From: a bacterium OL-1
GTDB lineage: Bacteria; Actinomycetota; Coriobacteriia; Coriobacteriales; Atopobiaceae
Direction: 5' to 3'
NCBI GenBank assembly: GCA_000752675.2
Contig: LM994626.1
Span: 656,794 to 720,793 of the forward strand
Length of the DNA stretch: 64,000 nt
Shown one piece after another: positions 1 to 64,000 of the stretch. Numbering within the stretch: the stretch's first letter is position 1; every line of letters starts with the position of its first letter. The notes under the pieces were generated by a model. The model saw only the letters and a program-made list of their open reading frames with translations. It ran no database searches and was not told where the DNA came from. The position numbers and the translations under genes are program-made.

Positions 1-2271
1 TCCCAGGTCAATCACGTTGTAGCCGTAGTTCTCGAGCAGCATGCGCACGATGTTCTTGCCAATGTCGTGGATGTCTCCGTGAACGGTGCACACCACGATA
101 GAGCCCTTCTCGGGCACGTTTGCGCTCTGCCCGCTGGCGTCCACGGCGGCCTTGATGGTCTCGAAGCCTGCCTTGGCGGCCTCCGCAGAGGCCATGAGCT
201 GCGGCAGGAAGAAGATGCCCTTCTCGAAGCGCTCACCCACCACATCAAGCGCGGGGATCAGGACCTCGTTGATGGCGTACATGGGATCGTGCTCGGCGAT
301 GACCTGGGAAACGACCTCGGGCATGGGACCCTTGCGGCCAGCAAGCACCAGCTCGCGGGCACGGGCGGCGGGGTCCGCGGGCTCGGCGGGCGCTGCGGCT
401 GGTGCAGCGGAGGCACTGGCCACAGGCGTAGCGGCCTTCTCGCCCGGTGATACCGGAACCGGGGCGCGGTCGCTCCTCTCGGCGTAGTTGGCCACAAAGT
501 ACTGGGCACTCTCGTCTTCGCCGGAAAGCACGCGCCAGGAGTCGACCACGTCCATCATACGGGTGAGGCAGGGGTTGATGATGGCCAGGTCAAGACCGGC
601 CGAGAAGGCCGCGGCAAGGAAGGTGCCGTTCACAAGCGGCCTGAAGGGCAGGCCAAAGCTGATGTTGCTTACGCCCAGCACGGTACGAACGCCAGGCAGC
701 TCCTGCTTGACCAGGCGTATGGCGTCGAGAATGGCCCGGGGCTGGGTCTGGTCGGTTGAGGCAGCCATGGTGAGGCAGTCGATAACAACGTCGTGGCCTG
801 GAATGCCGAGCTGCTCGCACTCGCGCACAATCTTCCTCGCAATGGCCAGACGACCCTCCGCCGTGGCAGGAATGCCGTCCTCGTCCAGGGTGAGCCCCAC
901 CACCGCGCAGCCGTAGTGCTTCACGATGGGCAACACGTCTGCCATGGTCTGAGCCTTGCCGTTGGTAGAGTTGATCAGCGCCTTTCCTGGATAGCTGCGA
1001 ACCGCAGCCTCGATGACCACCGGATCTGCTGCGTCAATCTGCAGGGGAAGCGTGCTCACGCCTTGGAGCTCCGAGACGAGCTGGCATATCACGGCGCGCT
1101 CGTCTATCTCGGGGAGGCCGGCGTTCACGTCGAGGATCTGCGCGCCGGCGCGACTCTGTTCGATGGCCATGTTCATCACGTAGTCGTGGTCGCCCGAGCG
1201 CAGCGCCTCCTTCATCAGGCGCTTGCCCGTGGGATTGATGCGCTCACCAATGACGCCCACCTGACCGTAGTCGAGCGAGCAGATCTCCTGCGCGCTCGAC
1301 ACGGCAAAGCTGTCGCGTACATGGCGCTCTGCAGGCACGCGCCCGACGAGAAGCTCGTGCTCGCGGGCTATGTGCTGGGGGGTGGTGCCGCAGCAGCCGC
1401 CAATCACGGTGACGCCGGCGTCAAGCATGCCTGCCACGGCCTCCGCGTACTCCTCGGGCCCCACGTCATAGGTGGTTACGCCATCGACCACGTGCGGCAG
1501 GCCGGCGTTAGCCTGCGCCATCACGGGGCAGGACGCCCACGGGAGCATCCGCTTGACCAGCGGTGCCACTGCCGCGGGGCCAAGCCCGCAGTTAATGCCC
1601 ACAACGTCCGCGCCAAGCGAGGAGAGCGTGACTGCCGCGGCCTCTGGCGTGGTTCCCAGGAAGGTGCGGCCGTCCTCCCCAAAGGTCATGGTCACAAACG
1701 CAGGCAGGTCAGAGTTCTCGCGCACGGCGAGCAGGGCCGCCTTCGCCTCGGCAAGGTCTGCCATGGTCTCGATCACAAAGAGGTCTGCACCGGCAGCGTC
1801 GGCGGCACGCACCTGCTCGGCAAAGAGGTCGTATGCGTCGTCGAAGGGAAGCGGGCCCATGGGCGCAAGGAGCTGACCCGTGGGGCCAAGATCCGCCGCC
1901 ATGTAGCGTGCGCCGGCCTCGCGCGCGCAGGACACCGCCGCCGAGAAGACCTCCTCAACGCTTGCCGCGCCGCCAAGCTTGGTCGCGTTGGCACCAAAGG
2001 TGTTGGTGGTAACGACCTCGGCACCGGCAGCAACGTAGGCGGCATGCACCTCGCGGATCTCCGTGGGGTTGGTGAGGCAGAGCAGCTCCGGAAGTTCACC
2101 GGCCGCAAGGCCGCGCGACTGCAGCTGCGTGCCCATGGCACCATCAAAGAGCAGAAACTCCTCGCCACGCAGCACGGCAGCCAGGTGCTCGTCTCGCACG
2201 CGGCGAGAGCGAGGGACAAGTCGGTCTTTGGGCCAGCGCGCGTCTCCCGTGTGGGGTCCATTGGCGCTCAT
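1..2271 (-). CDS. metH: Cobalamin-dependent methionine synthase, 3' end off the window
   Basis: About 757 residues are visible and the frame runs off the left edge without a stop. It transfers the methyl group of methyl-tetrahydrofolate to homocysteine through cobalamin. An N-terminal homocysteine methyltransferase domain has FDGAMGTQLQ near residue 40 and the zinc cysteines in INCG (about 225) and GGCCGTTP (about 293). A pterin-binding domain begins at GERINPTGK (about 340). A B12-binding domain carries DIHDIGKNIV near residue 732, with the cobalt-ligand His. The ATG at 2271 has AGGAG 8 nt upstream. It is the third gene of a metF operon, and its separate reactivation protein is encoded just upstream. 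Whether the missing C-terminus has its own activation domain cannot be seen, but the stand-alone one makes that unlikely. Confidence 0.93.
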   Translation of the reverse strand, partial: MSANGPHTGDARWPKDRLVPRSRRVRDEHLAAVLRGEEFLLFDGAMGTQLQSRGLAAGELPELLCLTNPTEIREVHAAYVAAGAEVVTTNTFGANATKLGGAASVEEVFSAAVSCAREAGARYMAADLGPTGQLLAPMGPLPFDDAYDLFAEQVRAADAAGADLFVIETMADLAEAKAALLAVRENSDLPAFVTMTFGEDGRTFLGTTPEAAAVTLSSLGADVVGINCGLGPAAVAPLVKRMLPWASCPVMAQANAGLPHVVDGVTTYDVGPEEYAEAVAGMLDAGVTVIGGCCGTTPQHIAREHELLVGRVPAERHVRDSFAVSSAQEICSLDYGQVGVIGERINPTGKRLMKEALRSGDHDYVMNMAIEQSRAGAQILDVNAGLPEIDERAVICQLVSELQGVSTLPLQIDAADPVVIEAAVRSYPGKALINSTNGKAQTMADVLPIVKHYGCAVVGLTLDEDGIPATAEGRLAIARKIVRECEQLGIPGHDVVIDCLTMAASTDQTQPRAILDAIRLVKQELPGVRTVLGVSNISFGLPFRPLVNGTFLAAAFSAGLDLAIINPCLTRMMDVVDSWRVLSGEDESAQYFVANYAERSDRAPVPVSPGEKAATPVASASAAPAAAPAEPADPAARARELVLAGRKGPMPEVVSQVIAEHDPMYAINEVLIPALDVVGERFEKGIFFLPQLMASAEAAKAGFETIKAAVDASGQSANVPEKGSIVVCTVHGDIHDIGKNIVRMLLENYGYNVIDLG

Positions 2272-2290
2272 AGGGCAGCTCCTCTCGCCA

Positions 2291-2998
2291 CTATCCGCGG
2301 CAGGTGTGGCCTGTTGGCCGAATGGTGCAGAAGTCAAAGCAGGGGCATCCCGCGCAGCTTGCGTGTGTTGATGGCTGAATGGTCTCAAAGAGGCCCACCA
2401 CAGCGGTCACGCTCTTGGTTGGCACCATGAGCAGGGTGTCCGTGAGGGTGATGCCCAGCTGGCGCTGGGCGTCGAGAGCCTGCAGGAGCACAGGCTGCGT
2501 CGTCATGGGCATGTCACCGTAGCCGGGGCTAAAGCGGAAGTTGGCAAAGAGGCCGCGCTCATGACCCGCGGCGACAATGGACGCCTCACAGGCATCTGCC
2601 GTGCGCTCAACCAGCGTGGTGGCGGCAGCGTCAAAGACTACCTGTCCCACACGGTCGGTGAGCGAAAGACGACGCAGTTCGCGCTCGACCCCCATGCCCA
2701 CAGTCACGGCCATCACACCAACCGCAACGGCACCCTCCATGTGCTTCTGCATGGAGGTGCCAAGAAGCTCCAGCGACGTGCGGGCAAGCCGCACGCACGG
2801 CGTGCCGTCCTCCTTGGTACCATGACCCTCTACATCAAAGATGCGCCAGACGCCACGTGGCACGCCGATGGAGAGGCAGTGCTCCATCCCAGCATCGATG
2901 CGCCCCTCGAGCTCGGGCGTCATGCTCTGGCCGGCATAGCCCATGTAGCGCAGGACCTCGGAGCGGTCGATGGAGTCTATGTCATACGACTCGACCAT
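2291..2998 (-). CDS. Stand-alone methionine synthase activation-domain protein
   Basis: This 235-residue protein resembles the C-terminal AdoMet-binding reactivation domain of MetH, encoded here as its own gene. In the family this domain supports reductive remethylation of oxidised cob(II)alamin using S-adenosylmethionine. The motif RFSPGYGDMP (about residue 155) and the segment LTDTLLMVPTKSVTAVVG match the family. The C-terminus has a cysteine cluster (CAGCPCFDFC) as in single-domain versions. I chose the ATG at 2998, 4 nt after the metF stop; a longer reading would overlap metF. It sits between metF and metH, with 19 nt before the metH ATG, so the three proteins are probably made together. 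Confidence 0.85.
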   Translation of the reverse strand: MVESYDIDSIDRSEVLRYMGYAGQSMTPELEGRIDAGMEHCLSIGVPRGVWRIFDVEGHGTKEDGTPCVRLARTSLELLGTSMQKHMEGAVAVGVMAVTVGMGVERELRRLSLTDRVGQVVFDAAATTLVERTADACEASIVAAGHERGLFANFRFSPGYGDMPMTTQPVLLQALDAQRQLGITLTDTLLMVPTKSVTAVVGLFETIQPSTHASCAGCPCFDFCTIRPTGHTCRG

Positions 2999-3002
2999 CG
3001 AG

Positions 3003-3869
3003 CTATCCCAGATAGCCCATGTCGGCAAGGGCGTCATGGGTGGCGCAGGCAATCTCCGGGTGGTTCATGCTGTAGATGTGGATGCCGTCAACGCCGTTTC
3101 TGGCGAGGTCGCAGATTTGCTCGCAGGCGTACTCGATACCCGCACGGGCCTGGGCAGCGTGGTCATCACCCGCACGCACGAGGCGCTTCACAACCTTGGC
3201 GGGGATGGACGCACCGCAATTGAACGCCATGCGCTGAATCTGCTTGACGCTCGTAAAGGGCATGATGCCGGCAACAACGGGCAGCTTGATGCGGTAGCGC
3301 AGGCACTGCTCGCGGAAGCGGTAGAAGTCATCGTTGTCGAAGAAGAGCTGCGAGACCAGGAAGTCTGCCCCAGCCTCCTGCTTGATGCGCAGGGCGCGCA
3401 TCGACTCGTCGAGCGAGGCAGACTCCACGTGTCCCTCGGGGTAGCACGCGGCACCAATGCACAGCGAGGGCGCCGTCTTGCGAAGATGTGCGATGAGGTC
3501 GGAGGCATGTGCAAAGTCGACCACGTCTGCACCGGGCCTGCGATCGCCACGAAGCGCGAGCACGTTCTGGATGCCCGCAGCGTTAAGGCTGTCCACGTAG
3601 ACGTCAACATCGACGGAGGTTGCTCCCATGCAGGTAAGGTGCGCAAGAGCGGTAACCCCAAGCTCGCCCTCAATCCTGGCAGCAATGGGGACAGTATTTG
3701 CCGAGTTACCCGAGCCGCCGGCAGAGTACGTCACCGAGATCCAGTCCGGCTTGTTCTCAGCAATCTGGGAGGCAATGCGGTATGCCTCCTCGAGCGGCAT
3801 CTCACCCTTGGGCGGGAAGATCTCAAACGAGAGCGTCTGCCCCGCCGCAAGCTTGTCGGTAATCCTCAT
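3003..3869 (-). CDS. metF: 5,10-methylenetetrahydrofolate reductase
   Basis: A 288-residue FAD-dependent TIM barrel that reduces methylene-THF to methyl-THF, the methyl donor for the MetH two genes downstream. The opening FEIFPPKGEMP, the segment ISVTYSAGGSG, HLTCMGAT and LALRGDRR (flavin and folate pocket) are characteristic, as is the length. GGGGAG lies 3 nt before the ATG at 3869. It is the first gene of the metF > activation protein > metH operon. I looked for a SAM or cobalamin riboswitch in the 90-nt leader and saw neither. A short imperfect hairpin at about 3926-3951 is the only structure. Confidence 0.93.
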   Translation of the reverse strand: MRITDKLAAGQTLSFEIFPPKGEMPLEEAYRIASQIAENKPDWISVTYSAGGSGNSANTVPIAARIEGELGVTALAHLTCMGATSVDVDVYVDSLNAAGIQNVLALRGDRRPGADVVDFAHASDLIAHLRKTAPSLCIGAACYPEGHVESASLDESMRALRIKQEAGADFLVSQLFFDNDDFYRFREQCLRYRIKLPVVAGIMPFTSVKQIQRMAFNCGASIPAKVVKRLVRAGDDHAAQARAGIEYACEQICDLARNGVDGIHIYSMNHPEIACATHDALADMGYLG

Positions 3870-3959
3870 GACTCCCCAATCGCACAGAAATGACCCCGAA
3901 CTAGTAACAACACATGGTAGCCCGGGTAAAACGCAAGCTCCCGCCGGTTTACGAGATGG

Positions 3960-4844
3960 CTACCGAGAAGAGCGCTTGTCACTGGCACTCGCCGCGTCTT
4001 CGCCGCGCATGAACGAGGGCATCTCGCCTGCCGCAGTCGAGCGGGCAATGTCAAATATGGCGTCTGCCACCGCATCCTGGTCTGCCCGGCCTATGTGCCA
4101 GCGCGCCGCCTTTGCCGCAACCGGCGTGGCATTGGCTACCGCTACGGAATTCTTGAAGCGTGTGAGGAGGGGGAGGTCGTTCTCGGCGTCGCCAAAGCAG
4201 CAGACCTCGTCGTTGGAAAGGCCAAGGTTGCGGGCCAGCCACTCCCCCGCCACGCCTTTGTCCCAGCCAGCGGGCAGGATGTCAATGTGTGGACGCTCCT
4301 GCATGGGGAACACGAAGTCGAACTCGGGGCAGGCCTCCTTGAGGACGGCACGCACCTCTCGACCGCGCACAAAGTCGCCAACCACGCGCACGTTGGCCTT
4401 AACCACGGGGCGGTCCGGGACCTCGTCGACGGCGCCCGTCACCGCAAAGAAGTACGGCACCCGGTGCTTCTCGAGATAGTCTGCGGGAGTTCTCACGGCA
4501 TACTGCTCACCCGTGTCCACGTAGTCCACAACGAGCCAGGCATCATCCATGCCATCCAGGGACCTCGCACAGCGGCGGAGCACGCCAAGGTCGAGTGGCA
4601 CCTCGTGGACGAGCTTGCCGTCCTGGTAGATGAGCTGGCCATTATCTGCCAGCACCGTCGTGAGACAGGTCTCGTCGTTATCGAACATCCAAGGCAGCGC
4701 GGAGGGAGCACGTCCTGTGGCAGGGGCAAAGTGAACGCCGGCCGCTTGGGCCGCATGGATGGCCTCGCGGGCATGGGGAGTGACGACATGCTCGCCGGCC
4801 CACGCCAGGGTGTTGTCAAGATCTGAAAGGATGAGCTTTATCAC
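3960..4844 (-). CDS. Cof-type HAD-superfamily hydrolase
   Basis: A 294-residue haloacid-dehalogenase phosphatase of the Cof (IIB) subclass, probably cytosolic and acting on sugar phosphates or nucleotides. Motif I is LSDLDNTL, with the nucleophile Asp near residue 8. The motif III and IV region is GFDKG-like (AGWDKGVAGEWL) followed by CFGDAENDLPLL. A GTG start at 4844 is preferred because GGGGGA precedes it by 5 nt; a TTG four codons earlier is the alternative. It is 90 nt upstream of metF in the same direction and may share its transcript. The substrate cannot be predicted. Confidence 0.82.
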   Translation of the reverse strand: MIKLILSDLDNTLAWAGEHVVTPHAREAIHAAQAAGVHFAPATGRAPSALPWMFDNDETCLTTVLADNGQLIYQDGKLVHEVPLDLGVLRRCARSLDGMDDAWLVVDYVDTGEQYAVRTPADYLEKHRVPYFFAVTGAVDEVPDRPVVKANVRVVGDFVRGREVRAVLKEACPEFDFVFPMQERPHIDILPAGWDKGVAGEWLARNLGLSNDEVCCFGDAENDLPLLTRFKNSVAVANATPVAAKAARWHIGRADQDAVADAIFDIARSTAAGEMPSFMRGEDAASASDKRSSR

Positions 4845-5154
4845 GCAGTCCCCCAAACGGCCATGTCCGACCTGAATACAGGCCTTGCCCCACGAGTGTA
4901 ACGCGATGCAAGCGCACCGACATTGCGGCCGTCAAGCGCCCCGACGTAGGGGGAGACGACCGGGGCGCGAGGCCGCGCACTCGAAGGGCAAGACCATTCG
5001 ACAGGGGTGCGACACGGGGCCGCAGGTCCCAGCCGAACCGCCGGCGGGTGTTGGGGGACCGCCAGTGGCTCACCTATCGTACGACTACCAAAGCCCTCCC
5101 AACATCAAAAAACTTTTTATGAAATAAATTGGAATGAGCACAAGGTGCGAACGG
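4845..5154. other. Intergenic spacer, no gene seen
   Basis: A 310-nt spacer between the HAD gene and the prepilin peptidase gene, both on the minus strand. It is GC-rich except for an AT-rich island at about 5104-5131 that contains A5-C-T5 runs. That island could act as a peptidase terminator or as the promoter region of the HAD-metF operon. The short open frames here have no recognisable protein composition or ribosome-binding site. Confidence 0.5.
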
Positions 5155-5850
5155 TCAAAATGCTCGGTAGGCGGTCAATATGACAACCGACGCAAACACC
5201 TGGGGGGCAAGGGGAAACACTCTTGGGAAGGACTTTTCCTCTCCCCGCGCGCACCCAAATGCCCACGCGCCCAAACAGCATGCCAATGCCAGCACGCACG
5301 AGAGGGCAACGCATGCCATTCCCCCAACTGCCCCAAGATAGAAACCGCACGCAGAAAGCAGCTTGGCATCTCCCCCGCCAAGGCAATGCTGCAGACTTCC
5401 CCGCGCTCGCATCCAGGGCAGCTGAACGCCGAGAAGGACGAGAAGCACAAGCGCTCCGCCCGCAACCGATGCCCAGGCCTCCTCAAGGACGTCGCCGCAT
5501 CCCAAGCCATGCGCACTCCCCCAAACCGCTTCCAGGCAGAGATACGCGCCCCGGATAACAAGGATGCCCGCAACAACGCGATTGGGAATGACGCGCCGAG
5601 CAAGGTCGGTCACGCTGCAGGCGAGAAGTGCGGCCGCAAGCATCGCCAGCTCTACGGCCTCCAGCCAACTCGTCGCAACAGCACCCACACAAACCCCTGT
5701 AAGCGCGCCACTCAAACATATGAGGGTCTTTGCAGGAGCCTGCCATCCCACCTCCCGCCTTGCCACGGCATGCCCCACGCCGCCCGCAAAGCCGGCGCAC
5801 AGGATGCATTCCGCCAAGAGGCGGGCAACCGCTGCATGCGCAAAATCCAT
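5155..5850 (-). CDS. Prepilin peptidase, A24 family
   Basis: A 231-residue polytopic membrane protein of the type IV prepilin leader peptidase family, which cuts the leader of pilin-like proteins at the membrane. Two aspartates of the aspartyl protease are visible: TDLARRVIPN (about residue 83) and GGGDAKLL (about 160, the GxGD motif). Several hydrophobic helices surround them. The N-terminal cysteine-rich methylase domain of PilD is absent, so it is the short form. GGGAGG precedes the ATG at 5850. No pilin or secretion ATPase lies in the window, so this is an orphan here and its substrates must be encoded elsewhere. Confidence 0.85.
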   Translation of the reverse strand: MDFAHAAVARLLAECILCAGFAGGVGHAVARREVGWQAPAKTLICLSGALTGVCVGAVATSWLEAVELAMLAAALLACSVTDLARRVIPNRVVAGILVIRGAYLCLEAVWGSAHGLGCGDVLEEAWASVAGGALVLLVLLGVQLPWMRARGSLQHCLGGGDAKLLSACGFYLGAVGGMACVALSCVLALACCLGAWAFGCARGEEKSFPRVFPLAPQVFASVVILTAYRAF

Positions 5851-6152
5851 GGCATCCTCCCATCAACGCAGCACCATGGTGGGATGGTATACGAACACAT
5901 GTACGTGAGTTGGCATAGGGTTGTGCCCAAACCATCACAGATTCCGGTTTTCCCGCCCACTTTCCCTGCCTGAGCTGCAGGGATGACAGCAAGCGACATT
6001 GGCCGTCAGAAATGTGACAGATTCGCAAGCGGCAGAACCATGACGCTTGGGAGACGTCCCTCTCCTGTGCGCCAAAAGGTCTAGACTCATGCCCACTTGC
6101 CAAAATCGCGGTTATGAGTCCGCGGGGCGTTGGCACTACTCACGGGGAGGAG
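5851..6152. other. Divergent promoter region
   Basis: About 300 nt between divergently read genes (prepilin peptidase, minus; cation efflux, plus). It should hold both promoters. I could not pick clear -35/-10 pairs, and there is no convincing gene or strong hairpin. Confidence 0.4.
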
Positions 6153-7334
6153 ATGGCAACGATGACAGATTGGCTTGTACGGAGGTTCCTGACAGGGGTA
6201 AGCACGACGGACCCCGCCGGCAGGACGCGCTACGGACAGTTTGCGGGCATGGTCTGCGTCGTATGCAACGTGGTGCTCTGCATCGCAAAGGGAATGGTGG
6301 GCTTCATCGCGGGATCGGTCTCGATCATCGCCGACGCCGTGAACAACCTGTCTGATGCGTCGAGCAACATCGTCGCCCTTCTCGGCTTCAAGCTAGCAAG
6401 CAAGCCTGCTGACGACGAGCACCCCTATGGACACGGGCGCTTTGAGTACCTGGCGTCGCTGACCGTTGCCGCGCTGGTTCTTGCCGTGGGCATCAACCTG
6501 GTCATCACGTCGGTCCAGAAGATCATCTCGCCGGAGCCAACGGACTTTGGGCCTGCGGTTATCGTGGTTCTCGTGCTCTCGATGGCCGTCAAGTCGTGGA
6601 TGGCGCTCTTCAACGGCTCGATGGGCAAGCGCATCTCGTCCGAGACGCTCGAGGCCACGGCCATCGACTCGCGAAACGACGTCATTACCTCTGGCGCTGT
6701 TCTCGCCGCCGCCATCGTCTCGTACTTCACGGGCTTTGACCTCGACGGCATTGCAGGCACCGTGGTGGGGGCCTTCATCTGCTGGAGCGGCTTCTCACTT
6801 GTGCGCGACGCCATCGACCCGCTCCTTGGCCGCACGCCAGACCCCGCGCTCATCAAGCACATCCACGACAAGATCATGAGCTACCCCGGGGTGCTTGGAA
6901 CGCACGACCTCATGGTGCACGACTACGGTCCCGGCCGGCAGTTTGCAAGCGCGCACGTGGAGATGGCGGGCGAGGGCGACGTCTTTGCCTCCCATGACCT
7001 CCTTGACAACATCGAGCAGGACTTCCTCAAGGAAGGCCTGGTCATGACCCTCCACTACGACCCCATCGTGACAAATGACCCCCGGGTTTCCGACATGCGC
7101 CACTGGATCTCGATCCACATCAAGGAGATAGACCCGCGCCTCACGATCCACGACCTGCGCACTGTGCCCGGCCCCACCCACACCAACGTCATCTTTGACT
7201 GCGTGCGCCCGCACGACCTGGCGATGACCAACGATGAGCTCCGGGCCGCTATATCAAAGATCGTCACATCCAAATACCCGCAGGCAATCTGCAAGGTCAC
7301 CGTCGACAACAGCTACGTATCGTCCCAGCAGTGA
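6153..7334 (+). CDS. Cation diffusion facilitator (metal efflux) transporter
   Basis: A protein of about 393 residues of the CDF family, which exports divalent metals (Zn, Co, Mn or Fe) in exchange for protons. The N-terminal membrane half has the metal-site motif HPYGHGRFEYL in the second helix region and DSRNDVITS in the fifth. About 190 residues of cytoplasmic C-terminal region follow, longer than a single dimerisation domain, so a second regulatory domain is likely. GGGGAGG (6144-6150) fits either the ATG at 6153 (very close) or the one at 6162 (11 nt), so the start is uncertain by three codons. Its stop is 8 nt before the Pth2 gene, implying co-translation. The metal cannot be assigned. 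Confidence 0.9.
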   Translation: MATMTDWLVRRFLTGVSTTDPAGRTRYGQFAGMVCVVCNVVLCIAKGMVGFIAGSVSIIADAVNNLSDASSNIVALLGFKLASKPADDEHPYGHGRFEYLASLTVAALVLAVGINLVITSVQKIISPEPTDFGPAVIVVLVLSMAVKSWMALFNGSMGKRISSETLEATAIDSRNDVITSGAVLAAAIVSYFTGFDLDGIAGTVVGAFICWSGFSLVRDAIDPLLGRTPDPALIKHIHDKIMSYPGVLGTHDLMVHDYGPGRQFASAHVEMAGEGDVFASHDLLDNIEQDFLKEGLVMTLHYDPIVTNDPRVSDMRHWISIHIKEIDPRLTIHDLRTVPGPTHTNVIFDCVRPHDLAMTNDELRAAISKIVTSKYPQAICKVTVDNSYVSSQQ

Positions 7335-7342
7335 GGAATGAC

Positions 7343-7789
7343 ATGGCAGGCTACAAGTCCAAGCAGATGATCGTCATGAGGCGCGACCTCAAGATGCGCA
7401 AGGGCAAAATCGCTGCCCAGGCAGGGCACGCCTGCGTGGAGGCAACGCTCATGGCGCTTGCGCGCGAGGGGCGTCTTGACCAGGTACGTGTTCGCACGGC
7501 GCCAGACGGAACGCCCACATGGGTCTACCTCGACCACCCCGAGGCAGACTCCACCGCGCTCTCGGACTGGTTCGACTCCGGCGTGGCAAAGGTCTGCGTG
7601 TACGTAGACTCGGAGGACGCGCTACTCAACATTGCAGAGAAGGGCCGGGAGCAGGGCTTTGCCGTGGCTCTCGTGCGCGATGCCGGTCTCACCGAGTTCC
7701 ATGGCGAGGCAACGCTCACCTGCCTTGCATTCGAGCCGCTTCCCGCCGAGAAGATCGACCCCATCACGGGAGACCTGCCACTCTACTAG
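7343..7789 (+). CDS. Peptidyl-tRNA hydrolase, Pth2 (archaeal/eukaryotic) family
   Basis: A 148-residue Pth2-type enzyme that releases peptides from tRNA dropped during translation. The family's KGKIAAQAGHA segment (about residues 21-31) and the C-terminal DAGLTEF...TCLAFEP...ITGDLPLY block are both present, and the length is typical. The ATG at 7343 has GAGG 6 nt upstream; that GAGG overlaps the stop of the cation efflux gene. Pth2 is the usual enzyme of archaea and eukaryotes but also occurs in some actinobacteria. Whether a bacterial pth exists elsewhere in this genome cannot be seen. Confidence 0.85.
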   Translation: MAGYKSKQMIVMRRDLKMRKGKIAAQAGHACVEATLMALAREGRLDQVRVRTAPDGTPTWVYLDHPEADSTALSDWFDSGVAKVCVYVDSEDALLNIAEKGREQGFAVALVRDAGLTEFHGEATLTCLAFEPLPAEKIDPITGDLPLY

Positions 7790-7803
7790 CACCTTCACTG
7801 CCA

Positions 7804-7832
7804 TGAGACAAAGGGACAGTCTCTTTGTCTCA
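7804..7832. repeat. 29-nt palindromic repeat, copy A
   Basis: An inverted repeat with arms TGAGACAAAG and CTTTGTCTCA around a short variable centre. The same 29-nt palindrome with near-identical arms recurs at 37743-37771 and 43965-43993. This copy lies 15 nt after the Pth2 stop. It could form a hairpin and serve as a weak terminator for the upstream operon, although no T-tract follows. Confidence 0.8.
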
Positions 7833-7904
7833 TATCCCACCGCTCAAATGGGATTTATTTCCATTCATTAATTCCTACTTGTGGAGTGGGTTTATAAGTG
7901 TCAC

Positions 7905-7990
7905 CCTTGTTCGTGACGAGTTGTCCGGCGGAGGAGCCTCAGCGGGGGCAGCCGACTTACCTCGTCACCAGACGTACAAGGAGTAGAAAG
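7905..7990 (+). promoter_or_regulatory. Structured 5' leader before cysK (candidate cis-regulatory RNA)
   Basis: GTGACGAG (7913-7920) pairs perfectly with CTCGTCAC (7961-7968). Inside that stem GTCCGGC can pair with GCCGAC with one bulge, and GAGG/CCTC forms a third short arm. The fold closes 10 nt before the AAGGAG of cysK, a placement typical of leader RNAs controlling translation. An AT-rich TTTATAAG at 7890-7897 may be part of the promoter. It does not match the SAM, SAH, cobalamin or THF riboswitch consensus as I know them. Function is inference. Confidence 0.45.
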
Positions 7991-8902
7991 ATGAAGGCAG
8001 CAAGGAAGATCGAGGCTCTTATTGGCTCAACCCCCCTGGTAGACCTTTCGGGACTCGTAGATGGCGCAGCAACCATCTACGGCAAGTACGAGGCCACCAA
8101 CCCCGGCGGCTCCGTCAAGGACCGCATTGCCCGCGCAATGCTCGACGCAGCCGAGAAGGACGGCAGTCTCAAGCCTGGCGGCACCGTGATCGAGCCCACG
8201 TCGGGCAACACCGGCGTTGGCCTTGCCATGCTTGCAGCCGCGCGCGGCTACAAGATGATCCTCGTCATGCCCGAGACCATGTCCATCGAGCGCCGCAAGC
8301 TCGCCGCGTCCTACGGCGCGCAGATCGTCCTTACGCCGGGCAAGGACGGCATGAAGGGCGCCGTCGCCAAGGCCGAGGAGCTTCGCCAGGAGACCCCGGG
8401 TGCCATCGTGGCAGGACAGTTCGTGAACCCCTCTAACCCGCAGGCCCACTACGAGACCACCGGCCCCGAGGTCTGGGCGGACACCGAAGGCACTGTCGAC
8501 TTCATCGTGGCCGGCGTTGGCACCGGCGGTACCATTTCTGGCACCGCCCGCTTCCTCAAGGAGAAGAAGGCCTCTGTCCAGGGCATCGCCGTCGAGCCCG
8601 CAGAGTCCGCGGTTCTCGAGGGCAAGCCCGCCGGCCCCCACAAGATCCAGGGCATTGGCGCGGGCTTTGTCCCCAAGACCTATGACGCCTCCGTTGTCGA
8701 CGAGGTCGTTCCCGTTGCCTCCGCAACCGTCATCGACACCAAGAAGCGCCTCGCGGCCGACTACGGTCTGCTGGTTGGCATCTCCTCTGGCGCAGCCGTT
8801 GCCGCTGCCGTCGAGCTTGCCAAGCGTCCCGAGAACGCAGGCAAGGTCATCGTTGCCATCCTCCCCGATACCGGCGAGCGCTACCTCTCGATGGACCTCT
8901 AA
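7991..8902 (+). CDS. cysK: Cysteine synthase A (O-acetylserine sulfhydrylase)
   Basis: A 303-residue PLP enzyme that makes cysteine from O-acetylserine and sulfide. The PLP lysine is K43 in NPGGSVKDRIA. The substrate loop TSGNTG and the glycine-rich phosphate site GTGGTISG are present, and the length fits the family. The ATG at 7991 has AAGGAG 8 nt upstream; an earlier in-frame start at 7898 would read through the structured leader and is rejected. The stop overlaps the ATG of the serine acetyltransferase gene (TAATG), so the two consecutive pathway enzymes are translationally coupled and may form the cysteine synthase complex. Confidence 0.96.
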   Translation: MKAARKIEALIGSTPLVDLSGLVDGAATIYGKYEATNPGGSVKDRIARAMLDAAEKDGSLKPGGTVIEPTSGNTGVGLAMLAAARGYKMILVMPETMSIERRKLAASYGAQIVLTPGKDGMKGAVAKAEELRQETPGAIVAGQFVNPSNPQAHYETTGPEVWADTEGTVDFIVAGVGTGGTISGTARFLKEKKASVQGIAVEPAESAVLEGKPAGPHKIQGIGAGFVPKTYDASVVDEVVPVASATVIDTKKRLAADYGLLVGISSGAAVAAAVELAKRPENAGKVIVAILPDTGERYLSMDL

Positions 8903-9576
8903 TGGCAGCCGCAACGACTGGCGTCGCCAGCGCTGCTGGCTCTGCCGAGGACACGCGCACCGTTGACGAGATGTCGCTCTTCGAGGTCATGCGCGAGGAC
9001 GCCCATGCGGCGCTCGAGCGCGACCCGGCGGCAAGCTCAATCTGGGACATCGTGTTCTACTCGACCGGAACCCATATCGTCTGGGCCTATAGGCGTCACC
9101 ACTGGCTCTACACCCACGGCATGAGAAGCCTTGCTCTGCTCCTTGCCAAGCGCACGCGTCGCAAGCTTGGGGCGGACATCTTCCCCTCCGCGCAGATTGG
9201 CCGGCGTTTCTCCATTGACCACGGCATTGGCGTAGTCATTGGCGCCACGTCGATTATTGGTGACGACTGCCTTATCTACCAGGGGGTTACCCTTGGCATG
9301 ACCGGCAAGCACGGCGGCAAGCGCCACCCTACGCTGGGCAACAACGTCATGGTGGGCGCAGGTGCCATCGTGCTGGGCAATATCACCATAGGCGATAACG
9401 CCAAGGTCGCCGCCGGTTCCGTTGTTGTACACGACGTGCCGCGCGACGTCACGGTGGCCGGCGTTCCCGCCAAGGTGGTGCGCGATCGCCGCTTCAGCGG
9501 ACCACGCCTCGTGGAGGACGACTTCGATCCCACCAAGCTGGACGACGAGAACATCCGCTGGTCCTGCGCGCTGTAG
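8902..9576 (+). CDS. cysE: Serine O-acetyltransferase
   Basis: A 224-residue left-handed beta-helix acetyltransferase that makes O-acetylserine from serine and acetyl-CoA, feeding the CysK encoded immediately upstream. The catalytic region FSIDHGIGVVIGATSIIGDDCLIYQGVTLG, split by hexapeptide repeats, and GKHGGKRHPTLGNNVMVGAGAIVLG are typical. The N-terminal helical domain is shorter than in E. coli CysE, as in many Gram-positive versions. The C-terminus does not end in the Ile that docks into CysK in enteric enzymes. It is followed by a strong hairpin with T-tract at 9611-9653. Confidence 0.95.
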   Translation: MAAATTGVASAAGSAEDTRTVDEMSLFEVMREDAHAALERDPAASSIWDIVFYSTGTHIVWAYRRHHWLYTHGMRSLALLLAKRTRRKLGADIFPSAQIGRRFSIDHGIGVVIGATSIIGDDCLIYQGVTLGMTGKHGGKRHPTLGNNVMVGAGAIVLGNITIGDNAKVAAGSVVVHDVPRDVTVAGVPAKVVRDRRFSGPRLVEDDFDPTKLDDENIRWSCAL

Positions 9577-9610
9577 CTTCTCGGCGGGCCTGTTCATGGA
9601 ATACCGGCAA

Positions 9611-9653
9611 GCGAGCGCTCCCGTGTCTTTCGACGCCGGAGCGCTCGTTTCTT
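9611..9653 (+). terminator. Terminator after cysE
   Basis: CGAGCGCTCC (9612-9621) pairs with GGAGCGCTCG (9638-9647) and is followed by TTTCTT, a plausible intrinsic terminator for cysK-cysE. It also forms part of the left arm of the symmetric repeat element centred on 9687. Confidence 0.75.
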
Positions 9654-9743
9654 ACGAATGCGTCAAAGTGTGCCCTCCGGAGACAAGTTGTCTCCGGAGG
9701 GCCATGTCTGTTGCAATCGCCGCCAAAAGGGGCCTTCCGGCAA
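9632..9743. repeat. Symmetric palindromic element, copy 1
   Basis: The core is a 25-nt palindrome at 9675-9699 (CTCCGGAGAC / GTCTCCGGAG). About 34 nt to the right is CTTCCGGC (9734); a similar distance to the left, on the other strand, is CTCCGGCG. Related elements with the same core length and arm spacing occur around 17710-17734 and 57541-57565. This one lies between the convergent cysE and MFS transporter genes. Confidence 0.7.
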
Positions 9744-9772
9744 CAAAGAGCGACAAGGAGCCGGCATCGCAG

Positions 9773-11143
9773 CTAGCGCTTCTCCCCCTCCGCCGCGGCC
9801 TGACGCTCGCGCACTTCATCCATCGTGAGCGAGTCTGCGTTCTTCACAAACAGCAGTGGCACGGCCGAGATGGCAGCGCAGATGGCCACGTAGACGTAGA
9901 GGTACTGGTATCCCACAAACTGCATGACCGCACCAGAGAGAATGGGTGTCACTACCTGCGCAGACATGCTTGCCGTGTAATAGAACCCGGTGTAGCGTCC
10001 CGTCGTGTTGGCGCTCGCCAGCTCCATGATCATGGGATACACGGTAAGCGAGACCGTCGCCATGCCAATGCCAAAGAGCGCCACCCACACGTAGATAATC
10101 GCCGAGAAGCCCGTGGCACCCGAGATGAGCAGCGGGGACACCACCATAAGCGCGATGCCAATATACGTAGTGACCTTCCGGCCAATCTTGCAGGAGAGCT
10201 CGGCCATGGGCATGTAGGCGACAATCGCCGCAAGCGTGGCCACGGTCTGCACCTGCGCGTACGAGCCACCGGCCATCCCCCACACCACGTCCGCATAGCG
10301 CGAAATGCCGCTGGTCACGGCGTTGTTCGACATGAAATAGAAGAAGACGCAAACAAGCACGCACACAAGCGAGCGCCGCTTGACAGGATCCGTCTCGCGC
10401 TCCTTGCCGCCCTCGTCGGAAGCCTCGATCTCATCCTCGGGAATGCCCAGCTCGGCACTCTCGCGGTGCATCGCCGCAACCTCCTTGGGCTCGCGGAAGA
10501 GCACCATGAAGATAATGGTCGTCACCAGCAACATGAAGGAAATGACCAGGTACACGGGGATGTAGTCCGGCTTCTCCTCGGCTGGGACGAGAAGCGCGAT
10601 GGCGACAAGCACAATCACGCCACCCACCGCAGCCATGAGCGAGTTGAAGGCGTCCGCCTTGCTGCGCACAGGACGCGGCGTGACGTCGGGCATGAGCGCC
10701 ACGGAGGGAGAACGGTAGATTGAGAGCACCACGAGCGTTGCCACAAGCACCGTCACAAAGAGCGGCAGGTTGTGCATCGCGTTTGCCACGGCAATGAGGG
10801 GCGTGAGCGCCGCGGCGAGAAGCGCACCCACCACGATGAACGGCGTGCGCCTGCCCCAGCGCGTGGTGGTACGGTCGGAGAGCGCCCCCATGAGCGGGAG
10901 CATGAAGAGCGCGAGCACGTTGTCGAGCGACATAAAGACGCCGGTGAGCGTGTCGCCCATGCCAAACGTGTTCTTGAACATGAGCGGCACCAGGCCGTCG
11001 TAGGCTTGCCAGAACGTGAGTGCCCCCATGAACGGCAACGTCACCAAGACGGTGCGCCTCATGTTGAGTTTGGTGAGACTTCGGCCAGCGGCTTTCTTCT
11101 CGCTGGGCTTCTCGCCGGATACTTCCGTGGGTGTTTCTGTCAT
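9773..11143 (-). CDS. MFS transporter, sugar/glycoside-cation symporter-like
   Basis: A 456-residue major facilitator with about 12 membrane helices. SDRTTTRWGRRTPFI after the second helix is the MFS loop 2-3 signature. The overall pattern, with a long charged central loop (about 215-250) and YRSPSVALMPDVTP, resembles glycoside/sucrose-proton symporters. The ATG at 11143 directly abuts the stop of the upstream phosphoesterase gene. It ends an operon with a class II aldolase and a phosphoesterase, divergent from a LacI-family regulator of the sucrose genes. It may therefore import a sugar or phosphosugar-related compound; the substrate is inference. Confidence 0.85.
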   Translation of the reverse strand: MTETPTEVSGEKPSEKKAAGRSLTKLNMRRTVLVTLPFMGALTFWQAYDGLVPLMFKNTFGMGDTLTGVFMSLDNVLALFMLPLMGALSDRTTTRWGRRTPFIVVGALLAAALTPLIAVANAMHNLPLFVTVLVATLVVLSIYRSPSVALMPDVTPRPVRSKADAFNSLMAAVGGVIVLVAIALLVPAEEKPDYIPVYLVISFMLLVTTIIFMVLFREPKEVAAMHRESAELGIPEDEIEASDEGGKERETDPVKRRSLVCVLVCVFFYFMSNNAVTSGISRYADVVWGMAGGSYAQVQTVATLAAIVAYMPMAELSCKIGRKVTTYIGIALMVVSPLLISGATGFSAIIYVWVALFGIGMATVSLTVYPMIMELASANTTGRYTGFYYTASMSAQVVTPILSGAVMQFVGYQYLYVYVAICAAISAVPLLFVKNADSLTMDEVRERQAAAEGEKR

Positions 11144-12322
11144 CTACCTGACCCTTTTCTGTCGCTTGGCCACACCGAGGGCAAACGCCGCGATGGCAGC
11201 CGCACCAAGCACGGGAAGCGCTGGCCGCGCCATCTCGCGCGCCTCCTCCGTCGATACGGGCACACGCTCGGACGCCCAGTCGGTGAGCGGGCGCTCCGTA
11301 CGAGAGCCCACAAGTTCTGCAAACGTGAGCAGGCGCGTGGTGTAGAGCGCTGCGTTCTGCTCGTCAAACGAGAAGAGCCGCGCCGCACGGGCAGTGCCCG
11401 GCCCGTAGGAGCCAAAGCCGGCAGAGGGCGCGTATCCCAGATCGAGGCCTCCGTAGTGCGAGACCAGCGTGTTCTTGTGGTCGTGTCCAAAGTAGACCGC
11501 GAAGGTGCTCCCCTCGCGCGTGAGGGCGGCCACTTCGCCGGTGTCCGTATCCGGACTGCACACGGGCTCCCTCAGCCCTCCGGAGACGCGAAGGTCCTCT
11601 ATGGGGACAAGCGTGCGACCGGGATGGTAGTGCGTGCGGAACCCAGGGACGCCATGCTCGCCCCCGCAGGCATCGCGCAGGCAGTCGTAGACCTGAACAG
11701 GCGGTATGTGCTGGTAGAGAATGCAGGGGACCCTGTGGCCAGCACGCTCTGCAAGGTCCCGCGCGCGGGCAGTGACCCATGCGGTCAGCGCGGGGTCAAA
11801 GGGCTCATAGCCGCTACCGCCTGAGCCCGCGCCAGAGTCCGCCACCATCACCGCAAGGCGAATGTCCTCGCCCTCATGGTCGAGCACAGGCACGGCAAGC
11901 GTACCCGCTCCGTGGTAGAGCTGGGGCTCACGCGCTGCGACCATACCGTTCACGCATCCGGGAATGGCCTTGTACCAGCCCTCCTGCTCCTCGTTGCCAA
12001 TGCCGCACTGGCGATCGTGGTTGCCATAGGTGACCACAAACGGAATGTTCCGCTCGACCATGGGTGAGCAGATCTTCCTCACCACGGTGCGGGCACGCTC
12101 GGCGTTCTCGCCCAGCGAGAACTCAATCGCGTAGCCCTTGATCTGGTCACCCGTCAGCACCACAAGGTCTGGCCGCGCCTCATCAAGGGCGGCGTGGAGA
12201 AGCGCCATCGTATCGTCACGCACATGCGAGGTCTCCTGGATGTCAGAGAGCTGCAACACGCGGAAGCGCCCCTCGGAGTCAAAGCGCAACGGCCACGTGG
12301 CCTGATCTTTATCGTCAATCAC
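11144..12322 (-). CDS. Metallophosphoesterase with C-terminal membrane anchor
   Basis: A 392-residue calcineurin-like phosphoesterase. Metal-binding motifs are visible in order: LQLSDIQ (replacing DxH), VLTGDQI, TYGNHDR, LYQHIPP and FGHDHKN. A hydrophobic segment near the C-terminus (ALPVLGAAAIAAFALGVA) followed by basic residues suggests a tail anchor. The start is a GTG at 12322 with AAGGAGG 4 nt upstream; reading further upstream enters the neighbouring aldolase gene in another frame. It sits between the aldolase and MFS genes. The substrate is unknown; a phospholipid or sugar phosphate is possible. Confidence 0.83.
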   Translation of the reverse strand: MIDDKDQATWPLRFDSEGRFRVLQLSDIQETSHVRDDTMALLHAALDEARPDLVVLTGDQIKGYAIEFSLGENAERARTVVRKICSPMVERNIPFVVTYGNHDRQCGIGNEEQEGWYKAIPGCVNGMVAAREPQLYHGAGTLAVPVLDHEGEDIRLAVMVADSGAGSGGSGYEPFDPALTAWVTARARDLAERAGHRVPCILYQHIPPVQVYDCLRDACGGEHGVPGFRTHYHPGRTLVPIEDLRVSGGLREPVCSPDTDTGEVAALTREGSTFAVYFGHDHKNTLVSHYGGLDLGYAPSAGFGSYGPGTARAARLFSFDEQNAALYTTRLLTFAELVGSRTERPLTDWASERVPVSTEEAREMARPALPVLGAAAIAAFALGVAKRQKRVR

Positions 12323-12336
12323 TCGTTCCTCCTTAT

Positions 12337-12369
12337 GCGGGATTAAACTCCCAGGGAGAAAAATCCCGC
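12337..12369 (-). promoter_or_regulatory. Intercistronic stem-loop
   Basis: GCGGGATT (12337-12344) pairs with AATCCCGC (12362-12369), and CTCCC/GGGAG pairs inside it. The loop lies between the aldolase stop and the ribosome site of the phosphoesterase. It could protect an mRNA end or partly terminate transcription, lowering expression of the two downstream genes. Confidence 0.5.
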
Positions 12370-12380
12370 CGCGGCAGCTC

Positions 12381-13049
12381 TTATGCCTTGTCGCCGGCAG
12401 GCTGCCCGTACGTCTCGAAGCGCCTCGAGACGCCCATGACCTCCTCACCCGAGAGCACGCGCGGCGTGCCCACGCACTCCGCCTGCCACTGGACGCGCGA
12501 AACAAACTCAAGGTTAACGGCAAGCCCAAAGGCTGACGCCATGCTGGGGCCACATGCAACAAGCCCATGATTCTCCATGAGCACCGCGTTGGTCTCGGGG
12601 TGCTCGCCAAAGGTCTCGCCCACCGAGGCCGCCAGCTCGGGCGTGCCAAACGTTACATAGGGTGAGAGCGGCACCTCCTCAGCGCCCGAATCCGCAATCG
12701 TGAAGTGCACCGCGCGGATAGGCTCGCCAAGCGCGGCCAGCGTGGTTGCATAGGGCGAGTGCGTGTGCACCACGGCGCGAGCAGCCGGGCGGCGACGGTA
12801 GACCTCGGCGTGAAGCGGCGCCTCGGAGGACGGCCGGCGGCTCCCCTCGACCACGCTGCCATCCAGCTGGAGCACGACCACGTCCTCGGGCGTAGTCTCG
12901 AAGTAGCCCAGGCCCGACGGGCTGATGGCCATAAGGCCGGTCTCGGGGTCATACTCCGAGAGGTTACCGCTCGTTCCCACGGCAAGGCCTTCCGTGGCAA
13001 TCCGTTTTCCGTACGCCACGATGCGCTCGCGCGCGTCCTCCATCAGCAT
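12381..13049 (-). CDS. Class II aldolase/adducin family protein (fuculose-phosphate aldolase-like)
   Basis: A 222-residue zinc-dependent class II aldolase or epimerase fold. GTSGNLSEYD (about residue 25), SPSGLGYFE, the catalytic EAPLHAEVYRRRP (about 76) and zinc ligands in VVHTHSPYAT (about 93) and MENHGLVACG (about 156) are all present. Such enzymes split fuculose-, rhamnulose- or related sugar 1-phosphates. The ATG at 13049 has AAAGGGGAG 5 nt upstream. It is the first gene of the operon divergent from the LacI-type regulator, and an operator-like site lies 100 nt upstream, so sugar control is likely. Confidence 0.85.
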   Translation of the reverse strand: MLMEDARERIVAYGKRIATEGLAVGTSGNLSEYDPETGLMAISPSGLGYFETTPEDVVVLQLDGSVVEGSRRPSSEAPLHAEVYRRRPAARAVVHTHSPYATTLAALGEPIRAVHFTIADSGAEEVPLSPYVTFGTPELAASVGETFGEHPETNAVLMENHGLVACGPSMASAFGLAVNLEFVSRVQWQAECVGTPRVLSGEEVMGVSRRFETYGQPAGDKA

Positions 13050-13148
13050 GGTCTGCTCCCCTTTCGGCCGCTCATGTGACAACACACTCCGCCCAAGAGC
13101 TTACCCCATGCCCCTCGCCGCATTCGTCCAACCATGGCCATAATCATC

Positions 13149-13164
13149 TGGTATCGTTCTCATG
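13149..13164. promoter_or_regulatory. Operator-like site in the aldolase/regulator divergent region
   Basis: Read on the minus strand this is CATGAGAACGATACCA. It shares TGAGAACG with the two sites before the PTS gene (14307-14326, 14365-14385). Its position between the aldolase operon and the LacI-family gene suggests that the regulator controls both itself and the divergent operon. Confidence 0.55.
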
Positions 13165-13205
13165 TTGCGTATGGGGGCGCATGCACGTGAGAGGGGGCAA
13201 CGGAC

Positions 13206-14189
13206 GTGGATATCAATGAGATTGCAAAACTTGCGGGGGTTTCGCGGGCAACCGTCTCGCGCTTTCTCAACGACGGCTACGTCTCCAAGGAGAAGCGCGA
13301 GCTCATCGCGCACGTCATCAACGAGACGGGCTACGTCCCCTCCCAGCAGGCCCGCACGCTGCGCACCGGCAAGACCAAGCTCGTGGGCGTCATCATCCCC
13401 AAGATTAACTCCCACTCCGTGAGCCGCATGGTCGCCGGCATCACCAAGGTCCTTGCGCAAAACGGCTACCAAGTGCTTCTCGCCAACACAGACAACAACA
13501 AGAAGGCCGAGGTAGACTATCTCAACCTCTTTGCCGAGCGCAACAAGGTCGACGGCATCATCCTCATTGCCACAGTCTTCACGAACGCCCACCACAAGGC
13601 ACTGAATTCGCTCAACGTCCCCGTGGTCATCCTGGGCCAGCGCCTGGACGGCCACTCGTGCGTCTACCAGGACGACTACCACGCCGTCTATGACCTCACG
13701 CGCTCCATCCTCAAGACCTCCCACACTCCGGGCTACATTGGCGTCTACGAGAAGGACGTGGCTGCGGGACGGGAGCGCCACCGCGCCTTTCTCGACGCCT
13801 GTGCCAGCATGGACGTTGCCGTAGGCCCAAAAGCGCAGCAGAGCGCCACCTTCTCCGTCGACTCTGGCTACCTCAGCGCCGAGAAGATCCTCGATGCCGT
13901 GCCTGACGTCGATGCAATGATCTGCGCCACCGACGACATTGCCTTTGGCGCCATGACCTGCCTGCGCGAGTACGGGAGGCGCATCCCCGAGGACGTGCAG
14001 GTGACGGGAGTGGGAGACTCCAAGCTCTCGAAGATCATGACCCCCAGCCTCACAACCGTGCACTTCTACTACCTCACCAGTGGTGTCGAGGCGGCAAAGA
14101 TGCTGGTAGATGCCATGACCGACAGCGATGGAGTCCCCCGCGAGCTGCGCATGGGCTATGAGATCTACGCCCGTACCAGCTCGCGCTAG
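13206..14189 (+). CDS. scrR: LacI-family transcriptional regulator, probably of sucrose genes
   Basis: A 327-residue repressor. Residues 1-50 are a LacI helix-turn-helix (MDINEIAKLAGVSRATVSRFL, with the hinge region around GYVPSQQARTL). A periplasmic-binding-protein-like effector domain follows (GVIIPKINSHSVSRMV, CATDDIAFGAM, VTGVGDSKLSKIM). The start is GTG at 13206. It is followed by PTS enzyme II and sucrose-6-phosphate hydrolase genes, the usual scrR-scrA-scrB arrangement. The effector in related systems is sucrose-6-phosphate or fructose. Sites resembling LacI-type operators occur before the PTS gene and before this gene. Confidence 0.88.
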   Translation: MDINEIAKLAGVSRATVSRFLNDGYVSKEKRELIAHVINETGYVPSQQARTLRTGKTKLVGVIIPKINSHSVSRMVAGITKVLAQNGYQVLLANTDNNKKAEVDYLNLFAERNKVDGIILIATVFTNAHHKALNSLNVPVVILGQRLDGHSCVYQDDYHAVYDLTRSILKTSHTPGYIGVYEKDVAAGRERHRAFLDACASMDVAVGPKAQQSATFSVDSGYLSAEKILDAVPDVDAMICATDDIAFGAMTCLREYGRRIPEDVQVTGVGDSKLSKIMTPSLTTVHFYYLTSGVEAAKMLVDAMTDSDGVPRELRMGYEIYARTSSR

Positions 14190-14306
14190 CCGCCGTGGCG
14201 CCAGCAACGCCACTGTGATGTGAGACCGTTCGCACCCGCATTTCTACCACTCACCGTTATTCCTGCAATCCACATTTTCTCATCCGGCCATTGGCTACTA
14301 TTGGAC

Positions 14307-14326
14307 ATGTGAGAACGATTTCATAG
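14307..14326. promoter_or_regulatory. LacI-type operator 1 of the PTS gene
   Basis: ATGTGAGAACGATTTCATAG is an imperfect palindrome with the central CG usual for LacI-family sites. It nearly matches the site 58 nt downstream and the one at 13149. Confidence 0.65.
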
Positions 14327-14364
14327 ACAGCTGTTTCAAACAAGTTTTTGCGCGATTAAATCAG

Positions 14365-14385
14365 CTATGAGAACGGTTTCATAAG
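14365..14385. promoter_or_regulatory. LacI-type operator 2 of the PTS gene
   Basis: TATGAGAACGGTTTCATAAG is a near-perfect palindrome centred 31 nt before the PTS start codon. Two operators about 58 bp apart would suit looping or cooperative repression of scrA-scrB. Confidence 0.68.
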
Positions 14386-14415
14386 TAAGGCCACTGGTTC
14401 GGAAAGGGAGACCAC

Positions 14416-16160
14416 ATGGCTCTGGACTATGCAGAAGCGGCACGCGAGGTTCTGGAGGCGATCGGCGGCTCGAGCAACATCGTCTCGGCGGCGCACTGCG
14501 CCACCCGCCTGCGCCTGGTCATCGCAGACGACAGCAAGGTCGACAAGGCCAAACTCGATGACGTGGTTGGTGCCAAGGGCAACTTCCAGGCAGCGGGCCA
14601 GCTCCAGGTGATCTTTGGAACCGGCACCGTGGACAAGGTCTATGACGAGTTCATCAAGCAGTCCGGCGTCACCGCCGCCTCCAAGGCGGAGGCCAAGGAG
14701 GCCTCTGCCAACCAGGGCAACGCGTTCCAGCGCGCCATCAAGGTCCTCTCGGACGTCTTCGTCCCCATCATCCCCGCCATCGTGGCATCCGGTATGCTCA
14801 TGGGCATCATGGGTGCCCTCTCCTACATGGGATCCCAGGGCATCATCGCGCTCGACACCACGAGCGTCTGGTGGCGCATCGCGTCTCTCATCAACGCCTG
14901 CGCCCTTGGCAACCTCCAGATTCTCCTGGGCTTTTCCGCCGCTACGGTCTTTGGGGGCAACCCCTACCTCGGCGCCTCGCTCGGCGCGCTGCTCATAAGC
15001 TCCGACTTCATCAACGCATACAGTGCCAGCACCGCCATCGCCGAGGGAACCATGGTCACGCTCGACGTGATCCCCGGCATCTACAGCATCGACTGGGTGG
15101 GCTACCAGGGCCACGTCATCCCCATCCTGGTGGGCGTGTGGATCCTCTGCTTCTTCGAGAAGCGACTCCACAAGGTCGTCCCCGAGATGTTCGACCTCTT
15201 CCTCACCCCGCTGCTCTCGGTCTCTTGCCGCCTACATCACGATCCTCTTCGTCGGCCCCATCTTTGTCTGGCTTGAGAACAACATCCTCGGCCTGCTCAT
15301 GTGGCTGCTCCAGGTGCCCTTCGGCATTGGCTACATCATCATCGGCCTGATCTACTCGCCCTCCGTTGTCACCGGCCTGCACCAGATGTACACCGCCATC
15401 GACGTCTCCATGCTCGCCCGGTACGGCGTCACCTACTGGCTGCCCATCGCCAGCGCCGCCAACATCGCCCAGGGCGGTGCCTGCCTGGCCGTTGCGCTCA
15501 AGACCCACTCCGAGAAGACAAAGTCCCTCGCCGTTCCCGCCGGCATCTCCTGCCTGCTCGGCATCACCGAGCCCGCAATCTTTGGCGTGAACCTGCCCAA
15601 CATGAAGCCCTTCGTGGCAGGCATGATTGGCTCTGCCTGCGGCGGCCGACGAGACACGCGCTCTCGAGGCAGACGAGAAGGCCGAGGCCCCCGCAGCCGA
15701 GGCTCCCAAGGCCGAGACCATCGGCGCCCCTGCTACCGGCACCGCCGTCGCGCTCACAGACGTCTCAGACCCTGTCTTTGCGTCTCTCGCCATGGGCAAG
15801 GGCATCGCGGTCGAGCCCACGGATGGCAAGATCGTCTCGCCCGTCGACGGCACCGTGACCGTAGTCGCCGAGACCGGACACGCCCTTGGCCTGCTCTCCG
15901 ACGCTGGTGCAGAGATCCTCATCCACATTGGCATCGACACTGTCGAGCTTAAGGGCGAGCCCTTCACGCCCTTCGCCAAGGTGGGCGACCACGTGAAACG
16001 CGGCGACGTCCTCATGGAGGCCGACCTTGGCGCCATCAAGGAGGCCGGCAAGAAGGCCACCACGATGCTCGTGATCACCAACACCGACGCGTACGCCTCG
16101 GTTGACCAGCTTGCGACCGGCGAGGTCAAGGCCGGTGACGCCGCGGTGGCCACGCGCTAG
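14416..16160 (+). pseudogene. scrA: PTS sucrose-type enzyme IIBCA, two frame breaks and an internal deletion
   Basis: The first frame (14416 to about 15222) encodes an EIIB domain, with the phosphorylated Cys28 in AAHCATRLRL, and the first EIIC helices. After one extra T near 15223 the protein continues in the next frame (LAAYITILFVGP ... GLHQMYTAI ... GITEPAIFGVNLP). That frame stops matching at about 15643, and the third frame then carries the linker and a complete EIIA domain, with the active His in ILIHIGIDTVEL. Roughly 80-100 residues of the EIIC C-terminus normally found between GMIGSACGG and the linker are missing. Intact, it would import and phosphorylate sucrose. Either the gene is decayed or the assembly is wrong here. 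Confidence 0.8.
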
Positions 16161-16242
16161 GCCCAGCCACTGCTCCACACACGGGCGGTCGCCTCTGGTG
16201 GCCGCCCGTCTCGCGTATTCGCACCCACTTGAAAGGAGCCCC

Positions 16243-17814
16243 ATGTCCCCCACGCACGAGCGCTGGACACCCCGCTTCCACCTGGCCCCACGCCAGGGGT
16301 GGCTCAACGACCCCAACGGCCTCTGCCAGTTCCACGGTACCTACCACGTCTTCTACCAGGCGGCGCCCGCGTGGCCGGCATCCGGCAAGAAGGGTTGGGG
16401 CCACTTTGCGAGCCGCGACCTTGTGCGCTGGGAGGACCTGGGCGAGCCTCTCGTGCCGTCAATTCCCGAAGACGCCGACGGCGTCTACTCTGGCTCGGCG
16501 CTCGTGGTGGCGGGCGGTGCACCGGACGGGGGTGACCTTCTGCGCCTCTACTACACCGGCAACGTGAAGTACGAGGGCGATCACATCCACAATGGACGCG
16601 ACGCCAACCAGATTATGGTCACAAGCGAGGATGGAATCTCCCTCTCTGAGAAGAAGGTCCTGCTCCGCCCCAAGGACTACCCCTCCGACCTCACGCGCCA
16701 CGTGCGCGACCCCAAGGTCTGGGAGCAGGGCGGACGCTACTACATGGTGCTGGGTGCCCGCCGCTCTGACGACGTGGGCGACGTCCTTCTCTACGAGTCC
16801 TCTGATGCCGTGGAGTGGGCGTATCGCGGACGCATCGAGTCCAGGCATCCCTTTGGCTACATGTGGGAGTGCCCCAACGTCATCCAGGTGGACGGCCATG
16901 ACTACATCGTAGTTTGTCCGCAAGGCCTGCCCAGCGAGCCCACGCGCTGGCAGAACCTCTACCAGGCCGGATACTTTCCGCTGCCCCGGGGCATCCTCGC
17001 AACCACGCAGGTGGACGAGACGAGCTTCGTCGAGCTCGACTGGGGCTTCGACTTCTATGCGCCGCAGGTCTTTAAGGACGAGAAGGGCCGCTGCATCCTC
17101 ATTGGCTGGATGGGCATGCCAGACGCGGACTACACCTCGGCACCGGACGGGCTTGCCTGGTGCCACTGCCTCACCGTCCCGCGCGAGGTAACGGTTGGGG
17201 AGGACGGCCTTCTCCGACAGTGGCCCGTTACCGAGATTGACGGCCTTCGCGGCTTTGCCGAGCCAGTGAGCCCATCGGCAGGCGCGATTCTCCCCCACCA
17301 CTGCGCCGACATCGAGCTTCTGGGCATCGAGGGCAACCTCGAGATGGGGCTGGACGGGCAGCTCGAGCTCTCCTTCTCCGCCAGCGAGGGTCTGCTGAGA
17401 ATGGCATTTGCGGACGAGAAGGCCGCCTCTGGCCGCACCGAGCGCGTGCTTCCACTTGCAGCGCTGCACGAGCTCCGCGTGCTGGTGGATGGCTCCGCCG
17501 TGGAGGTCTACGTGAACCACGGCGAGGAGGTACTCTCGACCAGGTGGTTCCCCACCGCGGACACGCTGCTGGTCACCCTGCATGCTAGAGCTGCGAGAGC
17601 GCTCGCTCCTGGGAGATGGGCGGCGAACCGCCGCGCGCGTAGCGCGGTGGGCGCCCGGCACGTGGCGCCAAAAGGCCACTTTCGAGCAGGCTTTCCTCAA
17701 CAGCCTACGCTCCGGCGTCATTTTGTCGCCGGAGCGTTTACTTTGTACGCACTTGCTACCAATACGGCCCTTCCGGCGGCAAACGGCAGCACCCCACCCC
17801 CTACGAGTACGTAA
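16243..17814 (+). CDS. scrB: Sucrose-6-phosphate hydrolase (GH32), frameshifted near its 3' end
   Basis: A GH32 beta-fructosidase that splits sucrose-6-phosphate from the PTS. The nucleophile Asp is in WLNDPNGL (about residue 20), the stabilising Asp in HVRDPKVW and the acid/base Glu in MWECPNV, in the usual order, followed by a beta-sandwich. AAAGGAG lies 4 nt before the ATG at 16243. The literal frame runs to 17814, but the last 70 or so residues look non-coding and overlap both a repeat element and the convergent GH3 gene. One frame over, ESARSWEMGG leads to a stop at 17642, the expected family ending. A 1-nt loss near 17590 is therefore likely. Confidence 0.88.
   Translation: MSPTHERWTPRFHLAPRQGWLNDPNGLCQFHGTYHVFYQAAPAWPASGKKGWGHFASRDLVRWEDLGEPLVPSIPEDADGVYSGSALVVAGGAPDGGDLLRLYYTGNVKYEGDHIHNGRDANQIMVTSEDGISLSEKKVLLRPKDYPSDLTRHVRDPKVWEQGGRYYMVLGARRSDDVGDVLLYESSDAVEWAYRGRIESRHPFGYMWECPNVIQVDGHDYIVVCPQGLPSEPTRWQNLYQAGYFPLPRGILATTQVDETSFVELDWGFDFYAPQVFKDEKGRCILIGWMGMPDADYTSAPDGLAWCHCLTVPREVTVGEDGLLRQWPVTEIDGLRGFAEPVSPSAGAILPHHCADIELLGIEGNLEMGLDGQLELSFSASEGLLRMAFADEKAASGRTERVLPLAALHELRVLVDGSAVEVYVNHGEEVLSTRWFPTADTLLVTLHARAARALAPGRWAANRRARSAVGARHVAPKGHFRAGFPQQPTLRRHFVAGAFTLYALATNTALPAANGSTPPPTST
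17660..17785. repeat. Symmetric palindromic element, copy 2
   Basis: The core is a 25-nt palindrome at 17710-17734 (CTCCGGCG / CGCCGGAG around a T-rich centre). CTTCCGGC lies 35 nt to the right (17770), and CCTTTTGGCG about 34 nt to the left on the other strand. It sits between the convergent sucrose hydrolase and GH3 genes and may also terminate transcription. Confidence 0.65.
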
Positions 17815-20587
17815 CCCTCACGGTAGGTGAGATGCCGTTCATTGCGTTGGAGTTGACCACCACGTAGAGGTACCGGCGCACCGATCTTCGCAGGTTGTTG
17901 AGGGTATAGGCGCTTCTCGGATCAGCGACGGTACCCGTGGCGGCAGTCGCCAGCATGAGGTCCGTCCCATCAGCAATCCCCTGGTCGTGGTCCATGTAAT
18001 AGTCGTCCACGCTGAAGTCCGAAAGGACAACGCCGTCAAAGCCCCACTCATCCCGCAACAGCCCGGTCTGAAGGTCCTCTCGGCCGCCGCCCCAGGTATT
18101 TCCAAGGAAGCTGTAGCAGCTCATCATCGAGAGCGGCACATTCACCTCGGTCTGCACCTGCTCCCCTGTCGACGCGTCCAACGCGGGGACAGCGTGCCGC
18201 GTGGGCGACTTGACCGCCATCTCGAACGGTCGTGCATAGATCTCGCGGACTGTCTGCTCCGTGGCCCACGTGCACAGGTGCTCCCTGCGACTGGTCTCCT
18301 GATCGTACACACAGAAGTGCTTGAGCATGTGGACCATGCCGCGCGAGGCGCCACCACCCACTATGGCTCGCGCGAGGGACCCCGTAAGCAGCGGGTCTTC
18401 TGAGTAGTACTCGTAGTTCCTGCCCGAGAAGGGCGAGCGGTGCATGTTGATGGCCGGGCTCCACCAGCCAAAGATGCCAGACGAGAGAGACTCCTCGCCT
18501 ACGGCCTCGCCCATGCTGCGCAGCAGGTCAACGTCCCAGGTCTCCGCCACCAGGTACTCGCTTGGCCACACGCAGTGCGAGCCGCCGCGCTCCATGCCTC
18601 CCATCGCCACCGGCGAGTCGTCCCAGTCGGTTGCCGGCTTGCCAACGGAGTCGATCTTCTCGCCAGCATTGGTGCACACAAGGGCAACCACATCGCCACG
18701 GGACAACTGGTCGAGAAGAACGTCCCACAGGGGGTCGTCGAACTTGCGCCCCCTCAGGTCGATGAGCGAGACCCCGTTCTGGGCATCGGTCTCTGGTGCC
18801 GTTACCGTCCCGTCATCCTCCGCCTCCGCATCGTACATGGAAAGCGTCACGTCCACCGAGGCCGCAGTCTTGTCCTGTGCGGGCGCCGGGAAGCTCCCCG
18901 CCATGTCTTTGCGGGTGAGAAGCACCGGTGTACCATCGGCACCAGAGGTAGCCGGGTTATCGAAGTACTCGTCAAGATCGGGAAACCGCGCGACAATTTC
19001 TGCGCCCGTCGCGTCATCGGTCTGGTAGCGCTTCTCGCCCAGATCGAGCGTGCGCGTCTCCACCACGTGATGGGAATCCGTGCGAAGGGAGACCTGGTAC
19101 GAGCCGGCGGCAAGCAACCAACAGCCGTCTGCCGCAGACCAGCTTGCCATCTGGCGCACCGGCCAGCTCAGCTCGAGCGTCTGCGACTCGCCTGGCGCAA
19201 GCTCACCGGTCTTGGCAAAGGCGACAAGCGCCACCGCGCTCTTCTCGACGGAGCCATCCCACGGGGCACCCACGTACGCCTCGACAACGTCTTTGCCCAA
19301 GAGCTGTCCGGAGTTGGTGACCCGCACCGAGAGCACAACGTTCTCGCCATCCAAGCGGCAGTCGAGAAGTGACCACGAGAAGCTCGTGTACGAGAGGCCA
19401 TAGCCAAAGGGAAAGGTCACGGCGTTGTCGTAGTCGATTGTCCCCATTGCGCCGGCCGTCTCGAAGTAGCGATAGCCAACGTAGATGCCTTCGAGGTACT
19501 CCACAAAGCGCGCACCGTCGCCGGTGGTCTCGTTGCCGGGGTAGAAGTCGTGGATGTCGGTGTAGCGATGCTCGCCCATAGTGTTGAAGCTCGGGGCAAG
19601 GCGCATGTCCCGAGCCCAAAGGTCACAGGTACGGCCACAGGGGTTGTGCCTCCCGCAGAGCACGTCGCCCACCACCTCTGCGCCCACCGCACCGGGAAAG
19701 CCCACATGAAACAGCGCGTCCACCTGGTAGGGACTGCCCTCTTCGACGAGCGGCCCCACCTCGAGCGTGGTTCCCGTGTTGAGAAGTACCACCACGCGGT
19801 CCGCAACCTCGCGTGCCCCTGCAACAAGGCCCAGCTCCTCCGTCGTGAGCTGGAGGGAATGCTGTCCCTCGGCGTAGTTCGCGGTCTCCTCGTTGGGAAT
19901 AAACGACGAGAAGCGCTCGTCTTCCAACGAGGCATTGAGGTCGAGTGAGAGGTCATACCCCTCCCCGCTTGCCCGGCCGAGAACCACCACGGCAATCGTC
20001 CCAGCGACGCTCGCACGCACGTCCTCTGGATAGCTCGACCAAGGCAGCTCCCCGATGTAGTACGTGGTAGTAGCGCGAACGTCGAGCGTCTGGATACCTC
20101 CACGGGGACGGTCCTGCGCGTGTGCGGAAAGCCACTCGTGGACGGAAGAATTGACCTCGAGGCCCGCCTCGACCAGCCCATCGTAGAAGCCCGTGCACAC
20201 CGCGTCCGATGCAACCGAGCCCGCACCGTAGCCGCCAAAGAGCGGGTCCTCCGCACAACGGCCCAGAAGGCTCACCGCACTGCCCTCCTGCAGGGGGAGC
20301 ACGCCGTTGTTTGCTAGGAGCACCATGCCCTCTGCTTCAATCGTGCGCGCAACCTCGTGCGATGCGAGAACCGCCTCCTCAAGCGACGCATAGGTGGGGG
20401 TGTAGTACGCACTGTCCCACTGAGCGGTCACGCTGGGGTCAAGCGCCTCGATGCTCTGTACACTGTGGACCTTCTCGGCGCCCTCGCCTTCACCCTGTGA
20501 CGACGCGGCAGCGCACCCCGCCTGCGCGAAGGCCGCAAGCGCACCAGCGGCAAGACCGAGCGCCTGACGACGTGTAACATCCCGCAT
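17801..20587 (-). CDS. GH3 beta-glucosidase-type lipoprotein with inverted domain order
   Basis: A 928-residue secreted glycosidase. The N-terminus has a twin-arginine motif (TRRQALGL), a hydrophobic stretch and a lipobox (AQAGC), so a Tat-exported lipoprotein is likely. The GH3 C-terminal domain comes first (about 80-400), then a fibronectin-III-like domain (about 420-520), then the catalytic (alpha/beta)8 domain (about 590-910). The last has MLKHFCVYDQE and the nucleophile D857 in GVVLSDFSVDDY (SDF instead of SDW). This permuted order is known in a minority of GH3 enzymes. It would release glucose or another sugar outside the cell. It stands alone, convergent with the sucrose genes. Confidence 0.88.
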   Translation of the reverse strand: MRDVTRRQALGLAAGALAAFAQAGCAAASSQGEGEGAEKVHSVQSIEALDPSVTAQWDSAYYTPTYASLEEAVLASHEVARTIEAEGMVLLANNGVLPLQEGSAVSLLGRCAEDPLFGGYGAGSVASDAVCTGFYDGLVEAGLEVNSSVHEWLSAHAQDRPRGGIQTLDVRATTTYYIGELPWSSYPEDVRASVAGTIAVVVLGRASGEGYDLSLDLNASLEDERFSSFIPNEETANYAEGQHSLQLTTEELGLVAGAREVADRVVVLLNTGTTLEVGPLVEEGSPYQVDALFHVGFPGAVGAEVVGDVLCGRHNPCGRTCDLWARDMRLAPSFNTMGEHRYTDIHDFYPGNETTGDGARFVEYLEGIYVGYRYFETAGAMGTIDYDNAVTFPFGYGLSYTSFSWSLLDCRLDGENVVLSVRVTNSGQLLGKDVVEAYVGAPWDGSVEKSAVALVAFAKTGELAPGESQTLELSWPVRQMASWSAADGCWLLAAGSYQVSLRTDSHHVVETRTLDLGEKRYQTDDATGAEIVARFPDLDEYFDNPATSGADGTPVLLTRKDMAGSFPAPAQDKTAASVDVTLSMYDAEAEDDGTVTAPETDAQNGVSLIDLRGRKFDDPLWDVLLDQLSRGDVVALVCTNAGEKIDSVGKPATDWDDSPVAMGGMERGGSHCVWPSEYLVAETWDVDLLRSMGEAVGEESLSSGIFGWWSPAINMHRSPFSGRNYEYYSEDPLLTGSLARAIVGGGASRGMVHMLKHFCVYDQETSRREHLCTWATEQTVREIYARPFEMAVKSPTRHAVPALDASTGEQVQTEVNVPLSMMSCYSFLGNTWGGGREDLQTGLLRDEWGFDGVVLSDFSVDDYYMDHDQGIADGTDLMLATAATGTVADPRSAYTLNNLRRSVRRYLYVVVNSNAMNGISPTVRVTYS

Positions 20588-20698
20588 AATGACCCCCTAC
20601 CAAACCTCAGCATTAGTGCGCCCATGCGCGCCTTGGCAAGGGTATCTGCCGTGTAGACGCCAGCCCCAGACTCGTCGCGATTGGTCGACGCCTTAACG

Positions 20699-20740
20699 CA
20701 AAATGCCGTGCCTGCCACCAGGTGGCGGGCACGGCATGGG
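20699..20740 (-). terminator. Terminator after corA
   Basis: ATGCCGTGCC...GGCACGGCAT with inner GCCACC/GGTGGC forms a long near-perfect hairpin. On the minus strand it is followed by TTTTGCG. It lies 30 nt beyond the corA stop. Confidence 0.75.
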
Positions 20741-20769
20741 GTCACGCTTCAGGGCCACCGCACCGACCC

Positions 20770-21750
20770 CTATCTGACGACGCGGCTCTTCAGGATCCAG
20801 AACGTCGCAAAAATAGAGAGCCCCAGTGAGAGTATGACCGGGAACACCCAGGTCTCGTCCATGGGAAGCCCGGTGTTCATGCCGTAGAACGAGAAGACCG
20901 TCGTGGGGACCGAAAGCACAAGCGTGATGATGGCGAGGGTGCGCATTGTGAGGTTGAGGTTGTTGTTGATGATCGAGCCAAACGTTTCCATGGTCTCGTT
21001 GTAGACCTGCGTGTATATCTCGCACATCTCGATGGCCTGCTTGACCTCAACGGACGTGTCGTTCAGAAGGTCTCGGTCCTCGTCGTAGAGCTTGAGGATA
21101 CGTCCGTAGCTTATGCGCTGGATGGTGGTGTCGAGTGCCTTGAGCGATGTCGAGAAGTACACCAGCGACTTCTCGAACCCCAGCATCTTGATGAGCTCCT
21201 CGTTGCGCATGGACCTCCGAAGCTCGCGCTCGTTCTCGCGAAACTGGCGGTTCACCGAACGCAAGTCAATCTGGTAGCGCCTGGAGATGTGCAGCAGAAT
21301 CTGCAGCAGGAAGCGCGTGCGCTGTGCCGTATTGATGTCGCGGACCCGGCCACTCTCGAAGGCGGAGATGGTCCAGTTCTCCTTGAGGCTCACGGTCATG
21401 ACCAGGTCCTTCTCGGGCAGGAAGAGCACGGCGAGCGGATGGGTGTCGTACTGGACGATCGAGGTGCTCTCGGCCTCGCTCTTGTCCTCCACGAAGGGGC
21501 AGTCCACGATCACGAGCACCTGCCTGGTCTCGTCGTCCCGCTCGATGCGCGAGCTCTCCTCGTCATCGAGCGCAGAGGCGACAAAGTCCGGTATGACGCC
21601 CATCTCGCTTTGCATCCAGGCGCGCTCCCGCTTGGTGGGGGCCACGACGCTTACCCAGCATCCCGGGCAGGGCCCCGCCACTCGTGAGGTGAGAAAGACC
21701 TTCTCACCGCTCTCGTCCTCCTCGACGGATGTCTTGAAGCACTCGATCAC
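20770..21750 (-). CDS. corA: CorA-family magnesium/cobalt transporter
   Basis: A 326-residue pentameric Mg2+ channel-type protein. A long cytoplasmic alpha/beta and helical domain (about 1-265) leads to two C-terminal membrane helices, with the selectivity motif YGMN directly after the first (VFSFYGMNTG). The usual C-terminal basic tail is short. The start is a GTG at 21750. It lies 26 nt after asnS in the same direction and ends at a strong terminator, so it is probably the last gene of an asnS-corA transcript. The ion (Mg2+, Co2+ or Zn2+ efflux) cannot be fixed from sequence. Confidence 0.92.
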   Translation of the reverse strand: MIECFKTSVEEDESGEKVFLTSRVAGPCPGCWVSVVAPTKRERAWMQSEMGVIPDFVASALDDEESSRIERDDETRQVLVIVDCPFVEDKSEAESTSIVQYDTHPLAVLFLPEKDLVMTVSLKENWTISAFESGRVRDINTAQRTRFLLQILLHISRRYQIDLRSVNRQFRENERELRRSMRNEELIKMLGFEKSLVYFSTSLKALDTTIQRISYGRILKLYDEDRDLLNDTSVEVKQAIEMCEIYTQVYNETMETFGSIINNNLNLTMRTLAIITLVLSVPTTVFSFYGMNTGLPMDETWVFPVILSLGLSIFATFWILKSRVVR

Positions 21751-21776
21751 AGGCCCTGCCCCTACTCTTAGCGCCC

Positions 21777-23186
21777 TTAGAAGTCCGCGTTGCCCACGGT
21801 GCGCGGGTGCGGCAGCACGTCACGGATGTTGTCGACGCCCGTGAGGTACATGACCAGGCGCTCGAAGCCCAGGCCAAAGCCCGCGTGGTGGCAGCCGCCA
21901 TAGCGTCGCAGGTCAAGGTAGTACTTGTACTGCTCGGGATCCATGCCCAGCTCCTGGATGCGGCGCTCGAGCACATCCAGGCGCTCCTCGCGCTGAGAGC
22001 CGCCGATGATCTCGCCAATGCCGGGGACTAGGCAGTCCGCAGCGGCAACGGTCTTGCCGTCGTCGTTCAGGCGCATGTAGAACGCCTTGATGTCGCGCGG
22101 GTAGTCCGTCACGAACGTGGGGCGCTTGAAGTGCTTCTCGGTGAGGAAGCGCTCGTGCTCGGTCTGGAGGTCAACGCCCCAGGAGACGGGGTATTCGAAC
22201 ATCGTGCCGGAGTTCTGGGCGTCCTCGAGGATCTTCACGGCGTCGGTGTAGCTCACGCGCGCGAAGTCGCTCGTGGCAACGTGCTGCAAGCGCTCCTTGA
22301 GGCCCTTGTCCACCCACTTGTTGAAGAAGTCCAGCTCGTCGGGGCAGTGCTCCATCACGTAGGTGATGACGAACTTGAGCATCTCCTCCGAGACGTCCAT
22401 CTCGCCCTCGAGGTCGCAGAAGGCCATCTCGGGCTCGACCATCCAGAACTCGGCGGCATGACGGCGCGTGTTGGAGTTCTCGGCGCGGAAGGTGGGGCCA
22501 AAGGTGTAGACGTCGCCAAAGCTCATGGCAAAGTTCTCGGCCTGGAGCTGACCGGAGACCGTGAGGTTGGTGGGCTTGCCAAAGAAGTCCTTGCTGTAGT
22601 CCACCTTGCCGTTCTCGGTGAGGGGCGGGTTGGCCGGGTCGATGGTGGTCACGCGGAACATCTCGCCCGCGCCCTCGGCGTCCGACGCGGTGATGATGGG
22701 AGTGTTCACGTAGAGGAAGCCACGCTCCTGGAAGAAGCGGTGGATGGCAAAGGCGGCCACGCTGCGCACGCGGAAGACCGCACGGAAGAGGTTGGTACGG
22801 CTGCGCAGATGCTGCTGGGTGCGCAGGAACTCGCGCGTCTGGCGCTTCTTCTGCATGGGGTAGTCGGGCGCGGAGGCACCCTCCACCGTGACGGTCTCTG
22901 CCTGCAGCTCGAAGGGCTGGGGACGGTCCGGCGTAAGCTCGAGCGTTCCGCGCACGATGAGGGCGGCGCCCACGTTCTGCGAGACAATCCCCTCGTACGT
23001 CTCGTCCCCCAAGCGCTCGCGGTTGACCACAACCTGCAGGTCCTTGAAGCAGCTGCCGTCGTTCAGGGTGACAAAGCCAAAGTTCTTCATGTCGCGGATG
23101 GAGCGCACCCAGCCTGCGACGGTGAGCTCGGTGCCACCCAGCTGCTCCATGTCCGCGTAGAGCGCGGCGATTCTCGTGCGATTCAA
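21777..23186 (-). CDS. asnS: Asparaginyl-tRNA synthetase
   Basis: About 469 residues of a class IIb synthetase that charges tRNA-Asn. An N-terminal OB-fold anticodon-binding domain ([22 protein letters not shown]) precedes the catalytic core with motif 2 ([21 protein letters not shown]) and motif 3 ([13 protein letters not shown]), ending [11 protein letters not shown] prefer the TTG at 23186 because AGGAAGG lies 7 nt upstream, giving [12 protein letters not shown]. The in-frame ATG at 23216 is a weaker alternative with a poor ribosome site. It is divergent from the GAF-domain reductase gene. Confidence 0.95.
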
Positions 23187-23293
23187 GGGACGTCCTTCCT
23201 CTTGGAATTGTGTCATGCTCGTTAACCGTCCTATCTTATCGCGACGAGCTGGCACCGCATCCATCATTCTCTGCACTGGAAGGAGACGCCATC

Positions 23294-23821
23294 ATGGACA
23301 ACCCGCAGGCCACAGACTACGAACTTCTCGCTCAGCAGGTAGGCTCACTTGCCGAGGGAACGCCGGGTTGGCTGCCCGCCTTTGCCAACGCGGCCGCCCT
23401 CCTGGGCGAAAGTCTGTCAGACATCAACTGGGTGGGCTTCTACGTGGCCGTCGCAGGTCCCACAGGCAAGCAGGACCTTGTCCTTGGCCCCTTCTGGGGA
23501 CGTCCCGCCTGCGTGAGCATCCCCTATGGCGCCGGCGTCTGCGGAAGGGCCGTCGAGACAAACGAGCCCCAAATCGTGCCCGACGTCCACGCCTTCCCGG
23601 GCCACATTGCCTGCGACGCCGCTTCGCGCTCGGAACTCGTGGTGCCCATCGACGTAACCGCCGCTGACGGCAGCACCACCGTCTGGGGCGTCCTCGACTG
23701 CGACAGCCCTGTCCCCGCGCGCTTCTCGGCGGCGGACCTCGACGGATTCGCGCTCATCGTACGCGCGCTGGAGAAGTTTGCAGACCTTGTCAATCCTGCC
23801 GTGCGCCCCGCGCGCTCGTAG
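23294..23821 (+). CDS. msrC: Free methionine-(R)-sulfoxide reductase (GAF domain)
   Basis: A 175-residue single GAF-domain enzyme that reduces free methionine-R-sulfoxide. The signature runs through GPFWGRPACVSIPYGAGVCGRA (with catalytic-region cysteines), VPDVHAFPGHIACDAASRSELVVPI and GVLDCDSP. AAGGAG precedes the ATG at 23294 by 9 nt. It is followed by pyrE 50 nt downstream. An oxidative-damage repair role in an anaerobe fits the ferritin and old yellow enzyme nearby, but no shared control is visible. Confidence 0.9.
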   Translation: MDNPQATDYELLAQQVGSLAEGTPGWLPAFANAAALLGESLSDINWVGFYVAVAGPTGKQDLVLGPFWGRPACVSIPYGAGVCGRAVETNEPQIVPDVHAFPGHIACDAASRSELVVPIDVTAADGSTTVWGVLDCDSPVPARFSAADLDGFALIVRALEKFADLVNPAVRPARS

Positions 23822-23871
23822 TCGCGTAGAATCTCATGCGAGACGATCGTCACCACCGAGAGGAGACGTCA

Positions 23872-24534
23872 ATGGAGGAGTACAAGCGCCAGTTCATCGA
23901 CTTCATGGTCGAGAGCAAGGTGCTCAAGTTTGGCGAGTTCACCCTCAAGAGCGGCAGGAAGTCGCCATTCTTCATGAACGCGGGAGCCTACGTCACGGGC
24001 TCACAGCTCAAGCGCCTGGGCGAGTTCTATGCCCGTGCCATCCACGACAACTTTGGCCTGGACTTCGACGTGCTCTTTGGGCCCGCCTACAAGGGCATCC
24101 CCTTGGCGGTCTCCTGCGCCATCGCCTTTCACGACCTCTACGGCAAGGAGGTGCGCTACTGCTCCAACCGCAAGGAGGCCAAGGACCACGGTGCCGACAA
24201 GGGCAACCTCCTTGGAAGCGAACTTAGAGACGGCGACCGCGTGGTTATGATCGAGGACGTCACCACCTCCGGCAAGTCCATCGACGAGACCTACCCCATC
24301 GTGACCGGCGCGGCCGCGGTCGAAGTCAAGGGCCTTATCGTCTCGCTCAACCGCATGGAGGTGGGCAAGGGCGGCAAGGTGAGCGCCCAGGAAGAGATCC
24401 AGGAGCGCTACGGCTTCCCCGTCGCAAGCATTGTGACCATGGCCGAGGTCGTCGAGGCGCTCAACGGCACCGTCATTACGCCAGAGCTCAAGGCCGCCAT
24501 TGACGAGTACTACGAGAAGTACGGCGTAAAGTAG
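23872..24534 (+). CDS. pyrE: Orotate phosphoribosyltransferase
   Basis: A 220-residue type I phosphoribosyltransferase that makes orotidine-5'-phosphate in pyrimidine synthesis. The PRPP-binding motif VVMIEDVTTSGKS is at about residue 123. FTLKSGRKSPFFMNAG and GPAYKGIPLA are family blocks. GAGGAG lies 5 nt before the ATG at 23872. It is isolated from other pyr genes in this window and is followed by a hairpin at 24574-24603. Confidence 0.94.
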   Translation: MEEYKRQFIDFMVESKVLKFGEFTLKSGRKSPFFMNAGAYVTGSQLKRLGEFYARAIHDNFGLDFDVLFGPAYKGIPLAVSCAIAFHDLYGKEVRYCSNRKEAKDHGADKGNLLGSELRDGDRVVMIEDVTTSGKSIDETYPIVTGAAAVEVKGLIVSLNRMEVGKGGKVSAQEEIQERYGFPVASIVTMAEVVEALNGTVITPELKAAIDEYYEKYGVK

Positions 24535-24573
24535 CGCGCGGATACAAGCGCCGCTTCACGCGGCACAGAAACG

Positions 24574-24603
24574 CGGGGCGTCAGCACAAGCTGGCGCCCC
24601 GCA
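24574..24603. terminator. Hairpin between pyrE and the convergent DUF5692 gene
   Basis: GCGGGGCG and CAGC pair with GCTG and CGCCCCGC around ACAA, with one mismatch. It lacks a clear T-tract on either strand, but its convergent position suggests a two-way terminator. Confidence 0.5.
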
Positions 24604-24637
24604 TGCGTTGCGAGCGGCTTGTCTTGCCCTGCTCGTC

Positions 24638-25630
24638 CTACGCAGCCAGATCGGCGCGACGGGCCGTGGCCTCCTCGAAGTCGCGGGTGCCCACAAAGAC
24701 GTCCTGCTTGTAGGGGTTGACGCCCAGCTTCTTGGCACGGTAGGCAATGTAGCAGATGGCAGCCACATTGGCCGCGAGCGCAATCACAGAGACCACGGTC
24801 GCCGTGGTGGGATTGAGTGTGGAGTGCGTCACAAAGACCGACTCCTCCTGGAACGCGGGGAAGACCTGCGCGAACATGCACCAAATGGCCAGCGTGTTGG
24901 CGCGGTTCTGAATCCAGCCGCCCTTGTTCCAGAGCGCGTTTGCCACCGTGGGGGCAAGAAGCAGCGCCAGGCCGCAGTACCAAGCGTGGTGCGGCAGGCA
25001 GTTGTAGGTGTAGCAGAAGTTCCAGATATCATAGGCACCAATGAAGACCCAGGTCATGTCAGGCCAGAGCATGTCTCGGCCGTCCTTGGAAGAGTAGACG
25101 TTCCACCAGGCCGTCATGCAGAAGATGTTGATGATGCCGGCGATGCCGTTGAAGACGTTGTTCCAGCCCGCGAGCTGCGTCGCGCCCTCTGAGGTCACCC
25201 ACGTGCTCTGACCGAGTGCAAAGAAGTGGTAGGCGCTCTCGAAGTCGGAGCAGACGGCAATGAGGATGTTGATCGCGACGATCGCAAAGGGGAAGGCGCG
25301 GAACCAGTGCGCGCGACCAAGGCTTCCCCACTGGTACTTGATGACCATGAAGCCGATGCAGCCGGCAAGCGCGGCGTAGACCTTGGCGTAGTGGAACCAG
25401 CTGTTCTGGTAGATGTGGGTTGGGTTGGTGAGCGCCCACTCCTGACCCTGCGCCACGCCCACGGCAATGGCAATGCAGTAGATGGTCATTGCCACGGGCA
25501 GCACACCAAACATGATGAGCCCCCCGACCTTTGACCTGCGGGCAAACTCGTTGAGCACGATGAGCCCAACGAAGACCATCACCCACCCCAGGAGCTGGAA
25601 CGGCAGATTGGCGCTGTGGTCGAACAACAT
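24638..25630 (-). CDS. DUF5692 family membrane protein
   Basis: A 330-residue integral membrane protein with about nine hydrophobic helices and many conserved-looking aromatic segments (TWVFIGAYDIWNFCYTYNCLPHHAWYC, split here by a helix end). It matches what I know as the DUF5692 family, whose function is not established. It starts at an ATG at 25630, 57 nt downstream of a TetR-type regulator on the same strand that has an operator-like palindrome at its own promoter. The pair therefore looks like an inducible two-gene unit, perhaps for a lipophilic compound. Transport or enzyme activity cannot be told apart. Confidence 0.7.
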   Translation of the reverse strand: MLFDHSANLPFQLLGWVMVFVGLIVLNEFARRSKVGGLIMFGVLPVAMTIYCIAIAVGVAQGQEWALTNPTHIYQNSWFHYAKVYAALAGCIGFMVIKYQWGSLGRAHWFRAFPFAIVAINILIAVCSDFESAYHFFALGQSTWVTSEGATQLAGWNNVFNGIAGIINIFCMTAWWNVYSSKDGRDMLWPDMTWVFIGAYDIWNFCYTYNCLPHHAWYCGLALLLAPTVANALWNKGGWIQNRANTLAIWCMFAQVFPAFQEESVFVTHSTLNPTTATVVSVIALAANVAAICYIAYRAKKLGVNPYKQDVFVGTRDFEEATARRADLAA

Positions 25631-25687
25631 GGCACTTCCTCTCTCTTGCTGTCTTTGGGGAAACGCTACCGTCGCGCCGTGGCGCGG

Positions 25688-26272
25688 CTAGTCCTGTTGG
25701 GAGCCAAGGTCGAGGTGGAGCGTGTCGGCGATGAGGTCGGCAACAAGCTCGTCCGAGGCGTCGGGGTGGGTCCTCATGTAGCTCATGAGGCCAATGATGA
25801 GCAGGTAGAACTCCTCGTAGGGATGGCGTATCTCCACGCGGTGGTACCTTGCGTACTCGGTGACGGTGGTACGGGTGAGGTACTCGGCAAGAGTGTGGGC
25901 CGTCTGCTGACTAAAGCGCTGGTAGAGCAGGGCGTTCTGGCTCCTGAGAAGATCGGTCCTAAAGCTGTCCTCGTCAAAGAGGTGGCGTCGAAGCATGGCG
26001 ACGCAGGTCTTGAGGGCGCCGGCGACGTCCCCGCGCACACGCTGCGCGTTCCACTCGCGCACGGCAGCCACAAAGGTGTCGACATAGGCGTCGAGAATGG
26101 CGTCGGTCACCTCATCGCGACCCGAGAAGTAGTGATAGAAGAGGCTGCGCGTGATTCCCGCCCGATCGGCAATGTCCTTTACCGAGGTGCGGTCGATTCC
26201 CTTCTCCTCGTAGAGGGAGCGAGCAGCGGCAATGATCTGCTCGCGCCGCGTCTCTGCAATCTCGCCGCGCAT
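25688..26272 (-). CDS. TetR-family transcriptional regulator
   Basis: A 194-residue repressor with an N-terminal helix-turn-helix (TSVKDIADRAGITRSLFYHYFSGRDEV, residues about 30-56 in two parts) and a helical ligand-binding domain. The ATG at 26272 has AAGGAGG 8 nt upstream. The earlier ATG at 26299 lies inside a palindrome and lacks a ribosome site. It is co-directional with the DUF5692 gene. The ligand is unknown. Confidence 0.85.
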   Translation of the reverse strand: MRGEIAETRREQIIAAARSLYEEKGIDRTSVKDIADRAGITRSLFYHYFSGRDEVTDAILDAYVDTFVAAVREWNAQRVRGDVAGALKTCVAMLRRHLFDEDSFRTDLLRSQNALLYQRFSQQTAHTLAEYLTRTTVTEYARYHRVEIRHPYEEFYLLIIGLMSYMRTHPDASDELVADLIADTLHLDLGSQQD

Positions 26273-26288
26273 CGACTCCACCTCCTTA

Positions 26289-26305
26289 GTTGACACCATG
26301 TCAAC
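26289..26305. promoter_or_regulatory. Perfect palindrome at the tetR promoter
   Basis: GTTGACA-CCA-TGTCAAC is a perfect 7-bp inverted repeat with a 3-nt centre, 16 nt before the tetR ATG. Each arm also reads TTGACA, a -35 sequence, so a bound repressor would block the promoter. This implies autoregulation of tetR and the DUF5692 gene. Confidence 0.65.
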
Positions 26306-26401
26306 GAACGGGCCAATAATAGGATGTGAAGAGAATGTGTGGCAACAAACAGTTTGCGAAAAACGTCAACGATTCCCAGCCCAGAGGTGGTGCTGCGGAC
26401 G

Positions 26402-26433
26402 AAAAAACGCGGCTGCCTGCTTGGGCAACCGCG
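26402..26433 (-). terminator. Terminator after the ferritin gene
   Basis: On the minus strand GCGGTTGCC pairs with GGCAGCCGC and is followed by GTTTTTTC. It lies 30 nt beyond the ferritin stop. Confidence 0.8.
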
Positions 26434-26462
26434 CTCCTTGCCACCAATTGTGTTGCAGAGGC

Positions 26463-26978
26463 CTACATGGGCATTGTGGGGGCAACAAAGGTGCGGGCCT
26501 GGTACTCGCGATCCAGGTCGTAGAGGCCCTTGGGGTCGGAGCCAAAGAGCTCCATGTTCTTGATCATGTCGGAGGCGTTGGTCTCCTCCTCGCCCTGCTC
26601 CTTCACGAACCAATCGAGCAGCTGCATGGTACGGAAGTCGTGAACGTCGTAGGCGGCCTGGTAGCACTCGTTGATCGCGGCCGTGATGTAGCGCTCGTGC
26701 TCGAGGCCAGCCTGCAGCGGCGCAAGGTCGTTGGTGAAGGTCTTGTCGGGCTCGGCGATGGCTGCCATCTTGACCTGGTAGTCGTTGTCCAGTAGGTAGC
26801 GGCGGAGGATCTTGGCGTGGGCAATCTCCTCCTGCACCTGCACCATGTACCAGTTAGCGAACCCCTTGAGGCCGCGGTCCTCGTAGTAGTCGGCAAACGT
26901 GAGGTAGAGGTATGCCGAGTAGAGCTCCTTGTTGATCTGGGCGTTAAGGGTGTCGCCGACCTTCTTGTCGAGTGCCAT
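26463..26978 (-). CDS. ftnA: Non-haem ferritin
   Basis: A 171-residue four-helix-bundle iron store. Ferroxidase ligands are visible: E18 in NKELYSAYLYL, the EExxH motif (QEEIAHA, about residues 50-55) and later KEQGEEETNASDMI. There is no haem-binding Met typical of bacterioferritin. The ATG at 26978 (MALDKKVGD) is preceded by AGAAGG. It is a single-gene unit with its own terminator. Storage of iron and protection against Fenton chemistry are the expected roles. Confidence 0.93.
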   Translation of the reverse strand: MALDKKVGDTLNAQINKELYSAYLYLTFADYYEDRGLKGFANWYMVQVQEEIAHAKILRRYLLDNDYQVKMAAIAEPDKTFTNDLAPLQAGLEHERYITAAINECYQAAYDVHDFRTMQLLDWFVKEQGEEETNASDMIKNMELFGSDPKGLYDLDREYQARTFVAPTMPM

Positions 26979-27074
26979 GACAACCTTCTTTCCTGCCCCG
27001 CGGGGCATGTAAGCGTCTGTGCCAGTGAAGAGTTTACCCAGTGCGTCAGAAACCAGTCTCGCGACACGCCACCG

Positions 27075-28067
27075 TCACACGAACAGGCCGATGAGCGCGC
27101 AGAACGCCGCCCCAAGGCACATGGTGACCGGCAGGGTGACAAACCATGAGGTCACAATCTTGCGCGCCATAACCCACCGCACGCCGGCGCGGCGCTTGGC
27201 GCTGCCGGCGCCCATGATTGAGGTGGTGACCACCTGCGTGGTCGAGACGGGAGCGCCCAAGGCGGTCATGGTCTCAATTGCTATCGCAGTGGCCATGTTC
27301 GCCACAAAGCCAATGGAGGGCTCCAGGCGAAAGACCCCTCGCCCCAGCGTCTTCATGATGCGCTGCCCGCCAATCGCCGTGCCAAGTGCCATGGTGGCGG
27401 CACAGAAGAGCTTGACCCACAGCGGCACGCCCCCATCCTGGGAGAGCAGCCCCTCCGTTGTGAGCGCCAGCGTGATGATGCCCATCGTCTTCTGTGCGTC
27501 ATTGGAGCCGTGGCTGTACGCCATGAAGGCAGAAGAGGCGATCTGCAGTCGGTGAAAGAGACCGTTCGCGTTTGCCGGAGTCCAGTTTGCAAAGAGCTCA
27601 AAGACAAGCCGCATGAAGGCAAAGCCCAGCACAAATCCTATGAGCGGCGAAGTGAACAGGGGAATGACGACCTTCTCGACCACGCCCTCCCACCTAACGT
27701 CCGAAAACCCGTGGGTATAGGCGATGGTTGCCCCAATGAGGCTGCCAATAAGGGCGTGGGAGGAGCTGCTAGGAACCGTAAGCCACCAGGTGAGAAGGTT
27801 CCAGAAGATGGCACCGAGCAGCGCGGCGAGAATGACGTAGAGCTCAAGCTGGACGTCGACGAGTCCGCTCGAGATGGTGCGCGCAACGCTCTCGTTGGTG
27901 AGCGCGCCTACGAAGTTCATGACGGCGGACATCGCAATTGCGACCCCAGGCGAGAGGGCGCGCGTGTAGACCGTGGTGGCAATGGAGTTTGCCGTGTCGT
28001 GGAAACCGTTGATGAGCTCGAACGCAAATGCGACAACGAGCAGCATGACGAGAAGGACGCTAGGCAT
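27075..28067 (-). CDS. pit: Low-affinity inorganic phosphate transporter, Pit family
   Basis: A 330-residue PiT-type permease with about nine or ten membrane helices. The duplicated family signature is visible: GFHDTANSIATTVYTRALSP near the N-terminus and GVSTTQ-type (GAPVSTTQVVTTSIMGAG) near residue 290, with SHGSNDAQKTMG in the middle. It imports phosphate with protons or as a metal-phosphate complex. Its start overlaps the end of the upstream DUF47 gene by 8 nt, the common accessory-transporter pair, so expression is coupled. Confidence 0.92.
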   Translation of the reverse strand: MPSVLLVMLLVVAFAFELINGFHDTANSIATTVYTRALSPGVAIAMSAVMNFVGALTNESVARTISSGLVDVQLELYVILAALLGAIFWNLLTWWLTVPSSSSHALIGSLIGATIAYTHGFSDVRWEGVVEKVVIPLFTSPLIGFVLGFAFMRLVFELFANWTPANANGLFHRLQIASSAFMAYSHGSNDAQKTMGIITLALTTEGLLSQDGGVPLWVKLFCAATMALGTAIGGQRIMKTLGRGVFRLEPSIGFVANMATAIAIETMTALGAPVSTTQVVTTSIMGAGSAKRRAGVRWVMARKIVTSWFVTLPVTMCLGAAFCALIGLFV

Positions 28068-28680
28068 TCTTCACTACCACGCCCTGCACGATGTTGCCCA
28101 CGGACTTGCAGCAGTCGAGCGCGGCCTCCATCCTCTCGAAGAGCATGACCCACTTCAGCGTCTCCATTGGGTCCGTCCCCGCAAAGAGGTCCCCCAGGGC
28201 ACCGCGATAGACTACGTCACCCTCGTCCTCGAGCATCCCAACCGACCTCACACGCTCCATGACCACGGGATCCTTGTGAAAGTTGGGCAGGTGGTCGAAG
28301 AGCTCTCCAAGCTGCATGCAGGCGCTCGCGGTGAGGTCTGCCATGCGGACGGCCTCGGGATGCATCTCCTCGATTCGGAAGAGCTCGAAGCGGCGAGAAG
28401 CACCCTCGATCTGGTCGACCACGCCATCCATCGTGCGTGCGAGCATCGCGATGTCCTCGCGGTCGAAGGGGGTCACGAAGGACCCATAGAGCTCGGTCAG
28501 AATCTTGGCAACGTGGTGGTCGCAGTCGACCTCGTACTCCTTCATCTTGGCGACAAGGTCGCGCGACTGAGGGTAGTTGCGCACGAGCGTTGCGTAGTCC
28601 TGGCCGACCTCGGCAATCTTGTGGCCAAAATCCGAAAGGAGCCCGTAGAAGACGTCTTCTCTATGTTTGACGCGACTCAA
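28060..28680 (-). CDS. DUF47 / PhoU-like Pit accessory protein
   Basis: A 206-residue all-helical protein of the PhoU-like DUF47 family, usually encoded with Pit transporters and thought to modulate them. It is rich in acidic helices (DREDIAMLARTMDGVVDQIEG, in two parts), which in PhoU proteins bind metal clusters. The start is a TTG at 28680 with AAGGG 8 nt upstream. Its 3' end overlaps pit by 8 nt. Confidence 0.87.
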   Translation of the reverse strand: MSRVKHREDVFYGLLSDFGHKIAEVGQDYATLVRNYPQSRDLVAKMKEYEVDCDHHVAKILTELYGSFVTPFDREDIAMLARTMDGVVDQIEGASRRFELFRIEEMHPEAVRMADLTASACMQLGELFDHLPNFHKDPVVMERVRSVGMLEDEGDVVYRGALGDLFAGTDPMETLKWVMLFERMEAALDCCKSVGNIVQGVVVKNA

Positions 28681-28929
28681 TGGCGTATCCCTTCATGCGA
28701 TGCATTGCTCGGTTGGGCAGACGTCGAGGCCTCTCGTTCTCCCACAGCTGTCTGCCCCAGCGGCCGCAAGGATGTTAGCAGTTTGTAAGCTGCCGGCAGC
28801 GAAGCGAAGCATACCGCCTGCCGAATGACGCAATACAAACGAAACGTTTTGCTTGTTGGAGTCGATTAGTTATGCTCGGTTTTGGAGTTGGCAAGACGAT
28901 TGGCGACCAACAACGGGAGAGTGCACCAG

Positions 28930-29412
28930 ATGACCAAGCTCATGGAGTACCTGCTGGAGCCGCAGACCGCCGTGGTCTTTGACATCGACGGCGTTCTCGC
29001 GGTCTACGAGTTTGGCGAGCTCTCGCACAGCGCATGCCCCGACGAGGACTGGGAGGACTACGTCCGCACCCACGACCCTTATGCCAGCTCGCGTCCAGTC
29101 CCGCAGATCAAGCGTTTTATCAAGGACAAGGGCGAGAGCCGCGTGTGGGCCTGCTCGCAGGCAAGCGACGTCGAGGCGCCTGGCAAGCGTGCCTTCGTCA
29201 CGCGCTGCTACGGCCTTGCCCCCAGCCACGTGATAACCGTTGCTCAGAAAGCCGAGAAGGTCGAGTTTCTCCGCCGGCTGGCACAGGAGCTAAAAGTTCC
29301 CGAGCGCCGCGTGGCCATCGTCGAGGACACCGTGAAGACGCTGGACCTTGTCAACCGCGAGACCAACTGTGTAACGGTGCACGTCTCGTCCTTCTTCGAC
29401 TACGGGATGTAG
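28930..29412 (+). CDS. HAD-like hydrolase
   Basis: A 160-residue protein with a HAD motif I, VVFDIDGVLAVYE (nucleophile Asp about residue 18), and a likely motif III/IV region KVPERRVAIVEDTVKTLDLV. It is shorter than most HAD phosphatases and has no clear cap domain. GGGAGAG precedes the ATG at 28930 by 9 nt. It stands alone between the phosphate transport genes and a small divergent regulator pair. Phosphatase activity is likely; the substrate is not predictable. Confidence 0.72.
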   Translation: MTKLMEYLLEPQTAVVFDIDGVLAVYEFGELSHSACPDEDWEDYVRTHDPYASSRPVPQIKRFIKDKGESRVWACSQASDVEAPGKRAFVTRCYGLAPSHVITVAQKAEKVEFLRRLAQELKVPERRVAIVEDTVKTLDLVNRETNCVTVHVSSFFDYGM

Positions 29413-29458
29413 CCCCGGGCACACACGCGGTCCCGCATCCACCTGCACGCCGAGACGC

Positions 29459-29680
29459 CTACGCCCTCTCCTCGTGGACCTCGCGCTCAACCCCGTCGGC
29501 ATCGCGAATGACCTCGATCCAGCGCTCGATGCGCTCCCCGTCGAGCATGCGCGCCGTCTCGTCAATCTTGTCAGCGAGAAGGTCAAGCGACTCTGGCGAG
29601 ACGGAACCGTTTGCCGCCTGAAGGGACAGCGCCCTGGCAATGTCTGCGCATCCGTACAGCGCTTCTTGTGGAATTTCCAA
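29459..29680 (-). CDS. Small hypothetical protein, divergent from an XRE regulator
   Basis: A 73-residue acidic, mostly helical protein (start TTG at 29680, with AGGTGAT 5 nt upstream; no ATG available). No family recognised. It contains SPESLDLLADKIDETARML followed by GERIERWIEVIRD. It is divergent from the XRE protein at 29771, with a 90-nt AT-rich spacer holding AGAATATTCT (29722-29731), which may be an operator for both. The start codon choice is a judgement. Confidence 0.5.
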   Translation of the reverse strand: MEIPQEALYGCADIARALSLQAANGSVSPESLDLLADKIDETARMLDGERIERWIEVIRDADGVEREVHEERA

Positions 29681-29770
29681 GGTATCACCTGCTAGATAGC
29701 GTCGTTTTCCCGATAGACACCAGAATATTCTATTTTTGAATGTCGTGCGCGCGGGTCTACATTCCGGCGC

Positions 29771-30016
29771 ATGTACGAGATTGCCGACAGACTCGTGGGA
29801 AAGGTCCTCCGTAAGCTGAGGATGGAATCTGGCCTCAAGCAGGACCAGGTCGCGGCACGTCTTGGCATCAACCAGTCGATGGTCTCGAAGTTCGAGTCTG
29901 GCGAGCGCTCGCTCCACCTGGGCGAGGTCTACGCCTACGCAAAGGCGCTCGACACCACACCGGAGCGCATCCTTCAGGAGGTCTGGGACAACCGACTGCC
30001 CCGACACGGCAACTAG
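29771..30016 (+). CDS. XRE-family helix-turn-helix protein
   Basis: An 81-residue protein that is almost entirely a Cro/CI-type DNA-binding domain: LRKLRMESGLKQDQVAARLG, then NQSMVSKFESGERSLHLGEV. No effector domain is present. Binding to the palindrome AGAATATTCT about 45 nt upstream is plausible but unproven. It may control itself and the small divergent gene at 29459-29680. A stand-alone regulator or an antitoxin-like role are both possible. Confidence 0.8.
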   Translation: MYEIADRLVGKVLRKLRMESGLKQDQVAARLGINQSMVSKFESGERSLHLGEVYAYAKALDTTPERILQEVWDNRLPRHGN

Positions 30017-30112
30017 GTACGGCGAGACACGCCCCTCCCTGGCAACCCAGCAATCGCTCCCCGCGCTACCCTTAGGGGACAAGCCGCACGGGAGACGGGG
30101 AGCACCAGCACC

Positions 30113-30526
30113 ATGAACACAGGAACGCACGCCACGGGAACGCGGCTTGTGCGCATAGCAAGCGCTCAGGACCTTCTCGCCAGCCCTGGGGGCGACCTTC
30201 CTCACCTGCTCACGCCAGCCGAACTCGCACAGGCCAACGCGCGCGAGAACCCCGCCGAGTACATGGCCGGCCACCTTGCCGCCAAAGGTGCGGCAACGGA
30301 CGCCCTAGCGCAGCTCCTCCCCCCGAGCACGGGAATTGACCCCCAAGAGCTGGAGACCCTCGACGCTTCCTCCGGCGCGCCGGTGTGCACGGTCCACGGA
30401 CGCCTGGCCGCCGTCCTTGCCGCGCACGGCATAGAGCCGCCGCGCATCTCCATCACCAACGAGGCCGGCGCCGCGCTGGCTACGGCCGTGGCATGGGCTC
30501 CCGCGGTGGGAGGCGAAGGGGCGTGA
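30113..30526 (+). CDS. AcpS-like 4'-phosphopantetheinyl transferase fold, key residues altered
   Basis: A 137-residue protein whose layout follows holo-ACP synthase: LLTPAELAQ, AEYMAGHLAAKGAATDAL, a central strand and PPRISITNEAGAALATAVA. However, the Mg-binding Asp of GIDIVEI is replaced (GTRLVRI), the catalytic Glu of AAKEA is Gly (AAKGA), and SxTH is SITN. If it is AcpS, two metal ligands are gone. It may therefore be inactive, have a changed role, or be the non-catalytic partner of another copy. Its stop overlaps the GTG of the next gene (GTGA). Confidence 0.6.
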   Translation: MNTGTHATGTRLVRIASAQDLLASPGGDLPHLLTPAELAQANARENPAEYMAGHLAAKGAATDALAQLLPPSTGIDPQELETLDASSGAPVCTVHGRLAAVLAAHGIEPPRISITNEAGAALATAVAWAPAVGGEGA

Positions 30527-31542
30527 TCATTGACCAGCCACTCGCCGTGAGCGATCTGGTGCTCAAGAACCGCCTGGTCATGGTACCCATGGCCACGAGG
30601 AAGGCGGGAGCGCGCGGCCAGGTAACCCAAGCGCTCTGTAACCACTACGCCACCCGTGCGCACGGCGGCTACCTGGGCCTCGTCGAGTGCGGCCATCACT
30701 TTGTCTGTGAGGAGGGCCGCGCAACCGCGGGCCAGGCGTCAATCGCGCACGACGAGGACATCGAGGGCCTCAAGCGCGAGGCGGCAGCCGTCCACGATCA
30801 GGGAACTCCTGTCTTTGTGCAGCTCTCGCATGCAGGTTCGGCAGCAACCGAGAGACTCACGGGCACGCAGCCGCTGGCGCCCTCGGCCGTCACCTGCCCG
30901 GGTGCCAAGGTGGGCCACCCCATCCCCCGAGCCATGAGCGCGGATGACATAGCGCGCGTGCCAGAGCTCTTCTCGGCAGCGGCACGGCGCGCCTACGCGG
31001 CCGGCTTCGACGGCATCGAGATTCACGCGGCTCACGGGTACCTTCTGAACCAGTTCCTCTCGCCCCTCACCAACCTACGCAAAGACGCCTACGGAGGCTC
31101 GCTCGAGAACCGTGCGCGGCTCCTTCAAGAGGTGCTCTGTGCCGTGCGAGCAGAGCTGCCCTCAGGCTACCCGGTCTCCGTGCGCCTGGGCGGCTGCGAC
31201 TACATGCCCGGCGGCAACACTATCGACGACGCCGTGGCGCTCGCGCGCATGGCAGAGGCGGCGGGCGCGAGCCTCATCTCCGTGTCGGGCGGCATGTGCT
31301 ACTACGGCAGGCCCGGCCACGAGGACACCGCCGGCTGGTTTGCGGACTCGTCGGCGCCCATCCGTGCGGGCGTGGGCGTGCCGGTGCTTCTGGCGGGCGG
31401 CATAAAGACGGGCGCGGCGGCGGAAGCGCTGCTCGAGCAAGGCGCCTGCGACCTTGCGGGCATCGGACGTGCAATACTGAACAGGCCCGCATGGGCGCGG
31501 CGCGAGACCACCAAGCTCCGCGCTGCCAGCGCGCCCACGTAA
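30523..31542 (+). CDS. NADH:flavin oxidoreductase, old yellow enzyme family
   Basis: A 339-residue FMN TIM barrel. Family segments: LKNRLVMVPMATRKA (N-terminal FMN site), QLSHAGSAA, GFDGIEIHAAHGYLLNQFLSP (split: catalytic His/His in EIHAAHGYL), YGGSLENRARLL and GGI...GIGRAILNRP. It lacks the C-terminal 4Fe-4S/FAD domains of 2,4-dienoyl-CoA reductase. The GTG start at 30523 overlaps the AcpS-like stop. It probably reduces activated C=C bonds; the substrate is unknown. Confidence 0.9.
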   Translation: MIIDQPLAVSDLVLKNRLVMVPMATRKAGARGQVTQALCNHYATRAHGGYLGLVECGHHFVCEEGRATAGQASIAHDEDIEGLKREAAAVHDQGTPVFVQLSHAGSAATERLTGTQPLAPSAVTCPGAKVGHPIPRAMSADDIARVPELFSAAARRAYAAGFDGIEIHAAHGYLLNQFLSPLTNLRKDAYGGSLENRARLLQEVLCAVRAELPSGYPVSVRLGGCDYMPGGNTIDDAVALARMAEAAGASLISVSGGMCYYGRPGHEDTAGWFADSSAPIRAGVGVPVLLAGGIKTGAAAEALLEQGACDLAGIGRAILNRPAWARRETTKLRAASAPT

Positions 31543-31592
31543 GGCACCACAAGATAGCGAGAACACCGGCCGCGCAGGCCGAGGAGGACAGC

Positions 31593-31901
31593 ATGGACGA
31601 GAGCGACATGAAGCTCGCGGAGCAACTGCGCGAGCAGCTCGAGGCAAACGGGGCAAAGACGGCCTTTGGCGCGCCAGCAGCAACGCCGGAAGCAGCGCCG
31701 AGCAAAGCCACCCCGCAGGGCGAGCAGGACGACGCAGGCAGCCTCGTAGAGGGGCCGTTTGCCCAGGTAATGGCCGCCTACCGCAAGGCAAAGCGCTCGG
31801 GCGACGCCGAGGCAACAGCGGCAGCCGAGCGCCACCTCCAGGACGTGGTGCGCGCCGAGCTTGCCGGCGGCGCCGAGCCCTGCTCGGGAGACGAGCGATG
31901 A
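31593..31901 (+). CDS. Hypothetical protein coupled to helicase
   Basis: A 102-residue Ala/Glu-rich protein with a low-complexity middle (about 25-55) and a helical C-terminus (GPFAQVMAAYRKAKRSGDAEATAAAERHLQ in two parts). No family recognised. GAGGAGG lies 4 nt before the ATG at 31593. Its stop overlaps the ATG of the DUF3516 helicase gene (ATGA), so it is probably made together with that helicase. A small partner protein is possible. Confidence 0.65.
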   Translation: MDESDMKLAEQLREQLEANGAKTAFGAPAATPEAAPSKATPQGEQDDAGSLVEGPFAQVMAAYRKAKRSGDAEATAAAERHLQDVVRAELAGGAEPCSGDER

Positions 31902-34507
31902 GCGCGGAGGAGACCGGCGCCACCGCCAGCGCGTCCAATCCCACTCCCGTTGACCTTGGCCCCAATGGCCCGGGCTCGCTGGGGCGCCTCATCCCCTGGC
32001 CGGATGACGAGACGTATCCAAACATCCCCGCCGAGGACGCCCTCGAGCTCTTCCTCGGTTGGGTCGAGTCGCGCGGCATGCAGCTCTGGGACCATCAGGA
32101 GGAGGCACTTCTCGACCTTGCATCGGGTGACCACGTGATCTTGGGCACACCCACGGGCTCAGGCAAGAGCATGGTTGCCGTGGGCATGCTCTTCATAGCC
32201 AACTGCACCAACCGCCGCGCCTACTACACGGCGCCCATAAAGGCGCTGGTCAGCGAGAAGTTCTTCAACCTGGTTAACCTTCTCGGCAAAGACAACGTGG
32301 GCATGATCACCGGTGACGTGGTGATAAACAGCGAGGCTCCCGTGATCTGCTGCACAGCCGAGATCCTTGCCCAGGACGCGCTGCGCTTTGGCGAGCACGC
32401 AGACATCGGTTGCGTGGCCATGGACGAGTTCCACTTCTACAGCGACCGCGACCGCGGCTGGGCCTGGCAGGTGCCGCTGCTGGCGCTGCCCCACACGCAG
32501 TTCCTGCTCATGTCCGCCACGCTGGGCGACGTCACCGACATTGCCACCACACTCGAGGAGCACACCGGACGCGCCGTCGACAAGGTGCTCGACGCCCCCC
32601 GGCCGGTACCCCTCTCCTACGAGTTCGTGGAGACTCCGCTCGAGGACACGGTCGAGCTGGCCCTGCGTGACGGCGACGCGCCTCTCTACATTGTGCACTT
32701 CTCGCAGGAGGCTGCCCTCAAGAGCGCGCAGGCCCTCTCGAGCTACGGCGTCTCGTCGAAGGAGCAGCGCGAGGCCCTGAAGGACGCCGTCAAGGGAGTG
32801 CGCTTCACCACCACGTTTGGCAAGACCCTGAAGCGGCTCATCCTCACGGGCGTGGGGGTGCACCATGCCGGCATGCTGCCGCGCTACCGCCTGCTGGTGG
32901 AGAAGCTCGCCCAGCAGGGCCTGCTGCCCGTGATCTGTGGTACCGACACCTTGGGCGTGGGCATCAACGTGCCCATCCACACCGTGGTTCTCACCCAGCT
33001 CACCAAGTTCGACGGCAGGCGCATGCGCCGCCTCAACGCACGTGAGTTCCACCAGATCGCGGGACGAGCTGGCCGCGCCGGCTTTGACACCGAGGGGCGC
33101 GTCATTGCCGAGGCAACCGAGTACGACATCGAGCGCGCCAAGGCCCTTGCCAAGGCAGGCGGAGACCCCAAGCGCGCCCGCAAGATCAAGGTGAAGACGC
33201 CGCCCTCGGACTTTGTGGGCTGGAACAAGCAGACCTTCGAGCGCCTCATTGCGGCAGAGCCCGAAAAGCTCCGCCCGCGCCTGCGTATCACGCACTCCAT
33301 GGTGCTTGCAGAGATCGAGCAGGGCGGGGACGCCTGGGCGCGCACGCACAAGCTCATCGAGGACTCCGCCCAGACGCCGGAGGAGAAAGCCGCGCTCTCG
33401 CAGCGCACCGACGAGGTCTTTGCCACGCTCATCGACGCCGGCGTGGTCGAACGCCGTGAGGAGGAGGATGGCACCACCTCCTACCTGCTCACCGTTGATC
33501 TACCGGAGGACTTTGCGCTTGACCAGCCCCTCTCGCCCCTCCTTCTCGCCGCCATCGAGCTGCTGGACCCGGAGAGCGAGACCTATGCGCTGGACCTCAT
33601 CTCGATGGTCGAGGCCACGCTCGAGGACCCGCCGCAGATCTTGCGCGCCCAGGAGCGCGAGGCCCGCGGCGCCGCCATCGCGGCCATGAAGGCAGAAGGC
33701 ATCGAGTACGAGGAGCGCATGGAGCGCGCGCAGGAGGTCACCTACCCCAAGCCACTCGAAGACTTGCTCGGCGCCGCCTTTGCGGAGTACTGCGAGAAGG
33801 TCCCCTGGGCAAGCGACTACTGCCTGCGGCCCAAGAGCGTCCTGCGCGACATGGTCGAGACGGCAAGCGACTTCAAGACCTACATTGGCCGCTACAAGAT
33901 CGCCCGCTCGGAGGGCACGCTCCTGCGCTACCTCTCCGACGCCTACCGCGTGCTTGACCGCACGGTGCCCGCCGAGAAGCGCGACGAGCGCCTGGATGAC
34001 ATCGTGACCTGGCTCAGGCTGGTCGTGCGTACCACGGACTCCTCGCTCGTGGACGAGTGGGAGGGCGCCGGCACCGAGGATGGCGCCGCGGTTGCCGCGC
34101 CCAGTGTGGACGAGGTCGTCCATGACAGGCGCGGCCTCACCCTGCTCGTGCGAAACGCCCTCTTCGCCCGGGTGCGCCTGGCGGCGCTGGGCAAGGTCGA
34201 GGAGCTGGGCGACCTCGATGCGGATTGGGGCTACCGCTCGGTCGTGTGGCAGCAGGCGCTCGACGCCTTCCACGCGGAGCACGAGCAGATCCTGCTGGAC
34301 GCAGACGCCCGCTCCTCCGCCTACCTCGACATCGACGAGAAGGACGAGAAGGCAGACCACGTCTGGCACGTCCATCAAATCTTCCGCGATTCCGACGATG
34401 ACCACGACTTTGGCATATGGGGCGATGTCGACCTTGACGCCACGCAGGACGAGGGCGCCGTGGTGTTCAAGACCTACCGCGTGGGGTTTGTGGACACGGT
34501 TGCGTAG
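31898..34507 (+). CDS. Ski2-like DEAD/DEAH helicase with DUF3516
   Basis: An 869-residue RNA/DNA helicase. Motif I LGTPTGSGKS (about residue 83), motif II MDEFHFY (about 177), motif III SATLGD, and motifs V and VI in CGTDTLGVGINVPI and QIAGRAGRAGFD are present. The C-terminal half matches the DUF3516 region found in actinobacterial Ski2-type helicases. It is coupled by a 4-nt overlap to a small hypothetical gene upstream and ends before a strong terminator. A role in RNA turnover or ribosome-related processing is inferred from family relatives. Confidence 0.9.
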   Translation: MSAEETGATASASNPTPVDLGPNGPGSLGRLIPWPDDETYPNIPAEDALELFLGWVESRGMQLWDHQEEALLDLASGDHVILGTPTGSGKSMVAVGMLFIANCTNRRAYYTAPIKALVSEKFFNLVNLLGKDNVGMITGDVVINSEAPVICCTAEILAQDALRFGEHADIGCVAMDEFHFYSDRDRGWAWQVPLLALPHTQFLLMSATLGDVTDIATTLEEHTGRAVDKVLDAPRPVPLSYEFVETPLEDTVELALRDGDAPLYIVHFSQEAALKSAQALSSYGVSSKEQREALKDAVKGVRFTTTFGKTLKRLILTGVGVHHAGMLPRYRLLVEKLAQQGLLPVICGTDTLGVGINVPIHTVVLTQLTKFDGRRMRRLNAREFHQIAGRAGRAGFDTEGRVIAEATEYDIERAKALAKAGGDPKRARKIKVKTPPSDFVGWNKQTFERLIAAEPEKLRPRLRITHSMVLAEIEQGGDAWARTHKLIEDSAQTPEEKAALSQRTDEVFATLIDAGVVERREEEDGTTSYLLTVDLPEDFALDQPLSPLLLAAIELLDPESETYALDLISMVEATLEDPPQILRAQEREARGAAIAAMKAEGIEYEERMERAQEVTYPKPLEDLLGAAFAEYCEKVPWASDYCLRPKSVLRDMVETASDFKTYIGRYKIARSEGTLLRYLSDAYRVLDRTVPAEKRDERLDDIVTWLRLVVRTTDSSLVDEWEGAGTEDGAAVAAPSVDEVVHDRRGLTLLVRNALFARVRLAALGKVEELGDLDADWGYRSVVWQQALDAFHAEHEQILLDADARSSAYLDIDEKDEKADHVWHVHQIFRDSDDDHDFGIWGDVDLDATQDEGAVVFKTYRVGFVDTVA

Positions 34508-34539
34508 GGACGTGGTTGCGCAGGGTATTGCCGTTCAGG

Positions 34540-34568
34540 GGCGCGGGACGCACGTCCCGCGCCTTTTT
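34540..34568 (+). terminator. Terminator after the helicase gene
   Basis: GGCGCGGGACG and CGTCCCGCGCC form a perfect 11-bp stem with a 2-nt centre, followed by TTTTT. Confidence 0.9.
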
Positions 34569-34655
34569 CGTCCGCTTGGGTGTCCAGGCGGGTAGAACCA
34601 TGCCGTAGGGCAACGCATGGGCGTTGTCCCCGGCTCGCACACAAGGGAGGACGCC

Positions 34656-35117
34656 ATGGCAGAGACAAACCAGACCTACCAGGACCTCGGTTACGACAAG
34701 ATCTTTGTGTCGCTTGACGGAACGGAACGCCAGTCCAAGGTGCTCCAGCGCGCCATCGTGATGGCGGCGAACGACAACGCGGAGCTCTACATTGGCCACG
34801 TGATTGACTCCACCGCGCTCGAGACCGCGGGGACTTACCCCGTCGACCTCATCCCCTCGCTCGAGAAGGACTTCCGCGAGTCCATCGCCGACCAGGTCGC
34901 CGAGGCCGAGGCGGAGCCGCAGATCAAGAGCGTCAAAGTCATCGTGAAGGCGGGGCGCATCCGCGAGACCCTGAAGGACGACATGCTGGACGTGATCAAG
35001 CCCGACCTTGTCATCTGCGGGGCGCGCGGCCTCTCGTCCATCAAGTACGCGATTCTCGGCTCCATCTCCACCTTCCTCACGCGTTCCACGACCTGCGACG
35101 TGCTTGTGGTGAAGTAG
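34656..35117 (+). CDS. Universal stress protein (UspA family)
   Basis: A 153-residue single Usp domain. YDKIFVSLDGTERQ opens the fold, and GARGLSSIKYAILGS near the C-terminus resembles the ATP-binding G-x2-G-x9-G(S) loop. It has no membrane segment. GGGAGG precedes the ATG at 34656. It is transcribed alone. Expression under growth arrest or stress is typical of the family. Confidence 0.87.
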   Translation: MAETNQTYQDLGYDKIFVSLDGTERQSKVLQRAIVMAANDNAELYIGHVIDSTALETAGTYPVDLIPSLEKDFRESIADQVAEAEAEPQIKSVKVIVKAGRIRETLKDDMLDVIKPDLVICGARGLSSIKYAILGSISTFLTRSTTCDVLVVK

Positions 35118-35417
35118 CGCGCCTGGGATGCACATCATGCCGTTCACGGATTTCTTTGGTACCTTCACGGTATCCCACAGAAATCACACAGCTTGTTCCC
35201 CCGCTCGGTGGTAATTCTCAATGACTTTGTAAAGTCGCAGGTAATTATCGTATTTTTCGTTGCGGCCCCTCTTGCGCGGCGGGGCCGCAACCCTATATGA
35301 CGACTTGAGACTTTTGCAGGAACCGTGATACCTCACTTTTCACGCTAAGGTTATCTAGCTGCGCTGTTGGCATGTTCTCGCCCGGCGCTCCGTCAACGTC
35401 GGCCACGGAGGTAACCT
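35118..35417 (+). other. Long leader before the lysozyme-like gene
   Basis: A 300-nt gene-free stretch. It holds a short hairpin GACTTT-GT-AAAGTC (35223-35236) and a perfect 11-bp stem GTTGCGGCCCC / GGGGCCGCAAC (35259-35291) without a T-tract. AT-rich DNA at 35217-35260 suggests a promoter. Secreted cell-wall hydrolase genes of actinobacteria often follow a c-di-AMP riboswitch, but I could not find that consensus here. Confidence 0.45.
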
Positions 35418-36509
35418 TTGTCGCTCTCGTCTACAACCCGATCAGGAGTCCTTGCGCTTGCACTCGCCTGCACCATGGCGGTTGGTATTGGCGCCGCAAG
35501 GCCAACCATCGCCTGGGGCGATACGCTCGACGACCTTGAGGCAAAGGTCGAGCAGACCAACGACGAGCTCACCGCCGCCAACGACAAGGTTGCCCAGCTC
35601 CAGCAGCAGATTGACGACAACCAGCAGCGCATCTCCGAGATCGAGGCCCAGCTGCCCGACGCGCGCGCGACCGCGGCGCAGAGCATCCGCGCCCAGTACA
35701 AGATGCAGCAGGGCTCACAGGGTCTCGTCGAGCTGATTCTCTCGTCCGACAGCTTCTATGATTTCCTGTCGGCCATCCAGTTCCTTGACTCCGTGACGTC
35801 GTACAACACCGACCAGATCCAGTCCCTCGTCGACCTTACGACCGAGCTCTCGAACACGCAGTCAGACCTCAACTCCCAGCTTTCCCAGGCCGAGACCGAG
35901 CGCCAGAACGCTCAGGACGCGCTCGACTCCGCCGTTGCCGCACGAGAGGCGCTGCAGCAGCAGATGGCGGAGGAGCAGGCCGAGCAGGAGGCTGAGGCCC
36001 AGGCCGCGCTCCAGGAGGCAGCCCAGAGCGAGGGCCAGACCTTCCAGACCGAGTCGGGCAACACGACAACCGTCGAGGTTCCCCAGTCTTCCAGCAACTC
36101 ATCGAGCAATTCGAGCAGCTCTAGCGAGAGCGTCAACTGGCAGAGCGACAAGGACAGCTTCGTGTCCCAGTGGAGCGCCCGCATCGACGCCTACCTGGCG
36201 GGGTCCCCGCTTGCGGGCTACGGCAGCACCTTCGCCGCCGCGGCTTGGGACTACGGCATCGACCCGCGCCTCTCGCCCGCGATTGCGGCCGTCGAGAGCA
36301 GCAAGGGCCTCTATTGCGCCTACCCCCACAACGCGTGGGGCTGGGGCAACGTGAGCTGGAACAGCTGGGAGACGGCCATCTACGCTCACACAGCCGGCCT
36401 TGCCTCCGGCTACGGCGGCTACCTCACCTACGCCATGGCACAGAAGTACTGCCCGCCCAACTCGTCGGCGTGGTACTCCTCTGTTGCAGCCAACATGGCA
36501 ATGATCTAG
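35418..36509 (+). CDS. Secreted coiled-coil protein with lysozyme-like domain
   Basis: A 363-residue exported protein. Residues 1-35 are a signal peptide (LALALACTMAVGIGAARPTIAWG). A long coiled coil (about 36-215) of the PcsB/EnvC-like type contains LVELILSSDSFYDFL. A Ser/Asn-rich linker (about 225-245) precedes a C-terminal lysozyme-like fold (about 250-363) with candidate catalytic Glu in AIAAVESSKG and repeated Trp/Tyr. The start is TTG at 35418, with GGAGGT 5 nt upstream. It probably trims peptidoglycan at division or growth sites. It could alternatively be a resuscitation-type factor. Confidence 0.8.
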   Translation: MSLSSTTRSGVLALALACTMAVGIGAARPTIAWGDTLDDLEAKVEQTNDELTAANDKVAQLQQQIDDNQQRISEIEAQLPDARATAAQSIRAQYKMQQGSQGLVELILSSDSFYDFLSAIQFLDSVTSYNTDQIQSLVDLTTELSNTQSDLNSQLSQAETERQNAQDALDSAVAAREALQQQMAEEQAEQEAEAQAALQEAAQSEGQTFQTESGNTTTVEVPQSSSNSSSNSSSSSESVNWQSDKDSFVSQWSARIDAYLAGSPLAGYGSTFAAAAWDYGIDPRLSPAIAAVESSKGLYCAYPHNAWGWGNVSWNSWETAIYAHTAGLASGYGGYLTYAMAQKYCPPNSSAWYSSVAANMAMI

Positions 36510-36611
36510 GGGCGTTTCAAGAACAAGAACACCGCAATTTTATGGCAAGGCGAAGGGCCCGGTGGCAGTATGCGCTTCTCGCATGCTCCGGAATCGGCTT
36601 TCTCGCCAGAC

Positions 36612-36659
36612 CTGCAGATTCCGATCGATTAGCAGCCTCTAACCGATCGGAATCTGCAG
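36612..36659. repeat. TTAG/CTAA hairpin family, member 1
   Basis: A 48-nt hairpin: CTGCAGATTCCGATCG, then A-TTAG, loop CAGCCT, CTAA-C, CGATCGGAATCTGCAG. The arms match except for one A/C pair. The next member shares the loop and flanking TTAG/CTAA but has different outer arms. Confidence 0.75.
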
Positions 36660-36677
36660 CTTCACTCTCAACTTGTA

Positions 36678-36715
36678 TTTTTCGATCGTTTAGCAGCCTC
36701 TAACCGATCGAAAAA
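36678..36715. repeat. TTAG/CTAA hairpin family, member 2
   Basis: TTTTTCGATCG, then T-TTAG, loop CAGCCT, CTAA-C, CGATCGAAAAA. The loop is the same as member 1 (18 nt away), but the outer arm is A/T instead of ATTC-type. It lies between the convergent lysozyme-like and EamA genes. The terminal T run suggests it may also terminate transcription. Confidence 0.75.
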
Positions 36716-36752
36716 CGCATCGTTGCGAGGGCTAATTAGCGGTCACACGCCT

Positions 36753-37718
36753 CTATGCCGTGAGATACACCATCGCAAGCACCAGCGCAAAGCCCACAAG
36801 GTCCGCCGCCGAGAAGCTCGTTCCCAGCCACAAAACCGAGGTCACTGTGGCGGTGAGGGGCTCGATGGTCCCCAAAAGGCTCGCACGCATCGAGCCTGCA
36901 TCCTTTACGCCCTGCAGGTAGAGCGCGTATGCGCCAAACGTCCCCACGACCACCATGAAGGTGAGCAGCGCCACGGCAGCCACGTCAAGCTGCGGCATGT
37001 GCTCCCAAGGCCTATACGCAACAAGCAGGATGACGCCCGAGAAGAGAAACGCCAGCCCGTTCACCACGAAGTTGCCCCACTTTGCCAGCTGGCGAGCAGG
37101 CAAGATCGAGAGGCACGCCGAGGCTGCCGCGCAGAGAAGTCCCCACGCCAGGCCACCCAGAGGCAGGCTGAGCTGCCCAGGATTGCCTCCCGTTGCCAGC
37201 AGATAGGTCCCCGCCAGGGCAAACACGATGCCCAGCACCTCTCGCCGCTTTGGTCCGCGGCGCATCTTCACGCATACGTAGGCGAGCACGGCAAGCATTC
37301 CCAGGCTCTGCATCACCGTGGCCGTGGCAGAGTTGGTCCAGCTGATGGCCTCGAGGTAGGCCACCTGCGAGAAGAGAATTGCCCCAAGGCTCACGCCAAA
37401 GATCCCCACCAGGGAGCGCGGGTCGCGCAGGGCACGGGTGACCTGCCCCTTGTTGGTGACGCGCGCCGCGGCGAGAAAGAGCCAGCAGGCAGAGAGCTCG
37501 CGAACGCACGCGAGCCACAGCGGGTCGACCTCGTACGCGTCCATGAGCAGCTTCGCTGCCGTGCCGTTGATGCCCCAGAACGTGCCGCCCACAAGTGTGC
37601 ACACCACACCGCGCAGGATGCGCTTGCGACGCTGCTCATCGCTGGGCGGCACGGTGTCAGCCACCTTGGGGTGGTTGTCCCTCTCGTCGCGCGAGCCGTC
37701 CTCGAGCGCCTCTGCCAT
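36753..37718 (-). CDS. EamA/DMT-family permease
   Basis: A 321-residue drug/metabolite transporter with ten predicted helices in two EamA repeats (GGTFWGINGTAAKLLM..., and LAWGLLCAAASACLSILPARQL...). The hydrophilic N-terminus is about 45 residues. The ATG at 37718 is preceded by GGGGA at 9 nt. The reading frame is open further upstream, but that part covers a palindromic repeat and a divergent promoter and is rejected. Export of an amino acid or other small metabolite is usual for the family; the substrate is unknown. Confidence 0.85.
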   Translation of the reverse strand: MAEALEDGSRDERDNHPKVADTVPPSDEQRRKRILRGVVCTLVGGTFWGINGTAAKLLMDAYEVDPLWLACVRELSACWLFLAAARVTNKGQVTRALRDPRSLVGIFGVSLGAILFSQVAYLEAISWTNSATATVMQSLGMLAVLAYVCVKMRRGPKRREVLGIVFALAGTYLLATGGNPGQLSLPLGGLAWGLLCAAASACLSILPARQLAKWGNFVVNGLAFLFSGVILLVAYRPWEHMPQLDVAAVALLTFMVVVGTFGAYALYLQGVKDAGSMRASLLGTIEPLTATVTSVLWLGTSFSAADLVGFALVLAMVYLTA

Positions 37719-37742
37719 TACGCGTTCCCCGTCCTTCTCGGA

Positions 37743-37771
37743 TGAGACAAAGGGACTGTCCCTTTGTCTCA
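37743..37771. repeat. 29-nt palindromic repeat, copy B
   Basis: A perfect inverted repeat with arms TGAGACAAAGGGAC and GTCCCTTTGTCTCA around a central T. It lies in the divergent spacer between the EamA and M16C protease genes, so it is not simply a terminator. Confidence 0.85.
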
Positions 37772-37911
37772 CAGCGACATGTGATTCTACAGCGGAACGC
37801 CACACCCGCCGCACGCGGGTCTGCATGCTGGGGAAAACGGGCACCATACCATGCGTGTTAAGCTTCTTCTCGAAATACGATATCGGCGGCCAAAGGCCGC
37901 AAGGAGGAACC

Positions 37912-40881
37912 ATGGTATCCGAAGGCATCACCGCAACACCCCAGCGTGACTTCCTCACGCCCGACCCGTCCCTCGCCCCCGGCAGCGTGCACGCCGGCTT
38001 CGAGGTTGTCTCCGCGACCCCCGTCCCCGAGGTCTCCGGCACCATCTACGTGCTGCGCCACCAGGCGTCGGGCGCCCGCGCCATGTGGATCGCGTGCGCC
38101 GACACTAACAAGTCCTTCTCGATTGCCTTCAAGACGCCGCCCGCGGACGACACGGGCGTCTTCCACATCATCGAACACTCCGTACTCTGCGGTTCCGACG
38201 CCTACCCCGTGAAGGAGCCCTTCGTCAACCTGCTCAAGACGTCCATGCAGACCTTCCTGAACGCCCTCACGTTCCCGGACAAGACCATGTACCCGGTGGC
38301 CTCCACCAACACGGCAGACCTCGAGAACCTCATGGGCGTCTACCTTGACGCCGTCCTCCATCCCGCCATCTACCACCGCCGGCGCATCTTCGAGCAGGAG
38401 GGCTGGCACCTCGAGGCGGCAGACGACGGCTCGCTTTCGTACAACGGCGTGGTCTTCAACGAGATGAAGGGCGCCCTCTCAGACCCAGACGAGGTCCTGG
38501 GCCTGGCGCTCTCTCGCTCGCTCTTCCCCCAGAGCCCCTACCGCTTTGAGTCCGGCGGCGCGCCACGCGCCATCCCCACCCTCACCTACGAGGGCTTCCT
38601 TGACGCACACGCCCGCCATTACGCCCTGCCCAACAGCTACACCATCCTCTACGGGGACATGGACATAGACCGCGAGCTGGCCTTCATCGACAAGCGCTTC
38701 AGCGGTGCCGAGAACCGCAATGCAGGCGAGCCCAACCCCCTTCCGCTCCAGCCGGCGGTCACCGCCGCCCCGGTGAAGGTCGAGATGGCAACTACCCCCG
38801 ATAACGCCTCGGTGGGCCTGGCGTATGTCGTCGCCACGTCCAACCAGCGCGAGCGCGTGCTCGCCGTGGACGTGCTGCTCGACGCGCTCTGCGGCTCCAA
38901 CGAGGCCCCGCTCAAGCGCCGCGTCCTCGACGCCGGCCTTGCCAACGACTTCCAGGCCGCGCTCATCGACGGCGTCGCCCAGCCCGAGGTGGTCTTTCAG
39001 CTCAAGGGCACCCGTGCGGACGTGGCAGACCGCTTCCGCAAGCTCATCGAAGACTCCTGCCGCGAGTTTGCCGAGAACGGCATTCCTCGCGACAAGCTCG
39101 AGGCCTCTCTTGCCCAGGCGGAGTTCAACCTGCGCGAGCGCGACTTTGGCTCCTGGGCAACAGACGGCGTGGCCCTCTCGATGCAGGCGCTCTCGAGCTG
39201 GCTCTACGACGACAACCACCCCTTCGACTACCTGCAGTACGAGGACGCGCTGGCCGACCTCAAGAAAGGCCTGGACAACGGCCTGTTCGAGGGCCTGCTC
39301 AAAGAGACCGTGTGCGAGAACCCCCATTCCGCGCTGGCCGAGCTCGTTCCCACCGAGGGCGGTGACGCTGCCGAGGAGGCAGAAGAGCTCTCCCGCCTGC
39401 GTGCGCAGATGAGCGACAAGGACGTCGAGGCCGTGCGCCGCGAGGTCGAGGGTCTCCGTGCCGAGCAGGAGGCACCAGACTCCCCGGAGGCCCTGGCCAC
39501 GCTGCCCACGCTCACCGTCGCAGACATCGAGCCGGCACAACCGGACCCGGAGGTCGCAGACGTAAAGGCGCCGCTCCCCTGCCTTGCCCATGAACTTGAC
39601 ACCCGTCACATCGACTACGTCTACCACTACTTCGACCTGCGTCGCGTTGGCTTTGCCGAGCTGCCCTACGTGGGCGTGCTCACAGACCTTCTCGGCAAGC
39701 TCGACACCAAGCTCCACACCGCCTCGGACCTCGACACGCTGGTCGAGGCAAACCTTGGCAACCTCGGCTTTGGCTACGAGACCTACGGCCGCGACGACGA
39801 CCTCTCGTTTGCCCGCCCCATGCTCGTGGTGAGCGCGAGCGCCCTCTCCGAGAAGGTCGACGCCCTGGCAAGCATCCCGCAGGAGGTCTGGGGCAAGACC
39901 CTCTACCTCGACGGTAATCGCATGCGCGACATCCTCACGCAGCGCAAGGTGGCGCTCGAGCAGTACTTCGTGAACTCTGGCCACACGGCGGCGGCAGCCC
40001 GTGCAACAAGCTACTTCTCGTCCGCCTCGGTGGCGTCGAGCCAGATGGGCGGCATCGACTACTACCTCTTCCTCAAGCGCCTGCTTGCCAACTGGGACCG
40101 CAGGCTCCCTGCGCTCCAGGAGATCCTCCCCAACCTGGCAGACCGCATCTTCACCGCAGACGAGGTCACGGTAAGCTTCACCGGCCCCGCCGAGGACCGC
40201 GAGCGCTTCTGGGAGCTTGGCGGCACGCTGGGCCTCGAGGAGCAGGGCGAGAATGTCTGCGAGCACAGGCTCCAGATTCCTGCCCCCAAGGTCGCTCGCG
40301 AGGGCTTTGTGATCCCCTCCAACGTCTCCTTTGTGGCGCGCGCTGCCGCGCCAACCACGAAAGACGCAGGCACCCTGGGCACCTGGCAGGTGGCAACCCG
40401 TGCGCTCTCCTTCGACTACCTCTGGAACGAGGTCCGCGTGAAGGGCGGCGCCTACGGCGTGGGGTTTAGCCACACCACCGAGGGCATCCGCAGGTTCTGG
40501 TCGTTCCGCGACCCCAACGTTGCCTCCACGCTCCAGCGCTACGACGGCGCCGCCGCGTGGCTTGCCAACTGGACCCCCACGGACGACGAGCTCTCCGGCT
40601 ACATCGTCTCCTCCGTGGCCACGCAGGACGCTCCCGAGAAGCCCCGCGCGCTTGCCCGCAGGCAGGACATGCAGCGCTTCAACGGCAGGCCCGCCAACTG
40701 GCGAAACATCATCCGCCAGCAGGAGCTCGACACCACCGCCGAGGCCGTGCGCGCTCTCGCGCCGGCGCTCGAGCCCACCGCCGCTCCCGCGGGCGTCTGC
40801 GTCTTTGGTCCGCGTGAGGCCATCGAGGCATCCGGGCTCGACCTTACCGTGCACGAGCTCGTCGGCAGCGAGGGGGCGTAG
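37912..40881 (+). CDS. M16C-family zinc metallopeptidase (PreP/Cym1-like)
   Basis: A 989-residue oligopeptidase built of two M16 halves. The inverted zinc motif HxxEH is H85-I-I-E88-H89 (GVFHIIEHSVLCGS), with the downstream NALTFPDKTMYPVAS block typical of M16C. The central region (about 480-560) is a helical linker and the second half is non-catalytic. AAGGAGG lies 6 nt before the ATG at 37912. No signal peptide is visible, so it probably degrades peptides in the cytosol. It is directly followed, with 1 nt between, by the dehydratase subunit gene. Confidence 0.92.
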   Translation: MVSEGITATPQRDFLTPDPSLAPGSVHAGFEVVSATPVPEVSGTIYVLRHQASGARAMWIACADTNKSFSIAFKTPPADDTGVFHIIEHSVLCGSDAYPVKEPFVNLLKTSMQTFLNALTFPDKTMYPVASTNTADLENLMGVYLDAVLHPAIYHRRRIFEQEGWHLEAADDGSLSYNGVVFNEMKGALSDPDEVLGLALSRSLFPQSPYRFESGGAPRAIPTLTYEGFLDAHARHYALPNSYTILYGDMDIDRELAFIDKRFSGAENRNAGEPNPLPLQPAVTAAPVKVEMATTPDNASVGLAYVVATSNQRERVLAVDVLLDALCGSNEAPLKRRVLDAGLANDFQAALIDGVAQPEVVFQLKGTRADVADRFRKLIEDSCREFAENGIPRDKLEASLAQAEFNLRERDFGSWATDGVALSMQALSSWLYDDNHPFDYLQYEDALADLKKGLDNGLFEGLLKETVCENPHSALAELVPTEGGDAAEEAEELSRLRAQMSDKDVEAVRREVEGLRAEQEAPDSPEALATLPTLTVADIEPAQPDPEVADVKAPLPCLAHELDTRHIDYVYHYFDLRRVGFAELPYVGVLTDLLGKLDTKLHTASDLDTLVEANLGNLGFGYETYGRDDDLSFARPMLVVSASALSEKVDALASIPQEVWGKTLYLDGNRMRDILTQRKVALEQYFVNSGHTAAAARATSYFSSASVASSQMGGIDYYLFLKRLLANWDRRLPALQEILPNLADRIFTADEVTVSFTGPAEDRERFWELGGTLGLEEQGENVCEHRLQIPAPKVAREGFVIPSNVSFVARAAAPTTKDAGTLGTWQVATRALSFDYLWNEVRVKGGAYGVGFSHTTEGIRRFWSFRDPNVASTLQRYDGAAAWLANWTPTDDELSGYIVSSVATQDAPEKPRALARRQDMQRFNGRPANWRNIIRQQELDTTAEAVRALAPALEPTAAPAGVCVFGPREAIEASGLDLTVHELVGSEGA

Positions 40882-40882
40882 C

Positions 40883-42202
40883 GTGGCGGGCGGCTCGGCA
40901 GGCGAGCGCCTCATAGGCTGGTACGGAGGCGTGGCCGAGAAGAACCTCTCGACGCGCCCGGACTTTGTGCGCAACTGGCTCATGCTTGGCTTCCAGGCCA
41001 TGCGCGGCAAGGTCCACCTTGTCCCCTACGGCGACCTTTTGCCCTCGGGCAACCACGGCTACCAGCTCTTCATGGACTCCGTGGTGGGCACGCTCGCAAA
41101 CTTCGACAATGCGGTGGTCACGAGTGTCTTCACCCCCAACGAGATCTTCCACGCCCTGGACGCTCACCCCGTGACGGCGGAAGCCGTCGCCTCCTTTGCG
41201 AGCGGCGCCCAGGCGGAAGGCGCGTTCATCTCCGCAGCGGAGGGACGCGGCATTCCCGAGACGTACTGCTCCTACCACCGCATCCTCATGGGCATGGCGA
41301 CCTCGGGGGTGCTCGGCAAGCCCCGCATGCTCGTCAGCTGCTCGGTTGCCTGCGACGCCAACAACCTCACCTTCAAGGCCCTGGGCCGCTTCTGGGGCGT
41401 CCCGCACGTGTACGTGGATGTCCCCTACGACGTCTCGCGCGACTCGGCTCTCTACGTGGCAGACGAGCTGCGCGAGCTTGCCCGCGTCACGGAGGACGCG
41501 TTCTCGCGCAAGCTCGACGAGGGTCGCCTGCGCGAGGTTTGCGCATGCTCCGAGCGCACGATGCATGAGCTTGCCGCAACGCTTCCCACGCGCCGCGGGC
41601 GCTACCTGGCAAACACCATGACCATCGACATGATGGAGATGCTCGACCTCCACCTCTCGCTGGGACTCCCAGAATGCGAGGCCCTGGCGCGAGAGATGCA
41701 GCACGACTTTCTCGCCGCCTCCCCGTACGAGGGCGTGAACCTAGTATGGGCGCACGTCTCGCCCTACTTCCTGGAATCTCTGGGCGAGCTCGTGAACACC
41801 AGCCAGACGTCGCAGATTGTGGCATCGGACATGATGTTCGAGCACGTGAGTGCAGGAGATGCATGGTTTGACGCCTCGAGCCCCTACGAGTTCATGGCCG
41901 AACGCCTGGTGCGCAGCTGCTTCAACGGCCCGGCGACGCGCCGGGCAGACTGCATCGAGCATCTCGCACGCGAGACAGGCGCGGATGCCGTGGTGCTCTT
42001 CTGCCACTGGGGCTGCAAGCAGACGGCGGGTGCGGCGCAGCTCATCCGCCGGCAGCTCGAGGGGGCAGGCTGGCCCGTGCTGGTACTCGATGGCGACGCC
42101 TGCGACCGTGCCAACTGCATGGAGGGCCAGATGTCCACGAGGTTCTCGGCCTTCCTCGAGATGGTCGAGAAGCGCAAGGAAGCTGAGAGACATGGCAGCT
42201 GA
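40883..42202 (+). CDS. 2-hydroxyacyl-CoA dehydratase subunit (HgdB/FldC-like)
   Basis: A 439-residue protein of the 2-hydroxyglutaryl-CoA dehydratase D family, which binds an iron-sulfur cluster. Cysteines in SCSVACDANNLTF (about residue 155), ACSERTM and CHWGCKQTAG plus DGDACDRANC (about 380-410) are possible cluster ligands. The start is a GTG at 40883, one nt after the protease stop. Its 3' end overlaps the next gene by 11 nt. It may work with the fused partner downstream, either as a dehydratase or as a double-cubane cluster protein with its ATP-driven reductase. The substrate is not known. Confidence 0.82.
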   Translation: MAGGSAGERLIGWYGGVAEKNLSTRPDFVRNWLMLGFQAMRGKVHLVPYGDLLPSGNHGYQLFMDSVVGTLANFDNAVVTSVFTPNEIFHALDAHPVTAEAVASFASGAQAEGAFISAAEGRGIPETYCSYHRILMGMATSGVLGKPRMLVSCSVACDANNLTFKALGRFWGVPHVYVDVPYDVSRDSALYVADELRELARVTEDAFSRKLDEGRLREVCACSERTMHELAATLPTRRGRYLANTMTIDMMEMLDLHLSLGLPECEALAREMQHDFLAASPYEGVNLVWAHVSPYFLESLGELVNTSQTSQIVASDMMFEHVSAGDAWFDASSPYEFMAERLVRSCFNGPATRRADCIEHLARETGADAVVLFCHWGCKQTAGAAQLIRRQLEGAGWPVLVLDGDACDRANCMEGQMSTRFSAFLEMVEKRKEAERHGS

Positions 42203-43967
42203 ACAGCAGAAACATAACGAACTCTTCTACGCGTGCAAGTACACGCCCATCGAGCTCCTTGCGGGATTTGGAGCCGCACCACGCATCGCCGAGGCGGACG
42301 TTGCCTCCTTTGCGTACGCCGACGCGCTGGCTCATCCCAACCTCTGCGGCTACGGCAAGGGCCTCATCGAGCGCATGATGGCGGCCGACGTGCACGAGGC
42401 AGTGCTTGTGACCTGCTGCGATGTGGTACGCCGCGTCTACGACGTGCTGCAGGCCTCTGGCCGTATGGACTTCCTCTACCTGCTTGACCTGCCGCACCGG
42501 CGCGGGCCCGCGGAGATTGCGCTCTTCCGTCGCCGTCTGCGGGCGCTCGCAGACGCCTACGCCGCATACAGTGGAGCGCAGTTCGACGTGAGCGCGGCAT
42601 GCGCCGCCTGCGGGACGGGCGTGGCGCGCGCGGACGACCGCGTGACGCTCATGGGCGCGCACGCTTCGGCATCGCTTGTCGCCGAGGTGGAGAAGGGCGT
42701 GGGCATGCCGGTGGAGAACGCCACCTGCACGAGCCGGCACCTCAAGGTCTCTCCCCCGCCCCAGCTCGCGCGGATGGCTACGGGTCCTGCCTGCGGCGTG
42801 TGCTGCGATGGCGGTGCAACCCCCGCGGCCGACCCCCTCGACGCTTTTCTCGACTGGTACGCACCGGCGCTTCTCGGCCAGATTCCCTGCATGCGCATGG
42901 ATGACATTGCCGAGCGGAGCGAGCTTGTGGGCGAGCGTGGCCAGCAGGGCGTGGTCTACCACACCATGAAGTTCTGCGACTACTATGGCTTCGAATACGG
43001 GGCCCTTGCGGAGAAGGACGAGATTCCCATGGTCAAGATTGAGACGGACGGTACGTCGCAGAGCGAGGGCCAGCTGCGCACAAGACTCGAGGCCTTTGGC
43101 GAAACCCTGCGGGCCCGCGGCGGTGCCGCGCACCAGGTACAGCCCGCGCCGACGGCGTCAGGTGACGCACCCGTAGGCCCCAAGGCAGCGGCCTACGTCA
43201 TGGGCGTGGACTCCGGCTCCACCTCGACCGACGTCGTGATCATGGACGCAGACAAGCACATTGTGGCCACGGCCATTGTGCCAACCGGTGCCCGCGCGGC
43301 AGACGCCGCGGCCCGTGCGATGGACGAGGCACTCTCCCAGGCAGGCATTGCTGCGAGCGACGTGGCCCTGCGCGTCTCGACGGGCTATGGCCGTGACAAC
43401 ATCGAGGGCATGGACTCCTCGGTTACCGAGATCACCTGCCACGCGCGCGGCGCCCACTACCTCGCGCCGGATGCGCGTTCGGTCATCGACATTGGCGGAC
43501 AGGACTCAAAGGTCATCCACCTGAACGCCAACGGCAGCGTGGCGGGCTTCGTGATGAACGACAAATGCGCCGCAGGTACCGGGCGTTTTATGGAAGCCAT
43601 GGCGCGCGTGCTTGAGATGGACCTCGACGAGTTCTGCCGCCGGGGCCTCGAGTGGCGCCATGAGGTGCGCATCACAAGCATGTGCACCGTGTTTGCCGAG
43701 AGCGAGGTCGTCTCGCTTGTTGCCGCAAACACCCCCACCCCCGACGTGATCCACGGGCTCGATGTCTCGGTGGCGAGAAAGACCGCCACGCTCGCAAGCC
43801 GCGTGGGTGCCGAGCCGCCCTACCTCATGACCGGCGGTGTCGCGCAGAACGAGGGTGTGGTACGCGCGCTCTCCGAGGTGCTCAAGGCGCCAGTCGCCAC
43901 GCACGAGGACTCGCAGCTCTGCGGGGCCATTGGCGCAGCCCTTATCGGCCTGCAGTCGCTGGGATGA
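42192..43967 (+). CDS. Fusion of 2-hydroxyacyl-CoA dehydratase-like subunit and BcrAD/BadFG ATPase activator
   Basis: A 591-residue two-part protein. Residues about 1-320 look like a dehydratase subunit (FYACKYTPIELLAGFGA, LVTCCDVVRRVYDVLQ, CAACGTG, CDGG). Residues about 335-591 are the ASKHA-type activator: GVDSGSTSTDVVIMD (phosphate 1), GYGRDNIE, DIGGQDSKVI (phosphate 2), NDKCAAGTGRFME and GGVAQNEGVV. In known systems these are separate genes; the activator uses ATP to inject one electron into the dehydratase. The activator's cluster cysteines (NDKCAAGTG and ITSMCTVFAESE) are present. The ATG at 42192 overlaps the previous gene by 11 nt. Confidence 0.85.
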   Translation: MAAEQQKHNELFYACKYTPIELLAGFGAAPRIAEADVASFAYADALAHPNLCGYGKGLIERMMAADVHEAVLVTCCDVVRRVYDVLQASGRMDFLYLLDLPHRRGPAEIALFRRRLRALADAYAAYSGAQFDVSAACAACGTGVARADDRVTLMGAHASASLVAEVEKGVGMPVENATCTSRHLKVSPPPQLARMATGPACGVCCDGGATPAADPLDAFLDWYAPALLGQIPCMRMDDIAERSELVGERGQQGVVYHTMKFCDYYGFEYGALAEKDEIPMVKIETDGTSQSEGQLRTRLEAFGETLRARGGAAHQVQPAPTASGDAPVGPKAAAYVMGVDSGSTSTDVVIMDADKHIVATAIVPTGARAADAAARAMDEALSQAGIAASDVALRVSTGYGRDNIEGMDSSVTEITCHARGAHYLAPDARSVIDIGGQDSKVIHLNANGSVAGFVMNDKCAAGTGRFMEAMARVLEMDLDEFCRRGLEWRHEVRITSMCTVFAESEVVSLVAANTPTPDVIHGLDVSVARKTATLASRVGAEPPYLMTGGVAQNEGVVRALSEVLKAPVATHEDSQLCGAIGAALIGLQSLG

Positions 43968-43993
43968 GACAAAGGGAGTTTCCCTTTGTCTCA
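43965..43993. repeat. 29-nt palindromic repeat, copy C
   Basis: Arms TGAGACAAAGGGA and TCCCTTTGTCTCA around GTT. The first three bases are the stop codon of the dehydratase-activator gene. It lies at the convergent junction with the nitroreductase gene. Confidence 0.85.
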
Positions 43994-44011
43994 TCCTCCG
44001 GCGCCAGCCCT

Positions 44012-44596
44012 CTAAATAAGAAGGTCCTCCAGCGCGAGCTTGGGCACGTGGTGGATACCCTCGTCGTCGCGCCAGTACGCAAGCCCATGCTCGGTCTCGC
44101 TCGTCTCCAGCACCACGCGCTCGCCGCGCTCGCCCAGGGCCAGCACCAGCTCGGTGACGTAGTCCTCCGCCGAGACGCCCATGACGTTGCTCACGTCGGC
44201 GTCAAAGCTCTTGATCATGCAGCAGCCCAGCCCGCGCGACGCCGCTGCCAGGGCGATTGTCTGCGCCGCAATGCCCGTGTCAATCAGGCGGATGGGGTTT
44301 GCCGCAAGCGCCTTGGGAGCGCACACGGCAATGTAGCCCGTGGGCCTCTCGCCCGCGGCCGGACCGTTCCAGTCGCGCAGCTGCGCAGCCCAGTGCAGAC
44401 GCGAGAAGATCGCCGAGCGCTCCGCGGGCTCAACCGCAATGTGGAAGCGCAGGGTCTGCATGTTGTTCCCCGAGGGCGCAAATCGCGCGGCGTTCACCAG
44501 CGCAGCGAGGTCCCCGTAGCTCAGCGGCTCGTCCTCCGCGAACCGCCGATACGAGCGAGAAGATCTCACCAGGTCCTGGAAGTTCTTCGAGTTCAT
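44012..44596 (-). CDS. Nitroreductase-family flavoprotein
   Basis: A 194-residue FMN-dependent oxidoreductase. SSRSYRRFAEDEPLS (about residue 13) and AARFAPSGNNMQTLRFHIA are the FMN-binding blocks, and LAAASRGLGCCMI is the typical late motif. The ATG at 44596 has AGGGGG upstream; longer readings add a low-complexity segment. It probably reduces nitro groups, quinones or flavin with NAD(P)H. It lies 106 nt downstream of the aminotransferase gene in the same direction. Confidence 0.87.
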   Translation of the reverse strand: MNSKNFQDLVRSSRSYRRFAEDEPLSYGDLAALVNAARFAPSGNNMQTLRFHIAVEPAERSAIFSRLHWAAQLRDWNGPAAGERPTGYIAVCAPKALAANPIRLIDTGIAAQTIALAAASRGLGCCMIKSFDADVSNVMGVSAEDYVTELVLALGERGERVVLETSETEHGLAYWRDDEGIHHVPKLALEDLLI

Positions 44597-44702
44597 CTCA
44601 ACACCCCCTGCCGGGCATGCCCGGCTGACTGCCGCCGAGGCCGCTCCCCGGCAGAGACAACGCGCTCGGTGCCGCACCCGCGCTTCCGCAGACGCGACCC
44701 CG

Positions 44703-45863
44703 CTAGATTCCGGACTCTCCAATCCTCTGGCATGCCTCGCGCAGGCGCTCCGGGGGCATGACCAGGGCAAAGCGCACGTAGCCCTCACCCGAGGGACCAA
44801 AGCTCGCGCCCGGCGTCACAATGACGCCGGCCTTCTCCATGAGCTCGAGCGCAAACGCCTGGGAGTCCATGCGACCATGCGGGATGCGCGCCCACACGAA
44901 CATCGACCCATGAGCGTTGGGGCGCTCCCAGCCAACTGCCTCCAAGCCATCGCAGAGCGCATCCCTACGCTCCTGGTAGAGCAGGCGTTGACGCTCCACC
45001 GAGTCGCGCGGGCCGGTGAGCGCGGCGATGGCCGCGTCCTGCTCGGGCAGGAACATGCCAAAGTCCACCTGGCTGCGGAGCTTGCGCGTGGCGGCCACAA
45101 TATCCTCGCGCCCCACCAAAAACGAGAGGCGCGCGCCGGTCACGTTGAAGGACTTGGAGAGCGAGAGGAACTCCACGCCCACGTCGAGCGCACCTGGGTA
45201 GTCGAGGAAGCTCCCGCCAGCCGGCCCGTCAAAGATGATGTCGGAGTAGGCGTTGTCGTGGATGACCACGATGTCGTGAGCCTTGGCAAAGGCGATGATC
45301 TGCTCGTACACCTCGGGTGTCCCCACGGAGCCAACGGGGTTCGCGGGAAGCGAGACCACCATGTAGCGGGCGGCGTCCGCGACATCTTTGGGAATGCCCT
45401 CGACCCACGGAAGGAAGTCATGCTCGGCCGTGAGCGGGTAGTACCAGGGCTTTGCGCCCGCAAGAAGCGTGCCGGTGGCAAAGACCGGGTAGCACGGGTC
45501 TGGGATAAGAGCCACGTCACCGGGGTCTGCCAGCGCTGCGCACACGTGACCCATACCCTCCTGCGTGCCGCGACAGCTCATGACCATGGAGGGCGTGATG
45601 CTCTCAACGCCAAAGCGGGTGCGATAGTAGTCGCAGACGGCTTGAAGCAGCTCGTCCTTGTCGTGCAGGGCGTACTTCCAGTTGGCAGGGTCTTCGGCGC
45701 TCTTTCGCAGCGCCTCGACCACGTGGTGCGGCGGCTCGAAGTCCGGCGTACCAACCGAGAGGTCAAACACCTCGCGACCCTGTGCCTCGAGCTCGCGGCG
45801 CTTGGCATTGAGCGCGGCAAAGACCTCGTCGCCAAACAGGCCGAGCCTCTTTGAGAACTGCAT
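44703..45863 (-). CDS. Class I/II PLP aminotransferase (DapL/AspC-like)
   Basis: A 386-residue fold-type I aminotransferase. The PLP lysine is in SLSKSFNVTGARLSFLVG (about residue 240). DNAYSDIIFDG, SLPANPVGS and the C-terminal Arg region VRFALVMPPERL are characteristic. The start is the ATG at 45863 with GGAGGGG 5 nt upstream. It resembles LL-diaminopimelate and alanine/aspartate aminotransferases; the sequence does not decide between them. It is followed by the nitroreductase gene. Confidence 0.88.
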   Translation of the reverse strand: MQFSKRLGLFGDEVFAALNAKRRELEAQGREVFDLSVGTPDFEPPHHVVEALRKSAEDPANWKYALHDKDELLQAVCDYYRTRFGVESITPSMVMSCRGTQEGMGHVCAALADPGDVALIPDPCYPVFATGTLLAGAKPWYYPLTAEHDFLPWVEGIPKDVADAARYMVVSLPANPVGSVGTPEVYEQIIAFAKAHDIVVIHDNAYSDIIFDGPAGGSFLDYPGALDVGVEFLSLSKSFNVTGARLSFLVGREDIVAATRKLRSQVDFGMFLPEQDAAIAALTGPRDSVERQRLLYQERRDALCDGLEAVGWERPNAHGSMFVWARIPHGRMDSQAFALELMEKAGVIVTPGASFGPSGEGYVRFALVMPPERLREACQRIGESGI

Positions 45864-46204
45864 GCGCACCCCTCCCTGGATGCAGGCGTAACGTACGCAT
45901 GGGACTGTAGACCACCAACGGCCGCCGGAACACGCCTTGGGACAATGACGCGCCCGATTGTTACATTGGGCGGGGCCGGCGGCAGTACCGGGGCGGTCCA
46001 ACGGTAGCATGGGCGCCCGCGCGAGTCCCTAAGCCCGGCCATACGGCCGTTTGGACCACACGGCACACAAGGCCCACAAGGCACTTCCACCGTTCACCGA
46101 AAATCGGGTCGATAAGTTGCATCGTTATCTTAAATGTTTGAACTTGCGCTCTTTTCTCACCTGCGATGATTCCGCAATGTTCCAACGCATTGTGAAATAT
46201 CAAG

Positions 46205-46220
46205 AGACAATATCCGGTAT
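46205..46220 (+). promoter_or_regulatory. NrdR box 1 (weaker)
   Basis: AGACAATATCCGGTAT matches 11 of 16 positions of the NrdR consensus ACACWATATATWGTGT, as I recall it. Its centre is exactly 32 bp from that of box 2, about three helical turns, as expected for paired NrdR boxes. Confidence 0.55.
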
Positions 46221-46236
46221 TTATCTCGCACACTGG

Positions 46237-46252
46237 GCACAAGATATTGTGG
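46237..46252 (+). promoter_or_regulatory. NrdR box 2
   Basis: GCACAAGATATTGTGG is a near-palindrome matching about 13 of 16 positions of the NrdR consensus. It lies about 120 nt before the nrdD ATG, in the promoter region. NrdR represses ribonucleotide reductase genes when dATP is high. Confidence 0.75.
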
Positions 46253-46374
46253 CATAGTAGACGACACCGCAACGCTGCACTCGCTGCAGCGTGAAGAGAA
46301 ACAAGCCAGCCGCATTGCCAACAGCTGCACGTTTTCAGTCTGTTGTCAGGCAATACTCAAGAGGGAGTGAGCAC

Positions 46375-48597
46375 ATGAAGATTATCAAGCGCAATGGCTC
46401 TGAGGTCACGTTCGACGTCGCAAAGATCGAGAACGCCATCCGCAAGGCCAACATGGAGGTGCCCGAGGACGAGCGCCTCACCGAGCGCGAAATTCGCTTC
46501 GCTTCGCTCAACGTAACCGACGAGTGCATGGAGTCTGGCCACACGGTCACCGTCGAGGAGGTCCAGGACCTCGTCGAGGACCAGCTTATGGCCCTCGACC
46601 ACTTTGAGGTGGCCCGCAAGTACATCATCTACCGCTACGTCCAGAACCAGAAGCGCCAGAAGAACACGACGGACGACAAGATCCTCTCCCTCATCGAGTG
46701 CAACAACGAGGAGGTCAAGCAGGAGAACTCCAACAAGAACCCCACCGTCGTCTCCGTCCAGCGCGACTACATGGCCGGCGAGGTCTCCAAGGACCTCACC
46801 ATGCGCGACCTTCTCCCCGCCGACATTGTCCAGGCGCACGAGGAGGGCATCATCCACTTCCACGATGCCGACTACTACGCGCAGCACATGCACAACTGCG
46901 ACCTCATCAACCTCGACGACATGCTGCAGAACGGCACCGTGATCTCCGGCACGCTCATTGAGCGCCCGCACAGCTTCTCCACCGCCTGCAACATCGCCAC
47001 GCAGATCATCGCCCAGGTGGCCTCCTGCCAGTACGGCGGCCAGTCCATCTCGCTCACGCACCTCGCGCCCTTTGTCGACGTCTCCCGCAAGAAGATCCGT
47101 CGCTCGGTCTACGCCGAGATGGAGACCATTGGCTACAAGGCCACGCCCGAGCAGATCGACGAGATGGTCGAGAAGCGCCTGCGCGACGAGGTCGCGCGTG
47201 GCGTCCAGACCATCCAGTACCAGGTTGTCACCCTCATGACCACCAACGGTCAGGCACCGTTCATCACCGTGTTCATGTACCTCAACGAGGCCCGCAGCGC
47301 GCAGGAGAAGCACGATCTTGCCCTCATCATCGAAGAAATGCTCAAGCAGCGCTACCAGGGCGTCAAGAACGAGAAGGGCGTCTGGATCACCCCGGCGTTC
47401 CCCAAGCTCATCTACGTGCTCGAGGAGGACAACATCCACGAGGGCGACCCGTACTTCTATCTCACCAAGATGGCAGCCAAGTGCACCGCCAAGCGCATGG
47501 TGCCCGACTACATCTCCGAGAAGAAGATGCGCGAGTACAAGCTCTCCAAGGGCGAGACCGAGGGCCACGGCGACGTGTACACCTGCATGGGCTGCCGCTC
47601 CTTCCTCACGCCCGACCGCTCCGGCAACGGCTACGACAACGTTGCCAAGGCCAAGAACTACGAGCCCGGCAAGCCCAAGTACTACGGCCGCTTTAACCAG
47701 GGCGTCGTGACCATCAACCTGCCCGACGTTGCCCTCTCGTCCGACGGCGACATGGACAAGTTCTGGAAGATCTTCGACGAGCGCCTCGAGCTGTGCCACC
47801 GCGCCCTGCGCTGCCGCCACGACCGTCTCTGCGGCACCCTCTCCGACGCGGCGCCCATTCTCTGGCAGTACGGCGCGCTTGCCCGCCTCGACAAGGGCGA
47901 GAAGATCGACAAGCTCCTCTATGGCGGCTACTCCACCATCTCGCTTGGCTATGCTGGCCTCTACGAGTGCGTGAAGTACATGACCGGCAAGAGCCACACC
48001 GACGAGGAGGCCAAGCCCTTCGCGCTCTCCGTCATGCAGCACATGAACGACAAGTGCGCCGAGTGGAAGGAAGCCGAGAACATCGACTACTCGCTCTACG
48101 GCACGCCGCTCGAGTCCACCACGTACAAGTTCGCCAAGTGCCTGCAGAAGCGCTTTGGCGTGGTCAAGGGCATCACCGACCACGGCTACATCACGAACTC
48201 CTACCACGTGAACGTGCGCGAGAAGATCGACGCCTTCACCAAGCTCAAGTTCGAGAGCGAGTTCCAGCGCCTCTCCCCCGGTGGCGCCATCTCCTACGTC
48301 GAGGTGCCCAACATGCAGGACAACCTCGAGGCCGTTATCCGCGTCATGCAGTTCATCTACGAGAACATCATGTACGCCGAGCTCAACACCAAGTCCGACT
48401 ACTGCCAGGTGTGCGGCTACGACGGCGAGATCAAGATCGTGGAGGACGACGGCAAGCTCGTCTGGGAGTGCCCGCACTGCGGCAACCGCGACCAGTCCAA
48501 GCTCAACGTGGCCCGACGCACCTGCGGCTACATTGGCACGCAGTTCTGGAACCAGGGCCGCACGGAAGAGATCAAGGATCGCGTGCTGCACCTGTAA
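46375..48597 (+). CDS. nrdD: Anaerobic ribonucleoside-triphosphate reductase
   Basis: A 740-residue class III reductase that makes dNTPs without oxygen. An ATP-cone regulatory domain is at residues about 1-95 (MKIIKRNGSEVTFDVAKI). The catalytic barrel follows, then a zinc ribbon of paired CxxC (CQVCG ... CPHCG) and the C-terminal glycyl-radical site RRTCGYIGTQFWNQGR. GAGGGAG lies 5 nt before the ATG at 46375. The activating enzyme NrdG is not adjacent as usual but 1.15 kb downstream, beyond a terminator and a toxin-antitoxin pair. Confidence 0.96.
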   Translation: MKIIKRNGSEVTFDVAKIENAIRKANMEVPEDERLTEREIRFASLNVTDECMESGHTVTVEEVQDLVEDQLMALDHFEVARKYIIYRYVQNQKRQKNTTDDKILSLIECNNEEVKQENSNKNPTVVSVQRDYMAGEVSKDLTMRDLLPADIVQAHEEGIIHFHDADYYAQHMHNCDLINLDDMLQNGTVISGTLIERPHSFSTACNIATQIIAQVASCQYGGQSISLTHLAPFVDVSRKKIRRSVYAEMETIGYKATPEQIDEMVEKRLRDEVARGVQTIQYQVVTLMTTNGQAPFITVFMYLNEARSAQEKHDLALIIEEMLKQRYQGVKNEKGVWITPAFPKLIYVLEEDNIHEGDPYFYLTKMAAKCTAKRMVPDYISEKKMREYKLSKGETEGHGDVYTCMGCRSFLTPDRSGNGYDNVAKAKNYEPGKPKYYGRFNQGVVTINLPDVALSSDGDMDKFWKIFDERLELCHRALRCRHDRLCGTLSDAAPILWQYGALARLDKGEKIDKLLYGGYSTISLGYAGLYECVKYMTGKSHTDEEAKPFALSVMQHMNDKCAEWKEAENIDYSLYGTPLESTTYKFAKCLQKRFGVVKGITDHGYITNSYHVNVREKIDAFTKLKFESEFQRLSPGGAISYVEVPNMQDNLEAVIRVMQFIYENIMYAELNTKSDYCQVCGYDGEIKIVEDDGKLVWECPHCGNRDQSKLNVARRTCGYIGTQFWNQGRTEEIKDRVLHL

Positions 48598-48811
48598 GGT
48601 CTGAAACCCTCGCCCCTTTGCCCGTGCTCAAACATCCTCGCACGCTATGCGCGCTGCGGAACTGCGCCGGGACAAAGGGGCGAGGTCTCCCTTACGGGCA
48701 AAGCACGCAAAAGGCACCCTAAGAGCAGAGGGGCGAGGTCTCCGCAGCTGGTGGGGGCAGAAAAGGCTCCTTGCTCGAAAACTGCGACTTAATAGCAGCT
48801 CTCTTGGTAAC

Positions 48812-48836
48812 CGCAGGTATTCTACCTGCGATTTTT
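48812..48836 (+). terminator. Terminator between nrdD and the toxin-antitoxin genes
   Basis: CGCAGGTA-TTC-TACCTGCG, a perfect 8-bp stem, is followed by ATTTTT. It would separate nrdD transcription from the downstream genes. Confidence 0.85.
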
Positions 48837-49105
48837 CTCAGCACGCGATCGTCGGGGGACGAGTAGTTTGTGCGTCTCGTCAGTGTGTCTCCCCGGTACG
48901 CCTCGATGTGTCCACACCGGAGCGGAATTATTGCGCGTTATTTCTAGGTATCGATAAGCTCAACTGGTCAAATGTCGTTCTTGTCAGGAATTTCGCGCAA
49001 TGATTGCGATGGCATTAGGCTGCACCTTGCGAGAGACGAGTCACATCGCGCTTTCGTACGTGATTTGGGACACAGTCATCCGTCGAATCACTCTGCGGTA
49101 TTAAT

Positions 49106-49142
49106 TTGATACTCAATTTGGTACCATATCTGGTATCGAATT
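49106..49142 (+). promoter_or_regulatory. Operator/promoter of the toxin-antitoxin pair
   Basis: Repeated half-sites (GATAC at 49108, GGTACC at 49120, GGTATC at 49132) at about 12-bp spacing sit just before the antitoxin ribosome site. Such repeats fit autoregulation by a Phd/YefM antitoxin. Confidence 0.55.
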
Positions 49143-49162
49143 GCGTCTACAAAGGAGCCCCC

Positions 49163-49453
49163 ATGACTGCCATCTATTCCTCCGCAGCCCTCAAGACGCG
49201 CCAGCGCGAGATCAAGGACATTGCCCGCAAGGACGTGGTCCACATAACCGAGAACGGCAACGCAGCCTTTGTCTTCATGAGCGAGGACCTCTTCGAGGAG
49301 CAGCTCAACAATGCTGCCGAAGAAGCGGCGCTCACGGAGCGCATGCGCGCGTGCATTAAGGCCTCTGATGACTGCTTTGAACAGGGAGAATACATCGAGG
49401 GAACTGATGCATTCTTTAGCGCTCTCGACGAGAGGCTGGCAGCCAATGGCTAA
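49163..49453 (+). CDS. Phd/YefM-type antitoxin
   Basis: A 96-residue protein with the Phd/YefM N-terminal DNA-binding fold (SSAALKTRQREIKDIARKD, VVHITENGNAAFVFMSED). The acidic, probably flexible C-terminus would wrap the toxin. AAAGGAG lies 6 nt before the ATG at 49163. Its end overlaps the toxin start by 8 nt, the classic order. It should neutralise the toxin and repress the operon. Confidence 0.83.
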   Translation: MTAIYSSAALKTRQREIKDIARKDVVHITENGNAAFVFMSEDLFEEQLNNAAEEAALTERMRACIKASDDCFEQGEYIEGTDAFFSALDERLAANG

Positions 49454-49715
49454 GATGCTTTACGCCCTCACGTTTCTTGAGGACGCCGAAACCATCTACT
49501 CCCCTCGCGTTCGCAAGCATCTCGAATCAGTCCTCTCGATGCTCGAAACCTTCCCGGAAAGTGGAACGCTCGTCTCCTCGGAATACCTTAAAAGCAGGTA
49601 TGGAGGAGAAGTACGCCGATGCGATGTTGCGCCGTTCTATATCGTTTACACCTATGAGCGTTCAACCGATACGGTGCGGATACGTGGCCTTGTCCCACAG
49701 CGCTCTACCCACTAG
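49446..49715 (+). CDS. RelE/ParE-superfamily toxin
   Basis: An 89-residue protein with the RelE/ParE strand-rich fold: a helical N-terminus (RVRKHLESVLSMLETFPESG) followed by GEVRRCDVAPFYIVYTYE and VRIRGLVPQRS. The start ATG at 49446 lies inside the end of the antitoxin gene. It may cleave mRNA on the ribosome (RelE) or poison gyrase (ParE); the sequence alone does not decide. nrdG begins 28 nt after its stop, so it shares a transcript with nrdG. Confidence 0.75.
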   Translation: MAKMLYALTFLEDAETIYSPRVRKHLESVLSMLETFPESGTLVSSEYLKSRYGGEVRRCDVAPFYIVYTYERSTDTVRIRGLVPQRSTH

Positions 49716-49743
49716 CACGTCTCAATCCAAAAGGGGTCTTCCC

Positions 49744-50292
49744 ATGAACTACGCAACCATCAAGTACTGTGACATTGCCAACGGGGTCGGAGTGCGCACC
49801 TCGCTCTTTGTCTCTGGCTGCCGTCTGCACTGCAAGAACTGCTTCAACGAGGAGGCATGGAGCTTCTCGGCCGGCAAGCCGTTCACGCAGGAGACCGAGG
49901 AGGAGATCCTCTCGTCACTTGCCGCACCATACGTCGACGGCCTCTCCGTCCTGGGCGGAGAACCCACAGAGCCGGAGAACGCCGCGGCCCTGGCACCCTT
50001 CCTCGAGCGCGTGCGGGCAACCTACCCCGAGAAGAACATCTGGATGTACTCCGGGCGCACCTGGGAGCAGCTCACCGGCAGCGGAGACCACGCCTCGCCC
50101 GATATGGACCGCATTCTCGCCTGCCTGAACGTCCTGGTAGATGGCCCCTTTGTACAGGAGCTGCACGATATCACGCTGCGCTTTCGCGGCTCGTCGAACC
50201 AGCGTCTCATCGATGTCCCCGCAACGCTTGCCACGGGCAAAGTCACCATATGGGAGGACGACCCCCAGTTTGCCCAGCATGCGTGGGCATAA
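49744..50292 (+). CDS. nrdG: Anaerobic ribonucleotide reductase activating protein
   Basis: A 182-residue radical-SAM enzyme that generates the glycyl radical of NrdD. The CxxxCxxC cluster motif is in GCRLHCKNCF (about residues 26-33), and GGEPTEPEN binds SAM. AAGGGG lies about 10 nt before the ATG at 49744. It is separated from nrdD by a terminator and a toxin-antitoxin cassette, and the toxin gene ends 28 nt upstream. It probably depends on the antitoxin promoter or on read-through. Confidence 0.93.
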   Translation: MNYATIKYCDIANGVGVRTSLFVSGCRLHCKNCFNEEAWSFSAGKPFTQETEEEILSSLAAPYVDGLSVLGGEPTEPENAAALAPFLERVRATYPEKNIWMYSGRTWEQLTGSGDHASPDMDRILACLNVLVDGPFVQELHDITLRFRGSSNQRLIDVPATLATGKVTIWEDDPQFAQHAWA

Positions 50293-50294
50293 AT

Positions 50295-50326
50295 AATGGC
50301 GCCCCGGCCGAAACCGGGGCGCCATT
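50295..50326 (+). terminator. Terminator after nrdG
   Basis: AATGGCGCCCCGG and CCGGGGCGCCATT form a perfect 13-bp stem around CCGAAA. T-tract is minimal, but the stem is very stable and is shared by the convergent hsp20 gene. Confidence 0.8.
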
Positions 50327-50362
50327 GCATACTGCGCGCTGCATGGGGCAAAGCCTACGCTG

Positions 50363-50791
50363 CTAGTCGATTGCGACCTTCGTGACGTTGGACTTCTCGG
50401 CCTGCTTGGGGACATTGACGGTAAGGACGCCGCCGTCCATCTTTGCGGTGAGTCCATCCGTCGCGGCATCCTTCAGGTACACGCCACGACTTGCCTGCCA
50501 CTCCGAGGTCTCCTTCTGCAGGTAGTTCTTGTTCTTCTCCTCGTCAGACTCCTTCTTGTCCACCGAGATGGAGAGCCTGCCCTCGTTGAGCTCGACGCCG
50601 ACCTCGTCCTTCTTGACGCCCGGGAGCTCGGCGGTGACCACGTACTTGTCGCCCGCGTCCTCGACGTTCATCTTGAAGGCGTCATCTGCGCTGATCGCTG
50701 CGAGAGGAGCGAAGAAGTCGTCGAAGGCTCCAAACGGCCAAGCCCTGCGAAGTGCCTTCTCGTAGTCACTATAAGGAACCATGCCAGCCAT
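50363..50791 (-). CDS. hsp20: Small heat-shock protein, Hsp20 family
   Basis: A 142-residue chaperone that holds unfolded proteins. The alpha-crystallin domain runs from about 40 to 138 (KMNVEDAGDKYVVTAELPGVKKDEV ... GVLTVNVPK in segments), with the A-x-x-x-n-GvL motif KMDGGVLTVNVPK. The N-terminal arm is short and aromatic (WPFGAFDDFF). The ATG at 50791 has AAGGAG 8 nt upstream. An inverted repeat (CTAAGT/ACTTAG) lies about 110 nt upstream. Confidence 0.92.
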   Translation of the reverse strand: MAGMVPYSDYEKALRRAWPFGAFDDFFAPLAAISADDAFKMNVEDAGDKYVVTAELPGVKKDEVGVELNEGRLSISVDKKESDEEKNKNYLQKETSEWQASRGVYLKDAATDGLTAKMDGGVLTVNVPKQAEKSNVTKVAID

Positions 50792-50897
50792 CGTTACCAC
50801 TCCTTCTATGTGGTGGAAGCCCTTTCTTTGGGCTTCCTTGGGTTCACTCTTATATGTTCCCCGCTGCGATTCCTTTATACACACTATCTAAGGTTTT

Positions 50898-50916
50898 CTA
50901 AGTCAATCGTACTTAG
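50898..50916. promoter_or_regulatory. Inverted repeat before hsp20
   Basis: CTAAGT-N7-ACTTAG is a perfect 6-bp inverted repeat, with another CTAAG 10 nt away, in the hsp20 promoter region. It differs from CIRCE and from the HspR HAIR element (CTTGAGT-N7-ACTCAAG), though it has the same 7-nt spacing as HAIR. Confidence 0.5.
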
Positions 50917-51289
50917 ATATTTCTCAAACCTCGAGGTACAGCAGCCCGCCTCTCTCACCCCAACTACGCCAAACCACGCACGGTCGCGATTGAGCTTTGT
51001 GTGATGCTGGGCTTTTGCCCGTCTCGTCCCTCACCCGTGCGTAGTTCCAACGCCTGACGGGGTAGTGGAATCGCCTCACGCTTCCACCCTCTCTTCCCTC
51101 GAGGCATTTGTGGGGCAAGAATTCGACATCTTGCTGCTCATTCAACGCGAATTCTGTTCGAAAACGACCCGACAACGACAGGGGTTACAGGATGGTTGTT
51201 CTGGCACCCAGGCGTGAACGCCGCAGTGAGAATCGTGGGGAGAACCACAGCGTCTAGACTGGGAAGGCGGCGGACGAGAGGAGCGGCAC
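50917..51289. other. Spacer between hsp20 and the DUF3810 gene
   Basis: About 370 nt between divergent genes. I see no gene or strong hairpin. It should contain the DUF3810 gene promoter. Confidence 0.4.
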
Positions 51290-52408
51290 ATGGCAAGGGG
51301 CGGCCGAGAAAAGCAGGACCAGGCGACAAGGAACCGCCTTGTGGCAGCAGCCCTCCTGGCAGCCGCCTGCCCGCTGCTCGCAATGCTCTTTTCGCAGCCA
51401 AGCCTGCAGGCAATCCTCTTCCCCGGCTACCGACGACTCTCGGAGCTCCTGATGTCCGCGCTCGCCACCGCAACCTCCGTGGCCCCCTTTGCCATCTGGG
51501 ACTGGCTCACGGCAGGCCTTGTGGTGGCGGCCTTCACGACGCTGGTGCGCCGCATCCGCCGTCACCGGCGCATGCTTCCGTGGTTCTCAGTTGTGGCACT
51601 GGTCGTCGCCGCAACGGCACTCCTGGGCACCGCCGGCTGGGCGCTCAACCACTATGCCCCGGAGCTCTCGCAGGACCTTGGCCTTGAGGTTGGCCAGTAC
51701 AGCGAGGACCAGCTTGCCGACGCCACCTCGTACTACCTTAACCAGGCGGCCTCCCGCGCCCAGCTTGTTCCGCGCGAGGAGGACGGCACCCTCTCCCACC
51801 AGGACTTCTACGAGCTGGCACGCATCGCCGGGGCATCGTACGCACCGCTCTCCCAGCGCTACGAGGTCTTCTCAGGCAGCACCGCCCCCGTCAAGTCGCT
51901 CCTGCTCTTTGGCGAGCCCCTGCTCTACAGCGGCCACACGGGAATCTTCTGGGCCGCAACCGCGGAGTCGAGCGTGCCCCTTCACACCGCGATCGCCGAG
52001 CTCCCCTTCACGATGTGCCACGAGGCCGCGCACCGGCTGGGCATAGCCAGCGAGCAGGAAGCCAACTTCTCGGCGTTTCTCGCATGCTCTGCCAGCGATG
52101 ACGTGCGCTTCTCGTACTCTGGCTACTACTCTGCCTTCAACTACTGCGTAAATGCACTGCTGGCACAAGACCCGGAGCGCGCCCAGCAGTTGGTCTCGGA
52201 CGCGCTCGCAGGTGCAAACGGCGCCGGCGTGGCACTCGTGCTGAAAGACCGCGCCGCCACCCAGAAGCACTACCAGGCCTTCGAAGGTCCCTTCGAGGAC
52301 GTGGGCACCACGGTCAACGACACCTACCTCAAGAGCTTTGGCGAGAAGGACGGTGTGCGCTCATACGGCCTGGTTGTTGACTACCTGCTCGCCTGGCTCG
52401 ACGAGTAG
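51290..52408 (+). CDS. DUF3810 membrane protein with zinc-protease-like motif
   Basis: A 372-residue protein with three N-terminal membrane helices (about 18-35, 62-82, 92-115) and a large outside domain. The domain contains MCHEAAHRLGIASEQEANFSAFLAC (in segments HEAAH and EQEANF), an HExxH-like zinc site with downstream Glu. This matches the DUF3810 family, whose substrate is unknown. AGGAG precedes the ATG at 51290. Its 3' end overlaps the convergent alpha-amylase gene by 28 nt. Confidence 0.82.
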   Translation: MARGGREKQDQATRNRLVAAALLAAACPLLAMLFSQPSLQAILFPGYRRLSELLMSALATATSVAPFAIWDWLTAGLVVAAFTTLVRRIRRHRRMLPWFSVVALVVAATALLGTAGWALNHYAPELSQDLGLEVGQYSEDQLADATSYYLNQAASRAQLVPREEDGTLSHQDFYELARIAGASYAPLSQRYEVFSGSTAPVKSLLLFGEPLLYSGHTGIFWAATAESSVPLHTAIAELPFTMCHEAAHRLGIASEQEANFSAFLACSASDDVRFSYSGYYSAFNYCVNALLAQDPERAQQLVSDALAGANGAGVALVLKDRAATQKHYQAFEGPFEDVGTTVNDTYLKSFGEKDGVRSYGLVVDYLLAWLDE

Positions 52409-53976
52409 CGCTCGGCGTCGCGCCGGATGCGGTCCCCCTCGCGACGCTCCTCCTCGGTAGGCGGCGGCAGGTGCGCGCCAAGGTCCGCGGGCACGTCGCG
52501 CCCATAGCGCACGATGTCGTTCTCGAGCACGCCAGCCGTATCCTCGGGCAGGTACACCGAGAGGCTCCCGCCCTTGCAGACAAACTCAGCGCATCCGTCG
52601 TCCCCCACGCTGGCGTCGGACTCCCCGCCAAGCACCGAGACCCACCGCTCGCCGGCGTGGCGCGACCCCACGTACATGCGCTTTGCTCCGCCTGCGCGAT
52701 CGGTGAGCACGCACGCCACGCCGGAGCCGCCGTGGCGCCCGTCGCCCTCGCGCGTCCAGCCAACAACATCCGGGTCGTCGAGGTAGTCGTGCTGCGGCCC
52801 GTAGGCAAAGCGACGCCGCAGCTCCATGAGCAGCGGCAGCTCGCGCACGGCGGGAATGTTGCCGTCGTTGGGCATGCCAAAGAGGTCACCGTAGAAGACG
52901 CACGGGTAGCCCGCCTCGCGCAGCAGGATGAGCGCGTATGCCGAGGGCTTGAACCAGCTCTGCACAAAGGACTGGAGCGCCTGCCCAGGCTGTGTGTCGT
53001 GGTTCTCGACAAAGGTCACGGCGCGCGTGGGATCGGCGCCCACAAGCGTACCGTCAAAGAGATGTCGCAGGTCAGCGCTCCCAAACGAGCAGGATGCCTG
53101 GTACAGGTGGTAGTGGAGCGGCACGTCAAAGAGGCTCATCGCGCGCTCAGAGCCAAGGTAGGCCTTAAGCTCACCCACATCCGGAGACCAGTACTCCCCC
53201 ACTGTGAAGAGCTCCTTGCCAAACTCCTGGCGCAACGCCGGCAGCCAGCGGAGAAAGAACTGGCGGTCCATGTGCTTGAGCGCGTCCAGCCTAAAGCCAT
53301 CGAGGTCACAGGTCGAGAGGTACCACTCGCCCCAGCGCAGCAACTCGTCGTAGACGGGCTGGTACATCTCGTCCACGTCGCAGCCCATGAGGTAGTCGTA
53401 GTTGCCGTTGTCACGGTGGTCCACCTGCTCGCTCCAGTGCTTGCCGTCAAAAAGGTAGATGGCGTTCGCATGCGTTGTCTCGTCGTAGTCCACGCCGTGA
53501 AAGCAGGTCCAGTTCCACTTGAAGGCAGAGTACTTGTCGCCGCGCCCGGGAAAGTCGAAGCGCGTCCAAGCCGTGATGTCGCGCGGCGCCGAGACGGGCT
53601 GCTCGCGGTTGTACGAGGCAACCTCGGTCGCGCGTACGCGCTCCGTTCCGTCGGCGCCCATGCGGTGGTCGAGAACCACGTCGGCCACGGCCTGCATGCC
53701 CGCCGCGTGAATCGCGTCGATGGCGGCCAGGTACTCCTCCCGCGTGCCATACTTGGTGCGCACGGAGCCCTTCTGGTCGAACTCTCCCAGGTCATAGGTG
53801 TCGTACACGCCATAGCCAACGTCGTTTGCGCCGGCCATGCCCTTGTATGCGGGCGGCAGCCACACGGCGGTGATGCCATTGTCGGCAAAGAGCTGGGCAT
53901 CCTCGGCCAGGCGGCGCCAGTGCCCGCCGTCCGCGTCGAGGTACCACGAGAAGCCTTGGAGCATCGTGCCGTTCAT
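52381..53976 (-). CDS. amyA: Cytoplasmic alpha-amylase (GH13)
   Basis: A 531-residue GH13 enzyme that cuts alpha-1,4-glucans. Catalytic residues are in order: nucleophile Asp in DGFRLDALKHM, acid/base Glu in TVGEYW and Asp in FVENHDTQPGQ. VVLDHRMG (region I) is also present. No signal peptide is seen, so it acts in the cytosol on glycogen or imported maltodextrin, like the E. coli AmyA type. The ATG at 53976 lacks a strong ribosome site. It lies 17 nt after a small membrane-protein gene. Confidence 0.93.
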   Translation of the reverse strand: MNGTMLQGFSWYLDADGGHWRRLAEDAQLFADNGITAVWLPPAYKGMAGANDVGYGVYDTYDLGEFDQKGSVRTKYGTREEYLAAIDAIHAAGMQAVADVVLDHRMGADGTERVRATEVASYNREQPVSAPRDITAWTRFDFPGRGDKYSAFKWNWTCFHGVDYDETTHANAIYLFDGKHWSEQVDHRDNGNYDYLMGCDVDEMYQPVYDELLRWGEWYLSTCDLDGFRLDALKHMDRQFFLRWLPALRQEFGKELFTVGEYWSPDVGELKAYLGSERAMSLFDVPLHYHLYQASCSFGSADLRHLFDGTLVGADPTRAVTFVENHDTQPGQALQSFVQSWFKPSAYALILLREAGYPCVFYGDLFGMPNDGNIPAVRELPLLMELRRRFAYGPQHDYLDDPDVVGWTREGDGRHGGSGVACVLTDRAGGAKRMYVGSRHAGERWVSVLGGESDASVGDDGCAEFVCKGGSLSVYLPEDTAGVLENDIVRYGRDVPADLGAHLPPPTEEERREGDRIRRDAERYSSSQASR

Positions 53977-53993
53977 AAGCGCAGCCGCCGCAC

Positions 53994-54254
53994 CTACCCT
54001 ATGCGCGTGGGGTGTGCGCAGGCCACAACTGCCGCAACTATGGCCACGAGGATGGCGGGCGCAAAGCCAATGAGCCCTAGCACCAGCGAGGCAAGGAAGA
54101 GCCACCACACCACTCGCAGCCCAGCGCCAATCGCCCAGCCCATCACGCGAAGTACGCCCACGACAAGGGCAAACACAAGCCACACCGCGATAACCGCCAG
54201 CATGACCGGCGCAAGCAGAACGGCAAGAAGCGATGCGAGAAGAAACGTAACCAT
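53994..54254 (-). CDS. Small hydrophobic membrane protein
   Basis: An 86-residue protein with two or three hydrophobic helices (LLASLLAVLLAPVMLAVIAV, FALVVGVLRVMGW, LFLASLVLGLIGFAPAILVA). No family recognised. GGGAAGG lies 5 nt before the ATG at 54254. It lies 17 nt upstream of the amylase gene on the same strand, so probably co-transcribed. The ribosome site and position are the best evidence that it is real. Confidence 0.6.
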   Translation of the reverse strand: MVTFLLASLLAVLLAPVMLAVIAVWLVFALVVGVLRVMGWAIGAGLRVVWWLFLASLVLGLIGFAPAILVAIVAAVVACAHPTRIG

Positions 54255-54453
54255 GGGAACCTTCCCTTCGGGACGCCAACGCGGCGTCCACCTGTTACGG
54301 GAATCCTACCCCTTTAGCCCAAAGAGCTTGCGCCAGCCACAATGCCCGCGTCCTGTTCAGCATCGCGAAACACACTTGAAACAATATTGCCAACGTGTTA
54401 CAACGGTCTTGTAAAAACTACAGGCCGTTTAAGAAAGTCGCAGGTGACGGCAT

Positions 54454-54633
54454 ATGTCCAGCATTTCAGGTCCGCTCTTTATTCTCGCCGTGTTTCTCAT
54501 CACAATCGCCCTGCTCGTTGGCGCCGTGCTCGTGGCGGCTGCGGCTCAGGCACTTGTGAACAGGGTGCGCGGCCAGCATGGTCCGCAGCAAAACGCGACC
54601 ACCTATCCCACGATGCTCTATCCGCGCTACTAG
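54454..54633 (+). CDS. Small single-pass membrane protein
   Basis: A 59-residue reading frame, beginning MSSISGPLFILAVFLITIA, with one hydrophobic helix, a short basic stretch (NRVRG) and a polar tail ending YPTMLYPRY. AGGTGA lies 7 nt before the ATG at 54454. No family recognised. Composition and ribosome site suggest a genuine small protein. Confidence 0.5.
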   Translation: MSSISGPLFILAVFLITIALLVGAVLVAAAAQALVNRVRGQHGPQQNATTYPTMLYPRY

Positions 54634-54734
54634 CTACCTGCGCGCAGGAGAGGCGCACAGACGACTCGCGACGGCCCGGACGGGAAGTGCCCGCCCGGGC
54701 CGTTCTTGTGCGCAACCCCGCTTGCCGGGCCCCA

Positions 54735-55613
54735 CTACCTCCTGCGAACGACCCCAAGGCGCAGCTGATGAAGTCCGCGCAGCGTGAGAGTCTTGTCCAC
54801 CACGGCCGTATGAGACACAAGAGGCGCCAAGCGACCAGCACCGCTGCCCGTGAGCACGACGGGAGCCTCCTCGCCAAGCTCGGCAAAAACACGATCGAGA
54901 AGACCATCCACGCGGGCGACCTCGCCAAAGACCACGCCGGACTGCATGGCCTCGCGCGTGGAACGACCGATGGCCGCCTTGGGTGCATGCAGCTCGATCA
55001 CGGGCAGGCGGGCTGCGGCGCGGGAGAGCGCCTGCGCCCCAAGCGCAAGCCCCGGCGCGATAATTCCGCCGAGAAACGCCCCCTCACCATCAATGACCTC
55101 GATATTCATGGTGGTCCCAAAGTCCACCGCCACGACCGGTGCCCCATAGGTGGCACGCGCGGCCACCACGTCTGCTATGCGGTCGGGACCAATCTCGGCA
55201 GGGTCGCTGTAGCGCATGCGCAGCCCTGTCTTGAGACCCGGCCCCACTACCACGGGTCGCGTGCGGCAGGCCGTTTCCAGCGCCGCCGACCAGGCCTCCG
55301 TTAACGATGGGACCACGCAGGAGAGAACCGCGTCGAGTGGCGGCTCGGCAAAGGTTGCGGCACGCGTGGGGGCGAGGGTGCGCTGCTCGGCAACGTCGCG
55401 CGCAAGCACGCCCAAGACCTGCGCCACCTGCATGCGGGCCTCGTCGGCCGTGAGTTTCTCGGGCGTGGTGAGCTCCCAGGTACCCAGCGGCTCATCCGTC
55501 TCGCCGGCGTCCGCCGAGAAGAGCCCAAAGCCGGTTGAGGTGTTGCCCACGTCAACGGCAAGAACACAGCGTCCCTCACCCGCAGCAGGGCTGGCCTGCT
55601 CACCCTTTCCCAT
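54735..55613 (-). CDS. coaX: Type III pantothenate kinase
   Basis: A 292-residue ASKHA-fold kinase that phosphorylates pantothenate in coenzyme A synthesis. VDVGNTSTGFGLF (phosphate loop), GPDRIADVVAA and DFGTTMNIEVID...GGIIAPGL (split) are the type III signatures. AAGGGAG lies 5 nt before the ATG at 55613. It is divergent from the OPT transporter gene. Confidence 0.92.
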   Translation of the reverse strand: MGKGEQASPAAGEGRCVLAVDVGNTSTGFGLFSADAGETDEPLGTWELTTPEKLTADEARMQVAQVLGVLARDVAEQRTLAPTRAATFAEPPLDAVLSCVVPSLTEAWSAALETACRTRPVVVGPGLKTGLRMRYSDPAEIGPDRIADVVAARATYGAPVVAVDFGTTMNIEVIDGEGAFLGGIIAPGLALGAQALSRAAARLPVIELHAPKAAIGRSTREAMQSGVVFGEVARVDGLLDRVFAELGEEAPVVLTGSGAGRLAPLVSHTAVVDKTLTLRGLHQLRLGVVRRR

Positions 55614-55761
55614 ATGCGCTCCCTTCGACGTCACCGCAGAGGCCATTCGCTATACTCTAGCAAGTCCGCGCGCATGTCCGGCGCACGGCACCGGTAACCC
55701 GACTCCTCGGCCCGCAACCGCCGGCCACCAGGGGGAGCGGATATACGCAAAGGAGAACAAC

Positions 55762-57480
55762 ATGGACAATCCCTCTGGCCGCGCCTCGTGGCGTGGGCAG
55801 CTGACGGCGCGCGGCGTCGTCATTGGCTGCATTGGCTGCGTCGTCATCACTGCTTCCTCCGCCTACACGGCGCTCAAGCTCGGCGCGCTGCCGTGGCCCA
55901 TCGTGTTTGCGGCCATCGTCTCGCTCTTCTTCCTCAAGCTTCTGGGCAACGCCAGCCTGAACGAGGCAAATGTCACGCACACTATCATGTCTGCCGGCGC
56001 CATGGTTGCGGGTGGCCTGGCCTTCACCATTCCCGGCGCATGGATGCTGGGATACGCCGACGAGGTGGGCTTTGCGCAGATGCTCGTTGTGGCGCTTGCC
56101 GGCACAGGCCTGGGCCTTGTTGCCACGGCAATCATCCACCGGCACTTCATTGTTGACGCGAACCTGGAGTTTCCCATGGGTGCCTCCGCGGCGCAGACCC
56201 TGCGCGCAACCGAGGCCGGAGGCAAAACCGGACGCCGGCTCTTTGCCTCGATGGGACTAGCCGGCGTTTATGCTGTGCTGCGCGACGCACTTGGCGCCGT
56301 ACCCTCCATGCTGGCGGCGCTCCCCATCCCCGGCGTGAGCTTTGGCATCTACAACTCTCCCATGATGCTCTCGGTGGGATTTCTCGTGGGCGGCGTGGCC
56401 GTGGCCTGGTGGTTTGCGGGCGCCCTGCTCGCCAACTTTGGCATCGTGGTGGCAGGCAGCGCCGCAGGACTTTGGGCCGTCGACGCCGCACAGGGCATCG
56501 TGAAGAGCCTGGGCATGGGCCTCATGATGGGCGCCGGGCTTGCCGTGGTGGCAAAGGACATCGTGCCGCAGCTCGCGGGCATCGTGCGCGGCGTGCGGGG
56601 TGCCAGTAACGGCGCGGGCAGCGATAGCGATGGCGCGGGAGCGACGGAATCCCTGGTCACCGGCAATGTGCGCACCGACGCCGGCACGTTTGCGGTGATT
56701 GTCGCCGCCATCGTGGTTCTCATGTGCATGGGGCTTGGCCTTCCGCCGGTGGCGAGCATTGTGGTGGTGCTTCTCGCCTTTGTGACCACCGCGATGAGCG
56801 CGCAGTCATGCGGACAGACGGGCATCGACCCCATGGAGATCTTTGGCCTTATCGTGCTGCTGCTTGTCTCGGCATTTGCGCAGGTACGAGAGATGCAGCT
56901 CTTCTTCATTGCCGGCGTTGTGGCTGTTGCCTGCGGACTTGCCGGCGACGTGATGAACGACTTCAAGGCCGGAAGCATCCTTGGCACCGACCCGCGCGCC
57001 CAGTGGCTGGGGCAGGCCATCGGCGGCGTGCTGGGGGCAGTGGTCTCCGCTGCGGTCATGATGGCGCTGGTGGAGGCATATGGACCGGACGCCTTTGGGC
57101 TGGGCAAGGAGTTTGTCTCGGCGCAGGCGAGCGTGGTGGCAACAATGGTCTCGGGCATCCCCAGCGTTCCCGCGTTTGTGATTGGCCTTGCGGCGGGCAT
57201 CGCGCTCTACTGGGCGGGGCTGCCGGCCATGATGCTGGGGCTTGGCGTCTACCTGCCGTTCTACATGTCGTTCACCGCTGCGCTGGGTGCGGCGCTCAAG
57301 TGGGTAATCGATCGCGTTCGTACCGCGCGCACGGCCAACCTGCCCGCAGACGAGCGCGCCACGCGCGACGCCGACGCGCAGGAGGCGGGGGTGGTCATTG
57401 CCTCTGGCGTGCTGGGTGGCGAGTCGATCGTGGGTGTCATTATCGCAATGGTGAGCGTTATTGCGGGGCTTACGGCGTAG
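55762..57480 (+). CDS. OPT-family oligopeptide/metal-chelate transporter
   Basis: A 572-residue polytopic membrane protein with about 14 hydrophobic segments. Its N-terminal ASSAYTALKLGALPWPIVFA and EANVTHTIMSAGAMVAGG match OPT transporters. The later LEFPMGASAAQTLRATE and YNSPMMLSVGFLVGG are also typical. Members import oligopeptides or metal-siderophore complexes. AAGGAG lies 7 nt before the ATG at 55762. It is divergent from coaX and convergent with the C-S lyase gene. Confidence 0.88.
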   Translation: MDNPSGRASWRGQLTARGVVIGCIGCVVITASSAYTALKLGALPWPIVFAAIVSLFFLKLLGNASLNEANVTHTIMSAGAMVAGGLAFTIPGAWMLGYADEVGFAQMLVVALAGTGLGLVATAIIHRHFIVDANLEFPMGASAAQTLRATEAGGKTGRRLFASMGLAGVYAVLRDALGAVPSMLAALPIPGVSFGIYNSPMMLSVGFLVGGVAVAWWFAGALLANFGIVVAGSAAGLWAVDAAQGIVKSLGMGLMMGAGLAVVAKDIVPQLAGIVRGVRGASNGAGSDSDGAGATESLVTGNVRTDAGTFAVIVAAIVVLMCMGLGLPPVASIVVVLLAFVTTAMSAQSCGQTGIDPMEIFGLIVLLLVSAFAQVREMQLFFIAGVVAVACGLAGDVMNDFKAGSILGTDPRAQWLGQAIGGVLGAVVSAAVMMALVEAYGPDAFGLGKEFVSAQASVVATMVSGIPSVPAFVIGLAAGIALYWAGLPAMMLGLGVYLPFYMSFTAALGAALKWVIDRVRTARTANLPADERATRDADAQEAGVVIASGVLGGESIVGVIIAMVSVIAGLTA

Positions 57481-57496
57481 AGACGCGAGGGCACGT

Positions 57497-57612
57497 CGCC
57501 GGAAGGCGCATTTTGGCAGCGCTCGCATTCAAAAGGGCCCCTCCGGCGACTTTTTGTCTCCGGAGGGGCCTGTGTGTTGCAAACGACGCAAAAGAGTCTC
57601 TTTGGCGACATT
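57497..57612. repeat. Symmetric palindromic element, copy 3
   Basis: The core is a 25-nt palindrome at 57541-57565 (CTCCGGCGAC / GTCTCCGGAG with a T-rich centre). Both arms resemble the right arm of copy 1. The left arm, read on the minus strand, reaches GCCAAAATGCGCCTTCCGGC. The right arm contains TGTGTGTTGCAA, as copy 1 has TGTCTGTTGCAA. It lies between the convergent OPT and C-S lyase genes. Confidence 0.7.
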
Positions 57613-57657
57613 CATTGATGCGTCGCGCTGCCGGCACCCGCCGCCGACGCCGCACCG

Positions 57658-58866
57658 CTACGCGTTGAACACGTAGCGATCCAGCCGCTCAAACGCCTCT
57701 CGCACGCGCGAGAGCGGCAGCGCGAGGTTCATGCGCACGTGGCAGGGCCCGTGGAACGCGCGGCCATCCTGCCAGTCAACGCCCACGCGCCATCCTGCGC
57801 GCTCGACCCACTCGATGTCGCGGCCGTGGCGCTCGCACCACTCGCCGCAGTCAAGGAACAGCATGTAGGTCCCCTCGGGCCTACTTACCTGTACGCCCTC
57901 GAAGTGCTCGCCGATAAAGTCGCACGCCCAGGAGACGTTGCCGTCCAGCACCTGCAGCAGCTCCTCCAGCCAGGCCTTGCCCTCACTGCTATACGCGCCG
58001 ATAAGCGCGTGCATCGAGAGCACGCTCATCGAGTTGTAGCAGGACTTCATGCTCTTTGCCACAACACGATCGCGCAGGTAGTCGTCGTAGATGATGTGGT
58101 AGCTCCCCACCAGCCCAGCCAGGTTGAAGGTCTTGCTCGGGGCGTAGAGCGCCACCGTGCGCCGGCGGGCGTCCTTGCTCACGGACTGCGTGGGCACGTG
58201 GGCGTGCCCGGGCAGCACCAGGTCGGACCAGATCTCGTCGGAAATCACCACGCAGTCGTGCTCGCGGTAGACCTCCATCGCGCGCTCAAGCTCCCAGCGC
58301 TCCCACACGCGCCCGCAGGGGTTGTGCGGCGAGCAGAACACCGCCACATGGATGTGGTTCTCCTCCAGCTTGGCGGCCATATCCTCATAGTCCATGCGCC
58401 AGACGCCCTGCTCGTCCTTGACCAGCGGCGACAGGACGATCCTGTAGCCGTTCTCCTCTATGCAGTGCGTGAAGCCAATGTAGGTTGGGCTGTGGAGAAG
58501 CACGGCGTCACCTGGCGCGGCAAAGGCCGTAAGCGTGGAGACCAGGCCGCCAAGCACGCCGTTCTCGTATCCAATGTGTGCCGGCTCAAGGCCGCGCACG
58601 CCGTTGCACCGGGCCTGCCAGTCAATGATTGCCTGGTAGTACTCATCGCGCGGTGAGAAGTAGCCAAACGCCGGATGCTGGATGCGCTCGGCCATGGCGC
58701 GCGTGATGGAGGGTGCCGTGGGGAAGTTCATGTCGGCAACCCACATGGGAATGGCGTCGAAGCCCTCCGCCGGCGCGTCCGGCGCCATGCCGCCCGAGCC
58801 AAGCGCGTCGACCGCGATGGCATCCATGCCGTGTCGTTCCATGATTGATTTGAAGTCGTACGTCAT
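57658..58866 (-). CDS. MalY/PatB-type aminotransferase, probable cystathionine/cysteine C-S lyase
   Basis: A 402-residue fold-type I PLP enzyme of the MalY/PatB group. The PLP lysine is in YAPSKTFNLAGLVGS (about residue 232). MWVADMNFPTAPSI, FCSPHNPCGRVW and ISDEIWSDLVLPG are typical. It probably cleaves cystathionine or cysteine to pyruvate, ammonia and a thiol. GGGAGGAG lies 5 nt before the ATG at 58866. The start overlaps the expected stop of YbaK (ATGA). The literal frame is open upstream into ybaK, giving an apparent fused protein that I judge to be an artefact of a frameshift. Confidence 0.88.
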   Translation of the reverse strand: MTYDFKSIMERHGMDAIAVDALGSGGMAPDAPAEGFDAIPMWVADMNFPTAPSITRAMAERIQHPAFGYFSPRDEYYQAIIDWQARCNGVRGLEPAHIGYENGVLGGLVSTLTAFAAPGDAVLLHSPTYIGFTHCIEENGYRIVLSPLVKDEQGVWRMDYEDMAAKLEENHIHVAVFCSPHNPCGRVWERWELERAMEVYREHDCVVISDEIWSDLVLPGHAHVPTQSVSKDARRRTVALYAPSKTFNLAGLVGSYHIIYDDYLRDRVVAKSMKSCYNSMSVLSMHALIGAYSSEGKAWLEELLQVLDGNVSWACDFIGEHFEGVQVSRPEGTYMLFLDCGEWCERHGRDIEWVERAGWRVGVDWQDGRAFHGPCHVRMNLALPLSRVREAFERLDRYVFNA

Positions 58867-59346
58867 GCGGTCTCCTCCCGCCAGTCCTTGCACACGTCCA
58901 CCCAGCCCTCGGACGCCGAGCAGCGCTCGAGCTCGGGAAGGGTGAGGCCAAATCGCGCTGCTCTCGCTTCCCGCCGCGGGGAACACGCGGTCAAAGCGGC
59001 GCAGCGAGACGTCCAGGTACGTGCGCACGCCGGGCTTCACGGCAAACGGGCAGACGCCGCCCATGGGGTGGCCCACCACCTGCGGCAGGTCGCTTGGAGC
59101 CACAAAGCGCGGCTTTGTCCCAAACTCGCGCTTGAAGGCCGCACTCCACAGCTTGGCGTCGCCCGCGCACACCACGAGGACGGCACCCTCCCCAACCGCG
59201 CACGCCATCGTCTTGGCAATGCGCGCCGGCTCGCAGCCCAGGTCGCGCGCAGCCAGCTCCACCGTGGCGCTCGACTGGTCAAACTCGATGATCTTGTCGG
59301 CAACGCCAAAGGGCCCGAGGTACGCTCGGACGCTCTCGACCGACAT
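58863..59346 (-). pseudogene. ybaK: YbaK-type aminoacyl-tRNA editing protein, frameshifted near its 3' end
   Basis: About 160 residues of the YbaK/ProXp editing fold. MSVESVRAYLGPFG opens it; ATVELAARDLGCEPARIAKTM contains the conserved Lys, and GHPMGGVCPFAV and RRFDRVFPAAGS are typical. At about 58949-58951 a TTT run appears to have one T too many. In the frame after that run the expected ending (GLTLPELERCSA ... DWREETA) leads to a TGA overlapping the next ATG. Literally read, the frame instead runs on into the C-S lyase gene. It should remove wrongly charged amino acids from tRNA (Cys-tRNA-Pro or Ala-tRNA-Pro). Confidence 0.75.
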
Positions 59347-59426
59347 GGGCCACATCCCCTCTCGAACAGCCGTCCACTCGCAGGGCAGCATCACAAGAGA
59401 GTAGCCTACCACCGCCATCGGCCAAG

Positions 59427-60152
59427 TTACCACCGCTGGCCGTAGGACTGGCCGGCTCCGAGAACGCCTTCCTCGTGCGAGGCGATGCCGTCGCTCTTGC
59501 GCAGTGCTCGCTTGTTGACCAGGTGTTCCTTCCAGCCGTACGAGAGCTGCGGCGGCGTGGGCGCCTCTAGCTCCACGTGGCCAAAGGCGTTGACCACCCG
59601 GGTTCCGCAGGCAAGTTCCCTCTCGCGCGAGAAATCCGTGATGTAGTTGGCATGCACGTGGCCGTGGACCATGAGGGCGGGCCGCCAGCGCTCGAGCAGC
59701 GTGTTGAAGCACTTGAAGCCGCGGTGCGGGAGGTCGTCCAGATCTCCCACGCCGCGCGCGGGTGCATGGGCGAGAAGCACGTCGAAGCCGCCCAGCAGGC
59801 GGATGCTCGGCTCGACCTTGCGGATGCGCCGGCGCATCTCCTGCTCGGTGGACATGTAGGTACCGTCCTTGTAGCGCATGGAGCCACCCAGTCCAACAAT
59901 GCGCAGGCCACGGTACACGTAGACCGAGTCGTCCACGCAGATGCAGCCCAAAGGCGGCTTGCGGCGGTAGCTCTCGTCGTGGTTGCCATGCACGTAGAGC
60001 ACGGGACACGTGAGCATGGTGACGAGAAACTCCAGGTAGTCGGCATCGAGGTCGCCCGCCGCCAGGACAAGGTCAACGCCCTCGAAGCGCGAGCGGCGGA
60101 AGTTGTCCCACAGCATGCGCTCCTCGACGTCGGCAATCGCGAGGATCTTCAT
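59427..60152 (-). CDS. Metallophosphoesterase
   Basis: A 241-residue calcineurin-like phosphoesterase with MKILAIADVEE (DxH replaced by DVE), AAGDLDADYL, VHGNHDESY, LLAHAPARG and VHGHVH, in order. No signal peptide or membrane helix. The ATG at 60152 overlaps the stop of the BMP-like gene by 4 nt, so the pair is translationally coupled. The substrate is unknown. Confidence 0.88.
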   Translation of the reverse strand: MKILAIADVEERMLWDNFRRSRFEGVDLVLAAGDLDADYLEFLVTMLTCPVLYVHGNHDESYRRKPPLGCICVDDSVYVYRGLRIVGLGGSMRYKDGTYMSTEQEMRRRIRKVEPSIRLLGGFDVLLAHAPARGVGDLDDLPHRGFKCFNTLLERWRPALMVHGHVHANYITDFSRERELACGTRVVNAFGHVELEAPTPPQLSYGWKEHLVNKRALRKSDGIASHEEGVLGAGQSYGQRW

Positions 60153-62101
60153 GGCCGCGCCTCCCCCGTGACGCCACCGGCGGAAAGGCCGCCTCCCAGC
60201 CCACCGGCCAGGGACGTCTCGTCAACGGGATGCCAGTTTGCAGGGAGAATGCCCTCCACATTGTCGTTGAGCCAGTCCATGGAAACGACGTCCAGCTCCC
60301 TCAGCCTGGGCGAACCCGCCGGCTGCACCACGCCCGTCTGGCTTCTGAGCTCGCCCGCAAAGGGGTCGAGCACGCCGCGCTCGATGCCGTGCGTGAGCTG
60401 GTCAACGAGCTTGCGCGAGTAGTAGGGCAGATCATCCGAGAGGCTAAGCCCAATGACCCCCGACGACATGCCGTACCAGTAGCTTACCGCCTGCGGACGC
60501 GCAGCGTCGTCGGCGTCCTGCCAGGACCCGTTGAGAAGCCCCTGCACGATAAGCTCGTAGTAGCGGCCCCAGTTCCAAACCGGCAGGGCCAGGTTGTGCA
60601 CGCGGCCGTTCACCATCTTGTAGAGGCCCAGCGCGAGCGGGTCGTCCCAGGGCGCGGTGACGTCCGAGCCCGACATCACGGTAACGCCCTCGTTAGCCAT
60701 CCGGTGGTAGAGGGAGTCGCCGCCGCGCGTGGACCAGACCAGCCGCACCTTGACCTTGGGGTCCACCAGCGCCGCGCCAATGGCGAAGGCGTTTATCTCG
60801 GCAACCGAACCAAACATGGGGACGTTTGCCTGGTAGCCCACGCGATGGTTGGTGGCAAAGCTCGCCGCCAGCGCACCTGTCACGAACTTGGCCTCGTACA
60901 TGCGCCCGTAGTAGGAGCGCACGCGGCTGTGTGGGAGGTTGCAGGAGCAGTTGAGGAAGTGCACCTCGGGGTGGGTAATGGCCGCTTTGGCCGTGCTTGC
61001 CATGAGCGTGGGCGAGCAGGTGAAGACCGCGCGCACGCCCTGCTCGACGGCTGCGTCCACCACCGCCGTGAAGTCGTCTGGGGAGGAGCAGTCGTCGTAG
61101 GCTACCGTCTGGACCGTGCCGCCAAAGCGCTTCTCGACCTCAAGGCGTCCGGCGTCGTGGGCACGCGCCCAGCTCGAGGTTGCCAGGGATCTCTCGTAGA
61201 GAAACGCCAGGCGAAGCGGGTTGGCTGGCGAGTAGGGCGTGCGGTACGAGAACCGCGAGAGGACGCCGCCGTGGGAGGTTGGCTCTGCCTCTGGCTCGCT
61301 CACCAGCACCACATCCTCGCGCGGACCCGCCAGCGCGAGCTCGGACCACAGGCGCCCCAGCCGCTCGACCACGATGGAGGGCGGCGTGTCCAGAAGGCGC
61401 TCGTCCGGGAAGTAGCTCAGGTATGCGAGAAGCGCGTCGCCGCAGGTTGCATCCAGGTGCGAGCCACCCGCGCGCTGGTAGAGCGAGCGGAAGTACTGGT
61501 AGGTGGAAGTGAGCTCGCGAACGGCTTCGTCGGGCCAGGGGGAGCCAAGGTCGCGGCCGAAAAGCGCGGCAAGGCGCCGGTAGGAGCCCTCGCGCGAGAA
61601 CTCGATGTCGTAGGTTGGCACTGCTCGCCAGAACTCGAGGAACTCGCCGTAGAGGCGGCGCTCCGGCGCGTCCCACTGACGCGGGAGCAGACGCGTGACC
61701 TCGGCCTCGATGGAATAGGCGCCCAGATAGCGCATCACGGAGGTGCGCTTGTTGCCCTCCTGGACGTAGAAGCGGTGCATGTACTCGTAGACCTTGACTG
61801 GGTCGCGGAAGCCCTCTGTGGTCTGGATGGTGTAGAGGTTCGACCACTTGGCCGCGAACTCCGTGGTGGGTGCAAGCACGGGCATAAAGGTGCGCGAGAA
61901 GGAGCGCTGCCTGCCCTCGGTGCGCGTGCCGGCCACCATATCGAGGGGGATCTCCATGGTGCCCAGACGCACCTCGCCGACGGTGTCACCGGGGGCAAGC
62001 ACGGAATCAAGCGCGGGCAGGTAGGGGTAGATGCCAGCCGACGCGTCGCGGCGCAGGTCACGCTCGCCGCGACGGAGGGCCTTTCTGTACTCCTCGCTCA
62101 T
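60149..62101 (-). CDS. BMP-like binding-domain protein with ParB-like N-terminus, no signal peptide
   Basis: A 650-residue protein. The N-terminal third (about 30-220) has EVRLGTMEIPLDMVAGT and YEYMHRFYVQEGNKRTSVMRYL, resembling ParB/sulfiredoxin-like domains. The middle and C-terminal part (about 265-570) resembles the BMP/PnrA nucleoside-binding protein family (LRLAFLYERSLATSSW, GVRAVFTCSPTLMASTAKAA, NHRVGYQANVPMFG). It lacks a signal peptide and lipobox. The ATG at 62101 has GGAGA about 13 nt upstream, rather far. It is coupled to a phosphoesterase gene. It is probably a cytosolic sensor or enzyme, not a transporter subunit; this is inference. Confidence 0.75.
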   Translation of the reverse strand: MSEEYRKALRRGERDLRRDASAGIYPYLPALDSVLAPGDTVGEVRLGTMEIPLDMVAGTRTEGRQRSFSRTFMPVLAPTTEFAAKWSNLYTIQTTEGFRDPVKVYEYMHRFYVQEGNKRTSVMRYLGAYSIEAEVTRLLPRQWDAPERRLYGEFLEFWRAVPTYDIEFSREGSYRRLAALFGRDLGSPWPDEAVRELTSTYQYFRSLYQRAGGSHLDATCGDALLAYLSYFPDERLLDTPPSIVVERLGRLWSELALAGPREDVVLVSEPEAEPTSHGGVLSRFSYRTPYSPANPLRLAFLYERSLATSSWARAHDAGRLEVEKRFGGTVQTVAYDDCSSPDDFTAVVDAAVEQGVRAVFTCSPTLMASTAKAAITHPEVHFLNCSCNLPHSRVRSYYGRMYEAKFVTGALAASFATNHRVGYQANVPMFGSVAEINAFAIGAALVDPKVKVRLVWSTRGGDSLYHRMANEGVTVMSGSDVTAPWDDPLALGLYKMVNGRVHNLALPVWNWGRYYELIVQGLLNGSWQDADDAARPQAVSYWYGMSSGVIGLSLSDDLPYYSRKLVDQLTHGIERGVLDPFAGELRSQTGVVQPAGSPRLRELDVVSMDWLNDNVEGILPANWHPVDETSLAGGLGGGLSAGGVTGEARP

Positions 62102-62224
62102 GGTGGCGGACGTCTCCTTTCGTGCGCGGTGGCGCGCGGCGGGCGCGGGTACTTGTTCAGACAAGTATACTGCCGCAGGTGCCGGCCGGACCCCAAGCGA
62201 GAGGCGCGACTTTAGGCCGCCTGC

Positions 62225-62264
62225 AAATCCCGATTGTTTAGAGCACTTTAACCAATCGGGATTT
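62225..62264. repeat. TTAG/CTAA hairpin family, member 3
   Basis: AAATCCCGATTG, then T-TTA, a 7-nt loop GAGCACT, TTAA-C, CAATCGGGATTT. The plan (arm, T-TTA(G), short loop, (C)TAA-C, arm) is the same as in the two hairpins at 36612 and 36678. Arm sequence is changed on both sides so that pairing is kept. It lies in the divergent BMP-ilvD spacer. Confidence 0.65.
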
Positions 62265-62311
62265 CCGCGATTCGGATTGCGTGGCGCTGGTCATGCGAAC
62301 GCGGCCAAGCA

Positions 62312-62384
62312 TTGTTACCGGCTTGGAGCCTCTCGCAGCTCACAACTGCAGATATTCAGCAACCACGCGACGAGCCGGTAACAA
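62312..62384. repeat. 73-nt unit with inverted ends, unit 1
   Basis: Begins TTGTTACCGGCTTG and ends CGAGCCGGTAACAA, inverted ends of 14 nt with one G-T pair, around a 45-nt interior. A second unit of exactly the same length follows 32 nt later. Confidence 0.75.
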
Positions 62385-62416
62385 GCGCGCTGCTCGGCCA
62401 CTGGCTCTGCCACCTG

Positions 62417-62489
62417 TTGTTACCGGCTCGACCAGACCCACTTACGTTCGCCCAGTTGACTGCTGACAACTTCAACGGGCCGGTAACAA
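62417..62489. repeat. 73-nt unit with inverted ends, unit 2
   Basis: Begins TTGTTACCGGCTCG and ends CGGGCCGGTAACAA. The interior is also 45 nt but differs from unit 1. If unit 1 is read on the other strand, CAGTTG falls at the same interior position (23-28) in both. Neither encodes a protein that I can recognise. Confidence 0.75.
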
Positions 62490-62647
62490 CGCGCCACGCC
62501 GTCGGGAAGAGAAACGCCAGGACAGGCGAGGAGAACGTCGCAACGCCCGGCGCCGGCGCGTAAATCACCTCGTCATCTCTGGAATTTACTTCCTCGTTAC
62601 AGCACATCACCAGTACGTAGCGTAGAATCGTCCGCACAGTTTCAGAG

Positions 62648-62906
62648 CAAATGCGATGACAGGGCGAGTACTTGCCAAGCCATCCCACAGTAAGCGGGCG
62701 AGATGAGAACCCGCGGTGGTTGGCAAGGAACATTCCCTCGAGCTGCTCGGGCGAACGCGCGCCGCCTCTGGGCCACCCCCCACGCAGGCAGCAGCGCAAC
62801 TACCTCGGGCCGGAGTCCACCGTAACGGGCATCGGGAGAACGCACCACGTCTCACCTGAAGTCGCATTTCTCACATGGAATAGGTTGTGCAGGAAGCGAG
62901 AGGTGA
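62648..62906 (+). promoter_or_regulatory. T-box-like leader of ilvD, isoleucine specifier
   Basis: GATGACAGGGCGAGTA (62655-62670) resembles the T-box stem I start. AGTA (62667) faces GAAC (62728) across a 10-bp helix CTTGCCAA(G)CC / GGTTGGCAAG, the layout of the specifier loop. The next triplet is ATT (62732-62734), an Ile codon. CCAC, AGTAA, GCGGG, an 11-nt loop, CCCGC, GTGG form the distal part. TCACCT (62851-62856) can pair with the ribosome site AGGTGA (62901-62906), suggesting translational control. I could not locate the conserved TGGN bulge, so part of the model is missing. Confidence 0.6.
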
Positions 62907-62908
62907 CC

Positions 62909-64000
62909 ATGGAACTTCGAAGCGATGCCATAAAGCGGGGCTTGGCCCGCGCTCCACACAGAAGCCTGCTCAAGGCCGACGGTCTTACCGACGAGGAACT
63001 CGAGCGCCCACTTGTGGCGGTTGTCTCGTCCCAGAACGAGGTAATCCCCGGCCACATCCATCTGGACAAGATCGCCGAGGCCGTTAAGGCCGGCGTCCGT
63101 ATGGCCGGCGGCACTCCGATGCAGGTAAACACCATCGGCGTCTGCGACGGCATCGCCATGAACCACGAGGGCATGCGCTTCTCGCTCACCAGCCGAGAGG
63201 TAATTGCAGACTCCGTCGAGTGCGCCATCCAGGGCCACCAGTTTGACGCCATGGTCCTCATCCCCAGCTGCGACAAGATCGTCCCCGGCATGCTCATCGC
63301 CGCGTGCCGCCTGGACATCCCCACCGTGCTGGTCTCCGGCGGCCCCATGCTCGCCGGCCGCGGCCGCCACGGCGAGGAGACCGACCTCAACAGCCTCTTT
63401 GACGCCGTGGGCCAGGTGACCGCCGGCACCATGACCGAGGACGAGATGCACTGGCTCGAGAACACCGCCTGCCCCACCTGCGGCAGCTGCTCGGGTATGT
63501 TCACCGCCAACTCCATCTGCTGCCTGGCCGAGGCCCTGGGCATCGCACTTCCCGGCAACGGCACCATCCCCGCCGTCTACTCCGAGCGCATCCGCCTGGC
63601 AAAGCACGCCGGCATGAAGGTCATGGAGCTGCTGGAGAAGGGCATCACCGCCCGCCAGATCATCGACGCCCGCGCCGTGCGCAACGGCATGGCGCTTGAC
63701 CAGGCCTTTGGTGGCTCGACCAACACCATGCTGCACCTCACGGCCATCGCGCACGCAGCCGGCTGCCCCGTGACCATGGACGACTGGGACAAGGCCTGCT
63801 CGGCCACGCCCAACATCGTGCGCCTGGCCCCGGCCGGCCCGCTCCACATCCAGGACCTGAACGACGTGGGCGGCGTCTCTGCCATCATCGGCGAGCTGGG
63901 CCGCTCCGGGCACCTTGACCTCACGGCCAACACCTGCCACGGCACCATGGCCGAGTGGGTCGAGCAGTGCCCGCCCGTCGACGGCACGGCGGTGCGCCAC
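62909..64000 (+). CDS. ilvD: Dihydroxy-acid dehydratase, 3' end off the window
   Basis: The first 364 residues of an iron-sulfur dehydratase in valine, leucine and isoleucine synthesis. Cluster cysteines are visible: SCDKIVPGM (about residue 118) and TACPTCGSCSGMFTAN (about 190). VVSSQNEVIPGHIHLDKIAEA near the start, in two pieces, and GGSTNTMLHL near 270 are also typical. AGGTGA lies just before the ATG at 62909. It is preceded by a T-box-like leader with an Ile specifier, so it should be expressed when isoleucyl-tRNA is uncharged. Confidence 0.95.
   Translation, partial: MELRSDAIKRGLARAPHRSLLKADGLTDEELERPLVAVVSSQNEVIPGHIHLDKIAEAVKAGVRMAGGTPMQVNTIGVCDGIAMNHEGMRFSLTSREVIADSVECAIQGHQFDAMVLIPSCDKIVPGMLIAACRLDIPTVLVSGGPMLAGRGRHGEETDLNSLFDAVGQVTAGTMTEDEMHWLENTACPTCGSCSGMFTANSICCLAEALGIALPGNGTIPAVYSERIRLAKHAGMKVMELLEKGITARQIIDARAVRNGMALDQAFGGSTNTMLHLTAIAHAAGCPVTMDDWDKACSATPNIVRLAPAGPLHIQDLNDVGGVSAIIGELGRSGHLDLTANTCHGTMAEWVEQCPPVDGTAVRH

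Follow-up and report, generated by a model that had tools for sequence, protein, structure and literature searches.

A conserved hairpin with a CCAG tag in cysK leaders, probably at the 5ˊ end of the mRNA, in Olsenella-like bacteria

The window, which is the whole stretch of 64,000 nucleotides analysed here, carries the adjoining genes cysK and cysE preceded by a leader that had been proposed to contain an undescribed regulatory RNA. Both genes, and the leader parts from 7869 onward, lie on the forward strand. The gene cysK (7991–8902, with its ATG at 7991) encodes cysteine synthase A, as indicated by a TIGR01139 score of 414 bits against a cut-off of 350.95. It is overlapped at its stop, at 8902, by cysE (8902–9576), which encodes serine O-acetyltransferase and scores 187.6 bits with NF041874, over the cut-off of 150, and 210.3 bits with TIGR01172, just under the cut-off of 210.65. 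A Shine-Dalgarno sequence, AAGGAG, is found at 7978–7983. There is also an in-frame GTG at 7898 that lengthens the cysK frame to 334 amino acids (7898–8902) by carrying it upstream across the hairpin described below. Because this GTG precedes the predicted transcript start, automatic annotation could misplace the start of cysK. Farther upstream, at 7803–7833, there is a palindromic intergenic repeat, GAGACAAAGGGACAGTCTCTTTGTCTC, which has similar sequences at about 80 strand-places (roughly 40 sites) genome-wide and may belong to a family of dispersed repeats or mobile palindromes.

The leader contains a perfect inverted repeat in which GTGACGAG (7913–7920) and CTCGTCAC (7961–7968) are exact reverse complements of each other. 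The perfect 8-bp outer stem and the bulged inner stem of the original prediction are both present as stated. The Shine-Dalgarno sequence lies 9 nt past this 8-bp stem, and 12 nt past the shorter, 5-bp stem defined below. However, perfect 8-bp stems with loops of 20–60 nt occur 124 times in the window versus 79 ± 8.5 times in 20 order-1 random windows, which is a mild window-wide excess in which the stem of the cysK leader is nothing special. Folding energy is also ordinary (z = 0.28 for 7860–8020 and −0.76 for 7915–7971) and was discarded as evidence for the element. Given this number of chance stems and the ordinary fold scores, the 8-bp stem alone constitutes no evidence for a functional RNA.

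To compare leaders, upstream sequences were taken for 118 entries with CysK orthologues, comprising 112 genomes from the window's family, one other member of the order (L021), and five named records (an uncultured Olsenella sp., Olsenella massiliensis, two Atopobiaceae MAGs, and one Coriobacteriaceae MAG), some of which duplicate other entries. Since the named records have the same leaders, we take the family to be Atopobiaceae. The leader set leaves out seven family genomes with only remote CysK matches (58–60% identity) and 21 of the 140 family genomes that gave no CysK match at E ≤ 1e-100. Removal of identical sequences left 109 leaders, which a weight matrix sorted into 71 with a common promoter (scores of 22 and above) and 38 without it (5.2 and below).

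The common promoter is predicted to be of the extended −10 type, with its −35 region placed inside a dyad. In the window, the predicted extended −10 consists of TGT at 7899–7901 followed by CACCCT at 7902–7907 (consensus TGn CAYnCT), and the predicted −35, TTGTGG, lies at 7879–7884, 17 bp before the −10. An alignment of 58 leaders, picked for CCYACY and RTGnCA and including one misplaced match (L184), shows TAATTCCTACTTG...TAGG followed by TGnCAYnCT, with the TTG of the −35 found in 55–57 of the 58 rows. The same arrangement is seen in 67 distinct segments picked only for CC[TC]ACTTG, which is the left half of the operator. All 67 have the T and G of TGn, while the C, A, and last T of CAYnCT are present in 64, 67, and 67 segments, respectively, and the spacing is constant throughout. 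A general sigma-70 scan, which demands near-consensus hexamers, gave no promoter at the cysK leader. The position of the extended −10 just upstream predicts that transcription starts at about 7915 (± 2), some 7–8 nt past the −10, and would thus place the hairpin at the 5ˊ end of the mRNA.

Overlapping the −35 is an operator-like dyad, TAATTCCTAC...GTGGGTTTATA, at 7869–7895, for which column conservation gives a left half of TAATTCCTAC and a right half of (G)TAGGAATT. This dyad resembles the sites of Rrf2-family proteins, to which we tentatively assign it. A second dyad in the window, ATCCCA...TGGGAT at 7834–7854, is possibly a further Rrf2-type operator, and inspection by eye found similar TCCCAC...TAGG(A/T)TTT dyads upstream in several relatives. 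The two dyads suggest that cysK has two tandem operators. Genome G000 has three Rrf2 genes that score over the cut-off. The one nearest to the IscR and CymR models, which falls under the cut-offs of both, adjoins genes that, by eye, resemble a SufS/SufU (suf) set. This IscR/CymR-like gene (L299:1008–1454) is a candidate for the regulator of cysK. The promoter and operator form the most conserved part of the leaders, and the operator dyad is present in leaders both with and without the hairpin. In one congener (L167, G003:C13:22725–23285), the operator and −35 region are absent or replaced while the −10, TGTCACCCT, and the hairpin are kept, reflecting either a natural deletion of the operator or an assembly fault.

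The conserved element spans 7915–7971 and differs in its limits from the stem originally proposed. In its RNA form, the motif reads R-C-[G/A]-A-G, a variable domain of 18–83 nt, C-U-[C/U]-G-Y, two free bases, and C[C/U]AG. In the window, these parts correspond to a 5ˊ arm of ACGAG (7916–7920), a variable domain of 40 nt with a hairpin of its own (7921–7960), a 3ˊ arm of CTCGT (7961–7965), and the tag CCAG (7968–7971). Thus, the five pairs of 7916–7920 with 7961–7965 are conserved, but the 8-bp stem as a unit is not. The window's species has one additional pair (7915/7966). The pair 7914/7967 can form in all eight congeners but not family-wide, and the outermost pair, 7913/7968, can form in only three of the eight. 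These last two pairs probably involve positions upstream of the transcript start. The purine-rich arm that had also been proposed turns out to belong to the domain that varies in both length and sequence.

Matches to the motif are found in 24 of the 71 distinct promoter-anchored leaders, compared to 0.05 expected from mononucleotide shuffling past base 9, and they span ten genera (g1, g4, g6, g11, g16, g17, g21, g27, g30, and g52). The tag is CCAG in 23 of these leaders and CUAG in one. A strict regular expression matched 27 of the 118 leaders. When leaders were selected without bias toward the tag, solely for a CGAG close to where transcription is predicted to begin, 28 of the 71 were recovered. 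A downstream CTCG is present in 23 of these 28, and C[CT]AG follows exactly 3 nt later in all 23. The 5-bp stem begins 0–4 nt past the predicted start in all 24 members, where the search pattern permitted up to 7, and the C of CGAG (or CAAG) sits 8–9 nt past the −10 in 20 of the 24. The cysK mRNA therefore probably opens with a small hairpin that is followed by a fixed four-letter tag.

Two of the five stem pairs covary among the 24 leaders of ten genera, so the stem stands up to a covariation test of the sort proposed with the original prediction. The first pair is AU in 12 leaders, GC in ten, and GU in two, and the third is GC in 23 and AU in one. The relaxed pattern itself limits the letters that can appear, and for this reason counts from an alignment also matter. 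In alignment A2, the pair next to CGAG is formed in 18 of 18 rows (AU in eight, GC in eight, and GU in two), four pairs are invariant, and a sixth, the next outward pair (columns 5/85), is formed in only eight. The third-pair variant comes from the tenth genus (L188), where the stem is GCAAG/CUUGC. Here a pair that never varies in the other members has changed in a compensatory manner, and the stem begins at the predicted start and is followed by the same spacing of two bases and CCAG. On a CysK tree of 36 rows with 25 members, which was quickly built and is weakly supported, the first pair changes state at least seven times and the motif's presence or absence changes at least eight times.

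Between the arms, no common letters were seen except for a C preceding CUCG in 23 of the 24 leaders. From the end of CCAG to the matched coding start, which in some rows is one or two codons inside the gene, the distance ranges from 16 to 43 nt without a fixed value. When the predicted leaders are folded to minimum energy, all five pairs appear in 19 of the 24 members and three of the five appear in L135, whereas no stem pair appears in the remaining four (L018, L026, L140, and the window itself, L009). For the window, the minimum-energy fold of the predicted full leader (7915–7990) is a different one. Three other roles for these sequences were considered and rejected. Base pairing between the tag and the first part of the coding region is backed by a full 5-nt complement of NCCAG in only six of 23 cases. 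A tRNA-like acceptor end (stem, N, and CCA) requires the infrequent sixth pair. Finally, a leader peptide is disfavoured because the in-frame GTG comes before the predicted start and a TTG frame from 7921 has, by eye, no Cys codon.

No motif is present in the 17 cysK leaders that represent other families of the order (16 plus L021), nor in three additional leaders from within the window's family (G026, G032, and G066); G018 yielded only a stub leader. A CM (R1) built from 18 of the 27 regular-expression members was searched against 140 family genomes at E ≤ 1e-3 and gave 16 matches, of which 14 are cysK leaders and two (L219 and L220) lie inside an open reading frame. Of the many weaker matches listed up to E = 3, ten were examined and have open frames across them. 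Against 395 genomes of the order at E ≤ 0.03, R1 gave five matches outside the family, each in a long open frame. This model is not very sensitive, since it gave no cysK-leader match in seven motif-bearing genomes (G027, G036, G061, G092, G122, G127, and G129), and the searches used strict filters with few candidates scored per genome. The pattern CGAGN{12,42}CCTCGYNNCCAG matched 44 times in six genomes versus 31 times in a reversed control, and five of the matches are cysK leaders. The model and pattern searches, within this limited sensitivity, found no motif at a second gene. G000 and G005 each have a second CysK-like gene, which by eye comes directly after an upstream frame.

Leaders lacking the motif are also informative. 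In genus g4, five leaders keep the element and 22 other distinct leaders, measured at 17–29 nt, are without it, indicating that the element is dispensable. Overall, 28 of the 71 leaders extend less than 35 nt past the predicted start, and another 19 exceed this length and have no motif. When the first nine bases of the 20 long leaders (at least 35 nt) outside the CGAG set, L188 included, were examined for a perfect 5-nt complement downstream, nine had one, compared to 2.8 expected, although the number of independent cases is smaller because L205 and L041 are near-identical and L024 and L142 come from one genus. This excess suggests that, in many long leaders, the 5ˊ end is closed in some other way. 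L024 and L142 have a different 5ˊ-terminal stem, CGGACG/CGUCCG, with no CCAG behind it. The finding that either the ribosome site is near the 5ˊ end, or the end can often be tied up in a hairpin, favours a role at the 5ˊ end of the mRNA.

No Rfam family accounts for the element. Rfam gave no matches at gathering scores in the whole window, and a relaxed search of 7780–8010 gave 11 sub-threshold matches, of which the only one over the motif is to a microRNA family (13.2 bits versus 68). Among eight member loci that were searched, only L180 had hits, all under gathering scores and located at 192–288, whereas its motif is at 85–121. The original prediction's remark that the leader is unlike the SAM and SAH riboswitch classes also holds, as none of these matches in Rfam 15 and no conserved core was seen. 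None of the titles or abstract openings listed by searches of the open-access literature describes the element, which may nonetheless have appeared in print. Together with the covariation at two pairs and the repeated first-pair changes on the tree, the lack of an Rfam match indicates that the original prediction caught a real conserved RNA, apparently undescribed, whose limits and probable function are corrected here.

What this RNA does can be approached by weighing several explanations. The main rival to the reading preferred below is that the leader is an autoregulatory binding site at which a protein, for example a pathway enzyme or some RNA-binding protein, reads the base of the stem and CCAG to alter the translation or decay of cysK mRNA. 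The conserved CGAG/CUCG and CCAG at fixed spacing beneath a free head are the trace expected of a protein bound at the foot of a hairpin, and the motif was found at a single gene. However, the stem is able to change, as seen in L188, and the distance from the tag to the coding start is not fixed, making this explanation rather unlikely. A different possibility is that the conserved letters act only as DNA, in the promoter, operator, and initial transcribed region, with the stem as a by-product. This would fit the high conservation of the promoter and operator just upstream and the presence of CGA near the predicted start in some leaders that have no motif. Yet the arms covary while lying 18–83 nt apart, and CTCG and CCAG are kept at a changing distance from the promoter, making the explanation improbable.

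Similarly improbable is the metabolite riboswitch originally put forward, which would sense O-acetylserine, cysteine, or sulfide. A structured, conserved leader ahead of a biosynthetic operon is what such a sensor would present, and some members do have alternative folds. However, no conserved binding core was seen in the variable domain, the searches, of limited sensitivity, located no second gene under the motif, and the predicted transcript has neither a terminator-like site nor a ribosome site buried in the stem. The repressor-type operator over the promoter, found even where the hairpin is missing, further opposes this idea. The palindrome around the −35, with its likeness to the repressor sites of the Rrf2 type, would explain sulfur control more simply, at the DNA level. 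Computed folds do pair CCTTGT (7905–7910) with ACAAGG at the ribosome site (7976–7981), but this pairing was rejected because CCTTGT is upstream of the predicted start; a transcript start farther upstream would make it possible. Lastly, a degenerate cysteine T-box leader might be imagined, given that cysK-cysE is under T-box control in Clostridium perfringens according to one report (PMC2940859). T-box-like sequences occur 33 times in the window versus 42 by chance, with none in the leader, the predicted leader is short (76 nt) and has no terminator, and no T-box matched at either gathering or relaxed Rfam thresholds. These features exclude a canonical T-box and make even a degenerate one exceedingly improbable.

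By sequence comparison, part of the family has a covarying 5-bp stem, a variable head, and a CCAG at a fixed distance of 2 nt. The explanation we prefer, to which we give about an even chance of being correct, is that these parts make up a lineage-specific 5ˊ-terminal leader element whose role is to protect or present the end of the mRNA, with CCAG serving as a contact. The stem would form from the first transcribed bases, and because it begins there, it would shield a long leader's 5ˊ end against end-dependent decay while leaving the ribosome site free. CCAG might then be contacted by a trans-acting factor or by the decay or ribosome machinery. An action on mRNA stability or on ribosome loading is thus the best reading of this element, and sulfur or cysteine status would most likely be sensed through a repressor of the Rrf2 type (IscR/CymR-like) acting at the −35 operator rather than by the leader RNA. 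The lack of a terminator-like site in 7780–9700 and the location of the Shine-Dalgarno sequence outside the stem support a leader element of this kind. Counting against it are the absence of the stem from four of the 24 minimum-energy folds, the finding of the element at one gene only, and its dispensability in g4. The invariant CCAG also counts against a pure stabiliser, which would need no such tag. A bolder proposal, that a protein or ligand reads the minimal 5ˊ-terminal stem and CCAG as a new class of cis-regulatory RNA, tying cysK decay or translation to cysteine status atop the Rrf2 repressor, seems to us unlikely.

The element adds a conserved leader RNA that is missing from Rfam in Olsenella-like gut anaerobes. 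It also offers a clean test case, with a single gene, natural relatives that have or lack the element, and a single invariant tag. If the CCAG tag is indeed a binding site, it would represent a new way of marking the 5ˊ end of an mRNA.

Several known systems invite comparison. CymR and CysK together control cysteine genes in Bacillus subtilis and Staphylococcus aureus, as stated in the report cited above (PMC2940859). The cysK locus is similar in having a dyad over the −35 and an IscR/CymR-like gene in the genome, but binding here is putative, and such control acts on DNA, unlike the RNA hairpin. The C. perfringens cysteine T-box, as presented in the same report, is likewise a leader RNA standing before the same two genes, whereas the leader described here has no T-box sequence, terminator, or Rfam match. 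The SAM, SAH, and other sulfur riboswitches are similar only in their position in the leaders of sulfur genes, as the cysK leader has no Rfam 15 match or visible conserved core. The ompA, papA, and aprE leaders, like the predicted cysK leader, have a hairpin at or near the 5ˊ end and a free ribosome site. Emory in 1992, Bouvet in 1992, Bricker in 1999, and Hambraeus in 2002 are said to have described 5ˊ-terminal stem-loops that stabilise mRNAs. To our knowledge, these stabilising leaders are single examples that lack a family-wide sequence tag. In contrast, the CGAG/CUCG stem of the cysK leader and the CCAG two bases beyond it are conserved in ten genera.
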